Of a stretch of 50,058 bases of DNA, positions 1 to 50,058 are shown one piece after another. The first letter of the stretch is position 1. Every line of letters starts with the position of its first letter. The stretch comes from Fibrobacterota bacterium (lineage in GTDB: Bacteria > Fibrobacterota > Chitinivibrionia > Chitinivibrionales > FEN-1185), in assembly GCA_003165595.1 (NCBI GenBank), contig PLWQ01000019.1:75341-125398 (forward strand), in the 5' to 3' direction. Both the position numbers and the translations under genes were made by a program. A model generated the notes under the pieces. It saw only the letters and a program-made list of their open reading frames with translations, ran no database searches and was not told where the DNA came from.

Positions 1-2
1 CC

Positions 3-887
3 GAATGGAAGAGGACGCGATGCGCGCTCGTGTTCAACTCGGGCTATGTGGCGAATCTCGGCATGATCGGGGCGCTGTGCACGCGGCAAACCGAGGTGTT
101 CTGCGACAGGCTCAATCATGCGTCAATTGTGGACGGAATCAGGCTGGCGGGAGCGACGCTGACGCGCTACCGTCATTGCGACATGTTTGACCTCAAGACA
201 CGGCTTGCGGCTTCCGCGAAAACGGAACGGCTCATTGTGACCGACTCGGTGTTCAGCATGGACGGCGACATTGCTCCGCTAGCCGATATCTGCGAGCTTG
301 CACGGCGTTTTCGCTGCATGGTGATGGTCGATGAAGCGCATGCAACCGGGGTTTTTGGGGGAACGCTATCCGGTCTGGTCGAGGAATGCGGAGTCGAGTC
401 CGGGGTCGACGTGGTAATGGGAACGCTTTCCAAGGCAGTTGCGGGGCTGGGCGGTTTTTTTGCCGGTAGCACCGCGCTCAGAGACTGTTTTGTCAACAAG
501 GCGCGCAGCCTCATTTATTCTACCGGCCTGCCGCAGTCGGTTCTGGCGCACGACCTCGCGGCAATCCGCCATATTCGAAGACATCCCGAAGCGGGAAGGA
601 TGCTGTTGGCCAAAGCGCGGAGGATGCGTGAAACAATCCGTTCCCTCGGCTTCGACACGCTCAATACCTCAACGCAAATCATCCCGTGCCTTGTAAAAAG
701 CGACAGCGAAGCCGTCGAGCTTTCCGCCTTCCTGCTGTCGCGTGGAATCAAGGCGCCGGCCATCCGGCCCCCAACGGTTCCCGTCGGGACATCGCGAATC
801 CGGTTCTCCTTGTGCAGCGGGCACACCGAGGGAGATATCGCGCTTGTCACGGATGCGTTGACCGATTGGAAGAGATCTCATGGCTGA
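3..887 (+). CDS. bioF: 8-amino-7-oxononanoate synthase, 5'-truncated by window edge
   Basis: PLP enzyme that condenses pimeloyl-ACP (or -CoA) with L-alanine to give 8-amino-7-oxononanoate (KAPA), the first step of biotin ring assembly, in the cytosol. The reading frame is open from base 3, so the N-terminal part lies outside the window. Visible marks are the SGYVAN segment, the cofactor-binding VDEAHATG motif with the following G-rich turn, and the GTLSKAV segment whose lysine should form the Schiff base with PLP. Glycine C-acetyltransferase and other alpha-oxoamine synthases share this fold. The overlapping BioH-like gene and nearby bioB favour BioF. The stop overlaps the next start by 8 bases, so the two are probably translationally coupled. 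Confidence 0.9.
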   Translation, partial: EWKRTRCALVFNSGYVANLGMIGALCTRQTEVFCDRLNHASIVDGIRLAGATLTRYRHCDMFDLKTRLAASAKTERLIVTDSVFSMDGDIAPLADICELARRFRCMVMVDEAHATGVFGGTLSGLVEECGVESGVDVVMGTLSKAVAGLGGFFAGSTALRDCFVNKARSLIYSTGLPQSVLAHDLAAIRHIRRHPEAGRMLLAKARRMRETIRSLGFDTLNTSTQIIPCLVKSDSEAVELSAFLLSRGIKAPAIRPPTVPVGTSRIRFSLCSGHTEGDIALVTDALTDWKRSHG

Positions 888-1581
888 CAAGTGGCTCGTG
901 TTCGGCGGTTGGGGCATGGACGCGGGACTGCTTCGTCCGCTCTTTGGCGACAGCAGCATATATGTTGACGTGAATCCCTTGATGCCGTCGCTGCTCAACG
1001 GTGCAACGCTGCGGCCCGACTGGGGATGCATCGTTGAACGCGAATATGCACGGGAGTTCAAGGCAACGGGCCGAATCGCCGGCTGGTCGACAGGCGCGAT
1101 CGTGGCCTGTTCGCTGGCGAAGCGGGTTCGGACAAGCAAAATGGTCTTGCTGTCTGCCACACCGTCGTTTTGCAGGCGGGAAGGCTTCAGGTTCGGGTGG
1201 AAGCCGGGCGTATTAGTTGCTATGCGCGAACGGCTCGCCGTACCGCACAATACGGTGCTGGGCGATTTCGTGGCCGCGGCGGGCCTGCCGCCCGACTATG
1301 CGGGCCGCGCAGTGTACAGCGCGGATACGCTCATTGCAGGACTTGTTTTCCTCGAACAAGCATGCCTTCTCAACATTGCTTCGACGGTGAGCTGCCCGTC
1401 CTTCGTACTTCACGGTAACAGGGACGAAATCGTTCCGCACCAGGCTGGAGCAGCCTTGGCGCGCTCGATGGGCGCGCAGTTCCGGCTGGTTGACGGCGGA
1501 CATGCGTTTTTCGCCGGGTGGGGACGGGGCAAAATCGACCGCTTGCTGGATGACTCTCTACGAGGACGCTATGTTCTGTAA
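880..1581 (+). CDS. bioH: BioH-like alpha/beta hydrolase (pimeloyl-ACP methyl ester esterase candidate)
   Basis: A 233-residue alpha/beta hydrolase. The nucleophile elbow GWSTG puts serine at 70; HGNRDE gives an acid at Asp182 and GGHAFF gives His208, so the triad is complete. BioH-type esterases release the methyl group from pimeloyl-ACP methyl ester at the end of pimelate synthesis. That role is inferred from the 8-base overlap with bioF and from bioB downstream, since the fold alone does not define the substrate. No signal peptide is seen, so it is probably cytosolic. Replaceable pimelate-esterase families (BioG, BioJ, BioK, BioV) are alternatives, and the gene symbol is tentative. Confidence 0.7.
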   Translation: MADKWLVFGGWGMDAGLLRPLFGDSSIYVDVNPLMPSLLNGATLRPDWGCIVEREYAREFKATGRIAGWSTGAIVACSLAKRVRTSKMVLLSATPSFCRREGFRFGWKPGVLVAMRERLAVPHNTVLGDFVAAAGLPPDYAGRAVYSADTLIAGLVFLEQACLLNIASTVSCPSFVLHGNRDEIVPHQAGAALARSMGAQFRLVDGGHAFFAGWGRGKIDRLLDDSLRGRYVL

Positions 1582-1754
1582 ACGAAATTTCCCGGGAAAG
1601 ACTCGGTACATTTCAGAAACGGGTATCATTTTATTGTTGTAAAAAGCTCCCCGCCAGTTTATAATTTTACTTTGCACTTGCAAGCACCCCCCTCACAAGT
1701 GCGATCCGACAACCGTCACAAGTGTCAGGACCGCCATGCCGATTTCCCACGGTC

Positions 1755-1788
1755 GAGTGAAGAACCCCGCAGCAAGCTGCGGGGCATC
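1755..1788 (+). repeat. REP-like palindrome, GTRAAGAACC family, copy 1
   Basis: GAGTGAAGAACC leads into the inverted repeat CCCCGCAGC-AA-GCTGCGGGG at 1765-1784, followed by CATC. The 5' flank GTGAAGAACC and the position of the stem match copies near 41348 (+ strand) and 45730 (- strand), where the flank is GTAAAGAACC. Stem sequence differs while stem structure is kept, as expected of REP/RAYT-type elements. No transposase of that type is in the window. Confidence 0.65.
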
Positions 1789-1829
1789 TTCCATCGCTAA
1801 GGAAGAAGACAATTGTAGTCGTTTGCCAG

Positions 1830-1849
1830 CCCCGAAGCTTGCTTCGGGG
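1830..1849. repeat. 20-bp palindrome CCCCGAAGC-TT-GCTTCGGGG
   Basis: Perfect 9-bp inverted repeat with a 2-base centre, 45 bases after the previous palindrome and similar in form (CCCC...GGGG arms). The two together could act as a transcription stop after the biotin genes or as a REP doublet. There is no T-run after it, so a classical intrinsic terminator is unlikely. Confidence 0.6.
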
Positions 1850-1903
1850 ACCGCGATTACGACCGGATGTACACCTCGGAGAGCAGCCTGTAATGCGCAA
1901 ACT

Positions 1904-4345
1904 TTGGGATTCAACCGGTTTCTCGTTGCCGCTCTCGTGATCGGATGCGCGTTGCCGATAGCAGGAGCGCAGCAGGCTTTTTCTGTAGGGTCCTCGCGCA
2001 ATGCATGTCCGGTCAACGCGGCGGCTCGATTCTACTGCGACAAGACGCGGTCGAAATCCCCGCACGAGATTGTTTCCCCTTCTTTTGCCGATTCATTTGG
2101 CGTCACGACTTCCGGTACTCCCAATTTCGGGTTCTCGCGGTCTGTGTATTGGGCACGCCTGGTTCTGCGCGACAGCTCCGTGCAGGGCGACAGGTGGGTC
2201 CTTGAAACCGGGGTCCCCTGCATTCACAAAGTAGACTGTTTCTGGGTGGCCGACACGGGAATCGTGATGCAGCGATCCGGATTTTTGCGCCGCGGACCGC
2301 AACGCGCTCTGCAATTTTTGTATCCGTGCTTTACACTTCCGTCCGTCCCGAACGGAGAACTGACGGTCTATCTCAGGTACGAAAGCGAAACGCCGCTTAT
2401 GCTGCCGCTCACCTTGTACCGGGAAAGCGCGTATGCCAAGCACGACCGGGCGGTACAAACCGTGCTTGCGGTCTACTTCGGTGCACTCTTCATCATGGCA
2501 CTGTACCACCTCATTGTGTTTGCGTTCCTGCGCGACGCGAGTTTCGTCTACTACGCGCTGTTCATCGTCCTGTTTGCGGCGGGGCAAATGACGTCGGTGT
2601 ACGGCTTCCTGGTGGGACAGGATTCGTCGCGATTCGCTCGGACGGCGTTTCCGTATTTGCACATTATCAACTTCGGCGCGTGCGCTGTGGCGCTGCTCTT
2701 TGCACGCGCCCTTCTCGACACGCGCAGGTTGGCGCCTCGGACAAATTTGGCTCTTGTGGCGGTTGCCGCAATCTGCGCGGGAATAGGAGCCGCGTCTCCG
2801 GCGCTGGGGTTTATTGCCTCCGAACAAATCCTGGTGATTATGAATTTGGCAGTATCTGCGGTCATGACTGCTGCGGCGGTTTTGGTGCTCAGAAGAAAAT
2901 ACAGCCCTGGATTGTATTTCCTGTGGGGAGTGGGCGTGCTGGTCTTCGGTATTGTCCTCTACAATCTTATGTATGGTTTCAACCTGTTTCCCTTTAGTTT
3001 TGTCGTATACTTTATTCCGAATATCTGTTTCGTCTTCACGATTCTCCTTTTCTCGGTGGGTATTGCGCAGCGTATTCTCACGATCCAGCTCGAAAGGAAT
3101 TCGGCGTATTCCGAAGCCGTCCATAATCTTGAACAGATATTGCAGTATAAAGAGGAAAAGGCAAAACTCGAAGAAGAACTTTCGCATGCCCGCACGATGG
3201 AGGCTATAGGCCACCTTGTAAGCGGCGTCTGCCACGACCTCAAGAACCTTCTTACGCCGCTTTTCGGCTACGCCGACCTTATACGGATGAAAGCCGCCGA
3301 CAATCCCCAAATCAAGCAGCATGCCGACGGGCTGTACGCGGCCGCCGACAAAACGCGGGAATTGGTGATGAAGCTGCTTGACTTTTCGAGAAAAAAGCCG
3401 AAGATGTCCGTGCCGGTCAAGATGGACGGCATCGTGAGCGATGTGACGTCGCTGTTGCGTCACGGCACGCGGCATGGCATAGCTGTGACGACCGCAACGC
3501 ACGTCGCCGATGCATGGGTCCTGGGTGATCCTTCGTCATTCCAGAATGCGCTCCTCAATCTCGGACTCAACGCGGTTGACGCAATGCCTGCGGGCGGAAC
3601 CGTGTCGTTTGAGGTGAGGGGCGAAACGCTTGGCGGCGAAAATGATCTTCTCAGGAAGTTCAGCGCTCCGGCGGGCGACTACGTGGTGGTATCGGTGAGC
3701 GACACAGGTACGGGCATCCCGCCCGAGATCATGGGCAGAATCTTTGAGCCGTTCTTTACTACAAAGGGTGCGGGCAAAGGCACCGGGCTCGGACTCGCAA
3801 GCGTATACGGCTGCGTCAAGAGCCACTGCGGTTGCGTCACGGTAGCGAGCGAAATCGGCAAGGGGAGCACCTTTGCGTTGTATTTTCAAAAAGCGAAGCC
3901 CGGCCCGGGCGACACGGGGGCCGCAGCCGTTTCCCGGACGAAAGCCGCCGGTGGCACGGTGCTACTAATCAACGACGACGAAATGATGAAGGACATGATT
4001 ACCGAAGCACTCGTAGACATCGGGTATTTCGTGGTGCACGTGCGAGGCATTGACAAGGGAAATGAGTACTACCGGCGAAATGTTGATGCCGTCGACCTTG
4101 TGGTAATCGACGCAAAAGCGGAAAATGGCAATGCACTGTGCAGTTTTGAGGGACTCAAGAAAATTAACCCCGGCATTCGTGCCGTACTCATTACGGATGC
4201 GTCGGACCGGCGCGAATGCGACCAGCTTCTTGATCGCGGCGTTTCCGCTATTGTCAAGAAGCCTTTCGAACTTGACGCGTTTGTGAAAGCGGTGGCGCAG
4301 CCGGCCGCCGGGGACGCACCCAAAGAAAGGCCCGCAGATGCATAA
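1904..4345 (+). CDS. 7TMR-DISM hybrid sensor histidine kinase with C-terminal receiver
   Basis: Membrane sensor kinase of about 813 residues, counted from TTG 1904. Order of parts: signal peptide (1-24); periplasmic beta-rich region like 7TMR-DISMED2 (about 44-170); seven-helix 7TMR-DISM segment (about 184-392); coiled coil; HisKA with phospho-His444 in CHDLKNLL; HATPase with N box (NAVDAMP), DTGTGIP, FEPFFTTK and GKGTGLGL; receiver domain (about 685-799) with acidic pair NDDE, acceptor Asp736, Thr in LITDAS and Lys in VKKPF. The receiver lacks the usual MPxMDG turn. The start is uncertain: TTG 1904 sits just before the signal peptide but lacks a well-placed Shine-Dalgarno (SD) site. ATG 1893 has a GGAG upstream but lies in another frame. 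The stop overlaps the next gene by 8 bases, so the two may share a pathway. Ligand unknown. Confidence 0.85.
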   Translation: MGFNRFLVAALVIGCALPIAGAQQAFSVGSSRNACPVNAAARFYCDKTRSKSPHEIVSPSFADSFGVTTSGTPNFGFSRSVYWARLVLRDSSVQGDRWVLETGVPCIHKVDCFWVADTGIVMQRSGFLRRGPQRALQFLYPCFTLPSVPNGELTVYLRYESETPLMLPLTLYRESAYAKHDRAVQTVLAVYFGALFIMALYHLIVFAFLRDASFVYYALFIVLFAAGQMTSVYGFLVGQDSSRFARTAFPYLHIINFGACAVALLFARALLDTRRLAPRTNLALVAVAAICAGIGAASPALGFIASEQILVIMNLAVSAVMTAAAVLVLRRKYSPGLYFLWGVGVLVFGIVLYNLMYGFNLFPFSFVVYFIPNICFVFTILLFSVGIAQRILTIQLERNSAYSEAVHNLEQILQYKEEKAKLEEELSHARTMEAIGHLVSGVCHDLKNLLTPLFGYADLIRMKAADNPQIKQHADGLYAAADKTRELVMKLLDFSRKKPKMSVPVKMDGIVSDVTSLLRHGTRHGIAVTTATHVADAWVLGDPSSFQNALLNLGLNAVDAMPAGGTVSFEVRGETLGGENDLLRKFSAPAGDYVVVSVSDTGTGIPPEIMGRIFEPFFTTKGAGKGTGLGLASVYGCVKSHCGCVTVASEIGKGSTFALYFQKAKPGPGDTGAAAVSRTKAAGGTVLLINDDEMMKDMITEALVDIGYFVVHVRGIDKGNEYYRRNVDAVDLVVIDAKAENGNALCSFEGLKKINPGIRAVLITDASDRRECDQLLDRGVSAIVKKPFELDAFVKAVAQPAAGDAPKERPADA

Positions 4346-5783
4346 ACTGGCCGCGCTCGGCGATTCTCTCACCATGGGATTTTCGTCGGGCGCCATTTAC
4401 AAGACGCAATACTCCTATCCCGCCATGATTGCGCGTGCCCTGGGTGCGCAGGATTCCTTCCGCGCGCCGGCGTTCGACATCGACAAAGGTTCTACCGGCG
4501 GTTTTCCGCTCAACCTTGAGACCCTTCTCAGGATGCTGCAGAAGGATTATCCGCACGGCATTAGTCCGGTGCGGTTTGTGGGGTCGTTGTGGACTATTAA
4601 CTGGTTCATGCATTCGGTGGAAAAGTTCTGGGAACGAGGGCATTGGTTCCACGCCGAGGCGCAACCGTTCAACAATCTGGCCGTGCTCAGCTACACGGTG
4701 CAGGAGGCATATCGTCTTTCGGCAGATATTTGCGCCAAAGAGATTGCTCACCCCAAGAACCAGTTCTTTTTGTTTGATCAGGTGCCGGAATTCCCCCTGT
4801 ATCGGGCGGCGCTCGCAACGCTCGCCTCGAAGCAGAGTCGGGTTACCGCGCTTTCGCGACTGGAACAGCTCTGCGCCGACGGGGGAGTCGAGAATCTGAT
4901 TGTGGCGATCGGGGCCAACAACTGCCTCGGCGCGATTATCGACCTGTCGATAAAATTCTCCGAAGAGGCCGATCTGTATCGTCAGCCGCACGAGCGGAAA
5001 TGCAATCTGTGGCTGCCCCGGCATTTTGAAGCCTGCATCGTCGAGCTCGCACGACGCATCCGGTCGCTCTCCGTGAAGAATGTTTTTGTCTCGACCGTGC
5101 CCCACGTTACCATCCCTCCCGTGACGCGCGGCACGCCGCCCCAGCATACGCACAAGTATTACGAGTATTACACGCGGCCGTGGATATGGGACCGTACGTT
5201 CGATGGCGATATCCACCCGCACCTGACCGGAAACGACATGATGCTCCTGGACGAATTCGTGGATTATTACAACGAATCGATACGCGGTGTAGCGCGGGAC
5301 AACGGCTGGCACGTCGTTGACTTCTGCGCCTTTCTCGACAGTCTGGCGTATCGCAGGCTGCACGGCGCGGTGTCGTATCGCTGGCCTTCCGGGGCGCTGG
5401 CGGCGCTCGCCAAAGACGGACGGGCGTCGTATCTGGTGCGGGGCAACGCCGCCACGCTGGATACCCGGTACATTGAACTTGACAAAGAGGAAAAGATAAG
5501 GCGCGGTGGTCTGTTTGGCCTCGACGGCGTGCATCCCACCACCATCATGTACGGACTTGTCGCCGACGTATTCCTCGACAAAATGAAGGAACAATCGGTC
5601 ACCCGGGTCGACGGCTCCGCACCGGCCATGGACTGGGACTACGCCGTATCGAACGACTCGCTGATCACCTCTCCGCCGCCAATGCTTAAAGACCTGCGGA
5701 AGGTGCTCTCACTGCTTTCGGGCAGGGTGTACGGTAAGATCCTGTTCTCCGTACTCGAAAAGTTGAGAGGCAATGTCAGTTGA
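4338..5783 (+). CDS. SGNH/GDSL-family hydrolase
   Basis: A 481-residue hydrolase with the SGNH blocks in order: GDSL with nucleophile Ser10 right at the N-terminus, GANN at 192-195 (block III Asn), and DGVHP at 396-400 supplying the Asp-His pair. Such enzymes are esterases or lipases, or act on acylated polysaccharides; the substrate cannot be read from the sequence. It is longer than the usual 200-250 residues, with an insertion of about 180 residues between blocks I and III. No export signal is visible. The start overlaps the kinase stop by 8 bases, implying co-translation with the sensor. Confidence 0.75.
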   Translation: MHKLAALGDSLTMGFSSGAIYKTQYSYPAMIARALGAQDSFRAPAFDIDKGSTGGFPLNLETLLRMLQKDYPHGISPVRFVGSLWTINWFMHSVEKFWERGHWFHAEAQPFNNLAVLSYTVQEAYRLSADICAKEIAHPKNQFFLFDQVPEFPLYRAALATLASKQSRVTALSRLEQLCADGGVENLIVAIGANNCLGAIIDLSIKFSEEADLYRQPHERKCNLWLPRHFEACIVELARRIRSLSVKNVFVSTVPHVTIPPVTRGTPPQHTHKYYEYYTRPWIWDRTFDGDIHPHLTGNDMMLLDEFVDYYNESIRGVARDNGWHVVDFCAFLDSLAYRRLHGAVSYRWPSGALAALAKDGRASYLVRGNAATLDTRYIELDKEEKIRRGGLFGLDGVHPTTIMYGLVADVFLDKMKEQSVTRVDGSAPAMDWDYAVSNDSLITSPPPMLKDLRKVLSLLSGRVYGKILFSVLEKLRGNVS

Positions 5784-5869
5784 AAGTTCGAACAGCGCCG
5801 GGGCGCGGGTGCGGCCAAATTCTCTGCGTTTGACAAACCCTTTTCCCCCAGCTATTTTTTCCGCACTCT

Positions 5870-6841
5870 ATGAATCCCTTCGAAAAAGCGCAGCGCCTGT
5901 ATCGGACCTCTCTGGATAACGCCATAACATCCGACGACCTCGATGCCATTGTCGCCTGGCCCGCGAGCGAAATTTCGCTTCTCTTCGCCTGCGCCGACCT
6001 TGTGCGGCGGGCGCATTTCGAGAACGTGGTAGATCCATGCGCTCTCATGAACATCAAGTCGGGAAACTGCAGCGAGGACTGCGCATACTGCAGCCAGTCG
6101 TCACACAACAAGGCGGATGTGGCGGTTCGCGATCTTGCCGGCACGGCCGAAATAGTCGCGGGCAACGCCGCCGCCGCGGAAAAGAACCTCGCCTTTTGTG
6201 TTGTGTCAAGCGGCAGGCGCGTTTCGCCGGCAGAGCTGCGGGAAGTTGCAGCGGCTCTTGGGCAATGCAAAGGAGAACTGCACGCATCGCTCGGCATTCT
6301 TTCGGAAGAAGAATTCCGCTTGCTCAAGGCGGCAGGCGTATCGTGCTACAACCACAACCTGGAAACCAGCAGACGGTATTATTCGTCAATCGTGTCGACG
6401 CACCGTTACGACGACCGCGTGAACACCGTGCGGGCGGCGAAGAAGGCTGGTTTGCGGGTGTGCTGCGGCGGGATATTCGGCATGGGGGAAACCTGGGACG
6501 ACCGGAAAGCCCTGTGCCTGGAGCTGCGGGAGCTTGACGTCGACACCATACCGATCAACTTCCTTATCCCCATTCCCGGCATCCGCCTCGAACCGCCCAG
6601 GGAATCACCCTTGGAATTTCTCAAGATCGTATCGATGTTCCGGCTCGCTCATCCGAAAAAGACCATCAAGGTTTGCGGCGGGAGGGAAAAGAACCTGGGT
6701 GCGATGCAGGCGCTCATTTTCTACGCCGGCGCCAACGGGTACATCTCGGGTGATTACCTTACCACAAAAGGCCGCGGCGTTGAGGCGGACGACGAGATGA
6801 TCGGCCGCCTTGGGTTGACAAAGAGGCATGTTGCCGCATAG
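5870..6841 (+). CDS. bioB: Biotin synthase (radical SAM)
   Basis: Converts dethiobiotin to biotin by radical sulfur insertion. The 323-residue length fits the family. The radical SAM [4Fe-4S] triad is Cys67-x3-Cys71-x2-Cys74 in the BioB-typical NCSEDCAYCSQS segment; YNHNLETS and the FGMGET glycine motif follow, as in BioB. The upstream gap from the GDSL gene is 86 bases. It sits in the same orientation as bioF and the bioH-like gene but is separated from them by the kinase/hydrolase pair. bioA and bioD are not in the window and may lie upstream. Confidence 0.95.
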   Translation: MNPFEKAQRLYRTSLDNAITSDDLDAIVAWPASEISLLFACADLVRRAHFENVVDPCALMNIKSGNCSEDCAYCSQSSHNKADVAVRDLAGTAEIVAGNAAAAEKNLAFCVVSSGRRVSPAELREVAAALGQCKGELHASLGILSEEEFRLLKAAGVSCYNHNLETSRRYYSSIVSTHRYDDRVNTVRAAKKAGLRVCCGGIFGMGETWDDRKALCLELRELDVDTIPINFLIPIPGIRLEPPRESPLEFLKIVSMFRLAHPKKTIKVCGGREKNLGAMQALIFYAGANGYISGDYLTTKGRGVEADDEMIGRLGLTKRHVAA

Positions 6842-6858
6842 GTCCCGATTCTTTGCCT

Positions 6859-6890
6859 TTAGGCCCCTTTGGTATTGCCTAAGTGTTTTG
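6859..6890 (+). terminator. Possible weak terminator after bioB
   Basis: TTAGGC at 6859-6864 pairs with GCCTAA at 6877-6882, with CC/GG pairing possible inside, followed by a short T-run (GTGTTTT). Stem is short, so support is weak. Confidence 0.3.
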
Positions 6891-7022
6891 CCGGGCATAT
6901 TTTAAGGCCATCGCGTGAGGCGACCTCGATCAGGACGCGTGCGGTTCCAATCGCCGCCCAAAATCCTTCTTTCGTACGGGGAATCACGTACACAATCCCA
7001 AATCGTGCAAAAGGCGACCACA

Positions 7023-7895
7023 ATGGAAACTCTTCGCGACGACGACTCCGTGCTGGAAACACCCTCGGCAAAGCACAACCGCACGTTCACCACTTTCAAG
7101 CCGCAGCCGCACGAGTTTTCATCCGGGGCCGGCTCCAAAAAGAAACGCGGCGGCATATGGGCCGTGCTTGCCGGAATAGGAGTCGTTCTTTACAAACTCA
7201 AAGCCGTTATCGTCGCGCTCAAGTTCGGCAAGTTTGCGGCCACCATAATCTCGATGTTCGTGATGATATGGGTCTATGCCACGCAGTTCGGGTGGTGGTA
7301 CGCCGCGGGATTTGTGATTCTCATCGCCGTGCACGAAAGCGGTCACGTGCTAGCGGCGCGCGGCGCCGGGCTCAAGGTGTCCATGCCCATTTTCATTCCC
7401 TTTATAGGGGCCTTTATTTCAATGAAACAGCAGCCCACCAATGCCCGCACTGAGGCGATCGTTGCCGCGGGAGGGCCCGTGGTGGGCAGCATCGGCGCGT
7501 TTGCGTGCCTGGCGCTGGGGATCGCGCTCAATAGCCAATTATTTCTGGCACTTGCCTATACCGGCTGCCTTCTCAATCTCTTCAACCTTGTGCCCGTGCA
7601 TCCGCTTGACGGCGGGCGAATCGTGACCGCCATATCGCCCATGATGTGGATTGTGGGAATTCCGGTGCTGGCCTATGTGGCCATCCGGTATCCCAATCCG
7701 ATTGTGATCCTTTTTGTCATTCTCGGCGCCTTCCAGGCATTCAAGATGTGGCGTTCGCCCAACAAGGAATACTTCTCGGTCTCAAAGTCGACGCGAATCA
7801 CTTTTGCCGTGCTGTATTTCGGCTTGATGCTCACGCTGGGCGCGGTGATGTCGTGGATTCACACCTTGCGGACGGCGACGGCAAGCGGGATCTAG
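7023..7895 (+). CDS. Site-2-protease-like M50 metallopeptidase
   Basis: Polytopic membrane zinc protease of 290 residues. The catalytic HESGH is at 104-108, where HExxH binds zinc; the second site is the HPLDGGR segment with Asp196. Hydrophobic helices flank both. A basic cytosolic N-terminus of about 40 residues precedes the first helix. There is no PDZ domain, so it is a minimal S2P rather than RseP-like. ATG 7023 is chosen because AAAAGG lies 8 bases upstream; an in-frame GTG at 6915 would add 36 residues of poor character. The substrate is unknown; S2Ps usually cut anti-sigma factors, signal peptides or membrane-tethered regulators. Confidence 0.85.
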   Translation: METLRDDDSVLETPSAKHNRTFTTFKPQPHEFSSGAGSKKKRGGIWAVLAGIGVVLYKLKAVIVALKFGKFAATIISMFVMIWVYATQFGWWYAAGFVILIAVHESGHVLAARGAGLKVSMPIFIPFIGAFISMKQQPTNARTEAIVAAGGPVVGSIGAFACLALGIALNSQLFLALAYTGCLLNLFNLVPVHPLDGGRIVTAISPMMWIVGIPVLAYVAIRYPNPIVILFVILGAFQAFKMWRSPNKEYFSVSKSTRITFAVLYFGLMLTLGAVMSWIHTLRTATASGI

Positions 7896-8105
7896 AGTTA
7901 TGTCCCGGAAATGCCTGCACAAAAATCATTGCCGCGAAAGCGGGGCCGCGACTTCACCAGCATACAGCGCTCATGGAGCAGAGGCTCTTGCCAATCCAGC
8001 CGTTGGTTATCGCTGGATGCCCGTTTTCACGGGCATGACAGCAGCAGGATATAGTGAGGGAATTTAGGGGACAGCACACGATAATCCGCTTCGAGGTCCA
8101 TGATG
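7896..8105. other. Convergent intergenic region with paired hairpins
   Basis: Gap between the convergent M50 gene and the end of the heme operon. ATCCAGC at 7994-8000 pairs with GCTGGAT at 8012-8018, and ATGCCCGT at 8017-8024 pairs with ACGGGCAT at 8029-8036 around TTTC. On the other strand the second hairpin resembles the widespread GTCATxCCCG...CGGGxATCCAG dispersed repeats (dRS3/REP type). It could also stop transcription from both sides. Confidence 0.5.
7994..8038 (-). repeat. dRS3/REP-like hairpin element
   Basis: Two overlapping inverted repeats: a 7-bp stem with an 11-base loop and an 8-bp stem with a 4-base loop. Read on the minus strand it starts TGTCATGCCCGT and ends in ATCCAGC, the layout of common dispersed bacterial GTCAT...ATCCAG repeats. 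Only one clear copy is in the window. Confidence 0.5.
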
Positions 8106-8588
8106 CTAAAGTGATGCCCGCGAATCAAACGACGTCTTCTTGAACTCCTTCACCGTCGGCAACACGAGCATGTCTTTGCCTTGCACCGCAGCTTTCAAGC
8201 TCGCAATATTCCGCTTCAACTCCGTCTTGCTTTTGGCGTGAACCATGGCATACAGGGTGTACGGCCAGTCGGGATACGATTTCCGCCAATAGCAGTGTGT
8301 GACAAACGGGAAAGCGGCGGCCGCGGCCCCGGCCTTTTTGCACAAACGCGGCGGTACAAGGAAGGCCACCATGGCGTTGCTGCGAAACCCTGCCTTGTCA
8401 TGTTTGAGAATGCCGGCGACACGCCGCACCACGCCACGGCGGATGAGGCCGGCCAGCGCATCAACCACGCCCTGCTGCGACATTCCGAGACGCTCCGCCG
8501 CAACCGCGAAGGGCTCGGCCGCAAGCGGCAGCGGCGCGGAAAGCACAGACGCAAGCAAACGTTCGGCTTTCCGTGCCCTTCTAGACAT
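8106..8588 (-). CDS. ahbB: Siroheme decarboxylase subunit AhbB
   Basis: A 160-residue Lrp/AsnC-fold protein of the AhbB/NirD-L-G-H group. With AhbA it removes the C12 and C18 acetate carboxyls of siroheme to give 12,18-didecarboxysiroheme. It has an N-terminal winged-HTH-like part (about 10-60) and a C-terminal ferredoxin-like ASNC part with VTHCY and YPDWPYTLYAM, the region holding the conserved His/Tyr in AhbB, and ends in the EFKKTS segment also typical of AhbB. It is the last gene of the operon, and its start overlaps the ahbA stop by 8 bases. It is not expected to be a transcription factor despite the fold. Confidence 0.88.
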   Translation of the reverse strand: MSRRARKAERLLASVLSAPLPLAAEPFAVAAERLGMSQQGVVDALAGLIRRGVVRRVAGILKHDKAGFRSNAMVAFLVPPRLCKKAGAAAAAFPFVTHCYWRKSYPDWPYTLYAMVHAKSKTELKRNIASLKAAVQGKDMLVLPTVKEFKKTSFDSRASL

Positions 8589-9027
8589 CCAGCACCAATC
8601 CTATTTTGTAAATTGCAAGGCTCGGAAATTTCCGGCATCGTTTCACGCCTGGAAGTGCCCGGACGGCTTTGACAAAGTGAGACGCATCGCGTTTGCTTTC
8701 GCAGGTGAAGGTAAACCAGAGATTAAGCGGCCCCTTGCGAAGATAGTTGTGCGTGACGCCCGGGGCTCGGCCAACAACGTCCGCAACGGCGGTCACGCTT
8801 GAATCGTCCACTTCCATTCCCACAAGAACGCTTTCGAAGCCGAGTTTCTTCCACGCAAAGACCGGTTTGATTGCGCGGAGGATGCCGCGCTCGGTAAGCG
8901 CTCCGAGCAAACTGATGCAGCGTTTCTCGGAAATGCCGAGCCGTTTTCCGAGAGAGCGAAACGGCCGGATCTGGAGCGGAAAGTCCTTTTGCACTTCATT
9001 GAGCAGGCGGCGTTCGAGAGGCGTCAT
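8581..9027 (-). CDS. ahbA: Siroheme decarboxylase subunit AhbA
   Basis: Partner of AhbB in the decarboxylation of siroheme, 148 residues. The HTH-like N-terminus contains DFPLQIRPF and LGISE. The C-terminal ASNC-type part contains GVTHNYLR and NLWFTF, as in AhbA/NirG-type subunits. Its start overlaps the stop of the cobA-hemD fusion by 4 bases (ATGA) and its stop overlaps ahbB by 8 bases, fitting a 1:1 complex made by coupled translation. The A/B assignment rests on these motifs and could be swapped only if family naming differs. Confidence 0.88.
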   Translation of the reverse strand: MTPLERRLLNEVQKDFPLQIRPFRSLGKRLGISEKRCISLLGALTERGILRAIKPVFAWKKLGFESVLVGMEVDDSSVTAVADVVGRAPGVTHNYLRKGPLNLWFTFTCESKRDASHFVKAVRALPGVKRCRKFPSLAIYKIGLVLDV

Positions 9028-10523
9028 CGTGATTCTCCGCGCCTTGTTCTGCGTACTGCTTTCACAACCGTGGCGACCAGCGACTTCATGGTGGCCGAAG
9101 GCGCCACAAACATGCGTCCGCGATAATGGCGGCGAAGCGTTGCGGCGGTAATATGGCCCAGACAGCAGGGAACTATTCGAACCCTGGAGCGTTGTTTGTC
9201 GGAGTAGTACGATTCCACCATCGACGAACTGGTGAACAGTACAACATCATCGTTTTGCACCGGGCACTGCGGTGCGGCAACCCTTATGGTATCGTACAGT
9301 GGAAGTATTGTCACGGCTGCTCCACGGCGCCGCAGGGTTTCCGGCAGGATCTCGCGGGCAGCGGAAGCCCGGGGAATCAGAATATTCTCATTGCGCAAGT
9401 CTTTTGGAAAGACGGCCAGCAGTCCTTCGGCAACAAATCGCCGGGGAACGGCGTCGGGAACAATACCGAAGCGGCCGAGGGCCGCCGCAGTGCCGCTTCC
9501 TATCGCGTAGACCCGTTTGCCCGCAAACAAGCGGGAGTCGTGGCCTTTTCCGAAAAGCGCGCGGAAGAAGATATCGACCGCGTTGGGGCTTGTAAAGGCA
9601 ATGGAAGTAAAAGGAGCCAGCCACAGCTTGTCGATGCGTCCAAGCGAAGCGGAACGCGGCCGGATGGCAATAAGCGGACGTTGTACCACCGTGGCGCCCA
9701 GCTCCGTTAGCAGACCCGTGATTTCGGCTGATTGCCCGGAGGTGCGGAGAACCACGACACGCTTTCCCGCCAAAGGCGGCGTTTTGTACCACGAAAGTGA
9801 TTTTGCAAGCCGCACTACGTTGCCCACCACGAGAATCGCGGGCGGACGGATTTGGTGCGAGTCTCGAAGCGCGACCATCCTGCCGAGCGTTCCCGAAACC
9901 GTCTTCTGTACGGGCAGGGTTCCGTCTTGAATGATCGCTGCGGGGGTCGCCTGTGTAAACTGGCCGCCGGCAAGCATGGCGGCCACAATTTTCTCAAGGT
10001 TCTCCATGGCCATGAGAAACACGAGCGTGTCGGCCCTGGGAATTGCGAGCGAGGCTATTGAATCGCCGCTCTTGAGGTGCCCGGTGACAAATGCGACCGA
10101 GCGGGACACGCTTCGGTGGGTTACCGGGATTCCGGCAAAGGCGGGCGCGGCAATGGCCGACGTAATGCCGGGGACTATTTCAAAGGGTATGGCACGGGTG
10201 CGGAGAAATTCCATTTCTTCGCTTCCGCGGCCAAAAAGGAGCGGGTCGCCGCCCTTGAGACGTGCCACGCGCAGGCCTCTTGTGGCTTCACGCTCAAGAA
10301 TCCTGTTGATGGCATCCTGCGTTTTGGACGGTTTTCCGCCGCGTTTGCCGGCAAAAATGCGCCGTACCGCAGAGGGGAGCGAATCAACGATCTGCGTGTT
10401 TACAAGCGCGTCGTACACCACGACGTCGGCTTTTAGAAGCAGATCGCGGCCGCGGACCGAAATGAGGCCGGGGTCGCCCGGCCCTGCGCCGATGAGATAC
10501 ACGGTGCCACGCTGTTTCTTCAC
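9024..10523 (-). CDS. cobA-hemD: Uroporphyrinogen-III C-methyltransferase / uroporphyrinogen-III synthase fusion
   Basis: Bifunctional 499-residue protein. Residues 1-245 are SUMT (CobA/SirA): the N-terminal GAGPGDPGL and the RLKGGDPLLFGRG segment bind S-adenosylmethionine, which methylates uroporphyrinogen III twice to precorrin-2. Residues from about 250 to the end are HemD-like, which close and invert ring D of hydroxymethylbilane. HemD is poorly conserved, but FTSPNAVD and LFTSSSMV mark its two lobes. The fusion places the synthase next to the enzyme that drains uroporphyrinogen III toward siroheme. Its start overlaps the precorrin-2 dehydrogenase stop by 4 bases. Confidence 0.92.
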   Translation of the reverse strand: MKKQRGTVYLIGAGPGDPGLISVRGRDLLLKADVVVYDALVNTQIVDSLPSAVRRIFAGKRGGKPSKTQDAINRILEREATRGLRVARLKGGDPLLFGRGSEEMEFLRTRAIPFEIVPGITSAIAAPAFAGIPVTHRSVSRSVAFVTGHLKSGDSIASLAIPRADTLVFLMAMENLEKIVAAMLAGGQFTQATPAAIIQDGTLPVQKTVSGTLGRMVALRDSHQIRPPAILVVGNVVRLAKSLSWYKTPPLAGKRVVVLRTSGQSAEITGLLTELGATVVQRPLIAIRPRSASLGRIDKLWLAPFTSIAFTSPNAVDIFFRALFGKGHDSRLFAGKRVYAIGSGTAAALGRFGIVPDAVPRRFVAEGLLAVFPKDLRNENILIPRASAAREILPETLRRRGAAVTILPLYDTIRVAAPQCPVQNDDVVLFTSSSMVESYYSDKQRSRVRIVPCCLGHITAATLRRHYRGRMFVAPSATMKSLVATVVKAVRRTRRGESR

Positions 10524-11170
10524 GAATTGCCCCGGCCGTCCAGTAATGATTCCATGAGATCGAGTCCCAGTGCCTCCACGTGGGCAGCGCCGCGATCACC
10601 GACAAGCGCGACCGGATCAACCGCGAAGAAGGATTCCCAGAACCTGGCGCGGACGCCGGGCTCCTTGATCCGCCGCCGCAGGGCGACGCGCAGGCGCGAG
10701 AGAACGGCTCCGAGAGCGCCGTACTCGGGGCCGATGTTCTCGGCGATCCGCTTGCGGATCGCGCGGGCAAGAAAGGGGCTCGCTCCGCCGGTGGAAACCG
10801 CAATGCTCACGGGCCCGCGGCGAAGCACTGAGGGGACAATAAACCCGCACAGCTCCGGATTGTCTACAATGTTGCACAATACCCGCGCCTCGGCGCACGC
10901 GGCTGCAATAGCCATGTTGACATCGAGGGAATCGGTTGCGCCGATGACAAGGGCGAATTCCCGAACAACGTCGCCTTCTGCGAAGCACCGCTCCAGGCAG
11001 CATACGCGCTCCCCGAGCATCGTGAATCTCGGAATGAACCGCTTGGCAATAACGGTGACTTTGGCGCCGGCGCGCAGAAGGCCGACGACTTTACGGAATG
11101 CGACCCTGCCGCCGCCCACCACGAGGCAGGGTTTGCTGGCGAGATCGATTGAAATGGAGTAGTAGGGCAT
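10520..11170 (-). CDS. Precorrin-2 dehydrogenase, possibly also sirohydrochlorin ferrochelatase (CysG-N/Met8 type)
   Basis: Oxidises precorrin-2 to sirohydrochlorin with NAD+. The 216-residue protein has the Rossmann motif VVGGGRVAFRK near residue 18-28, NIVDNPELCGFIVPS, and the STGGASPFLARAIRKRIAE helix typical of SirC/CysG-N/Met8. The C-terminal part matches the length of the Met8 dimerisation module. No separate SirB/CbiK/CbiX chelatase is in the cluster, so this enzyme may also insert iron, as CysG and Met8 do; that is inference. It starts 2 bases after the hemC stop. Confidence 0.88.
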   Translation of the reverse strand: MPYYSISIDLASKPCLVVGGGRVAFRKVVGLLRAGAKVTVIAKRFIPRFTMLGERVCCLERCFAEGDVVREFALVIGATDSLDVNMAIAAACAEARVLCNIVDNPELCGFIVPSVLRRGPVSIAVSTGGASPFLARAIRKRIAENIGPEYGALGAVLSRLRVALRRRIKEPGVRARFWESFFAVDPVALVGDRGAAHVEALGLDLMESLLDGRGNS

Positions 11171-11172
11171 AG

Positions 11173-12072
11173 TCAGGTTTCCGGTGCCGACAAGAACATC
11201 GCGCCCAGCCGTGCGCCCACAGACGAAGGATCGTCCGCACTTCCACGCATCTCTCGCTCGACAAAGGCGTTGCCGGACGTTGTGACGATAAATCCACGCA
11301 TGAGAATATCGTTTCCGGCCAGCGTGGTATGCACGCCGAGCGGCGCGCGGCAGTCGAATCCCACTGCGCGCAGCAGGCCGAGATCGGCGAGCGATCTGGT
11401 CCGCTGGTCGGGGTCGCCTGCGGCCTCGCAGGCCGCCTGCGACCTCCGGTCGCCGCTACGGATTTCCAGTGCAATCACACCCTGCCCCGGCGCGGGATAA
11501 AAGACCGCCGGGTCGAATTCGTGCGAGACCCGGTGGTCCAGGTTGAGCCGGATGAGGCCGGCCTTCGAAAGGAGAACGCCATGGTATAGGCCGCTGTCGA
11601 GTTTTGCGAGTCGCGTCTCCACATTCCCGCGAATATCTCTGATGTCAAGATCGGGGCGAAGCCGTGTGAGCAGGGCTCGCCGCCGCATGCTGCCGGTGCC
11701 GATAAGAGCGCCGCGCGGAAGCGCGGCGAAAGTAAAACCTTCGCGGAGCACCAGAGCGTCGGCCTGCGATTCGGGGGAGAAGAAGGCGCAGAGCTGGAGC
11801 CCCGGGGCGGTTGCGGCGGTGACGTCTTTGAAACTGTGGACGGCAACGTCTATGGTAGTATCGAACAATGCCTGTTCAATCTCGCGGATAAAAACGCCCT
11901 TGCCGCCCATTACCAAAAGGGAACTGTGCTGGTCGCGGTCGCCGGCGGTTGCGATAACGCGTGTTTCGATAGTGAGGGAGGGGTTTGCCTTCTCAAGCCG
12001 TTGCCTCGCAATGTCGGCCTGGGCGCGCGCCAAAGCGGAGCCCCGCGTTCCCAGTATTACGGTGCTTCGCAA
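11173..12072 (-). CDS. hemC: Porphobilinogen deaminase (hydroxymethylbilane synthase)
   Basis: Joins four porphobilinogens into hydroxymethylbilane. The hallmark N-terminal ILGTRGSALA, HSFKDV with the catalytic Asp, and the cofactor-bearing Cys in VGFDCRAPLG are all present. I choose TTG 12072 because GAGG lies 5 bases upstream and the family normally begins a few residues before the GTRGS motif. ATG 12099 would add nine residues without a good ribosome site. Either start lies inside the 3' end of hemA (overlap 16 or 43 bases), so translation is likely coupled. Length is about 299 residues, close to normal. Confidence 0.92.
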   Translation of the reverse strand: MRSTVILGTRGSALARAQADIARQRLEKANPSLTIETRVIATAGDRDQHSSLLVMGGKGVFIREIEQALFDTTIDVAVHSFKDVTAATAPGLQLCAFFSPESQADALVLREGFTFAALPRGALIGTGSMRRRALLTRLRPDLDIRDIRGNVETRLAKLDSGLYHGVLLSKAGLIRLNLDHRVSHEFDPAVFYPAPGQGVIALEIRSGDRRSQAACEAAGDPDQRTRSLADLGLLRAVGFDCRAPLGVHTTLAGNDILMRGFIVTTSGNAFVEREMRGSADDPSSVGARLGAMFLSAPET

Positions 12073-13133
12073 ACCAGCCTCGTTTTTACGTTGTACCATT
12101 TTGTGAATTTGTCCGCCTGTTCTTCGATAATCGCCGAAATAAGGTCCATGTCTTTCCTTCGATCGGCAAGACGTCGCTGTGAAATTTCCTTGAGATCGTC
12201 CACGCACACCAGCGTTACGCCGGGCGCCGCGCCGATGGCAGGGTCGGCGTTCCTCGGCGCCCCGAGATCGACGACCACCATCCGCCGCGCATTGTCCCGG
12301 TCATTCGGAATGTTGTCCCGAGAGACAATAGGGCTCTTGGAAGCGGTCGCGAGAATGACGATGTCGAATGCCGCAAAGCGGTTGCGCAACTCGGAATAGG
12401 GGAGAAAATGGAGGCCGAAATGCCCGCAATATTTTTGCGCCCGCTCGTTTGTGCGGTTGGCAAGCGTGAGGGAGTGTGCGCCGGCAGACGTGAGCCGCTT
12501 GACAGCCCGGATTCCCATTGTGCCTGCGCCCACCACAAGGATGTCCGAGTTGTCAATGTTACCGCACAGTTCCAGGATGCGCTCGATGGCAATCGACCCC
12601 ACCGACAGCGCACCGCGCCCGGCGCTTGTAAGCGCCCGCACTTTTTTTCCGGTTGCAACGGCGTGCTGGAACAATCTGTTGAGATAGGAATCGGTAGTCT
12701 TGTTCCGGTAGCACTGGTGGTACGCATCGCGGACCTGTCCGAGAATCTCGTGTTCGCCGAACACCATGGATTCGGTTCCCGACACCACCTGCAGGAGGTG
12801 TCGTACCGCCTCGGCGCACCGGTACTCTTTGAAGGCGCGGTCGAGGTGGGAACGCGGAACGCCATGGAACTTGACAAGATGATCGCGCAACCATGATGAG
12901 GCCGCGGCATGATCGTCGCACACGTAATAAATTTCTATTCGATTGCAGGTCGACAGCGCAACGACTTCGCGGAGAGGGGAGTCTTTGGGCAACGAGTTGA
13001 AGAATGCGACCAGTTTCTCGTTGTCGAGGTACAGCGCGTCGCGCATGCTCAGCGATGCCGACTTGAAGTCGGTGCCGAGAGCGCCGACGTGCAGTTGCGT
13101 TGTGGTACTGTGCGGATGCGTCATGAGAGACAT
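12057..13133 (-). CDS. hemA: Glutamyl-tRNA reductase, short C-terminus
   Basis: Reduces glutamyl-tRNA(Glu) to glutamate-1-semialdehyde with NADPH, the committed step of C5-type tetrapyrrole synthesis. Catalytic Cys63 is in LSTCNRIEIY; GTESMVFGEHEILGQV and the NADPH-binding VVGAGTMG are clear. The protein has 358 residues, whereas family members usually have about 400-450. It stops just after the linker helix (ADKFTKWY), so most of the C-terminal dimerisation domain is absent. hemC starts inside its 3' end. Its own start overlaps the hemL stop by 13 bases. Confidence 0.9.
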   Translation of the reverse strand: MSLMTHPHSTTTQLHVGALGTDFKSASLSMRDALYLDNEKLVAFFNSLPKDSPLREVVALSTCNRIEIYYVCDDHAAASSWLRDHLVKFHGVPRSHLDRAFKEYRCAEAVRHLLQVVSGTESMVFGEHEILGQVRDAYHQCYRNKTTDSYLNRLFQHAVATGKKVRALTSAGRGALSVGSIAIERILELCGNIDNSDILVVGAGTMGIRAVKRLTSAGAHSLTLANRTNERAQKYCGHFGLHFLPYSELRNRFAAFDIVILATASKSPIVSRDNIPNDRDNARRMVVVDLGAPRNADPAIGAAPGVTLVCVDDLKEISQRRLADRRKDMDLISAIIEEQADKFTKWYNVKTRLVCEAP

Positions 13134-14413
13134 CCCAACGCTTGTTTGCTTTTGGCGAGCGCGATGTCGATGTCTTCATCGGTATGGGCCGAGGAGACGA
13201 ACAGCGCCTCGAACTGCGAGGGCGCAAGGTAGATGCCGCGGTCGAGCGATGCGTGAAAGTACCGCGCGTAGGCCTGCCGGTCGCACGCGAGAGCCGAGTT
13301 GTAGTCGAAAACGGGGCTGCCGTTTGAAAAGAACAGCGTCAGCATCGATCCGACACGGTTGACAACCGCTTTTATGCCCGTGTCCCGGCAGTTCTTCTCC
13401 AGCCCCGCAGCCAGACGCGCGGCGAGCCGGTCGAGTCTTTCGTAAAACCCCGGGTCGCGGCGGATGATGCGAAGCGTGGCGAGCCCTGCCGCGACAGCGA
13501 GGGGATTGCCCGAAAGCGTGCCCGCCTGGTACACCGCGCCCGCGGGAGCGACATAACGCATTATTTCCTGCGACGCGCCATAGGCGCCCACGGGCAGGCC
13601 GCCGCCAATGGTTTTGCCGAGCGTCGTGATATCGGGTGTGCAATTGTAAAGTTGCTGTGCGCCGCCGGCCGAGAGCCGGAATCCGGTTATCACTTCGTCG
13701 AAAATAAGCAACGATCCGTGTTTACGGGTGATATCGCGCAATGCGGGGAGGAATCCCGGCGCCGGAGGGACAACGCCCATGTTGCCCGCGACAGGCTCCA
13801 CGATCACCGCGGCAATGGACGGTCCGCGCTCGGCAAACAGATTGTCGACCGATTTGATGTTATTGTACTGCGCAACCAGGGTGTCGGCCGCCGTTCCCCT
13901 GGTGACTCCGGGGCTGTCGGGCGCACCGAGCGTTGCGGCGCCGGACCCCGCCGCAATGAGAAACGAATCCGCGTGACCGTGGTAACAACCGGCAAACTTG
14001 ATAATTGCGCTTCTGCCGGTAATCCCGCGGGCAAGCCGGACCGCGCTCATGGTCGCCTCGGTGCCGGAATTAACGAGCCGCACCATTTTAACGGACGGGA
14101 CCAGGGCGACGATTTCCCGTGCAAGCTCCGTTTCCGCCTCGGTGGGTGCGCCGAAGGTGGTGCCGCGGCGCGCGGCCGCGACGACAGCCTCCACAACCTC
14201 CGGGGGGGCGTGTCCGGCGATAAGCGGTCCCCACGAACCCACGAAATCGAGGTAGCGGTTGCCGTCGAGGTCGGTAAGAAAGGCTCCCTTGCCGGATGCG
14301 AAGAATACCGGGGTGCCGCCGACGCCGCCGAATGCGCGCACGGGCGAGTTTACCCCGCCGGGAATGCAGCGCTGCGCGGCCGCAAAGGCGCTATCGCTTC
14401 TTTGACGTTGCAA
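13121..14413 (-). CDS. hemL: Glutamate-1-semialdehyde 2,1-aminomutase
   Basis: PLP enzyme turning glutamate-1-semialdehyde into 5-aminolevulinate. Features: IPGGVNSPVRAF near the N-terminus, NSGTEATMSAVRLAR, the FDEVITGFR Asp239 that contacts PLP, and TTLGKTIGGG with Schiff-base Lys267. The longest frame begins at 14581 deep inside ahbD and gives a poor N-terminus. TTG 14413, with AAGGG about 7 bases upstream, gives 430 residues, the normal family length. It overlaps the ahbD stop by 23 bases. Confidence 0.93.
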   Translation of the reverse strand: MQRQRSDSAFAAAQRCIPGGVNSPVRAFGGVGGTPVFFASGKGAFLTDLDGNRYLDFVGSWGPLIAGHAPPEVVEAVVAAARRGTTFGAPTEAETELAREIVALVPSVKMVRLVNSGTEATMSAVRLARGITGRSAIIKFAGCYHGHADSFLIAAGSGAATLGAPDSPGVTRGTAADTLVAQYNNIKSVDNLFAERGPSIAAVIVEPVAGNMGVVPPAPGFLPALRDITRKHGSLLIFDEVITGFRLSAGGAQQLYNCTPDITTLGKTIGGGLPVGAYGASQEIMRYVAPAGAVYQAGTLSGNPLAVAAGLATLRIIRRDPGFYERLDRLAARLAAGLEKNCRDTGIKAVVNRVGSMLTLFFSNGSPVFDYNSALACDRQAYARYFHASLDRGIYLAPSQFEALFVSSAHTDEDIDIALAKSKQALGCLS

Positions 14414-15500
14414 GGCGTTTCCCTTCCGCTCGCGCCGATGGTTGATATACGCAGAATGGTTCGTCGCCCAGGTAGTCGCCCGAAGAGGCGAATGCGCGCG
14501 CGCGGCATCCGCCGCATACCGCATGATATTCGCATCGGCCGCATTTGCCGTGATACGATTGACGGTCGCGAATACTCGCAAAGAGTTCCGACGTCTCCCA
14601 TATGGTCTTTACATCGTAGTCGTTGGCGCGAAGGTCGCCGGCTTCCTTGTCGAGAAACCCGCATATCTGCATCTTGCCGACATGCGAAATAAAGGCGAAA
14701 CCGTGCCCTCCCAGGCATCCTCGTGTCATGGCGTTTATCGGATGCGTCACTCCCGGCGCAATTTTTGCGGAAACGGTGCGCCGGGCCTGGCGCATGATTC
14801 GATGATAGTGAGGCGCACAGGTAGGCTTGATGGAGATGGGCGTGACGGCGGCCTTCTCGTTGATCCAAGCCAGCGTCTGTTCGTACTGTAAGGGCGTTAT
14901 CGATTCGGCCTCCATATCCTTGCCGCGTCCGGTTGGGACCAGCAGGAAGGGATGAAACGACACGGCGCCCAGTTGAATGGACAAATCGAGAATAGCCGGA
15001 AGCTCCGCGAGATTCCGGCTGGTGACGGTGGTATTCACCTGGAACGAAAGCCCGGCGACCCGTGCCGCGGCAAGGCCCTTCTTGAGCGTGTCGAAGGCGC
15101 CGTCCATGCCGCGGAAGGAATCATGCGATGCGGCGGTGGCGCCGTCGATGCTCACGCTGATCCGCTGTATGCCGGCTTCCACGATGCGGCCGCACGCATC
15201 TGCCGTGAGAAGGAGTCCGCACGGCGCCATCACCATGCGAGCGCCCAGCCCGCTTCCCAGCCGCGCGATACGGTAGATGTCGGGACGAAGCATTGGCTCG
15301 CCGCCGGTGAGGATCACTATCGGCTTTGCAAAGGATACAATCGACAGCAGGATCCGCTCGCATTCCTCGGTGGAGAGTTCATGAGGGTACGGGCCGGCCT
15401 GCGCCGATGCGCGGCAATGACGGCAATGCAACAGGCACGATCGCGTGAGCTCCCATGCAACCAGCCGCAGGGGAGGGGGCGTCGGGGCGCGGTGAATCAC
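14391..15500 (-). CDS. ahbD: Heme synthase AhbD (radical SAM, Fe-coproporphyrin III decarboxylase)
   Basis: Last step of the siroheme route: oxidative decarboxylation of two propionates of iron-coproporphyrin III to the vinyls of heme b. The 369-residue protein has the radical SAM triad Cys22-x3-Cys26-x2-Cys29 (TRSCLLHCRHC), the SAM-binding TGGEPM, and a C-terminal cysteine cluster (KCGRCEYHAVCGGC plus a later FC) for an auxiliary [4Fe-4S] centre, as in AhbD. The WELTRSC context and PYPHELSTEE also match AhbD rather than AhbC/NirJ. ATGA overlap of 4 bases with hemB. Confidence 0.9.
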   Translation of the reverse strand: MIHRAPTPPPLRLVAWELTRSCLLHCRHCRASAQAGPYPHELSTEECERILLSIVSFAKPIVILTGGEPMLRPDIYRIARLGSGLGARMVMAPCGLLLTADACGRIVEAGIQRISVSIDGATAASHDSFRGMDGAFDTLKKGLAAARVAGLSFQVNTTVTSRNLAELPAILDLSIQLGAVSFHPFLLVPTGRGKDMEAESITPLQYEQTLAWINEKAAVTPISIKPTCAPHYHRIMRQARRTVSAKIAPGVTHPINAMTRGCLGGHGFAFISHVGKMQICGFLDKEAGDLRANDYDVKTIWETSELFASIRDRQSYHGKCGRCEYHAVCGGCRARAFASSGDYLGDEPFCVYQPSARAEGKRLATSKKR

Positions 15501-16483
15501 AGTGCGCCCGCTTTGGAAAGGATACGGGCGGCTTCGAGCGCGTGGTAGGTGATGATGATGTCCGCCCCGGCGCGTTGCATGGAGGTCAGGATTTCCATCA
15601 CGAGCCGGTCTTCGTCTATCCAGCCCCGCGCCGCGGCGGCCTTTACCATGGAGAATTCTCCGCTCACGTTATAGGCGGCCACGGGAACGCCGAATGTGTC
15701 CTTAACGCGGCGCACAATATCGAGGTAGGCCAGCGCCGGCTTTATCATCACGATGTCGGCCCCCTCCGAAATATCAAGCTCGACCTCGCGTAGCGCCTCG
15801 TTGGAATTGGCCGGGTTCATCTGATAGGTGGCGCGGTCGCCGCTTTTGGGAGCGCAATCGGCCGCGTCGCGGAACGGGCCGTAAAACGCGGATGCGTATT
15901 TCGCCGAATACGCCATTATCGGCAGGTTTGTGTAGCCGCCCGCGTCAAGCGCGCCGCGGATCGCGCCCACCCGGCCGTCCATCATGTCGCTGGGCGCAAC
16001 CATGTCGGCGCCTGCTGCCGCGTGCGACAATGCCTGCCTGGCCAGCACGGAGAGCGTGAGATCGTTGTCCACGTCGCCGCCGGTAAGCGGGCCGCAATGG
16101 CCGTGGGTGGTGTATTCGCAGTTGCACACGTCCGTAATCACGAGCAGCCGGGGCACCGCCGCTTTTATGGCCCGTACCGCCTGCTGCACTACGCCGTCTT
16201 CCCGCGCGCCGATCTCGCCGGTTTCGTCTTTACGGTCGGGAATTCCAAACAGAATTACCGCGCCGATCCCGGCGCCGGCAATGCGCTTGCATTCTTCCAC
16301 GAGGCAGTCCTGCGAGAAACGGAAATTGCCGGGCATCGAGTCTATCGGGATTTTTTTCCCCGTGCCCGTGCAGGCAAACAGCGGCATCACAAGCCGTTGC
16401 GGGCAAAGACGGGTCTCCTGCACGAGGCTCCGAAGCGCCGGGCTGGCGCGAAGTCGCCGCATACGTGTTTGTGGAAAGGACAT
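15497..16483 (-). CDS. hemB: Delta-aminolevulinic acid dehydratase (porphobilinogen synthase)
   Basis: Condenses two 5-aminolevulinates to porphobilinogen. 328 residues. Both active-site lysines are visible (Lys195 in YSAKYAS, Lys248 in VMIKPALAYLD). Cys120, Cys122 and Cys130 in DVCNCEYTTHGHCG form the zinc site, so this is a Zn-type enzyme. ATG 16483 is preferred over the longer frame to 16630, which lies inside ahbC. GAGGAG sits just upstream, and the start falls 14 bases after the ahbC stop. Confidence 0.95.
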   Translation of the reverse strand: MSFPQTRMRRLRASPALRSLVQETRLCPQRLVMPLFACTGTGKKIPIDSMPGNFRFSQDCLVEECKRIAGAGIGAVILFGIPDRKDETGEIGAREDGVVQQAVRAIKAAVPRLLVITDVCNCEYTTHGHCGPLTGGDVDNDLTLSVLARQALSHAAAGADMVAPSDMMDGRVGAIRGALDAGGYTNLPIMAYSAKYASAFYGPFRDAADCAPKSGDRATYQMNPANSNEALREVELDISEGADIVMIKPALAYLDIVRRVKDTFGVPVAAYNVSGEFSMVKAAAARGWIDEDRLVMEILTSMQRAGADIIITYHALEAARILSKAGAL

Positions 16484-16497
16484 GAACACTCCTCGCG

Positions 16498-17685
16498 CTA
16501 CGGTTGGTTTGCAATTTCGTCTTCGGTAAGGTAACACGCGGGATCTTCGGCCCACACATCGCTGTGCACCGCCTCTGCCCTTTCGCGGAGGTTGCCGTTG
16601 CAGATGTCTTTCCATGCGCACCGGCCGCATTTCCCGGTAAGCAATTGTTTACGGTTGCGAAGATTCGCAAGAAGCCGGTCTCCTCCCGAGGCCCAGAGCT
16701 CGCTAAAAGGCCGGGTACGAACGTTGCCGACGCTGTAGTGGCGCCAGAACTGGTCCGGATGCACGGTGCCGTCCCAGCTGACGCAACCGATGCCATGTCC
16801 GGTGCTGTTGCCGCCGTTCATTCGCAGGAGGCGCAGCACGTCCGCGGCGCGTTGCGGCTGTTCTTTGAGCAACCTCAGGTAGAGATACACGCCGTCGGCG
16901 TGGTTGTCCACCGTGAGCACCTCGGCGGGAATTCCTTTTTTGTGAAGCGCGGCCGTTCTCTCCACAATGAGGTCCACGGTGGCGCGGGTGGCGGCTGCAT
17001 CGAGGTCTTCTTCAACGAGCTCGGTTGCGCGGCCGGTGTAGACCAGATGGTAAAAGCAGATTCGGGGAATTCCCTCTTTTTCAAGAAGGTCGAACACGCC
17101 GGGAATTTCTTCGACGTTGATCCGGTTGACGGTAAAGCGGAGGCCCACCTTGACGCCTGCCTTCCGGCAGGCCCGGATGCCCGCGAGCGCGCGTGCGTAT
17201 GCGCCGGAGACGCCGCGGAACCGGTCGTGGACGGCTTCCAGGCCGTCGATGCTGATGCCCACGTAGGAAAGTCCGGCATCGCGAAACGATGCGGCACGTT
17301 CGTCGGTGATGAGTGTTCCGTTGGTGGAAATCACGGCGCGAATGCCGCGTTTGCGGGCTGCCGCAACCAGCGTGAGCAGATCGTCCCTCAAAAGGGGCTC
17401 GCCGCCCGAAAAGAGCAGCACCGGCACCCCGAAAGCGGCGAGGTCGTCGATGAGGGCAAGGCCCTCGGGGGTGGTAAGTTCGCCCTTGTAATCCAGGTCG
17501 GCCGATTGTGAATAGCAGTGGATGCAACGGAGGTTGCACCGCCGCGTCACGTTCCACACCACCACCGGCTTCTTGTCTTTTGAGAACTGAAGAAGGTGGG
17601 AGGGAAGTTTGCCTGAGTCACGGTCGTACCTGAGCGCATCGGACGACTCGACCGTGCCGCAGTAGAGCTTGGAAATTCCTATCAT
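16498..17685 (-). CDS. ahbC: 12,18-didecarboxysiroheme deacetylase AhbC (radical SAM, NirJ-like)
   Basis: Removes the two remaining acetate side chains of didecarboxysiroheme to give iron-coproporphyrin III. The 395-residue protein begins with the AhbC-typical MIGISKLYCG. It has the radical SAM triad Cys50-x3-Cys54-x2-Cys57 (TRRCNLRCIHC), SGGEPL, the ISIDG strand, and a C-terminal cysteine-rich region (KCGRCAWKDICNGN, DPACYL) for an auxiliary cluster. NirJ of heme d1 synthesis is the close relative, but no cytochrome cd1 genes are present. A TTG at 17724 would add 13 residues; ATG 17685 fits the family start. It is the first gene of the operon. Confidence 0.9.
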   Translation of the reverse strand: MIGISKLYCGTVESSDALRYDRDSGKLPSHLLQFSKDKKPVVVWNVTRRCNLRCIHCYSQSADLDYKGELTTPEGLALIDDLAAFGVPVLLFSGGEPLLRDDLLTLVAAARKRGIRAVISTNGTLITDERAASFRDAGLSYVGISIDGLEAVHDRFRGVSGAYARALAGIRACRKAGVKVGLRFTVNRINVEEIPGVFDLLEKEGIPRICFYHLVYTGRATELVEEDLDAAATRATVDLIVERTAALHKKGIPAEVLTVDNHADGVYLYLRLLKEQPQRAADVLRLLRMNGGNSTGHGIGCVSWDGTVHPDQFWRHYSVGNVRTRPFSELWASGGDRLLANLRNRKQLLTGKCGRCAWKDICNGNLRERAEAVHSDVWAEDPACYLTEDEIANQP

Positions 17686-17978
17686 GCTTCGATCGCTTTC
17701 GATAAACCGGAATGCACGTTCCAATAGATCGATGCAGTCCGAGGCAAGCCAGGGGGTAGTCTTGCCGTGGACATCAGGGTTGTAATATGCTGGTAATATA
17801 ATTCCCGTTCCCCGGGATTATTCCGGAGCAACGATGGAATTATGCGTCTGCGGCGAAGTCCAGTGCGCCCCAGCGCTCTATTCCTTTCGAGCGCCGCAGG
17901 AATATAGTATTTTTCGATAGGGTGTTGGATTCGTGCGTCGGGCAATCCATTGACAAGAAGAAAAGAAGGATACTCCGG
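17686..17978. promoter_or_regulatory. Divergent control region between the heme operon and metA
   Basis: The only space from which both the ten-gene heme operon (-) and metA (+) can be transcribed. Seen in it: an inverted repeat TATTCCT (17879-17885) / AGGAATA (17898-17904) with a GC-rich centre, and TCCCG-TTCCC-CGGGA near 17802-17816. I cannot place a convincing sigma70 promoter for either side, nor a known riboswitch. Confidence 0.4.
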
Positions 17979-18872
17979 ATGACCATCGTTCTACCAAAGG
18001 ACTACCATGCGAAGCAGGAGCTTCAGAAGCGCCGCGTACTGGTAATCGATCAGGACAATGCTCTCAAGGAAGACATTCGCGCCTTGCGGATTGGCGTGCT
18101 CAACATCATGCCGCAAGCGGAGCGGTACGAGCTGAGTCTGCTGGCCCCGCTCGGCAGATCGGTGCTGCAGATTGAACCCATTTGGATTCGCCTGGAAACC
18201 CACAAGTACACCAGCACCGACCAATCGCATCTCGACAAGCTGTATGTAACGTTCGAGGAGGCCGTATCACACCAGAAGCTCGACGGGCTCATCGTCACGG
18301 GCGCGCCTGTGGAGGAGATTCCCTTTGAGCAAGTTACCTATTGGGAGGAGATCCTTCGCATCCTCAGGTACGCACATCGCAACGCTGCCTCGACGCTGGG
18401 ATTGTGCTGGGGCGCCCTTGCCATCGCAAAATTCCTGGGCATGGAGAAGGAAATATTTCCGAAAAAGCTTTTCGGCGTGTTTGAAACGGTCAACCTTGAC
18501 CGCAGCCACCGGGTAACAGGCGATATGGACGACGTGTTCTGGTGCCCGCAAAGCAGGCATTCAGGAATTCCCGACGCGGTGCTGGAAGAACAGCGCGACA
18601 AGGGGAAGATCCGCCTTCTCGCATATTCGAAAGACGCGGGGTACGTTATTTTCGAAAGCGCCGACCAGCGGTTTCTCATGCACCTTGGCCATCTGGAATA
18701 CGAGCCGTCGCGGCTCGTCGAAGAATACAAACGGGACCTCGCGGCCGGCAAAAAGAACGTCGAGGCGCCAAAGAACGTCAACCTTGAGGCTCCGGTTAAT
18801 GTCTGGCGCGCCCATGGAAACGAATTTTTTTCCCAATGGATCAAGTTCGTCCACGAATCAACACAATACTAG
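17979..18872 (+). CDS. metA: Homoserine O-acetyltransferase, MetA fold
   Basis: Activates homoserine for methionine synthesis. The 297-residue MetA-family protein has catalytic Cys143 in GLCWG, His/Glu in HLGHLEYEP, and the RHS segment. At the acyl-selectivity position it has TGAPVE, with Glu112 aligning to residue 111 of the family. In characterised members Glu here marks acetyl-CoA use and Gly marks succinyl-CoA, so I call acetyltransferase. ATG 17979 has AAGGAT 9 bases upstream; the longer frame from 17922 has no family support. cysE follows. Confidence 0.9.
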   Translation: MTIVLPKDYHAKQELQKRRVLVIDQDNALKEDIRALRIGVLNIMPQAERYELSLLAPLGRSVLQIEPIWIRLETHKYTSTDQSHLDKLYVTFEEAVSHQKLDGLIVTGAPVEEIPFEQVTYWEEILRILRYAHRNAASTLGLCWGALAIAKFLGMEKEIFPKKLFGVFETVNLDRSHRVTGDMDDVFWCPQSRHSGIPDAVLEEQRDKGKIRLLAYSKDAGYVIFESADQRFLMHLGHLEYEPSRLVEEYKRDLAAGKKNVEAPKNVNLEAPVNVWRAHGNEFFSQWIKFVHESTQY

Positions 18873-19073
18873 CGCGGACGAAATGCACGCTCTCCGCGAA
18901 GACGCGAACCGGCTTGCGAAACAGGAGGAATGCGGACATCAAAATGCGGACTGCCTGAGACGCCCGCATGGTGCTTCAATTACCTTTTTCGCATAGTGCC
19001 GCAGAAATTCACTTTGCGTCCTTCGCGCCTTGCAGTGAATCTTTTTGTTCGTCGCAGCGGAAAGTCGGTCATC

Positions 19074-20012
19074 ATGCAAACCGTCGAATGGATCAACAAG
19101 AACATACCGCCCATCGCCGACAAGCTGGAACGGGGCGTTCTCAACGGATTCTCCGCCGAAGGCGAAGAAGGGCTCGATTTGTCGGGAAGGAACACCATAT
19201 ACGAGGTGCTCAACGACATTCTCGCCGTGCTGTTTCCGGGATTTTACAGCAAAGACAAGGTGCTCAGGAAGGAGATGAATTTCTATCTGGGCGACATGCT
19301 GCGGCATATCAGCCTGCGGCTCGTGAGAGTGATGACGGAGATCCTCAAGTATCATTGCAAGAAGAAGGACGGTTGCGACGACTGCACGTGCGAGGAGCGC
19401 GCGCAGAAATCGCTTGAGACGATCATCGAATCGCTTCCGTCGATCCGTGCGATGCTGTTTGAAGACGTCAAAGCCGCCTACGCCGGCGATCCCGCCGCCA
19501 CCTGCCTCGAGGAGATCATTCTGAGTTACCCCTGCATCGAGGCGATCGCCACGTACCGCATCGCGAATCTGCTGTACAGACTGGAAGTGCCGTTTGTGCC
19601 GCGGATCATGACCGAGCACGCCCATTCGAGGACCGGCATCGATATCCACCCGGGCGCAACCATAGCGCCGGGGTTCTTTATCGATCACGGCACGGGCACG
19701 GTTATCGGCGAGACCACGTCAATAGGGAAGAACGTACGGCTGTACCAGGGCGTGACTCTCGGCGCGGTATCGCCTTTCGACAAGCAGGGAAATCCCAAAC
19801 GCGGAATCAAACGCCATCCGACCATTGAGGATGAAGTGATCATCTATGCAAACGCGACGATTCTCGGAGGTGAGACGGTTATCGGCAAGGGCGCAATTAT
19901 CGGCGGCAACACCTGGATCACGAGGTCGGTGCCTCCGGGCGCGGTGGTGTACAAGGGGCAGGAGGATGAACGAAGGTCGAAAAGTTCAGAAGTTGAAAGT
20001 GGGAAAGGCTAA
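19074..20012 (+). CDS. cysE: Serine O-acetyltransferase
   Basis: Makes O-acetylserine for cysteine synthesis. 312 residues: an alpha-helical N-terminal domain (about 1-170) carrying a CKKKDGCDDCTC cysteine cluster unusual for the family, then a left-handed beta-helix of hexapeptide repeats with HPGATIAPGFFIDHGTG (catalytic Asp/His) and the KRHPTIED loop. The tail after VVYKGQ is low-complexity and reads into an intergenic-like A/G-rich stretch. ATG 19074 is chosen because the preceding frame lacks family likeness. Together with metA it suggests a sulfur amino acid pair, though about 200 bases separate them. Confidence 0.9.
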   Translation: MQTVEWINKNIPPIADKLERGVLNGFSAEGEEGLDLSGRNTIYEVLNDILAVLFPGFYSKDKVLRKEMNFYLGDMLRHISLRLVRVMTEILKYHCKKKDGCDDCTCEERAQKSLETIIESLPSIRAMLFEDVKAAYAGDPAATCLEEIILSYPCIEAIATYRIANLLYRLEVPFVPRIMTEHAHSRTGIDIHPGATIAPGFFIDHGTGTVIGETTSIGKNVRLYQGVTLGAVSPFDKQGNPKRGIKRHPTIEDEVIIYANATILGGETVIGKGAIIGGNTWITRSVPPGAVVYKGQEDERRSKSSEVESGKG

Positions 20013-20411
20013 GTGGAAGTCAATCTGCTATGATGCCGCTCGATAGCCTGTCGCTCGCAGCGCTTTCGGAATGCGACACGGTCAATCTGCTGCGGTTCCA
20101 GCCGGTGATGCGGGACCGGGGCTCACATTTTGTCGAAGAAAATGTTTCGCGCTGCCGGGCGCGCCGTTGCGCCTGCCGTGCGTACCTTTAAGAGCCCCGG
20201 CGCCACGCGGCATGGGTTTGGAAGACGGGGCTGCGGATTGCCGAACGGGTGCAGCGATTTCAAGATAAGGATTTGAGCGCCCCGCTGCAATAGCAAAATA
20301 ACAAAAGCGCCGACCTCGCCCCGACCCCGCTCCTGAAGTGAGAAGGGCACGGTTTGTTCTTTAGGCACCTCTCAGGACCGAAATAAAGCCTCGGCCCTTA
20401 GCCGTGGTTGT
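20013..20411. other. Intergenic region with one possible tiny ORF
   Basis: A 399-base gap between cysE and the convergent isomerase-like gene. It contains a 52-codon frame, annotated separately. No terminator with a T-run, repeat or RNA gene was recognised. Confidence 0.5.
20033..20191 (+). CDS. Possible small ORF or gene remnant, 52 residues
   Basis: ATG at 20033 (another in-frame ATG at 20030) opens a frame ending at TAA 20189-20191. The N-terminal half has plain coding-like composition (PLDSLSLAALSECD); the C-terminus is rich in Arg and Cys (RCRARRCACR). No good SD site is seen. Not recognised; it could be the remains of a gene that once followed cysE. Confidence 0.2.
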   Translation: MPLDSLSLAALSECDTVNLLRFQPVMRDRGSHFVEENVSRCRARRCACRAYL

Positions 20412-21623
20412 TTACAAACGAAAGTTGGTAATGGGAACAAATGCCGTTTGAATCCCGTTTACAAAGCAACCGATGGTGTAGGAGCCCGGCGCAATGTGAC
20501 GCAGATCAAGCGACACGCTTCCTCTGCCCGCCGGTGATGTGACCGAAGTAATCCTGCCCATGTACCGGCCTCTGCTGTCTAAAAGCCGGAACCAAAGCGT
20601 TGCAGCCGCGGACACGGAATAGGAAATTTCGGCGCACCCGGCAAAGCTACGCACAAGAACAAATTGATTATTGAGATTCGCACGCACGCCGGTTCCCGCA
20701 ATGCCGGTTGTTTGACTCACTGCCGAGCGAACCTCAGCCAGGTATTTCGGCACCACAACAAGCGGATCGCCGGACAGTGCCTCGATGAGCAAATACCCCT
20801 GAAACGAACTGTTGCGCGCAAGCTGGATCACGGCCGGTAGGGTGGTCTCCACATTTTGCTTGAGGAGAAAATTGGTCGCATAGGGCAAGGCTTTCGCAAG
20901 ATCGGCGTCCAGGTTTGTGGTGGTGAACGATCCCGTATCCAGCAGAACCCCGAAATTGTCGGAATTGACAAGCGTGCAAAGTTCGATGATCTGGTCCGCC
21001 GTTTGAAGCATGTCGTTGTGGTTCTGCACGATCACTTTCACGCCAAGCGGCTTGCCGTAGTCCGCGCATTGACGGATGCTGTCGGCAATCCAGGCTGCAA
21101 CCTCATCCCATTTCGTTTCGTATCCGGCCGGCATGTTGCCGCTAAAGACGCGAATTGCCGGCGCGCCCATTTTGACCGCAACGTCGATCCATTTTTGCAC
21201 AAGCGCAACATCATTCGCCCTGCCCTGCGCATCGGCGTTGCCGAAATTATTGTTTACGCCCGTGCCGCTTATTGCAATGCCCAGATCAAGGGCTTTTGTT
21301 TTGAAAGCGGCAATTGCCGCGTCCGTGGGAACCGTCGGATAGCCGGGAAAGTAGTATCCCTGGGCATCGATTGCATCAAACTTGTTATTGGCGCAGAAGT
21401 CGAGCGCGTCGGCGAGGGTCATCTGGGGATTGGTTCCGGTAAGCTGCGCGTTGAACGAATAGCAATTCAGACTGATCCTGTAGGGTCCTTCATATCCGGC
21501 AGTTGCGAGCTGCCTTGCATCGGATTGGGAGTGAAACACGTGAATTCCCGCTGCCACGCCGCATGCCGACAAGGCGGCATCTTTGATGAATGTTCTTCGA
21601 TTGATTTCTGATAGCATCGGCAT
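20412..21623 (-). CDS. Tat-exported sugar isomerase/epimerase-like protein with T9SS-like tail
   Basis: A 403-residue protein. Its N-terminus NRRTFIKDAALSACG is a twin-arginine signal, so it should be exported folded. Residues about 45-290 look like the xylose isomerase-like TIM barrel: SLNCYSFN, the QNHND strand end, VLLDTGSF with an acidic metal ligand, and LIEAL near the end of the barrel. The last 85 residues resemble a type IX secretion C-terminal sorting domain (LWFRLLDSRGRYMG, LDLRHIAPGSYTIGCF). Sugar-phosphate isomerases are normally cytosolic, so an outer-surface role on carbohydrates is inferred. Substrate unknown. Confidence 0.7.
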   Translation of the reverse strand: MPMLSEINRRTFIKDAALSACGVAAGIHVFHSQSDARQLATAGYEGPYRISLNCYSFNAQLTGTNPQMTLADALDFCANNKFDAIDAQGYYFPGYPTVPTDAAIAAFKTKALDLGIAISGTGVNNNFGNADAQGRANDVALVQKWIDVAVKMGAPAIRVFSGNMPAGYETKWDEVAAWIADSIRQCADYGKPLGVKVIVQNHNDMLQTADQIIELCTLVNSDNFGVLLDTGSFTTTNLDADLAKALPYATNFLLKQNVETTLPAVIQLARNSSFQGYLLIEALSGDPLVVVPKYLAEVRSAVSQTTGIAGTGVRANLNNQFVLVRSFAGCAEISYSVSAAATLWFRLLDSRGRYMGRITSVTSPAGRGSVSLDLRHIAPGSYTIGCFVNGIQTAFVPITNFRL

Positions 21624-21951
21624 CTCGTTTGTTGTTTGTTTTGAGCGGGAAAGTATACAGGTAATATATCATAAAAACACGAGGTGGGATTCATTTTTTG
21701 GAAGAAGTGGGAGCGGTACAGTCCTGCCAAGTCGTAATCAGATACTCGTATTCAGCCATCTTCTCCGGTGCCCCCTCAGGGGGACAGGGGGCGAGGGATA
21801 CGGCGTGATGGATCATCAGGTCTTGGCATGGAATATGCTGCTATTTGGGGTTAGGAGCTGCTTGCCGCGGCGAGTAGGGCCGAAGTGAAGCAGCCCGGCT
21901 TGTGTTTTGCGCCCTTAATCTAATCACGTCTGAGTTTGGAGGGAGTTTATT
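21624..21951. other. Divergent intergenic region
   Basis: A 328-base gap between the Tat protein (-) and a small membrane protein (+). It holds a C5/G5 palindrome (CCCCC-TCA-GGGGG near 21770-21782) and a GCTGCTT/AAGCAGC inverted pair between about 21850 and 21890. An A/T-rich stretch around 21655-21690 (TATACAGGTAATATATC) is a likely promoter area for the minus-strand gene. No gene seen. Confidence 0.45.
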
Positions 21952-22329
21952 ATGAATCCTACGCAGTTACCTCTCCTGGTTGAAGGAATCTTGATCTTGA
22001 TAGCCGGAACCTTTGGATTTATTCTGGGCAGGGCAGGAAGACCCTACGGCAAGGTGAAACTCGCGGTTCACCTGTTTTTCGTTCTTTGGTTCGCCGTGGG
22101 TTATGGCTTCATAGCGTACGCGATTCTTACAAAGGGTAGTGCAACAATGGGAATTCTGGTCCCGGTCACCGTAATGGGTTTGGCGATTTTGACCCAACTG
22201 GTTACCGGAATCCTGATGCTGGCTTCCAAGAAAGCAGAAAAGGCGATTCCGAAGATCCACATTGTATCGGCAAGCTTGCTGGTTGCGTCTGATATCTGTG
22301 CATTCTTCATGGCAGGGCTCCGTCCATAA
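21952..22329 (+). CDS. Small four-helix membrane protein, function unknown
   Basis: 125 residues with four hydrophobic segments (about 8-26, 36-58, 66-90, 101-121) and short loops. Two histidines lie at helix starts, His40 in AVHLFF and His103 in KIHIVS, which could ligate heme or a metal as in small cytochrome b-like or DUF420-type proteins; that is a guess. GGAGGGAG lies 5-10 bases before the ATG, so translation is well supported. It stands alone between two exported-protein genes. Confidence 0.75.
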   Translation: MNPTQLPLLVEGILILIAGTFGFILGRAGRPYGKVKLAVHLFFVLWFAVGYGFIAYAILTKGSATMGILVPVTVMGLAILTQLVTGILMLASKKAEKAIPKIHIVSASLLVASDICAFFMAGLRP

Positions 22330-22844
22330 GGAATGTTTCGGTGATACAGGGCACCGGTGCGATTCTTCCCAGCTCCGTATTGTGGCCAGCCCCGGGTTTT
22401 GCCGGAGCGCTGCACGCCGCCTGTCCAGGCCACCGTGGAAGGCTTACCATGCAACTTCGAGGTACTTGAAGGCGTGGAAAACCTGCTCCCGAAAAACCGG
22501 CCTTTCTTACGCTTCTAATCAAAGCCACGACCTGTATTCTCCGATTTGCCTAAGGTGGCCGGAGATATCTATATTTTTCCTCGAAACAGTTCGCAATGTG
22601 GAAGGCGGCGACGCTTCGAAGTACCCGAAGGGGTAAAGCGGGAAAGCGGGGAAACAAGTGAGCGTATGTAAATGAGCTCTCTTTCGCCCACCTGCCCGCG
22701 AAAAACAATTTGCCCGCTCCTAATCCTAAAAGGAGGAGTAAGACAGGTTGCCCCGCTACATGCGAATGTTTTTTTTCATATCATATGCAATTGGCATAAT
22801 ACTCTTTCGAGATTTTCCTAATCTAACATTTTAAAGGGGGGTCA
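22330..22844. other. Intergenic region, 515 bases
   Basis: No convincing gene. Two stretches (about 22428-22475 and 22595-22630) share an imperfect direct repeat with the pattern GTGGAAGGC...CTTCGARGTAC, so part of this space may derive from an old duplication or repeat element. The last 100 bases are AT-rich and probably contain the promoter of the following secreted-protein gene, but no clear -35/-10 pair can be set. Confidence 0.4.
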
Positions 22845-23807
22845 ATGCTTCACAAATGTTTCCTTGCACTAGCAGCGCTCGGCCTGGCAACGTTCCTCAT
22901 GGCTGCCATGCCGGCCAATTATCTGGGCACGGTGTTTACAGGCGATACTCTCAAAGGCCATCCCCAGCATCTTCCCGGCGACATCCATATGGCCTATTTC
23001 GACGAAGGGGCCGACGGCGTGGCTTTTCACTACATGTTCGGGTACCAGGGCGACTGCAGCATTCGAACGGGCCACACGGGCACAACCGTGCCCATGCAGT
23101 CGTTTCAGGCGTGGAGGGACTTTCTTTCCGGACCCACCGGCGGCATCAACGATACCGACGTGAAGCACGCCAATGTCTGCTACCTCGGCTGGACGGAAAA
23201 CAAGAACGGAGACTGGGAATGGATGAATTATACCGTGCACGTGGATACGGCGGGCACCTACAGCCTCCAGATTCATGAATCGGATGCGAAATATCCTAAT
23301 CTCGTCAGGGTGACTTTTAGCGGCGTCGCCACCGACTCCGTGGTGAACATGGCGCTCAGCATAGATTCTCCCGGGGATCTTGAGATATATCATGACTGGA
23401 AGTGGGACGATACTCCCAATAAGATCGTGCTCGACACCGGGATGTACGTCCTCAATGTTAACCTGGACGTAGGCAACTGGAACTTGGCCACCATGAGGTT
23501 CAAGCTTGTCACGCCGGCCAAAGGCATTGTGATGCCCAGGGTGATAAGTCCGAATTCGGCGCAGTTGTCGGCAGGTCTTGTGGGAAACCACCTGGCTGTC
23601 TGTTACGATTTGAAGGAGCCCGGCCGCACCACGCTGTCGGTGTTCGATTGCGCCGGCAGAATGCTGCTGCCGGCCATTGAGGGCAGCGGGTCGTCCGGAA
23701 GCCACACACAGACTATTGCCCTGAGCCATTGCGGCCCGGGCGTGCACTTTGTGAGGCTTGACCAGAATGGGGTGTCGCGGGTGAAATCGTTTTTTATCAC
23801 TCGTTAG
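22845..23807 (+). CDS. Secreted protein with CBM6-like region and T9SS-like C-terminal tail
   Basis: 320 residues. Signal peptide at 1-21 (CFLALAALGLATFLMAA). The middle, around 45-225, has a jelly-roll flavour: WMNYTVHVDTAGTYSLQI is the usual CBM6-type strand pair, and ATMRFKL closes the sheet. The C-terminal 75 residues (TTLSVFDCAGRMLL, GPGVHFVRLDQNG, VKSFFITR) resemble a T9SS sorting tail. Carbohydrate binding at the cell surface is inferred. AAAGGGGGG precedes the ATG by 3-4 bases. Confidence 0.65.
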   Translation: MLHKCFLALAALGLATFLMAAMPANYLGTVFTGDTLKGHPQHLPGDIHMAYFDEGADGVAFHYMFGYQGDCSIRTGHTGTTVPMQSFQAWRDFLSGPTGGINDTDVKHANVCYLGWTENKNGDWEWMNYTVHVDTAGTYSLQIHESDAKYPNLVRVTFSGVATDSVVNMALSIDSPGDLEIYHDWKWDDTPNKIVLDTGMYVLNVNLDVGNWNLATMRFKLVTPAKGIVMPRVISPNSAQLSAGLVGNHLAVCYDLKEPGRTTLSVFDCAGRMLLPAIEGSGSSGSHTQTIALSHCGPGVHFVRLDQNGVSRVKSFFITR

Positions 23808-24296
23808 CCTTGCATAGAATAATAGGGACTCGGGGGTTACCCGGCGCACTGCGCCGGGCCGGCCTCTCTCCAGGCCACCCCTTCCTCGATTTCGGATCGA
23901 GGTTTGTCGATCCATTTCGCACGTGCGCCTATTGGCCAGGCACGTAGCGAACCCCTCTATTTGTTACATCCAACGAACTTGACCAAAGGTAGAAGATGAT
24001 CGTTGTATGTACAAGTAGGTTGCCATGATTGCTACGGTTACTGTATGGAGCAAGTGAGGGGAGGCTTAACGCGAGAAAAGCCGGAATACCTGGCGGACTG
24101 GCCGGAACTTGAAGTCACGCTAATCGAGCGCTTTGTACCAGAACCGAGACGCATGCCGATTTGGAATGAATTTCGTACTTTGCGGAGGGATTGTGGAAAT
24201 TTGCGGGAGGATAGCATTCGGGTAGCTGGTGGGCATTTGGGCGCTAGCAATTGAGAATACGCGCGAGTAACCTGATTGCCATCCGTGGCAAGCAAT
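23808..24296. other. Intergenic region with three-hairpin cluster
   Basis: A 489-base gap between the secreted protein and the DNA methylase. Its first 100 bases contain three consecutive hairpins (annotated). The rest contains frames of about 80-100 codons on both strands (24003-24254 +, 24038-24364 -) without family likeness or ribosome sites; I do not call them genes. Base composition falls toward the AT-rich island that begins near 24260. Confidence 0.5.
23840..23902. repeat. Cluster of three hairpins
   Basis: CCCGGCGC-ACT-GCGCCGGG at 23840-23858, GGCCT-CTCTCC-AGGCC at 23861-23876, and CCTCGAT-TTCGG-ATCGAGG at 23884-23902. All have perfect stems and lie within 63 bases just after a + strand gene. 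The layout resembles the clusters near 41356 and 42809. It may terminate transcription or be a composite REP-like element. Confidence 0.6.
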
Positions 24297-25265
24297 CTAA
24301 GATAGGATATTTCCAAAACGAAATTTACTTGCTTGGAGATATTCGCTTTCGGATTCAATAGCAATCCATTTTCTTCTTAGTCGTTCCGATACCCAGCCTG
24401 TTGTGTTCGATCCCGCAAAAGGATCCAATACAATATCATTCATATCGGTTGTGAGCTTAACAAAAAACTCAGGCAATGCAGCAGGAAACCGAGCTGGATG
24501 AATTTTGATTCCTTGCTCCTTACACGCAACTGTGTATTTGTCGTTTGCTGTATTATTTCCGAACTTCAGCATATCGCTCGGGAGGCATTCTTCTTCTATT
24601 ACATTTGGTGGAATTGACCCGCCAGATTCAATTTTTTTGAAACTTTCCCTGATTGCATGTCCAGAAGGTCTTACGGTTTCCCTAAGGCCTCTCTGATTCA
24701 GTCTGATCATATCTGCACTATAAGGTTTTAGCACTTTTGTATTATCTGCTTTAGGGTGAGGTGTTTTTGACAACCACCAGACATATTCTACCGCTTCCTT
24801 AATTCGCTCTCTTCTTACTGTCACCCATTCGGCAGGAACCGGCATTTTTGCTGGATTGTACCAAAAGCATTCTTGAGCAAGATAGAAACCTATTTCTTCT
24901 ACTAATCTTATAAGCAATTTGAAATGATAAAGAGATTTTGTTGGTTCCCCTTTGTTGTAGCTTCCGCCAATATTTAAAATAAAACTTCCATCGTCCTTTA
25001 AAACCCGATGAATATTCTCTGCAAAAGGGAGAAACCAATCTACATAATCTTTTTTGTCTGCATTACCATATTCTTTTTTGAAATGCAAAGCATAAGGTGG
25101 CGAAGTAATAACTGAATTAATGCTTTTTTCAGGTAATTCCCTCAAAACATCAAGTGAATTTGCATGATAGGCAATTCCAAATTCGGTCTTGTAATATGCT
25201 TGATAGCTATGAAGCAATTCCTCATGCGTTGGATATTCAAATTGTAAGGCCTGTTGCGTAGCCAT
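24297..25265 (-). CDS. Type II DNA methyltransferase, beta class, probably N4-cytosine
   Basis: Protective methylase of a restriction-modification pair, 322 residues. Catalytic motif IV is TSPPY at 54-58; SPPY is typical of N4-cytosine enzymes and DPPY of N6-adenine. The SAM-binding motif [11 protein letters not shown] at 281-290, lies near the C-terminus, which makes it beta class. The middle (about 130-245) should be the target-recognition region. The target site cannot be read. It diverges from the HTH regulator and nuclease. AT-rich codon use differs from neighbours, consistent with transfer. Confidence 0.88.
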
Positions 25266-25399
25266 TAAGCCCTCTCATTTACGAGCGTTCATTGCCCCAA
25301 TACCGGGAAAACGGTATATTATAAAACCAGTTTTAATATACTGGTTCTAGAAGACCTTAATATAATATAACACATTTGGTTGTCAGCGTCAACATATTT
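25266..25399. promoter_or_regulatory. Divergent control region of the restriction-modification system with nested inverted repeats
   Basis: Two overlapping inverted repeats sit between the methylase and the regulator: AACCAGT (25325-25331) / ACTGGTT (25340-25346), and GTATATTA (25314-25321) / TAATATAC (25334-25341). The nested layout in an AT-rich promoter zone fits operators for a C-like regulator controlling both directions. Binding is inferred. Confidence 0.6.
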
Positions 25400-25633
25400 A
25401 TGACAAAAATCCTCATTGAAACTGAAGATTGGATTTCCCTTGCGGAAGCTGCTCGTATTCGAGGTATTTCACGCCAAGGTATATCCAATCTGGTTAATCG
25501 GGGCAGACTCCCTTGTTTGCGAATTTCAAATGCCATATTTGTGCAACGTTCGGTTATTCAAGACTTTACCGAACTTCCACCAGGAAGAAAATCTTCTAAG
25601 AAGGGAAAATCATGTCAAGATCCGAGGAAATAG
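25400..25633 (+). CDS. Small helix-turn-helix protein, candidate controller of the R-M system
   Basis: 77 residues from ATG 25400. Residues 10-50 (WISLAEAARIRGISRQGISNL) form a MerR/excisionase-type winged helix-turn-helix; the tail is Lys/Arg rich. It lies between the divergent methylase and the nuclease, and its 3' end overlaps the nuclease start by 22 bases. A controller role, delaying nuclease expression, is inferred from position and from inverted repeats upstream. Classical C proteins have an XRE-type fold, so this would be a different kind of controller. No strong SD was found; leaderless translation is possible. Confidence 0.65.
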   Translation: MTKILIETEDWISLAEAARIRGISRQGISNLVNRGRLPCLRISNAIFVQRSVIQDFTELPPGRKSSKKGKSCQDPRK

Positions 25634-26301
25634 CTTCATTTCTGGAGAATTGCTCTGAAAGTGAACGTCGATGGATTTTTGACTACTTACGGAAGAAATA
25701 TTCAATTCATCCAATTGAAAAAAAACTGAATGTTTCAGCTGAAGTGATATTGGAAGCGATTGATCGTGCCAGCGATCTTACAATTCGTGGCATTCGGGGG
25801 ATAATTGCCGAAGCATCTTTCAAACAGTACGTTCTCAATTCCTTGAATGATTGGTCAGATGTAACCAAACCCGGAGATATTCCATATGATTATTTATTAA
25901 CAAAAAACAACAAGCAGGTACGCATTCAAGTAAAAATGCAGCGTTTAAAGGCACACCTTCCAATGATGGCAAATGAAGGATATCGAATTCTTTCTGCTGA
26001 TAAATTTGTGGTGGAAACTCAGCGTACCCGAGGCGGCAAAGATAAAAAATCAAATTCCGATACTCGACCATATCATTTTGGTGAATTTGATATTCTGGCG
26101 GTATCAATGCAGCCGTCAACAGGAAATTGGAACGAATTTCTTTATACCGTTTCATCTTGGCTACTTCCAAGAAAAGAAAACAAAAAACTTCTTCTTAAAT
26201 TCCAGCCGGTTCCAAAGCAACCAAACGACGAATGGACTGATAACATCCTTCTATGTTTTGATTGGTTTTTCTCTGGCAAAAAGAAAAGAATTTCCGTTTA
26301 G
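25612..26301 (+). CDS. Probable type II restriction endonuclease (PD-(D/E)xK-like)
   Basis: 229 residues without a family I can name. Evidence for a nuclease: pairing with a methylase and a small HTH gene, and a candidate active site Asp93 (PYDYLL) followed 13 residues later by Gln106-Val-Lys108 (IQVK) on a strand, with Glu66 in the preceding helix, i.e. a D...QxK variant of the PD-(D/E)xK core. AT-rich codon use matches the methylase. The target presumably equals the methylase site. A stem-loop follows the stop. Confidence 0.7.
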   Translation: MSRSEEIASFLENCSESERRWIFDYLRKKYSIHPIEKKLNVSAEVILEAIDRASDLTIRGIRGIIAEASFKQYVLNSLNDWSDVTKPGDIPYDYLLTKNNKQVRIQVKMQRLKAHLPMMANEGYRILSADKFVVETQRTRGGKDKKSNSDTRPYHFGEFDILAVSMQPSTGNWNEFLYTVSSWLLPRKENKKLLLKFQPVPKQPNDEWTDNILLCFDWFFSGKKKRISV

Positions 26302-26305
26302 CTAG

Positions 26306-26330
26306 GTATCCTTGCTTCCTGCAAGGATAC
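26306..26330 (+). terminator. Strong hairpin after the restriction endonuclease gene
   Basis: GTATCCTTGC-TTCCT-GCAAGGATAC, a perfect 10-bp stem with a 5-base loop, starting 4 bases after the stop codon. There is no long T-run after it. It likely ends or stabilises the R-M transcript. Confidence 0.6.
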
Positions 26331-26337
26331 TTGACAT

Positions 26338-26351
26338 AATACGCGCGTATT
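26338..26351. promoter_or_regulatory. Perfect 14-bp palindrome AATACGCGCGTATT upstream of the Arr gene
   Basis: It begins two bases after a TTGACA hexamer (26331-26336) in the 177-base gap before the ADP-ribosyltransferase gene. The position near a possible -35 suggests an operator. No convincing -10 was found at 17 bases, so a promoter is not proven. Confidence 0.35.
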
Positions 26352-26478
26352 CAAAAACAAATGCGCCCAAACGATCCACCAACACAAGTAGCCGCGCCAT
26401 GCATCGAATAGCGCCCCATAAATGCAGCGAAAGAAAAGGTCAAAATGAAGTCACCATCTGCTGCAAAGGCTCCGTAAA

Positions 26479-27222
26479 ATGGCATTCGACCCAAACAACA
26501 ATGTTGTTAAACTCTGTGTTCAAGGTATGGACATGGAAGGAAAAGGCAAACCTGAAGAGGCAAGCAGACTATTTCTTCTAGCCTGGAACGAAGCGACAAA
26601 CGACTTTGAAAGATTTATTGCTGCTCATTATGTGGCTCGACATCAAGCAAATGTTTCCGGCAAATTAAAGTGGCTGGAAACAGCTTTGCAATTTGCATCA
26701 AGAATAGATGATGACACTGTTAAGGGTGCTTTTCCTTCTCTATATTCGAACATTGCAAAATGCTATGAAGACTCCGGCGACCTAGTCAACGCAAAAAAGA
26801 ATTATGAAATAGCAATTTCCTTCACGGGCAAACTCACTGACAGCGGTCCCTTTTATCACGGGACAAAAGCAGATTTGCAGATTGGCGATTTGCTAACGGC
26901 AGGGAGCAGGTCTAATTACAACCCGGAAGTCACAATGAATCACACTTATTTCACAGCCTTGGTTAATGGTGCGGGACTTGCTGCGGCATTAGCTAAAGGT
27001 GATGGACGTGAACGTGTTTATATAGTTGAACCGACAGGGAGCTTTGAAAGTGACCCGAACGTTACAGACAAGAAATTTCCTGGCAATCCGACACGTTCCT
27101 ATCGCACCCAAGCACCACTGAAAATCGTTGGCGAAGTAACAGATTGGGTGAGACAAACACCCGAGCAACTCCAAAAATGGCGCGACAGGTTGGCGAATGC
27201 CAAAGGCGAAATTATCAACTAA
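26479..27222 (+). CDS. TPR-Arr fusion: putative rifampin ADP-ribosyltransferase
   Basis: 247 residues in two parts. The N-terminal 120 residues are helical and TPR-like (EEASRLFLLAWNEA, PSLYSNIAKCYEDSGDLVNAKKNYEIAI). Residues from about 123 match Arr enzymes, which ADP-ribosylate rifampin with NAD+: FYHGTKADLQIGDLL with His127, SNYNP, the EPTG strand, ESDPN with Asp192 at the catalytic position, and DKKFPGNPTRSYRT. Stand-alone Arr is about 140 residues, so the TPR part is an extension. Next to an R-M system in an AT-rich island, it is likely acquired. It could act on another small molecule or a protein. Confidence 0.82.
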   Translation: MAFDPNNNVVKLCVQGMDMEGKGKPEEASRLFLLAWNEATNDFERFIAAHYVARHQANVSGKLKWLETALQFASRIDDDTVKGAFPSLYSNIAKCYEDSGDLVNAKKNYEIAISFTGKLTDSGPFYHGTKADLQIGDLLTAGSRSNYNPEVTMNHTYFTALVNGAGLAAALAKGDGRERVYIVEPTGSFESDPNVTDKKFPGNPTRSYRTQAPLKIVGEVTDWVRQTPEQLQKWRDRLANAKGEIIN

Positions 27223-27374
27223 TTTTACCTTTACTCAAAACCGCCCACCAGAGCGAAGAAAGCCGCCACCGGAAAAGGGAGAGAAAGAGCAGCACGCCTA
27301 AGAGTGCCGCAAAAATGCGGCGAAGAACAAATCAACCAGTTACCTGTTGGCCGGTCGGAACCAAGAGAAATACG

Positions 27375-27578
27375 ATGGCGCTTCCCAAAATAGAAGCTAA
27401 GAGAAATATGGCTAAAGCAAGAGTCAGCAGATCCGCGGAAGGCGTGGCCGCGATGCGTGCGATTGAGATGCGCAAACCTGAAGCCGATCGCATCAGCGAA
27501 AGTGTGCAGGGTCAAGAGCTAAGCTGGATGTCAGCCTTCCAACAGGGCCTGGGAGTAAATGAGAACGCCGGTGACTGA
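27375..27578 (+). pseudogene. Relic of a SAM-dependent methyltransferase (TIGR00027/LCM-type N-terminus)
   Basis: The frame contains KARVSRSAEGVAAMRAIE followed by MRKPEADRI, which resembles the first 40 residues of leucine carboxyl/TIGR00027 methyltransferases. The protein ends after about 67 codons with no SAM-binding core. The last 50 bases overlap the antisense DUF1737-like gene, so likeness ends near 27500. I read it as a truncated remnant; an independent small gene is possible but less likely. Confidence 0.45.
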
Positions 27579-27710
27579 CAAAGAAGTGGAGACGCCTCCG
27601 ACGCATTTGAAACCATTTCTCAAAAGTCCCGATACTTTATCCTCAAACTCTTGTTGGTCCTTTTCCTCAGTCTCTTCCTTTACTTCGTGTGTCACGACAA
27701 GATATCTCAT
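27531..27710 (-). CDS. Small DUF1737-like protein, 59 residues
   Basis: ATG at 27710 with a very strong ribosome site (AAAGGAGG, 4-5 bases upstream). The protein starts MRYLVVTHEV, has a charged middle, and ends in the pattern FEDKVSGLLRNGF-x3-GGVS...YSQALLE, like the DUF1737 fold (short helix, GW/GF turn, GGVS strand, QA-M/L-K strand). Members are 50-70 residues and of unknown function. Codon use is coding-like throughout. It overlaps the 3' end of the methyltransferase relic on the other strand. Confidence 0.7.
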   Translation of the reverse strand: MRYLVVTHEVKEETEEKDQQEFEDKVSGLLRNGFKCVGGVSTSLSVTGVLIYSQALLEG

Positions 27711-27760
27711 AAATCCTCCTTTGGATTTCCGCTAATCTTTTGCAGGGTGAGGGAGAACGT

Positions 27761-28396
27761 TCACCCGCCGAGATGCACGCGTTTGCCTAGAAACGTCGTC
27801 GACTCGCACGCCTCGACCATGAAGTCGGCGACGTCGGCGCGGGAGATCGTCGCCGGCATGCCGATCAGCTCTGCCGTGCGCACGTACCTTCCCTTAGCCT
27901 TGCCGTTCGTGAGCCGCATGGGGCGCGCGATGACGAAGTCGAGACCGCTGGCCTGCGTCATGCGCTCCTGAACGTCGTGATCGCGGAAGACGCCCTTTAA
28001 GAGACCGCCAATGAGGAACGTCCTCTGAAACCAGCTCGCCGCGGGCCTGCTCTCTCCGACGCCGTACGCGCTGAGGACCACCAGGCGCTTTACGCCGTGC
28101 TCCTTCATCGCGTCGATGCAGTACTTCGTGCCGCGCGAGAAATAGTCGGGCTTCTCTTTGATCCCGCCCAGTGAACTCGGCGACACGCAGATGATCACGG
28201 CGTCGTGACCGGCTACCGAGCTGCGCACCGAGGCTGCGTCGTGGAAGTCGCCCGCGACCTTCGTCAGCGCGGGGTGTGTAATGTCGAGCTTCGCGGGCGA
28301 ACGCGAAAACGCGGTCACCGAGTGACCCTTTGCGAGGGCCGACTTGACGCAAAGGGCGCCGGTTCCATGCGAGGCGCCGAGGACGAGGATTTTCAT
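27761..28396 (-). CDS. NAD(P)-binding Rossmann-fold protein (NmrA/SDR atypical type)
   Basis: 211 residues with the dinucleotide-binding GASHGTGALC at 7-16, the beta-4 VIICVSPSS, LVVLSAYGVG and the FVIARPMRLTNG segment. This is the PF13460-like, NAD(P)H-binding group of atypical short-chain dehydrogenases, related to flavin reductase/biliverdin reductase B and NmrA regulators. No Tyr-x3-Lys catalytic pair is in the usual place. AAGGAG lies before the ATG. Substrate unknown. Confidence 0.8.
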   Translation of the reverse strand: MKILVLGASHGTGALCVKSALAKGHSVTAFSRSPAKLDITHPALTKVAGDFHDAASVRSSVAGHDAVIICVSPSSLGGIKEKPDYFSRGTKYCIDAMKEHGVKRLVVLSAYGVGESRPAASWFQRTFLIGGLLKGVFRDHDVQERMTQASGLDFVIARPMRLTNGKAKGRYVRTAELIGMPATISRADVADFMVEACESTTFLGKRVHLGG

Positions 28397-28617
28397 AGGT
28401 GCTCCTTAACCGACAGGAAGAGGTTCTTTGCAGACTTCCACAACTTTACCCTTTGCCCCGCCTTTGCCGTCTGCGTATTGATCGGCTTCAAGGAAAAATA
28501 TAGACATTTCCGCATACCATGTCAAATCTGATGGCAGCGGGTTTTTGGGGTGATATTGCGGCGGGGCGCCCGGATTTTTCCCCGGTACTCTTGCGCTATC
28601 CCGAAGCGCCCTAAAGA

Positions 28618-29370
28618 TTATTTATCAAGTGCCGCCAGAAACGTCTCGGCTTCTTTGTGGAAGTACGTCCCCGTGAGCGGATAATCGTCGCGTATGGAAA
28701 CCAGCAATTCGCGGATGGTCGCTTTGTCTCCGCTGTCAATTAACAGCGACAATATGGAAATCTTGTCGATCTTTTCTTTTATGCCGGTCTTGGGAATGTA
28801 CCGCGATTTGTACCGCGAAAGGTCGAAATACCCGCCCATCTTTTCCCGGATGTCCAGAAACACGTCAGAAGTGATCAGGCCGTCGAAATAGACATCGAGC
28901 CAGGATTCAAGATTGAGGCCGTATACATGGTAGGGCGCCTTGCCGAAAGGATACAGCGTATCATTGAGATGCGTGAGTTTTCCCAGCCACATGCTCACGA
29001 AGGCCTCGTCGCTTTCACCGCTCACGACCCGGATGCTGTTGTAGCAGGTAACAAGGTCCGCTACGCCGAGGCTTTCCAGAATCGGAATTCCAAACAACCT
29101 GCACGCGCCCGTTCTCCACAGATGAACGCCGCAGAGCTTATCCTGTAAAAACGCACAGACGAGATTGCCTTCACACGTTTCACTCAAGCGCGGAGCGGCA
29201 AAAATGAATTTCTCCAGATCGGCCGACGGAAGATTGTCGCAGCAGTAATGGATAAGATAGATGAACTCGGCAAGCGTGCAGGTGGGCGAGACGCAGCAGC
29301 GGCCGCATTGCTCGCAGGCGACCTGGGGCAGTTCGGCGTAGAGTTCCCGGATTTGGGTGAGCAGGTTCAT
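28618..29370 (-). CDS. YkgJ-like cysteine-cluster protein
   Basis: 250 residues with CEQCGRCC at 19-26 and a further Cys31, then CEGNLVCAFL and CGVH...TGACRLFG, the spaced cysteine pattern of the YkgJ/UPF0153 zinc- or iron-sulfur-binding family. The role of this family is not established. The longer frame from 30081 runs antisense through the CAP gene and is discarded. ATG 29370 is the family-like start. It diverges from the CAP-domain gene with a 78-base gap. Confidence 0.8.
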   Translation of the reverse strand: MNLLTQIRELYAELPQVACEQCGRCCVSPTCTLAEFIYLIHYCCDNLPSADLEKFIFAAPRLSETCEGNLVCAFLQDKLCGVHLWRTGACRLFGIPILESLGVADLVTCYNSIRVVSGESDEAFVSMWLGKLTHLNDTLYPFGKAPYHVYGLNLESWLDVYFDGLITSDVFLDIREKMGGYFDLSRYKSRYIPKTGIKEKIDKISILSLLIDSGDKATIRELLVSIRDDYPLTGTYFHKEAETFLAALDK

Positions 29371-29448
29371 GTTCGCGGTTGACTGTCCTCGTGTCCAATT
29401 TGTAATATACTTAGTGGGGGCTGGGCCATAATAGAAGTGGGGAAGAAC

Positions 29449-30699
29449 ATGAAAACCGTTCCGGCAATTGCTTGTGCCTTTGTCATGGGAGCTTCGTCGG
29501 CCTTCGCGGGCTACGGCGACAAGGTCAATGGTCTTCCTAATTGGCAAGAACGCGCCATTCTGGTGCTTACCAACGCGTGCCGTATGGCGCCCGTACAGTA
29601 CCGCAACACGTATCTGGGTGCCACCTACAACATTCTCCTTCCGGCAAATTATCCGGCTGTGCCGCCGGTCTACTGGAATCTTGCCCTCAATGGCTCTGCG
29701 CGGTTCCATGCGATCCAGATGGCGGATACCTGCGGCATGACCCACAATTCCTGCAACGGGGACGCATTTAACGTTCGGATCGAGCTCTTCTACAACAACA
29801 AGAGCTACACCATCGGGGAAGACATTGCCGCCGGTAGTACGGATCCATCCGGCACCATGCAGCAATGGCTGCTCGACGAGCAAAACGGAACAGTCCCGCT
29901 CGACAACAGCACGTGCGGCACCTCCCGATGCGACGGACACCGGTGGAATATCATGAACAAATCCTACAGAGAAATGGGCACGGGCTACGCCTATGGTCCG
30001 CAGACCTACAATTATTTCTGGTGCCAGGATCTGGGCGGGGGCGCACCGGAATTCGTCAATCCGATTGTTTCCGCGGCCCACCTGTTCATCGAGACGGGGA
30101 AGACCACGTTTCTCGCCGACTATTTCGACCCCGCGGGTAAGCCGTCCAATCCATCACTCTATGTTGACAATCAGAAAAGCTCACTCACGCTCCTGATGGG
30201 AGCGGATTCGGCCGGCACGTATTCGGTCTCCCTTGCCAGGACCACCGCGTGCAGGAACTACTATTTCACGTTTACGAACGCAAAGGGTACGCTCTTTCGG
30301 TATCCGGAAACGGGCGACCTGGTAACGTTCGGCGAAGGATCATGCGCGAGAGACTTTGTTCCGGCCGAGAGCCTGAGCGTGGGAGGGATGCTGGGCATAC
30401 CGGTTCTTCGGGACGGGCGGACAACATTCTCCATAAAGGGGTCTGTCTTGACCGCGCGGGTACGAGGCAAAGTCAACGACATTGAGGAAAGCGCACTGTA
30501 CGATTCAAGAGGAAGATCCCTGGTTACTATCGTGTGGAGCGTCGGCGGGGGCATTACCCGGCGAGCTGCCTCCCAGGATGAAACGGTTTACCTTGCGAGA
30601 ATAGACAGAGACATTTCTCGCGGGATCTACTTTGTTCGGACCCGATTCTCCGACGGGACGATGAGAACAGCATCGGTCGTGGCAAGCGGGGGTGAGTAA
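29449..30699 (+). CDS. Secreted CAP-domain protein with T9SS-like tail
   Basis: 416 residues from ATG 29449 (GGGGAAG just upstream). Signal peptide MKTVPAIACAFVMGASSAFA. CAP/SCP-PR1 domain at about 25-210: LTNACRMAPVQY, ALNGSARFHAIQMADTCGMTHNS with the conserved His, IGEDIAAGS, and GHRWNIMNKSYREMGTGY with the second His. An extra domain follows, and the last 75 residues (ESALYDSRGRSLVTI, ISRGIYFVRTRFSDG) look like a T9SS sorting tail. Bacterial CAP proteins are secreted and often of unknown function. Likely cell-surface. Confidence 0.82.
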   Translation: MKTVPAIACAFVMGASSAFAGYGDKVNGLPNWQERAILVLTNACRMAPVQYRNTYLGATYNILLPANYPAVPPVYWNLALNGSARFHAIQMADTCGMTHNSCNGDAFNVRIELFYNNKSYTIGEDIAAGSTDPSGTMQQWLLDEQNGTVPLDNSTCGTSRCDGHRWNIMNKSYREMGTGYAYGPQTYNYFWCQDLGGGAPEFVNPIVSAAHLFIETGKTTFLADYFDPAGKPSNPSLYVDNQKSSLTLLMGADSAGTYSVSLARTTACRNYYFTFTNAKGTLFRYPETGDLVTFGEGSCARDFVPAESLSVGGMLGIPVLRDGRTTFSIKGSVLTARVRGKVNDIEESALYDSRGRSLVTIVWSVGGGITRRAASQDETVYLARIDRDISRGIYFVRTRFSDGTMRTASVVASGGE

Positions 30700-30781
30700 G
30701 GGAGCAAATGGTTTAACGAAGGCACGGGTCCGTTATACTGTTCGGGCAACTGTGCAAATTTCCGATCGTTCTCCCCAAAAG

Positions 30782-31135
30782 TTACACCTCCCTCGGTTCC
30801 GTCACAAGCTTGAGCCCTTCCAATATTTCCCGAATCCTTCTCGCTGTAACCCGACCGATTTTTTCCTTGAGATCCGACTTGTCGAAAGTAACCATTTGCG
30901 TCACGTTGGCTACGCTGGCCTTTGGCAACCCGGCTTCGCCTTTTCGCAGAAGAACATTTCCGGGAACGGATGAGCGCGACAGGTTGGAGGTAAGCGCGAT
31001 TCCAATGGTTGTGTTGATGCGGCTGGCATTAAACACGTTATTCTGGATTATCACGTACGGATGCCTGTACCCTGGTTCCGATCCGCTTGGTTCGGCCAAT
31101 TGAACCCAGAAAATGTCTCCCTGCTGGATTACCAT
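30782..31135 (-). CDS. MazF/PemK-type toxin
   Basis: 117 residues of the MazF/PemK/CcdB fold: IQQGDIFWVQL at the N-terminus, RHPYVIIQN with the conserved Arg-Pro pair, and ALTSNL followed by NVLL. Such toxins are sequence-specific mRNA endoribonucleases. Its start overlaps the antitoxin stop by 7 bases, the usual arrangement. The cut site cannot be deduced. Confidence 0.9.
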   Translation of the reverse strand: MVIQQGDIFWVQLAEPSGSEPGYRHPYVIIQNNVFNASRINTTIGIALTSNLSRSSVPGNVLLRKGEAGLPKASVANVTQMVTFDKSDLKEKIGRVTARRIREILEGLKLVTEPREV

Positions 31136-31383
31136 ACGTCCGCATGCTTTCGGCGCGAATAGGCTTTTTCACTTTCGAGGCGCGAAAGGTCCTCCGCATC
31201 TTCACCGTAAGAGGCATTTATTTTGCGGATCAAATCCAGGTTCTCATCTTTGTCAATCATGTGCTTCGCGGCCTGGCCAAAGAATTGGCTCCTCGAAATG
31301 TGAAGTTTCTTGGTGAGACGTTGAACCTTCCTAAACGTTTTTGTGTCGATGGAGATGGCGGTCTTTATGGTACTCATGGACAA
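31129..31383 (-). CDS. Ribbon-helix-helix antitoxin of the MazF-type module
   Basis: 84 residues. KTAISIDTKTFRKVQRLTKKLHISRSQFFGQAA is a ribbon-helix-helix DNA-binding fold (strand then two helices), and the charged C-terminal half should wrap and neutralise the toxin. An alternative ATG at 31377 removes two residues. It is located directly upstream of the toxin and probably represses the pair. Confidence 0.85.
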   Translation of the reverse strand: MSMSTIKTAISIDTKTFRKVQRLTKKLHISRSQFFGQAAKHMIDKDENLDLIRKINASYGEDAEDLSRLESEKAYSRRKHADVW

Positions 31384-31572
31384 CTCCTTATGGTTATACC
31401 GGAAGTATAAATTCTGGCGCCGCAGAAGTCAAATTTCCGCGCCTTTGAATCCGTGCAATGCGGTGTTACTGTGTTTCCCGGGACGGTGCGCAATCAATGA
31501 GCGGCGATATATTTTAGAAATTGTAGTAACAAAGAAACGACGGATATCGTTCAAACCTCTGGAGCCGCTTCC

Positions 31573-32643
31573 ATGATCATTCACCTGACCCGCGATGCAA
31601 CGGCCAAAGACAAAGAGGACATTCTCGACAGGATACAAGCGGCCGGTCTCGGGTACGAGGACCTTCATTCGACCACGGGGACCGTTCTTATCGGGGTGCT
31701 GGGCGACACCAGCACGGTCGAAGAAGGGTATTTTCTCGAACTTTCCGGCGTGGACAAGGTTATTCGCATTTCGCGGCCCTACAAACTTGTCTCACGAGAA
31801 TTTTCGAGCGCGTCCAAAACCGTCTTTGCGGGCGATCTGGCCATCGGCGGAGACAATCTCGTTGTGATGGCCGGCCCGTGCGCGCTGGAAAACGAGGCGC
31901 AGGTGGAGGCCATAGCTCGCTATGTTTCGGGGCTGGGCATAGCCGTGATGCGCGGCGGTGCCTACAAGCCGCGTACCTCGCCCTATGCGTTCCAAGGGCT
32001 GGGGCTTGGCGGGCTCAAGCTTCTCGCCGCCATGAGGGAAAAATACAAACTCAAAATCGTAACGGAGGCAACAGGCCTGCACCGGCATATGACGGCCGGC
32101 GGCGGCAGGGAAGAGAAGACCGTGCTCGAAAACGTTATCGAATATGCCGACATTATCCAGGTGGGCGCCCGTAGCATGAAGGCCTACGGTTTTCTCCAGG
32201 AACTCGCCATGTTGACAAAGGACAGCAAAAAGCCGATTTTGCTCAAGCGCGGGGAGTCGTCGACAATCAAAGACTTTCTCCTTGCCGCGGAATACCTGGT
32301 AGCCAACGGCAACCCCAACGTCATCCTCTGCCTGCGCGGCATCCGCGCCTTCGAGGAGGAAAAATTCCAGCGCTATACCGCGGATATCGGGGCGATTCCG
32401 GTTCTCAAAAAGGAATCAAACCTTCCCGTTTTCTTCGACCCGTCGCACGCCACGGGATACCGGACCAACGTGTATCACTTGAGTATGGCTGCGGTGGCTG
32501 CCGGCGCGGATGGCCTCATCATTGAGACCCACAACGATCCGGCGCATGCCCTGTGCGACGGGGAGCAGTGCGTCACGGAAGCTCAGTTGAAAAAAATCAA
32601 GATCGATGCGGAAAAAATACGGGCCCTGTTGCTCGGCCGGTAG
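31573..32643 (+). CDS. aroF: 3-deoxy-7-phosphoheptulonate (DAHP) synthase, type I-beta
   Basis: First step of the shikimate pathway: phosphoenolpyruvate plus erythrose 4-phosphate. 356 residues. The N-terminal 70 residues form the ferredoxin-like regulatory domain seen in Thermotoga-type enzymes; the (beta/alpha)8 barrel follows, with [47 protein letters not shown] and [10 protein letters not shown]. The ferredoxin-like domain usually gives feedback inhibition by Tyr/Phe. A CCTCTGGAGCCGC stretch lies before the ATG. Confidence 0.95.
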
Positions 32644-32716
32644 AAAAACGGCCTACGTGGCGCTGCGGGAGCCGTTGTGCACGTGGAGGTCGACTTGATA
32701 AAGGAGAACATCGCAG

Positions 32717-33709
32717 GTGAGCATCGTAGCGGAATTCGCGCGCACACTTCACGAATCGGTTCCCATTCAAACCGGGCGGACGCTTGCGCCGATTGAGTAC
32801 CCGTCGCGAACCGTGCGGCTCAGCGGAATCAGGGTGGTCGTATTCGACATGTACGGCACCCTCATGAATTACTGGCGTCCCGAATTCGGCAGCGCACAGG
32901 CGAAACAGGATGTTCTTCTTTCGGCCTTTCGCAGGACCATAGCCAAGTTCGGCATGGAGGAATTTCTTGTCCGGATGAATCCCGGAGAGCCTGCCGAAAA
33001 GACGCTCAGCGACTTGTACCACGGTCTCATTGCGCTCAAGCACGAACAGGCTGCCGGGAAGAAAATCGAGTTTCCGGAAATAAAGATTGAGAGCGTGTGG
33101 GAGGCCATTGTGCTCATGCTCAAGCGGCGAGGCTACGATCCCGCGCGCATGGCACTGGGCGCGCAAGGCGATTTTGTCAAATGCGTGGCATATTGCTACA
33201 ACTTTTTTTCGTTCGCGCGGGGTCTGTACCCGGGCGTGTACGGGGCGCTTGCGCGTTTGCAGGCGGGCAACCTCAGGCTCGGCATTGTGTCGAATGCGCA
33301 GTTCTATACCCTTGTCGACCTGTCGCTCTTTCTGCGCGACCAGAGCAAGGGCGAGTGCGACGATTACATACGGGTGTTTGACCCGAACTTGATGTTCTTC
33401 TCGTTCGAATACGGCGTCGCGAAACCGCATCCACTGCTTTTTCGGAAGCTGTTCGACGCCTTGTACGAATATCATGTTCTTCCTTCTCAGACTCTTTTTG
33501 TCGGCAACGATCTCGTGACCGACCTCCGCCCGGCCCAGGAAGCAGGCATGAAAACCGCGTTCTTCACCGGCGACGATAGAAGCGCTTTTGTCCATGATCT
33601 GTCGGGCAAGGTTGTGCCCGACCTGTCGTTTTCGTCGTGGGACGACCTTGCCTCCCGGGTGACCTTTTATTCCAGTGAAGGCGAAAAAGAAACGAAAGGA
33701 ATGGAGTAA
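32717..33709 (+). CDS. HAD-superfamily hydrolase
   Basis: 330 residues from GTG 32717 with AAGGAG about 8 bases upstream. Motif I is DMYGTL with nucleophile Asp44 and Tyr at +2 instead of the phosphatase Asp, as in haloacid dehalogenase-type members. Motif II is the Ser/Asn of IVSNAQF, motif III Lys in VAKPHPLLF, and motif IV VGNDLVTDL. Residues 53-200 form a large alpha cap. The Tyr at +2 makes a phosphatase less certain. The stop overlaps the next start (TAATG), so it is coupled to the TPR protein. Confidence 0.8.
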   Translation: MSIVAEFARTLHESVPIQTGRTLAPIEYPSRTVRLSGIRVVVFDMYGTLMNYWRPEFGSAQAKQDVLLSAFRRTIAKFGMEEFLVRMNPGEPAEKTLSDLYHGLIALKHEQAAGKKIEFPEIKIESVWEAIVLMLKRRGYDPARMALGAQGDFVKCVAYCYNFFSFARGLYPGVYGALARLQAGNLRLGIVSNAQFYTLVDLSLFLRDQSKGECDDYIRVFDPNLMFFSFEYGVAKPHPLLFRKLFDALYEYHVLPSQTLFVGNDLVTDLRPAQEAGMKTAFFTGDDRSAFVHDLSGKVVPDLSFSSWDDLASRVTFYSSEGEKETKGME

Positions 33710-36700
33710 TGGCACGAGCACGTATCATGCAGCTTGCGTTGGCGTGCGCAGTATCCCTGGCATTCGCGGGGACGTCGGCGATGCAATTTTTTTCCGATTC
33801 AATCGGCGGGATCAACGCGCTGCCGGCCGCGCTCTTGCGCGGCGCCCAGGAAGCCTATGGCGTTAACATGAAGGGGCTGGACGCGCTTGACAGAGGCGAC
33901 TTCGACAGCGCTGCCGTTTATTTCTCCAGGGCGATGTCGCTGATACCAAATTATTCCGACGCGCACAACAACATGGGAGTAGTGCATTTCCGCAAGGGCA
34001 ATATTTCGCAGGCGCGCGCGATATGGCAGTCGATAACCGAGACCGACCCCGACTATGCAATCGCGTTTTACAACCTTGCGGTGGTTGATTATCACGAGAA
34101 AGACTATCAGGGGAGTGTGCCGTTTCTTCAAAGGGCCATCGGCATCAACAGAAAATTCGTCGAAGCGCTCATCATGGCCGGACGCGTTGATCTCATGCTC
34201 AATAAAAAGAAGGAGGCGGCAGGTTATTTTCGTGAAGCGTTCAAGGTCGATCCCGAGCGCGCCGAGTCATGGCAATTTTTGGCCTATGGTTTGGTTCAGG
34301 AGGGCGATACGGCCGGCGCCATTGCGGTACTGTCACGCCACCAGAGCAATGCCGAGGCACTCAAAATGCTCGGTGAAATAGAATCGTTCCGCAAGAACTA
34401 TAAAGCCGCCTCGACGTACTTTTCCGACGCGGTGTCGCATGGGGGCAATGCCGATCAGCTGCTGGATCTTGCCTCGTCGCAAATCGACCAACAGGCATGC
34501 AAGGATGCGCTTGCCACGCTTAAATTGTATGCCTCAAAAGTGTCGGTACAGGCCGCGGACGCCTACCTCTACGCGGGCATCGCCGCAAAGGAGTGCGGGG
34601 ACCTTGCCGAGTCACGCTCGTCTTTCGAAAAGGGAGTTGAGAAGTATCCTGCGGATGCGATTCTCAGGTACAACCTTGGTCAGGTCTATTTTCACTTGAA
34701 ACAATACGACCAGGCCGAGTCGATGTGGAACACCGTAAGTGATTCGCTCAACGACCCCTCGCTCTATTATCTGCGCGCCCTCAATGCGCGGCGGAAGGGG
34801 AACCTTGACCTTGCCGAAACCTACATTCGCAGCGCCTTGCGACGCGACGAAAGACCCGAGTACCTCGACCTGTTGGGCGTGCTGCTCTATGCAAAAGGAA
34901 ACAGCGACGAGGCAACGGCCAATTTCAGGAAAGCGCTCAGGCTGGATCCGGATCTTCGTTCGGCGCAGTTGAATCTGGCGCTTATTTCCCAATCCAAAGA
35001 CGATCTCGAAAAGTCAGCCGCCGACCTTGAAAAAGACCGCAGTGAGTGCCGGAGCAAGTGTCAGGATATTGCCCTTAAGCTTTCCATCGTGTACTATCAC
35101 CAGGGTTTGGTCGACAAGGCGGCGCGCCTGCTCGAATCGCTTCCGGATGGAGAGAAGAACGAACGCATTTTTCGTCACCTGGCCCTGTATTTCCGTGATC
35201 TTCACGACTGGGACAAGGCAATCAAGACGCTCGAAAAGGCAAAGACGTTCTTTGTTCTGGACGTGCAAACAGAGTACGAATTGGCCGAAGATTATCTCTT
35301 CTCCGGCGACAATCGCAAGGCCGTGGACGCGCTCAACGAACTCCTGGGGAAATGGGACCAGAATCCCTGGCGAATCTATTATCAGCTCGGTTATGCATAC
35401 ATGGAAATGAAGGAGTTTTCAAAAGCGAAATCGGCCTTAGAGCAAAGCCTTAAGAAGAAGCAGGATAACCTTGCAGCACAAGGGCTTATGGCATACATTC
35501 TCAATACGGAAGGCGATGTTTCGCAGGCACGGAACATTTGGGAAAAGACGCTTCGGGAAGACCCGTCGAATTTCACTTTGCTTATCAACATGGGGCTGTC
35601 GCTTGAGAAAGACGGCAGGTGCGAAGAGGCGCTCGCGTATTACCAGAAAGCCCAATTGCTCAAGCGCGACGACAATGCAATTCAGATCAATATCGGCAAT
35701 GCATACGGCTGCATGGACAAGAATCGCGAGGCAATCACGGCCTACACTGCGGCCCTTACGTCGCCAAAGCGCAATTTGGCTTCATTCAATATCTTTTTGC
35801 TTGCACAAAAGACCGGCGACCAGACAAACGCCGCCTCAATGCTGTCCATTCTGACGTCGGAATTTCCGTCATCGTCCTATACTGTTCGCGCGCAAGCCGA
35901 CATGAGTCTGTGGAAAAAAGACACGGCGACCGCCCTTGCCAAGCTGGAAGCGGTACCCGACAAGGATCCGGGAGACTATGTCGTGCTGGCGCGCATCTAC
36001 GCAAACCGGAGGAATTCCTCAAAGGCAATGGGCTTTCTTGCAAAGCTTCCGGCGGAACCCTACTGGGAAAAGGCGAAAACAGGCGTGATGGCCCAGATGG
36101 ATTTTGTCTCCGGTGATTATGCGAAGGCTCTCTCGGAAATGAAAAGCATCGGCGACTCCAGCTTTGCCGCCCTGTACAACATGGCCGTCGCCGCGTTCAA
36201 CGCCAAAGCGTACGACGACGCCATTGCCATAGGAGAGAAGATCGTATCCAGGGCAAAAGGAGAAGACCGGGCCGACGTTTGCCGGCTGGTCGGCAACGCG
36301 GCCATGGGAAAGAAACAATGGAAAAAGGCGCTCGAATGGTACCAACAGCTCGAAGACCTCAAGCACGGCGATCCGCTCGTCCAGTATAACCTCGCGGTTA
36401 TCTGCTACAATGTGGGCAACATGGAAGAATCCTGGACCTACTACCAAAAGGCGCGCCAGCTCGACCCGAAGATCGAAAACAAGGATATCGAAAAACGATA
36501 CCAGAGCCTGCATTCCCAGGGCGCGGGCATTTCACAGATAATGGATTCCGTTGACTATTGGTACAATACCGCGGTCACGATGCAGGACAGCGCCCGCGAT
36601 ACCACGGCCGAGGCCTATTACAAGAAGATCCTCGAGAAGAACCCCACCTATTACCGGGCCTGGAACAATCTGGGCGCGATATACTCCGGAAGGGGAGAAC

Positions 36701-36909
36701 TCGACAAAGCGGTGGAGTGTTATCTCAAATCCGTGGAGAAACAGCACGACATTCCCGAAGCGTATGCCAATCTCGTGAATATCTACATTGAAATGAAGAA
36801 CGTCAAGGAGGCTCAGCGGTGGATAATCAAGGGTCTGGGCCACAATCCGGACAGCGATATGCTCAAGGAGCTTGATGCAAAAGTAAAAGCCCTGGCAAGG
36901 AAGAAGTAG
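33709..36909 (+). CDS. Large exported tetratricopeptide-repeat protein
   Basis: 1066 residues. An N-terminal signal peptide (LALACAVSLAFAGTSA) is followed by some 25 TPR-like helical pairs to the end, many with the W/Y-x2-LG/A-x3-F/Y pattern (for example YSDAHNNMGVVHFRKGNISQ and YYRAWNNLGAIYSGRGELDK). No catalytic domain is seen. Such proteins are periplasmic or outer-membrane scaffolds. Start and HAD stop share one base (TAATG). Confidence 0.85.
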   Translation: MARARIMQLALACAVSLAFAGTSAMQFFSDSIGGINALPAALLRGAQEAYGVNMKGLDALDRGDFDSAAVYFSRAMSLIPNYSDAHNNMGVVHFRKGNISQARAIWQSITETDPDYAIAFYNLAVVDYHEKDYQGSVPFLQRAIGINRKFVEALIMAGRVDLMLNKKKEAAGYFREAFKVDPERAESWQFLAYGLVQEGDTAGAIAVLSRHQSNAEALKMLGEIESFRKNYKAASTYFSDAVSHGGNADQLLDLASSQIDQQACKDALATLKLYASKVSVQAADAYLYAGIAAKECGDLAESRSSFEKGVEKYPADAILRYNLGQVYFHLKQYDQAESMWNTVSDSLNDPSLYYLRALNARRKGNLDLAETYIRSALRRDERPEYLDLLGVLLYAKGNSDEATANFRKALRLDPDLRSAQLNLALISQSKDDLEKSAADLEKDRSECRSKCQDIALKLSIVYYHQGLVDKAARLLESLPDGEKNERIFRHLALYFRDLHDWDKAIKTLEKAKTFFVLDVQTEYELAEDYLFSGDNRKAVDALNELLGKWDQNPWRIYYQLGYAYMEMKEFSKAKSALEQSLKKKQDNLAAQGLMAYILNTEGDVSQARNIWEKTLREDPSNFTLLINMGLSLEKDGRCEEALAYYQKAQLLKRDDNAIQINIGNAYGCMDKNREAITAYTAALTSPKRNLASFNIFLLAQKTGDQTNAASMLSILTSEFPSSSYTVRAQADMSLWKKDTATALAKLEAVPDKDPGDYVVLARIYANRRNSSKAMGFLAKLPAEPYWEKAKTGVMAQMDFVSGDYAKALSEMKSIGDSSFAALYNMAVAAFNAKAYDDAIAIGEKIVSRAKGEDRADVCRLVGNAAMGKKQWKKALEWYQQLEDLKHGDPLVQYNLAVICYNVGNMEESWTYYQKARQLDPKIENKDIEKRYQSLHSQGAGISQIMDSVDYWYNTAVTMQDSARDTTAEAYYKKILEKNPTYYRAWNNLGAIYSGRGELDKAVECYLKSVEKQHDIPEAYANLVNIYIEMKNVKEAQRWIIKGLGHNPDSDMLKELDAKVKALARKK

Positions 36910-36914
36910 CGCGC

Positions 36915-37061
36915 ATGAAATCGGCAACCAACCGGTATCGCCCGCCGCGAGTTCGCTATGACCTCGATGGCTGGCGAAAGAAGGGTTCCCAGGGAAACGC
37001 GCAGCCGCAGTACGGTAGGCAGGCGCTGGGGTTCGGCAAGCGCAAAAAGGGAAAAGCATGA
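36915..37061 (+). CDS. Small basic protein, 48 residues
   Basis: ATG 36915 lies five bases after the TPR gene stop and the frame ends at TGA 37059-37061. The product is rich in Arg, Lys, Gly and Gln (YDLDGWRKKGSQGN, FGKRKKGKA). Synonymous positions look coding-like. No family recognised. It may be translated from the TPR transcript by re-initiation. Confidence 0.45.
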   Translation: MKSATNRYRPPRVRYDLDGWRKKGSQGNAQPQYGRQALGFGKRKKGKA

Positions 37062-37145
37062 ACCGCTGATTGCCTTCATGTATTTTGAGCGAAGAATTTA
37101 CCTGTGCCGGGAAAGTCCCGTTTGTCCGGTATCCGGAGGAAAAAT

Positions 37146-38477
37146 ATGGACTACATGAGTTCGGTTCTGATTGTCGGCGGCGGCGGCCGCGAGCACGCGA
37201 TGGTGAAGGCTCTTCTGCGTTCCGACCACCCGTTGTGCATGTATGCGTACCCGGGCAACCCCGGCATGCAGAACGACGGTTGCACGCTCGTTGACGGCAC
37301 AATAAAAAGCTGGAACGAACTCGCCGAATGGGTTGACAAGAACGAAATCGATCTTACCATTGTGGGCCCCGAAGCGCCGCTTGTGGAGGGCATCGTCGAA
37401 ATCTTCAAGAAGAAAGGCCGCGCCATCTTCGGGCCGGGGAAGAAGGCTGCGCAAATTGAGGGCAACAAGGCGTTTGCCAAGAAATTCATGAAGAAGTACG
37501 GCATTCCGACCGCAGCGTTTTCCGTTTTCGACAACAAGGATGCGGCAACAGCCTATGTTAAGAAAATGGGGGCGCCCATCGTGGTCAAAGCAAGCGGCCT
37601 TGCCGCGGGCAAGGGCGCCGTGGTGTGCGAAACACTCAAAGAAGCCACCGACGCAATCGGCAGCATGCTCGACGCCAGGGTGTTCGGCGAGGCGGGAAGC
37701 ACCGTTGTGATCGAGGAAAAAATGACCGGCGAAGAGGCTTCGGTTTTTGTTCTCGCCGACGGCAAGTCGTATAAGATCCTGCCCGTGTCGCAGGACCACA
37801 AGCGCATCGGCGACCAAGACACCGGTCCCAACACCGGCGGCATGGGCGCGTATGCGCCGTGTCCGCTCGTCGACAAAAAACTGCTTGCTCAAATTGAAGA
37901 GGAAATAATCGTACCCACCCTCGACGGCATGAAAAAGGACGGTTTCCCGTATCACGGGCTTCTGTACGTCGGCGTGATGGTCACCGAGAGCGGCCCCAGG
38001 GTGGTCGAATACAACTGCCGGTTCGGCGACCCGGAGACCCAGGCGGTGCTGCCGCTTGTCGATTGCGACTGGTACGAACTGTTCCTGGCGTGCGCCACCG
38101 GAAGACTTTCGTCGGTAAAGTGGCACGTGAGGCCCGAGTACTGCGTGTCGGTGGTGCTGGCGTCCAAAGGATACCCCGGCAAGTACGAAAAGGGCAAGCT
38201 CATCGGCGGCATCGAGAAGGCCGAAGGGCACAAGAGCAACGTCGACGTCTACCATGCGGGGACCGCGCTCAACAAAGACGGCCAGATCGTCACCAATGGC
38301 GGGCGCGTGCTCACGGTGAGCGCGTGGGCCGACTCCATTTCCGATGCGATTACCGAGGCCTACGAAGCGGTCGGCGCCATTCATTTTGACGGCATGACAT
38401 ACAGGAAAGACATAGCGGCAAAAGGCATGGCCCGGGTGAAGAAGAACAAAGAGGCCGAGTCGGTAAGAACAAAGTAG
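37146..38477 (+). CDS. purD: Phosphoribosylamine-glycine ligase (GAR synthetase)
   Basis: Second step of purine synthesis. 443 residues from ATG 37146 with GGAGG 5-6 bases upstream. N-terminal [12 protein letters not shown], the GPEAPLVEG loop, ATP-grasp domain with [26 protein letters not shown] and [12 protein letters not shown] metal-binding region, then the C-terminal PurD domain. purE follows downstream in the same orientation. Confidence 0.96.
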
Positions 38478-38603
38478 ATAGAAAGAAAGTAACAAAGTGG
38501 CATAGTGACAAAGTTGGAAATAGAAATAATCAGCTGATCGCTTTGTCGGCTTCTTGACTTTGTAACTTTGTTACTCTGTCACTACTCGTTAGAAGGAGTC
38601 TTC
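38478..38603. repeat. Inverted arms of an 8-bp tandem repeat in the purD-purE spacer
   Basis: The left arm 38488-38514 is three-and-a-half copies of AGTnACAA (AGTAACAA, AGTGGCAT, AGTGACAA, AGT). The right arm 38557-38583 is the same unit in inverse orientation. Aligned as a stem, 21 of 27 positions pair. The centre includes the palindrome ATCAGCTGAT. It lies between a stop and a well-formed purE ribosome site (GAAGGAG), so it would be in the transcript as a long hairpin. Confidence 0.65.
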
Positions 38604-39068
38604 ATGTCCGGCATGAAAGTCGCCCTTGTCATGGGGTCTAAATCCGACAAAGAGCTTGCCGACAAAGCCGAGGCCTTGCTCAAGGAATTCGGCGTGGATT
38701 GCGAATCATTCGTTATTTCCGCACACCGGAACCCGAACAAGATAAGAAAATTCGCCAGGGCAGCCGAGGAAAATGGCTTTGGTGTGATTGTCGCCATGGC
38801 CGGGCTTGCCGCGCATCTGCCCGGCGTTGTGGCAAGCCTTACGGTTCTGCCGGTGATCGGCGTTCCCGTTGAGTCGGGCCCGCTTTGCGGGGAAGACGCA
38901 CTGCTCTCTATTGTCCAGATGCCGCCGGGAATCCCGGTTGCCACGGTCGGCATCGGCAATGCAAGAAACGCCGCGCTGCTCGCCGTGCAAATTCTGTCGG
39001 TGCACAATCTCAAGCTGCGCGAGAAAATGAAAGAGTACCGCAAGCAATACGGTGACGATCTTGACTGA
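38604..39068 (+). CDS. purE: N5-carboxyaminoimidazole ribonucleotide mutase
   Basis: Purine step moving the carboxyl of N5-CAIR to C4. 154 residues from ATG 38604 with AAGGAG upstream. MGSKSDKELADKA, SAHRNPNKI with the catalytic His, AGLAAHLPG and the conserved GIGNARNAALLA are clear. SAHR rather than SAHK favours class I, which needs a PurK partner; none is in the window. The stop overlaps the following tsaC start. Confidence 0.95.
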   Translation: MSGMKVALVMGSKSDKELADKAEALLKEFGVDCESFVISAHRNPNKIRKFARAAEENGFGVIVAMAGLAAHLPGVVASLTVLPVIGVPVESGPLCGEDALLSIVQMPPGIPVATVGIGNARNAALLAVQILSVHNLKLREKMKEYRKQYGDDLD

Positions 39069-39684
39069 GCGGATAAGTCTTGCCTCGCTGGCGCACTCCG
39101 GAAAGTCCGCCGAAAACCTGGACAAGCTTGTTGGCCGGATCAACCAGGGTGCGGTGTTTGTCTACCCGACCGAAACCATTTACGGCATCGGAGGCAGGGC
39201 CGACAGCGAAGACGTCGAGAAGCGCATCAGGTCCATAAAAGGGCGGCACAAGGTTTCACCGCTCATACTTATTGCCGCGGACGTCAAACATTTCAATTCC
39301 CTCGGTCTTCGCTTTACCCGCAGCGCCCGGCTGCTTGCCGAAAAATTCTGGCCGGGCAACCTCACGCTCATTGTGCAGTCGACCCGTACACGCGACGGCG
39401 TGGGAATCAGGATCTCCGACCATCCCTTTATCACCGCTCTTTACACACGTCTCGATGTCCCGCTGTTTTCCACGAGCGCCAACATTAGCGACACGCCGTA
39501 CGCCAACGACCCGGACGCCATTTTCAACACATTTCGGGGGAAAGTTGATTTCATGATCGACGCGGGAGTCTTGCCCGAGTCCATGCCGTCAACGGTCGCA
39601 AGAATCGCCGAAGACGACACCGTTGAGATCCTTCGTGAGGGTGTCGTGCCTGCCGAGCGAGTGATGCAAACGGTCCGGCAGTAG
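39052..39684 (+). CDS. tsaC: L-threonylcarbamoyladenylate synthase (Sua5/YciO/YrdC)
   Basis: Makes threonylcarbamoyl-AMP from threonine, bicarbonate and ATP for t6A37 tRNA modification. 210 residues: VYPTETIYGIGG, the KGRHKVSPL helix, WPGNLTLIV, STSANISDTPY, and the C-terminal VEILREGVV. GTG 39052 overlaps the end of purE; TTG 39061 is an alternative start. It lacks the Sua5 C-terminal domain, so it is of the short YrdC type. Confidence 0.9.
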   Translation: MTILTERISLASLAHSGKSAENLDKLVGRINQGAVFVYPTETIYGIGGRADSEDVEKRIRSIKGRHKVSPLILIAADVKHFNSLGLRFTRSARLLAEKFWPGNLTLIVQSTRTRDGVGIRISDHPFITALYTRLDVPLFSTSANISDTPYANDPDAIFNTFRGKVDFMIDAGVLPESMPSTVARIAEDDTVEILREGVVPAERVMQTVRQ

Positions 39685-39711
39685 AACAAAACGCACCATG
39701 GCAGGATCACC

Positions 39712-41295
39712 ATGAAGCAGGCAAACGAAGGAGCCGGGCGGGCAGGGGCGAGGCCGAGGTTGCTGCTTGTAAACCCATTCGCGGAAATAAAGCAATTTGC
39801 CTCGAACATCGGCTTTACGCGGCTTATCGGAAAGAAGGCGGGGACCACGCCGCTTGCCCTTCCATTGCTCGCCGCCCATGCGCCGGCCCATTGGGACGTG
39901 CGCATCATTGATGAGGAGATCGAGGCGATTCCGCTGGACATTTCCGCCGATCTTGTCGGAATCACCGCACTCACCACCACCATCGACCGCGCCTACCGGA
40001 TCGCCGACTCGTTTCGCAGCCGCGGCATCAAGGTTGTGATGGGTGGACCCACGGTCACCTATAATTCTTCCGAAGCGCTCCTGCATGCAGACAGCGTGGT
40101 GATCGGCGAGGCGGAACACGTGTGGAAGGAGATCCTTGATGGAGCGGAATCCGGCAGGCTTGAGCAGGTGTACCGCTCCGAAACACCCGTTGCGTACAAA
40201 CACTCTCCGATTCCTCGGTGGGACCTTGTGGACACACGGAATTTGGCGGCACTTCCGGTCCAGGTGTCGCGCGGCTGCCCGTTTCATTGCGATTTTTGTC
40301 TCGTGTCGCAGATGTTCGGACAAACCATGCGCTATCGCGACATAGACGACATTATCGCCGAAGTGCAGTCCCTTCCCAAGAAGACGGTGTTTTTCGTTGA
40401 CGACAATCTTACGGCAAACAAAAACTTTGCGCGCGGGCTCATGAAGCGTCTTATGCCGCTCGGACTGTCGTGGATAGGGCAGGTGAGCATTGAAATCGCC
40501 GAATTTCCGGACCTGCTTGCCGACATGGCGGCCGCGGGGTGCATGCACGTTCTGGTGGGACTGGAATCCGTAAACGAGGCCAGCCTTGGAGAAGCGCACA
40601 AACGGCAGAACAACGCCGCGCGCTACGCCGAGGCCATACGGAAAATCAACAATGCGGGCATTCACGTGAATGCCTCCATGATTGTCGGCTTCGATAACGA
40701 CACGCTCGCCGAATTCGACCGGATTCACGAATTCATGAATGCCGCGGATCTGTGGTATGTCAACCTGAACCTCCTTGACGCCATTCCGGGAACCGCGCTT
40801 CACCAGAGGATCGCGGCGCAGGGCCGGTGGTGCGGCCGGCCCAACAGGTTCACGGGCGGCATGTTTCCCACGATCCGGTATATGCACATGTCGCAGTCGG
40901 ACCTTTTCGACGCCTACTTGAATACCATGCGCGCAATTTACTCCTGGGAAGACCTGCTTCCGCGCATCGTCCGGCTGTTCTCAAGCGGCTGGTATCTGCG
41001 GCCCGAACGAAACAAGGACATCCATGCCTTTGACAAAATAAGAATGTCTATTGCAATGATCTGGAGATTCCTTGTCCGCGGCGAACCCGCCAAGCGACGG
41101 GTATTTTTGGAATTGTTCCGGCTTGTCCGCCTGCGAAAAGTTTCTCCCGAAAAGGTCGTCTTCTTCCTTCTCACGGTGGAGGGAATCCACCGGCTGTTTG
41201 CCGACATACAGCCGCTGCTTCCGGAGTGGCGCGCGCAGATCGCGCTTCGGGATTCGGGGCCGTTTTCCGTGACAAGGGAGTCCGGTGCCCTCTAA
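39712..41295 (+). CDS. B12-binding-type radical SAM protein
   Basis: 527 residues. The N-terminal 165 residues form a Rossmann-like cobalamin-binding type domain (LLLVNPF, GITALTTTIDRAYRIAD, VVMGGPTVT). The radical SAM core follows, with Cys189-x3-Cys193-x2-Cys196 in SRGCPFHCDFC, FFVDDNLTANK and LVGLESVNE. The His of the canonical DxHxxG B12 loop is not evident, so cobalamin may not be bound. The C-terminal 150 residues are helical (DUF4070-like). Related enzymes modify lipids, hopanoids or chlorins. Substrate unknown. Confidence 0.8.
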   Translation: MKQANEGAGRAGARPRLLLVNPFAEIKQFASNIGFTRLIGKKAGTTPLALPLLAAHAPAHWDVRIIDEEIEAIPLDISADLVGITALTTTIDRAYRIADSFRSRGIKVVMGGPTVTYNSSEALLHADSVVIGEAEHVWKEILDGAESGRLEQVYRSETPVAYKHSPIPRWDLVDTRNLAALPVQVSRGCPFHCDFCLVSQMFGQTMRYRDIDDIIAEVQSLPKKTVFFVDDNLTANKNFARGLMKRLMPLGLSWIGQVSIEIAEFPDLLADMAAAGCMHVLVGLESVNEASLGEAHKRQNNAARYAEAIRKINNAGIHVNASMIVGFDNDTLAEFDRIHEFMNAADLWYVNLNLLDAIPGTALHQRIAAQGRWCGRPNRFTGGMFPTIRYMHMSQSDLFDAYLNTMRAIYSWEDLLPRIVRLFSSGWYLRPERNKDIHAFDKIRMSIAMIWRFLVRGEPAKRRVFLELFRLVRLRKVSPEKVVFFLLTVEGIHRLFADIQPLLPEWRAQIALRDSGPFSVTRESGAL

Positions 41296-41347
41296 AGGCA
41301 CGGCTGCCGACCGAGGCACGCTCCTACGCATTTGCTATATTACTACA

Positions 41348-41376
41348 GTAAAGAACCACGGCCATAGGCCGTGGCT
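41348..41376 (+). repeat. REP-like palindrome, GTRAAGAACC family, copy 2
   Basis: GTAAAGAACC leads into CCACGGCC-ATA-GGCCGTGG (41356-41374), then CTTTG. Read from the 5' flank it matches the minus-strand copy at 45702-45730 at most of 28 positions, with compensating changes in the stem. Confidence 0.7.
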
Positions 41377-41383
41377 TTGATGA

Positions 41384-41480
41384 GGGGTAAAACCCCGAAA
41401 TCAAAGAAAAGCACGTACGTGCTTTAGCGTAACGTTGTGCATCACGCCCACAGGCGTGGTCTCCTTTTGAGAAACGCCAT
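41384..41480. repeat. Array of additional hairpins after the REP-like copy
   Basis: In order: GGGG-TAAAA-CCCC (41384-41396), the loop-free palindrome AAAGCACGTACGTGCTTT (41408-41425), CACGCC-CACA-GGCGTG (41443-41458), and a short GCC-ATA-GGC (about 41477-41486). All lie in the 220-base gap before the methyltransferase gene, so they would be in its 5' leader if transcribed from upstream. Confidence 0.6.
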
Positions 41481-41515
41481 AGGCTTTTCACCTGTACCCG
41501 TTTGCGCTGCACAAA

Positions 41516-42193
41516 ATGAATCTCCCATTCTTCAGTTCGCCTACAAAGCTGAACGTCACCGATTTTGTGCGTGCCGTGCGTCGCAGGCTCGAACAGAAAT
41601 GCGGGCTGGCGGGAGGGAAGTCGATCCTGTTTGTGCACGATGACGAAATTCCTCTTCTTGCCTGGCTTGCGGAGCAGAGCAGGGTTGGCATTGTAGAAAT
41701 CGGTTGTTTGTACGGCGGCAGCACGGCTCTTATCCTGGAGAACAAGAATTATTCTGTTCCCTTTACGTCAATTGATCCTTTTGTGCCCGATAGCATGGGA
41801 AAGGAAAACGCGGGCGGGGAGAAACAGGCCCTGCGCAACATCGCGGCCTATGCTGGACCGCTCGATAAACACAAATTTCGTTTGATCGCCGATTATAGCT
41901 ATCACGTTTCGCCCGGGTGGAATCAACCGATTGATCTGCTGTGGCTGGACGGCGATCATGAATACGACGGGGTAAAAAGGGATTTCGAGGAATGGCGGGG
42001 CTTTGTTGCCTCCGGCGGCAGGATCGCGCTGCACGATTCTCGAAGGCCCCAGGTCTCCAATATTCCGGAAAGCGAATACGATCGTGGCTGGCCCGGGCCA
42101 ACCACGCTTGCAAACGAGATAAGAACCGGGCATTCGGCGGAATTCTTCGTTGAAATGGAAGTTGGGAGTATTGTTGTTTTCCAAAAGAAATGA
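41516..42193 (+). CDS. Class I SAM-dependent methyltransferase (Methyltransf_24 type)
   Basis: 225 residues. SAM-binding glycine loop VEIGCLYGGST at about 61-71, SIDPFVPD after beta 2, LLWLDGDHEYDGVKRD (acidic motif II) and IALHDS at the end of the core. This is the O-methyltransferase-like group common beside polysaccharide or secondary-metabolite genes. No substrate can be assigned. The start has no strong SD. Confidence 0.8.
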   Translation: MNLPFFSSPTKLNVTDFVRAVRRRLEQKCGLAGGKSILFVHDDEIPLLAWLAEQSRVGIVEIGCLYGGSTALILENKNYSVPFTSIDPFVPDSMGKENAGGEKQALRNIAAYAGPLDKHKFRLIADYSYHVSPGWNQPIDLLWLDGDHEYDGVKRDFEEWRGFVASGGRIALHDSRRPQVSNIPESEYDRGWPGPTTLANEIRTGHSAEFFVEMEVGSIVVFQKK

Positions 42194-42233
42194 ACGGGCA
42201 AATCATGCACGACAACTTTAGCAGGAGGCGAGC

Positions 42234-42776
42234 GTGAAAATGGGCTTTTTCTTCTCGGGCATCTTCTGGGGCAGTGTCCTTATTCTTCTGGGGCTTTCGG
42301 TGATAGTTCGCATCATGTTTCATATCCACATTCCGCTGGCGCGGGTTATCTTCGCGCTTGTTCTTATCTATTTTGGCGTTCGCGTCCTGGTTGGAGGTTC
42401 GTGGTGCAAATGGAACGGGAACAACGGTTCCACCGTTCTTTTCAGCGAGGCGAAGACCGAACTTTCGCGTGACTCATCCGAGTACAACATCATCTTCGGC
42501 AAAGGCGTGGTCAACCTCGCCGATCCTTCACTTGCCGAAAAGGGCAAGAGAGTGAAGGTAAACACAATCTTCGGCGCGGGCGAAATCCGGGTGAGCCCGG
42601 CGGTGCCGGCGCTCGTACGCGTGAGCTCCGCGTTCGCCGGCGCGAGAATGCCAGATGGAAACATCATTTCCTTTGGGCAATACGTGTATAAAACCAAGGC
42701 ATATTCCGATACCGCCAAGGGGCTGATTGTCGATGCGACCGTGGTATTCGGAGGGCTGGAGATAACCGAGCGATAA
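42234..42776 (+). CDS. LiaF-like membrane protein
   Basis: 180 residues. Two transmembrane helices (about 4-25 and 34-54) are followed by a cytosolic beta-helix-like repeat domain (SEYNIIFGKGVVNLAD, VNTIFGAGEIRVSP, VDATVVFGGLEITE), the LiaF/DUF2154 pattern of glycine-turn strands. LiaF proteins restrain envelope-stress two-component systems in Gram-positives; here no such partner is adjacent. AGGAGG precedes GTG 42234; ATG 42240 is an alternative. Confidence 0.75.
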   Translation: MKMGFFFSGIFWGSVLILLGLSVIVRIMFHIHIPLARVIFALVLIYFGVRVLVGGSWCKWNGNNGSTVLFSEAKTELSRDSSEYNIIFGKGVVNLADPSLAEKGKRVKVNTIFGAGEIRVSPAVPALVRVSSAFAGARMPDGNIISFGQYVYKTKAYSDTAKGLIVDATVVFGGLEITER

Positions 42777-43134
42777 GGTCCCGCCACCTTGCTCATTTCC
42801 GCCGGGTGGCCGCGGACACCTGTCTGCGGCACCTTTGTTTGATGCGGCGGCGGGCCGTCGCCGCTTGGGCATTTTACCGGTTACCGACGTAATTGCGCGA
42901 TCCCGCCGCACCCGTCACTGCGCATACATTCTTTCCCGCCAATACGTTATCCATCGTCCCCGGCAGCGCTGCTCTTACCGCAGGTAAGAAAAAAACAGTG
43001 GAAAATTCCTTGGAATGAGGTAATATTACTATGCAGAGGATCGTTGAACTGGCGCATGAAGATGCTTTGCATTTGGCATTTTCCAGGAAAAACCTCACGT
43101 GCCGGTTTCAATCTTAGCCTAGTCAGGGTCCGTT
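42777..43134. other. Intergenic region with two strong hairpins
   Basis: A 358-base gap between the LiaF-like gene and the TIGR02147-type gene. It contains two GC-rich hairpins (annotated). The remainder shows no gene. ACCGGTTACCG near 42877 is a short palindromic stretch. The promoter for the downstream pair should be in the last 150 bases but cannot be set with confidence. Confidence 0.5.
42809..42864 (+). terminator. Double hairpin, probable terminator
   Basis: GCCGCGGACA (42809-42818) pairs with TGTCTGCGGC (42821-42830) with one G-U, followed by ACCTTTGTTT. A second stem GCGGCGGCG (42844-42852) pairs with CGTCGCCGC (42856-42864). It lies about 30 bases after the LiaF-like gene stop. The first fits an intrinsic terminator best. 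Confidence 0.5.
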
Positions 43135-43980
43135 ATGCCCAACCTCTATGAATTCGTAAACTACCGGTTGTATCTGCAGGAATTCCTTGCAGATCACAAG
43201 AAAGACTCCGAGCCCGATTTTTCCCACAAGATGATTCTTGCCAAGATGGGAATTTCGTCGACCGGATTCCTTTCCAATGTCGTGGCGGGCAGGAAGAACC
43301 TCACGCCCATCCAGATCATAAAGCTTGCCAAGATTCTCAAGATGAACAAGGCCGAAGCCGCGTATTTCGAGGCAATGGTCTATTTTACGCAGGCAAAGCT
43401 CATCGACGAAAAGAACGAGTACTTCAACCGGCTTGTTACCCTTCAAAAAGTAAACCTCAAGGTTCTTGACAAAAAGAAAATGTCGGTTTTCTCAAAATGG
43501 TACTACGTCGTGGTGCGGGAACTGCTGTATTTTTACCGGTATAACGGCAGCAATCCCTCCAGTCTGGGACACTTGGTTGAGCCCACGATCCGCCAATCCG
43601 AAGCGGAACACGCCATTGAGTATCTGGAGGAGCTGGGTCTTATAGAAAAGGACGCCGGCGGGTACTACAAGCAGGTCGAAAATGCCGTAACTTCCGGCGA
43701 TGAAGTGCGATCTCTTCATCTCACCAATTTCCAGATCGCCACCATGGAACTTGCCAAGCGGGCTATCCAGCGGATTCCCGCTGCAGACCGTGACGTGTCG
43801 GTGTTGACGATGACATTGTCGCAGGACACGTTTCAAATGGTGAAATCGGAGCTCCAGCACATCAGGAAGCGCATCGCGAAAATAGCGGTCGACGAAGACA
43901 AACCCGACAGGGTATATCAACTCAACATCCAGTTTTTCCCGGTTTCCAAGAAGCCGGACGCGGCATCGACAGATGAATAA
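43135..43980 (+). CDS. TIGR02147/DUF4423-family protein, putative regulator
   Basis: 281 residues. The N-terminus NLYEFVNYRLYLQEFLADHKK and the following FSHKMILAKMGISSTGFLSNVVAGRKNLT region form a helix-turn-helix-like module, as in the TIGR02147 family first catalogued from Fibrobacter. The C-terminal half is DUF4423-like. Function is not established; regulators of neighbouring envelope proteins are suspected. Its stop overlaps the next gene by 8 bases, so regulator and lipoprotein are probably co-translated. Confidence 0.85.
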   Translation: MPNLYEFVNYRLYLQEFLADHKKDSEPDFSHKMILAKMGISSTGFLSNVVAGRKNLTPIQIIKLAKILKMNKAEAAYFEAMVYFTQAKLIDEKNEYFNRLVTLQKVNLKVLDKKKMSVFSKWYYVVVRELLYFYRYNGSNPSSLGHLVEPTIRQSEAEHAIEYLEELGLIEKDAGGYYKQVENAVTSGDEVRSLHLTNFQIATMELAKRAIQRIPAADRDVSVLTMTLSQDTFQMVKSELQHIRKRIAKIAVDEDKPDRVYQLNIQFFPVSKKPDAASTDE

Positions 43981-45652
43981 ATTGACGTACAAGATCCTCT
44001 TTCCTTTTGCGTGCGTGGTGTGCGGCGCGTGGGCGTGCCTCGTGGTGTCGTGCACGTACAATGTCGCGGGCAGCGTCACCGAAGGCGGCAACGTGGCGGT
44101 CGGCACGGTAGTAGACGCCAACGGCAAGGGGATTGCCGGGGTGCAGGTGGCCCTGCGGCCAAGCGATTTCCTTGCCGATACCGCGGGCGCGCTGCCTTCC
44201 CGAAACATTTCGGCAAATGCGGTCACCGACGGCAAAGGCCGGTTTAGACTCGACTCCATCGGTCCGGGGCAATACTGTATCGCGGCAACAAGCGGCGAGT
44301 CTCTGGCCGTCAAGTGGAAAGTGGAATTCCAGGCGGGAGTATTTACAGATACCACGCTTGCGGCGACCCAGATCAAAGCTGCGGCGAAAATAGATGGCAT
44401 CGTGGTCAATCAGGCGAAAACCAACAACGCCACGTATGTCCGGGTCTACGGTCTCGATAGAATCGCGCGGGTAGACAGCGTCTCCGGCAGGTACGCGCTC
44501 GGCGCCATTCCCGAAGGAACGTACCAGCTTCAGATCGACGTCTCGTCGCAGTTATTCAAGCCGGTTCCCATTCCCAATATTTCCTGCACCAATGGTGAAG
44601 ACAAAACGATCGACACTATCGCGATCGCACCGTTCTACGGCGAAGACTACAGCCTGTGGAGCAACACTCTATCCATAAAGCTCAATACCACGGCCGGCGG
44701 TGCCAATATCGCAAACACGATCACCGGCATCCCGGTGCTGGTTCGGTTGCGCTCGCCGACAATTGCGTTTGGCCAGTGTTTGCCCGACGGCCGGGATCTG
44801 CGCTTTGCAAACAGCAAAGGAATTCATCTACCGTTTGAAATCGAGCGGTTCGACCCCAATGCCCAGATAGCCGATGTGTGGGTACTTGTCGACACCGTAA
44901 AGGGCAACGATTCCACATTTCTCTCCGTGTACTGGGGAAACGCCAACGCAGCTACTCAGTCCATGTCGTCAACGGTCTTCGACACTGCACTTGGCTATGT
45001 GGCGGTCTGGCACCTCAACGACAGGGCGCTCAATGACCGTCATGATGCCACCGGAAGCGGCAACAACGCGGTTCCTGCGCCAGGCACCTATGAAGGCGAC
45101 GAGTGGACCTACGGCCTCATAGGCGGCTGCGACAGTCTCGACGACAACGATGACCATTTGCTCGGACCCAGTATCAACACGGGCGGTGCGATCACCCTGA
45201 GCATGTGGGTCAACCTGTACGAACTCACGGCATCGCTCAAGCAGTATTTCATCGGGAAGACGGGCCCTGTTGTCGGAAAACAACCGCTGTATTCCCTCAT
45301 GTTAAACGAGAAGAACCAGTTGGCAATGAATGTCACAACGGCAGCCAAACCCGATTCCGTGACCGGCGGTTCAATTGCGCTCAACGCCTGGTATTACGTC
45401 GCAGGCACCTATGACGGCGCAATGGTCAGGATTTATGTCAACGGAGTCCAGGTGGGCAGCAAGGCGGTCTCGGGAGCAATCGACACGAGCAACACCGACC
45501 TCGGCATCGGATATTACGACAAGGATTCTCAAAAGACCCACGGGAAAATAGACGAAGTTCGGATACTCAGGAGCGCCCAGAGCGCGGATTGGATTAGGTT
45601 GAATTACGAGAACCAGAAGGAAAACGGAACGCTTGTAACCTTCGGTAACTGA
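43973..45652 (+). CDS. Lipoprotein with carboxypeptidase-regulatory, DUF2341 and LamG-like domains
   Basis: 559 residues. Lipobox LVVSC with lipidated Cys27. CarboxypepD_reg-like beta sandwiches at about 38-120 and 128-200 (GTVVDANGKGIAGVQV). DUF2341 at about 230-330 (PVLVRLRSPTIAFGQCLPDGRDLRFAN, LSVYWGNANA). LamG/concanavalin-like domain to the end (AVWHLNDRA, ITLSMWVNLY, WYYVAGTYDGAMVRIYVNGVQVG, GKIDEVRILRSA). Likely outer-membrane anchored and glycan-binding. Paired with the overlapping TIGR02147-type gene. Confidence 0.85.
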   Translation: MNKLTYKILFPFACVVCGAWACLVVSCTYNVAGSVTEGGNVAVGTVVDANGKGIAGVQVALRPSDFLADTAGALPSRNISANAVTDGKGRFRLDSIGPGQYCIAATSGESLAVKWKVEFQAGVFTDTTLAATQIKAAAKIDGIVVNQAKTNNATYVRVYGLDRIARVDSVSGRYALGAIPEGTYQLQIDVSSQLFKPVPIPNISCTNGEDKTIDTIAIAPFYGEDYSLWSNTLSIKLNTTAGGANIANTITGIPVLVRLRSPTIAFGQCLPDGRDLRFANSKGIHLPFEIERFDPNAQIADVWVLVDTVKGNDSTFLSVYWGNANAATQSMSSTVFDTALGYVAVWHLNDRALNDRHDATGSGNNAVPAPGTYEGDEWTYGLIGGCDSLDDNDDHLLGPSINTGGAITLSMWVNLYELTASLKQYFIGKTGPVVGKQPLYSLMLNEKNQLAMNVTTAAKPDSVTGGSIALNAWYYVAGTYDGAMVRIYVNGVQVGSKAVSGAIDTSNTDLGIGYYDKDSQKTHGKIDEVRILRSAQSADWIRLNYENQKENGTLVTFGN

Positions 45653-45701
45653 CAACAAAGCGGGTTTCCGGACAGAATCTCATTTTGTGCTGCATTTATG
45701 A

Positions 45702-45730
45702 GCCGCGGCTATGGCCGCGGTTCTTTACCC
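45702..45730 (-). repeat. REP-like palindrome, GTRAAGAACC family, copy 3
   Basis: On the minus strand GTAAAGAACC leads into CCGCGGCC-ATA-GCCGCGGCT. It is the inverse-orientation partner of the copy at 41348. It lies exactly between the convergent lipoprotein and methyltransferase genes, overlapping the last bases of the latter, and can serve as a bidirectional terminator. Confidence 0.7.
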
Positions 45731-46378
45731 TCTCTTACGCCAAAGCTTCAGGATTTCCACCCTCGTTTTTCCGTCATTAACGAATTCTTCCCACGCCAGG
45801 GCAAAGGCAAAGCCGGCGGCAGATGCCGATTTTTTGAAGAGATCCCACCATTGCCTGCACGGGTCCGCGACGTAGGCGATGCCCCCGGACGCCAGCGCGT
45901 CCCGCAGAAAGAGCAAAACAGGGTCGACCCAACGTTGCTCGTAGATAACGTCCGAGGCCACGACGCAATTGAAAACCGGCCGAAAACAAAGATGCCGCCA
46001 GTCGATGCAGGCGACCCTCGCACCGGGACCATGCAACAGAATGTTGTGACGCGAAAACCGGCAGGCATCAAACGAAATGTCGGTCGCAATGCAGCGGATG
46101 TTGTTGCGGGCCAAAACCGCGGACACGAGGCCGAGGCCGCTGCCTAGTTCGCACACAAGCCCTTGCGACGGCACGGCGGCAACGCTATGGGCCGCGAGAA
46201 AATCAAAGAGCGCAAACGAGGCAGGCCATTGTTCGGCCCAATAGGGCAGCAGTTTGTCCTTTTCGTATTCTTCGTCCGACATGGAATCGAGGATGCTCTC
46301 CGGGTCTGCGGGCCGCACAAATTCCATGTTCTCTGATCCGCAGGGCATGGAGAAGGCGACGTAGGGAACGGGAAGCAT
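45725..46378 (-). CDS. NNT1/METTL-like protein methyltransferase
   Basis: 217 residues. LLPYWAEQWPASFALFDFL at about 44-62 precedes SAM-binding VCELGSGLGLVS (74-85); ATDISFDACRFSRHN and CVVASDVIYEQRW follow. This is the PF10294-type layout (Nnt1, METTL18/20/21), whose bacterial members methylate protein lysines or other targets. The true start may be ATG internal to the first 20 residues. Target unknown. Confidence 0.75.
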   Translation of the reverse strand: MLPVPYVAFSMPCGSENMEFVRPADPESILDSMSDEEYEKDKLLPYWAEQWPASFALFDFLAAHSVAAVPSQGLVCELGSGLGLVSAVLARNNIRCIATDISFDACRFSRHNILLHGPGARVACIDWRHLCFRPVFNCVVASDVIYEQRWVDPVLLFLRDALASGGIAYVADPCRQWWDLFKKSASAAGFAFALAWEEFVNDGKTRVEILKLWRKRG

Positions 46379-46527
46379 GCCGTAAAACTACCTTGCGGAG
46401 AAGTTGGAAATCAATGCCGCCGGAAACGGGGTAGACCGGATTGTGCTCCCGCGTGAGTCCCGGACTATGTCGTGCGCACCGCGGAATACTCGCTTGTAAA
46501 TAGTGCCCGGCGCGAACATGATTTCAA

Positions 46528-46556
46528 TTGACCGTTCCGGAGATTATAGGTATAAT
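46528..46556 (+). promoter_or_regulatory. Sigma70-type promoter of the HD-GYP gene
   Basis: TTGACC (-35, 46528-46533) and perfect TATAAT (-10, 46551-46556) separated by 17 bases. Transcription should begin near 46563, which argues against translation from GTG 46573 and for ATG 46618. Confidence 0.75.
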
Positions 46557-46617
46557 CTAAAGGCAAAAATTCGTGGTTGCCTCGCAGAATCCTTATTCTC
46601 AGCACACGCTGGTGGCA

Positions 46618-47841
46618 ATGGAACAGGCGGAGAAGAAAATCTCGATAGACGATCTGGTTGTGGGCATGTTCGTGCAGGACGTGTTTAACGCGCGAGACGT
46701 TCTCATGGTCTCCGCCAACAGCATGATTTGGGATCAGTCGCAAATCGAATCTCTCAAACGTCAAGGTGTTCGTCATGTGCACATCAACGTGCAAAAGGGG
46801 AAAGACGTTTCCCCGGATCACACGCCGTTGCCCGCGCCTTTGCCAAAGAACGCCCCCGATGAGCCCACGACGCGCGAGCACGAATACTACAAGGAACTCG
46901 ACCGGGCAAAGCTGGTTCACCGCCAGACCATAGAAACCGCACGTGAAGTGCTCGATTCCATCAAGAGCGGCGGCTCTTTCTCCGTGGAAAAGGTAGAAAA
47001 GGCCGCCGAGGGCGTCGTGGAGAGCATTCTTCGCAACCCGGACACGCTCATCAGCCTGAGCCAGATCAAAGGCTACGACGAATACACCTACACCCACTCC
47101 GTGGGTGTGAGCGTGCTCGTTACGTCGCTGGCCAACGCCATGGGATACAAAGGAGAACGCCTGCTGGAGGTGGGAATCGGCGGACTTTTGCACGACATCG
47201 GGAAGATGCGCGTTCCGGAAAGCATCCTCAACAAGCCCGGCAAGTACACGGAATGGGAATTCAAGGTAATGAAGAAGCATCCCGAGCACGGCATCGATAT
47301 CCTCAAAGATAAGAAGAAAGTCTCCGATTTTTCCAGGGCCGTCATTATCCAGCATCACGAACGCTACAACGGGAATGGCTATCCGTACGGCCTTAAAGGA
47401 GAACAAATTGACGAAGTAGGACTCATGGCCGCTGTTGCCGACGTGTACGACGCTCTCACTTCGAACCGCGTGTACCGCGCAGCCTGGCCGCCGCAAAAGG
47501 CGCTGGCGCTCATCTTTAGGGGGGCGGACGAGGACTATTCCAGGAGAATAGTTGAACGATTCACCAAACACCTCGGCATTTATCCCGCGGGGAGTTTTGT
47601 GCGACTGATTTCCGGCGCAATGGGCGTTGTGGTTCGGGTCGACAGGGGCAACCTGCTGGCGCCGTCCATTGTGGTGATTTTCGACGAATTGGGGAAACGG
47701 CTCGAAAAACCGTACGAATGGGATCTCGCAGAGAAACAAAAGGGTTCGGACGGACGGAAATACCATGTGGAGATATCGCTCAATCCCAAGGCATACCGCG
47801 TCGACCCGGGGCAGTATTTGTCCGAAAATCCGATGCAATAG
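46618..47841 (+). CDS. HD-GYP domain c-di-GMP phosphodiesterase
   Basis: 407 residues from ATG 46618. The N-terminal 50 residues match the DUF3391 layout (ISIDDLVVGMFVQDV). The HD-GYP domain begins near residue 150: YTHSVGVSVL, LLHDIGKMRVPESILNKPG with the catalytic HD, KKHPEHG, and IIQHHERYNGNGYPYGLKGEQI carrying the GYP motif. It degrades cyclic di-GMP. The metal ligands are intact, so it is probably active. The upstream promoter predicts a start near 46563, leaving only the ATG with a leader. Confidence 0.9.
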   Translation: MEQAEKKISIDDLVVGMFVQDVFNARDVLMVSANSMIWDQSQIESLKRQGVRHVHINVQKGKDVSPDHTPLPAPLPKNAPDEPTTREHEYYKELDRAKLVHRQTIETAREVLDSIKSGGSFSVEKVEKAAEGVVESILRNPDTLISLSQIKGYDEYTYTHSVGVSVLVTSLANAMGYKGERLLEVGIGGLLHDIGKMRVPESILNKPGKYTEWEFKVMKKHPEHGIDILKDKKKVSDFSRAVIIQHHERYNGNGYPYGLKGEQIDEVGLMAAVADVYDALTSNRVYRAAWPPQKALALIFRGADEDYSRRIVERFTKHLGIYPAGSFVRLISGAMGVVVRVDRGNLLAPSIVVIFDELGKRLEKPYEWDLAEKQKGSDGRKYHVEISLNPKAYRVDPGQYLSENPMQ

Positions 47842-47874
47842 ACTTCGAACAACAACAAAGATTGGGAACCTGCG

Positions 47875-48123
47875 ATGAAAGGGAAAAGCTGCAAGCTCTA
47901 CGACGAAAACCTCGTACATAGCATCATGATTGCCACGGGGCTCTCGATTGTGGAATATATCAAGCAATTCAAGAGCGTTGACGCTGCGGACATCTGCGAT
48001 TTTGTCGAACAGAACGCGGACCACATCATCCAGAATACCATCGACGATATGAACCAGGAGCTGCCCGAAGGCCCGCCGGCGCCGCTCGACGCCCCGGACG
48101 ACGACGGACCTGTTTCTTATTGA
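47875..48123 (+). CDS. Small acidic protein of unknown function
   Basis: 82 residues, 33 bases after the HD-GYP stop and in the same orientation, so likely cotranscribed. Helical N-terminal two thirds (SIVEYIKQFKSVDAADICDF), then a Pro/Asp-rich tail (PAPLDAPDDDGPVSY). GGGAACC lies before the ATG. No family recognised. The position suggests a link with the phosphodiesterase. Confidence 0.65.
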   Translation: MKGKSCKLYDENLVHSIMIATGLSIVEYIKQFKSVDAADICDFVEQNADHIIQNTIDDMNQELPEGPPAPLDAPDDDGPVSY

Positions 48124-48187
48124 CACATGCTATACTCTCCGGGTTGCATGCAGTCCCAACATCAATTAGTTTATTAGACCTCGTCGT

Positions 48188-48271
48188 GCCGAGGTGGCGG
48201 AACTGGTAGACGCAGTGGACTCAAAATCCACCGGTCGCAAGGCCATGAGAGTTCGATTCTCTCCTTCGGCA
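48188..48271 (+). tRNA. tRNA-Leu (CAA anticodon)
   Basis: 84 bases. Acceptor GCCGAGG pairs with CTTCGGC, discriminator A. D-arm with GGTAGACG; anticodon stem GTGGA/TCCAC around the loop CTCAAAA, giving anticodon CAA. Long variable arm (GGTCGCAAGGCC), as in class II leucine tRNAs. T-arm GAGAG/CTCTC with TTCGATT. The 3' CCA is not encoded (AATAAG follows). Confidence 0.97.
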
Positions 48272-48495
48272 ATAAGCAAAAAGCCTTAAACCAACTCAAT
48301 TGACGCGGTTCTTAGGACTTTTTCTATTCGCTCTGCACTTCTTCACTATACCGAGAAATACCCCTTTTATTTACACTGGAACCCGAGAATTGGTTCTATT
48401 TCGTCCTTCTACAAAGTATTTTCCCATGCTCTCGAACAGCCCTTTTGTGCTGCTCCGTAATACGCATTTGAGATATTCGCACAGGAGTTTCGCTC

Positions 48496-49950
48496 ATGTC
48501 GGAACCGTGGCGGGATATAAATGACCCTGGATTTTTTCGACCTGTAAAAAAGGTCGAAAAGAAGCCTTCTGCTCCTTATTTGACCGACACTGTCCAAACA
48601 GAACAAGAGGACAAATCGCTGGAAGTCAACCTTTCGAACCCCGTGTTCATCAAAGGGGACGAAGGCTTTGAATTCAACAAAAAATGCGGGGTGCAAGTAA
48701 GCGTTGAATTCCTGAAACCTACCGCCCGGAAGAAGGTAACATTTAAACTTTTCTCCGTATATAAAGACGAAGAACAGGACATGCATTGCCAGGCGGAGGG
48801 CTTTGAGCAGGGCGGCATTGCAAAAGCCGACCTTACGCTTTTCTACAACGACGCACATTACAACGACTACTGCGACGATCCGTCGGCAACGCTCGATTAC
48901 TTTTTCAAGGCGTCGCATTCCACCGGAAACGAGGTGGAAAGTCCGCGGATCACCATGCCCTGCAATCCGACAGACGTGCATCGCGTGCGGCTTGTGGGCA
49001 TGCTCTTTGACGCAAACAAATGTTTTCTTCTTCCGCAAGGTTTGCCAGGAATCAAGTCAATCATCGAAATGCATGAGAAATACAAGAAAGCGGAAGTGCT
49101 CATCGTGGGCCATGCCGGCGGCGACGAAGACCTCGCCGGGCTTGATATGGCGCTTGACCGTGCGGAAATGCTGTCCGCGTTCCTCACCAACAAGTCCGAT
49201 CTCTGGCTCGAATGGTTTTCTCCACAAAAAGAAACGCGGGTGCGATGGGGCACGAGGGAGGTACAGCTTATGCTTTCGGTTTTGCCCGAAGGCCAGAAAC
49301 CCTTTTACACGGGCATTGCGCCGGGGATTACAGACAAAACCACCACGCAGGCAATCATGGACTTCCAGAAATTTTCAAATGAAAACAAGGGGACAAGTCT
49401 TGCGGTAGACGGCACGGCCGGCCCGGAAATGCGCAAGGCGCTTGTCGAAGCCTACATGAGCCTGGAGGATACGAGCCTCAGCGCCGACATAGTGCCGGTG
49501 ATGCACGGTTGCGAAGGTCACTTCGACGACACCGCAACCGAAGACGGCTTGCAACCCGATGACCGAAGACTTGAAGTGTTCTTTTTTGAAAGAGCCATTG
49601 ACCCGGAACCTTCGACACAGACCACTTCTGCCGGATCAACGGAATACCCTGCCTGGCTGGATCAGGTACTTGATACAAAGGATTTCGAATATCACGGTAT
49701 AAATGTGCAGATCGTCGACTCCACGAATCAACCCGTACCGCAGGCAACGGTCACCCTGGAAGGCCCGACCTCGCATAATGCAACAACCGATGATCATGGC
49801 TATGTCTCCTTCTCCGGGCTCAAGGCCGGAGAATACACTATCCATTCTGAGAAGAAGGAATACAAGATCGGCGATTCGAAATTGACATATCCGACGGCAA
49901 AGACAGTGCCGGGAAGTGTCAAGTCTCCCGCAGCGGAAATGGCAAGTTAA
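48496..49950 (+). CDS. OmpA-like / peptidoglycan-binding domain protein
   Basis: 484 residues, no signal peptide. The N-terminal 160 residues include a beta-rich region. An OmpA/MotB-like segment follows at about 165-245 (GMLFDANKCFLLPQGLPGIKSIIEMH, VLIVGHAGGDEDLAGLDMALDRAEML). A PG_binding_1-like module lies at about 255-325 (VQLMLSV...ITDKTTTQAIMDFQKF...LAVDGTAGPEMRKAL), and a CNA-B/CarboxypepD_reg-like beta sandwich at about 400-470 (VQIVDSTNQPVPQATVTLEG). Such mixes without export signal occur in cargo or structural proteins of contractile secretion systems (T6SS/eCIS); that is a hypothesis here. An open frame follows 19 bases later. Confidence 0.65.
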   Translation: MSEPWRDINDPGFFRPVKKVEKKPSAPYLTDTVQTEQEDKSLEVNLSNPVFIKGDEGFEFNKKCGVQVSVEFLKPTARKKVTFKLFSVYKDEEQDMHCQAEGFEQGGIAKADLTLFYNDAHYNDYCDDPSATLDYFFKASHSTGNEVESPRITMPCNPTDVHRVRLVGMLFDANKCFLLPQGLPGIKSIIEMHEKYKKAEVLIVGHAGGDEDLAGLDMALDRAEMLSAFLTNKSDLWLEWFSPQKETRVRWGTREVQLMLSVLPEGQKPFYTGIAPGITDKTTTQAIMDFQKFSNENKGTSLAVDGTAGPEMRKALVEAYMSLEDTSLSADIVPVMHGCEGHFDDTATEDGLQPDDRRLEVFFFERAIDPEPSTQTTSAGSTEYPAWLDQVLDTKDFEYHGINVQIVDSTNQPVPQATVTLEGPTSHNATTDDHGYVSFSGLKAGEYTIHSEKKEYKIGDSKLTYPTAKTVPGSVKSPAAEMAS

Positions 49951-49969
49951 CTTTAACAACGGTTGAATA

Positions 49970-50058
49970 ATGGCTGACGATATCGAAGAAGTGCCAGGCA
50001 CAGTAGCGCCTGCGAACACCGGGGCTCCGGTAGAAGACGCAGACGCCAAGGCACAAGC
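49970..50058 (+). CDS. Start of an unidentified gene, cut by the window edge
   Basis: ATG 49970 opens a frame through the window end without a stop. The product begins MADDIEEVPGTVAPANTG, acidic and Ala/Pro rich. The gap to the previous stop is 19 bases, so they are probably one operon. Too short to identify. Confidence 0.6.
   Translation, partial: MADDIEEVPGTVAPANTGAPVEDADAKAQ

Follow-up and report, generated by a model that had tools for sequence, protein, structure and literature searches.

The hairpin repeats described here form a transposase-orphan family of modular elements. Each element is 110-250 nt long and has fixed ends, several hairpins with covarying bases, and inner modules that can be swapped. 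The elements are probably non-autonomous and structured, moving as single-stranded DNA on a principle like that of IS200/IS605 and REP sequences. The observations behind this reading are their dispersal, their fixed ends, the lack of terminal inverted repeats and target duplications, a flank preference, conserved structure and modularity, as well as their absence from syntenic positions in a genome of the same genus (G001) and a strand bias that is linked to replication.

Copies in the window and across the genome

The window, i.e. the whole stretch of 50,058 nucleotides that was analysed, corresponds to C17:75341-125398 in a genome of 5.39 Mb and 42 contigs. One of its proteins matches DUF4423, a family typical of Fibrobacterota. 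The three palindromes listed in the earlier note are present, within two bases of where it had placed them, at 1757-1785 (+), 41348-41375 (+) and 45702-45728 (-). The common flank and stem position claimed for them hold as well: all three have the 8-nt leader GTRAAGAA, with the hairpin equally spaced from it. Covariation of the stem bases, also proposed there, is borne out by 96.1% of cells being paired and by a score of 0.489, vs 0.114 in shuffles and 0.010-0.143 in slid controls. A fourth copy, missed earlier, has the leader GTAAACAA and lies at 20388-20415 (-). Longer elements extend over 1757-1913, 41348-41519 and 45680-45728, and the palindromes make up no more than their 5' ends.

Copy 1 (1757-1913, +) is a full-length B-type element of 157 nt, running from GTGAAGAACC to TTTGGGATTCA; its ends were set from genomic copies, and its structure shows covariation in the B family. 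The 8-nt leader GTGAAGAA (1757-1764), of a kind conserved in all families, is followed by hairpin 1 (CCCCGCAG-CAAG-CTGCGGGG; 1765-1784), for which there is covariation, and by hairpin 2 (CTTCC...GGAAG; 1788-1805), which is helix 2 of the B-family covariation. The outer stem GTTTGC/GCAAAC pairs 1821-1826 with 1897-1902 and spans 1821-1902 (B-family helices 3 and 4). It encloses hairpin 3 (1830-1849) and an E module (about 1850-1892), delimited by the B-family helices and by module comparison.

Copy 2 (41348-41519, +) is a full-length A-type element of 172 nt, with ends GTAAAGAACC ... GCACAAAATGA according to the family alignment. It folds as DNA with -40 kcal/mol (z -5.72). The fold and the family alignment place hairpin 1 at 41356-41374; hairpins 2 and 2b occupy 41375-41425, and in other copies the hairpin 2 loop holds a further module, C. 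Copy 3 (45680-45728, -) is an A-type element of 49 nt with a large internal deletion that has left both ends (GTAAAGAACC ... GCACAAAATGA) in place. Copy 4 (20388-20415, -) consists of the 5' module of the A' type, GTAAACAACC plus hairpin (26.2 bits with the covariance model R1, see below), with a degenerate remainder.

Some of these copies touch reading frames. Copy 2 provides the next ORF (41516-42193) with its ATG, and in copies 3 and 4 the GTAA at 45725-45728 and 20412-20415, respectively, holds the stop codon of the preceding ORF. Insertion targeted to start or stop codons was considered and rejected, as such contacts are unsystematic over all copies.

The note had made its case depend on counts above chance throughout the genome, and these are clear-cut. 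GTRAAGAACC occurs 104 times (58+46), far above the 15 occurrences (11+4) of the reversed control pattern, and an A-type 27-mer with <=3 mismatches occurs 46 times, vs 0 for its control. A count by covariance model had also been suggested; R1, a model of leader plus hairpin, gives 91 matches at E<=0.05 in this genome, although it was built from the genome's own copies, which match by construction. Taking R1, BLAST and inner-module matches together, at least 145 loci carry pieces of an element.

The family is mostly intergenic; only 9 of the 59 placeable copies lie inside an ORF call. Over the placed copies, no consistent rule of orientation relative to neighbouring genes was found. Most copies are single units rather than inverted pairs of the REPIN/BIME kind, and 69 of 107 contig neighbours are on the same strand. 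No Rfam family fits the element, searches of plasmids, phages and viral contigs gave no match, and a literature search did not find the leader 12-mers printed in a bacterial context.

Structure, ends and relatives of the elements

Three types can be told apart. Type A (GTAAAGAACC ... GCACAAAATGA) measures 172-176 nt, and copies with an insert reach about 240 nt; type A' extends from GTAAACAACC to GGGCAATGA; and type B ([GT]TGAAGAACC ... GGGATT[CG]A) has 115 nt, 157 nt or more. Across families the leader reads GTRA(A)SAA, and the hairpin starts 8 nt from the 5' end. As single-stranded DNA the elements fold strongly, with median z values of -5.1 (A), -5.4 (A'), -4.3 (B) and -6.5 (the Chloroflexi elements described below), vs about 0 for flanks of equal length. 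The 27 pairs that make up the 4 helices of the B family are 90.9% paired, and their covariation score of 0.254 compares with 0.128 in shuffles (none of 500 reached it) and 0.026-0.139 in slid controls; type A copies are too alike for a good test of covariation.

Inner modules are exchanged between elements. In type A, the loop of hairpin 2 houses the C module (AARGGCAAACGACATAATG - small hairpin - ACTACC..ACCTTA); in A' it lies elsewhere, in type B it comes after hairpin 1, and elements of G001 have it too. Type B carries its D/E module (ACCRCGAYTACRACYGSATRYA..) either within the loop of one of two hairpins (1 or 3) or behind hairpin 3. Both phyla with the elements also have 'double foot' forms that are perfect palindromes (GTGAAGAACCCC..GGGGTTCTTCAC).

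A foreign, MITE-like insert of ~100 nt with the terminal inverted repeats ACAGACCGTGTCGTAATT / AATTATGACACAGTCTGGT was seen in the hairpin-3 loop of one A' element (L188, C15 around 17030).

The two ends of the elements differ, and no terminal inverted repeats join them; nor was a target duplication of 2-11 bp found at any tested offset. This largely refutes the view that the elements are MITEs moved by an ordinary insertion sequence of the DDE type. Small, non-autonomous, dispersed elements would suit such MITEs, and an orientation bias connected with the sliding clamp is known for some DDE insertion sequences (PMC5371812), yet with ends of this kind we regard the explanation as very improbable.

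The flanks are nevertheless not random. Of 93 full copies, 83 have an A immediately 5' of the element, usually with C or G in front of it (in Chloroflexi A or C), and in each family the element itself ends in [C/G/A]A. For comparison, the sites cut by TnpA_REP are CT and CA and, when the guide is altered, GA (PMC8266576).

No empty sites were found within the genome. G001 is collinear around copies 2 and 3 and has neither of them, but its intergenic DNA is too diverged to reveal an exact empty site. Around copy 2 it also lacks the adjacent Methyltransf_24 gene, with 107 bp in place of about 1 kb (window 41195-42218 vs G001:C19:38887-38994).

Among 40 relatives searched with R1, 31 gave no match; G001 has 11 matches, G002 (same family) has 2, and other members of the order have few or none. 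Type A was not found outside its own species, either in the 40 relatives or by exact pattern in a genome collection from which that species itself may have been left out. Weak A-type matches in G003, G037 and G039 were dismissed after their loci had been read, being chance matches or uninformative. Type B is more widespread; its full architecture is present in G001, G002 and G030, the last from a different family of the same order.

The 5' module of type B (leader, stem and the following CATCTTCC) was also found in another phylum, namely in the Anaerolineales MAG CSMAG_1101 and in Chloroflexi RBG_16_48_8. R1 has 71 matches in the former (2.3 Mb; G041) and 8 in the latter. These Chloroflexi elements are ~131 nt long and differ in their 3' part, with an outer stem GGAAAAAGCC/GGCTTTTTCC and the end CCCAT[AG]A; A precedes the 5' end in 20 of 20 full copies. 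As the Chloroflexi match was selected by pattern, identity at the pattern positions is to be expected. The informative points are that no more than two genomes in the collection matched, and that one of them holds dozens of dispersed copies with fixed ends.

Strand bias and the search for a mobiliser

Within contigs, elements tend to lie on the same strand: 253 of 392 pairs agree, a value that 0 of 20,000 simulations reached (p 5e-5). Examples are C41 (11 of 13 elements on one strand), C37 (10 of 12) and C13 (10 of 11). With uncorrected GC skew, 84 of 122 elements are on the C-rich strand, and the contig-level correlation is rho -0.68 (p 0.0008); contig-level p-values are the safer ones here, element-level values being non-independent. 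The genes of this genome (20 kb windows, L282-L321) are C-rich at third codon positions throughout, read in the coding direction, and raw skew therefore mixes gene direction with replication. Averaging the third-position skew over genes of both directions removes the effect of gene direction. The corrected skew is still anti-correlated with the element strand (contig-level rho -0.61, p 0.003), to which gene strand bias shows no relation (rho 0.05). In the Chloroflexi, 18 of 20 copies are on the C-rich strand, though copies there also tend to follow gene direction. That the strand of the elements tracks a replication-type skew, and not the direction of genes, points to single-strand, replication-coupled transposition.

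The same results bear on the idea that ordinary duplication has spread copies of a host structured RNA or regulatory element (a terminator, a leader or an sRNA). Such an element would be expected to fold strongly and to show compensatory changes, and some copies abut start or stop codons. However, position and orientation relative to genes are inconsistent, the strand follows replication rather than transcription, the ends are uniform in unrelated flanks and family A is confined to one species, which together make a host RNA improbable.

Like IS608 and ISDra2, which prefer the lagging-strand template and whose orientation follows replication, the elements have an orientation linked to replication; other IS families with sliding-clamp binding also have a reported orientation bias (PMC5371812). 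The polarity is a complication. If the G-rich strand is the leading strand, the GTRA strand would be the leading-strand template, the opposite of IS608; since this is the strand that bears the 5' flank preference, its position on the C-rich strand would then count against single-strand movement. Either the leading strand has been mis-assigned or the other strand is the active one.

An active complementary strand is what a rolling-circle type of transposition (Y2 HUH, IS91/Helitron-like) would imply, with hairpin 1 lying at the 3' terminus ahead of TTCTTYAC and a flanking T. Insertion into a G-rich lagging-strand template would agree with this, as would flank specificity beside the hairpin end. 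On the other hand, the terminal motifs usual for IS91 and Helitrons are absent, and the other end of the element likewise has conserved terminal bases. On balance this mode of movement is distinctly unlikely, though not quite to the degree of a host RNA.

In the case of single-strand movement of the IS200/IS605- and REP-like kind, which we favour, the leader GTRA(A)SAA together with hairpin 1 would be where the enzyme recognises the folded strand. One cut would follow the (S)A dinucleotide in the left flank and another the TSA (or ATAA) with which the element ends, and the element would be joined into single-stranded DNA exposed at replication forks. Diversification would proceed by swapping of hairpin and loop modules (C, D/E). 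We infer that the enzyme is an HUH/Y1-like protein working in trans that by now has been lost, is rare or has diverged too far; the cut sites and the strand taken to be active are putative in the same sense.

The genome has two Y1 transposase genes above the Pfam cut-off, at C33:25060 and C29:52187. The expectation of a RAYT/Y1 gene flanked by copies failed, as neither is bracketed by inverted copies. The C33 gene encodes an IS200-like TnpA of 151 aa and lies amid hairpin repeats (GTCAAGAACCCC..GGGGTTCGATAT, GTCAAGAACCCC...GGGGTTC and others), which are apparently its own repeat family; one A-type copy is found about 320 bp downstream. The dense repeats at this locus (L063:4500-5760) include AACCCCAACGGGGTTCGATAT, CCCGGGGCATCGCCCCGGGCC and TTGCCCCTTCAGGGCAA. 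No element copies are near the C29 gene. Its product (226 aa; L064:3777-4457) has palindromic coding repeats that belong to another family, the GLEPAP kind (GGGGCAGGTTCCAAACCTGCCCC).

Elements are also absent from the flanks of the Y1 genes in G001, G002 and G042, and no Y1 gene was detected in the Chloroflexi MAG with 71 copies, which may be incomplete. Apart from the A copy near the C33 gene, no tnpA or tnpB was seen inside or beside any copy, and no gene recurs beside copies, as would be expected of an autonomous parent, beyond common paralogues. The lack of a bracketed Y1 gene, and of any detected Y1 gene in the MAG, counts against the single-strand explanation; a Y1-like enzyme that acts in trans is possible.

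Relation to known mobile repeats

The earlier note had assigned the palindromes to REPs mobilised by RAYT transposases. The dispersed, high-copy, mobile-looking palindromes, their conserved leader and the signs of single-strand (HUH-like) movement stand; the assignment to REPs of the GT[AG]G kind with a flanked Y1 gene and short units does not. In its strict form, i.e. a classical REP/REPIN system mobilised by a RAYT (TnpA_REP) of the same genome, the explanation has several points in its favour: a hairpin preceded by a short, conserved 5' leader of the tetranucleotide type, over 100 copies in intergenic DNA, 'double foot' variants, cut-site-like CA/GA ends in the form of a 2-nt flank preference, and the C33 tnpA amid hairpins with its A copy downstream. 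By contrast, the tag is GTRA instead of GT[AG]G, and the 8-nt leader belongs to a multi-hairpin unit of 110-250 nt with a defined 3' end, whereas a REP is a palindrome of 20-40 nt. Furthermore, the copies are not mainly inverted pairs, none of them flank a RAYT, the hairpins around the C33 gene are a different repeat set, and the MAG rich in copies lacks a detected Y1 gene. By the features that define REP/RAYT systems the elements are not members, though several of their properties are REP-like, and we consider a classical system of this kind unlikely.

With IS200/IS605 the elements share the absence of terminal inverted repeats and target duplications, subterminal hairpins, a short 5' target preference and an orientation that follows replication; they differ in having swappable inner modules and no linked tnpA or tnpB, and possibly in an opposite polarity of the strand. 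In architecture, the one feature compared, BOX elements of Streptococcus pneumoniae are likewise modular dispersed repeats with fixed outer and optional inner modules, but belong to an unrelated organism, and here the modules are nested in hairpin loops. CGTC-tagged REPs (PMC3733652) are also REP-like without a dedicated transposase; they have another tag and short palindromes, and occur mainly in Alphaproteobacteria.

REP-like mobility would thereby no longer be confined to the GTAG and CGTC super-families but include a form that is GTRA-tagged, modular and built of several hairpins. With about 145 loci in one genome and 71 matches in another phylum, there is a natural collection for studying movement without a linked transposase; the single-strand hypothesis can be tested through the link between strand bias and replication, and module swapping within hairpin loops is an unusual route of diversification for small mobile DNA. 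A bolder reading, which we put forward tentatively and hold to be rather doubtful, is that of an undescribed class of modular mobile hairpins that spans phyla (Fibrobacterota-like and Chloroflexi), spreads at replication forks by means of an enzyme other than a recognisable Y1 transposase and hosts second-order modules (C, D/E) that themselves pass from the hairpin loops of one family to those of another.

An alternative partner for the leader is the 5' arm of hairpin 2, with which it can pair through AAAG/CTTT in type A, AAAC/GTTT in A' and GAAG/CTTC in type B and the Chloroflexi elements. Such pairing would compete with hairpin 2 and could possibly act as a structural switch.
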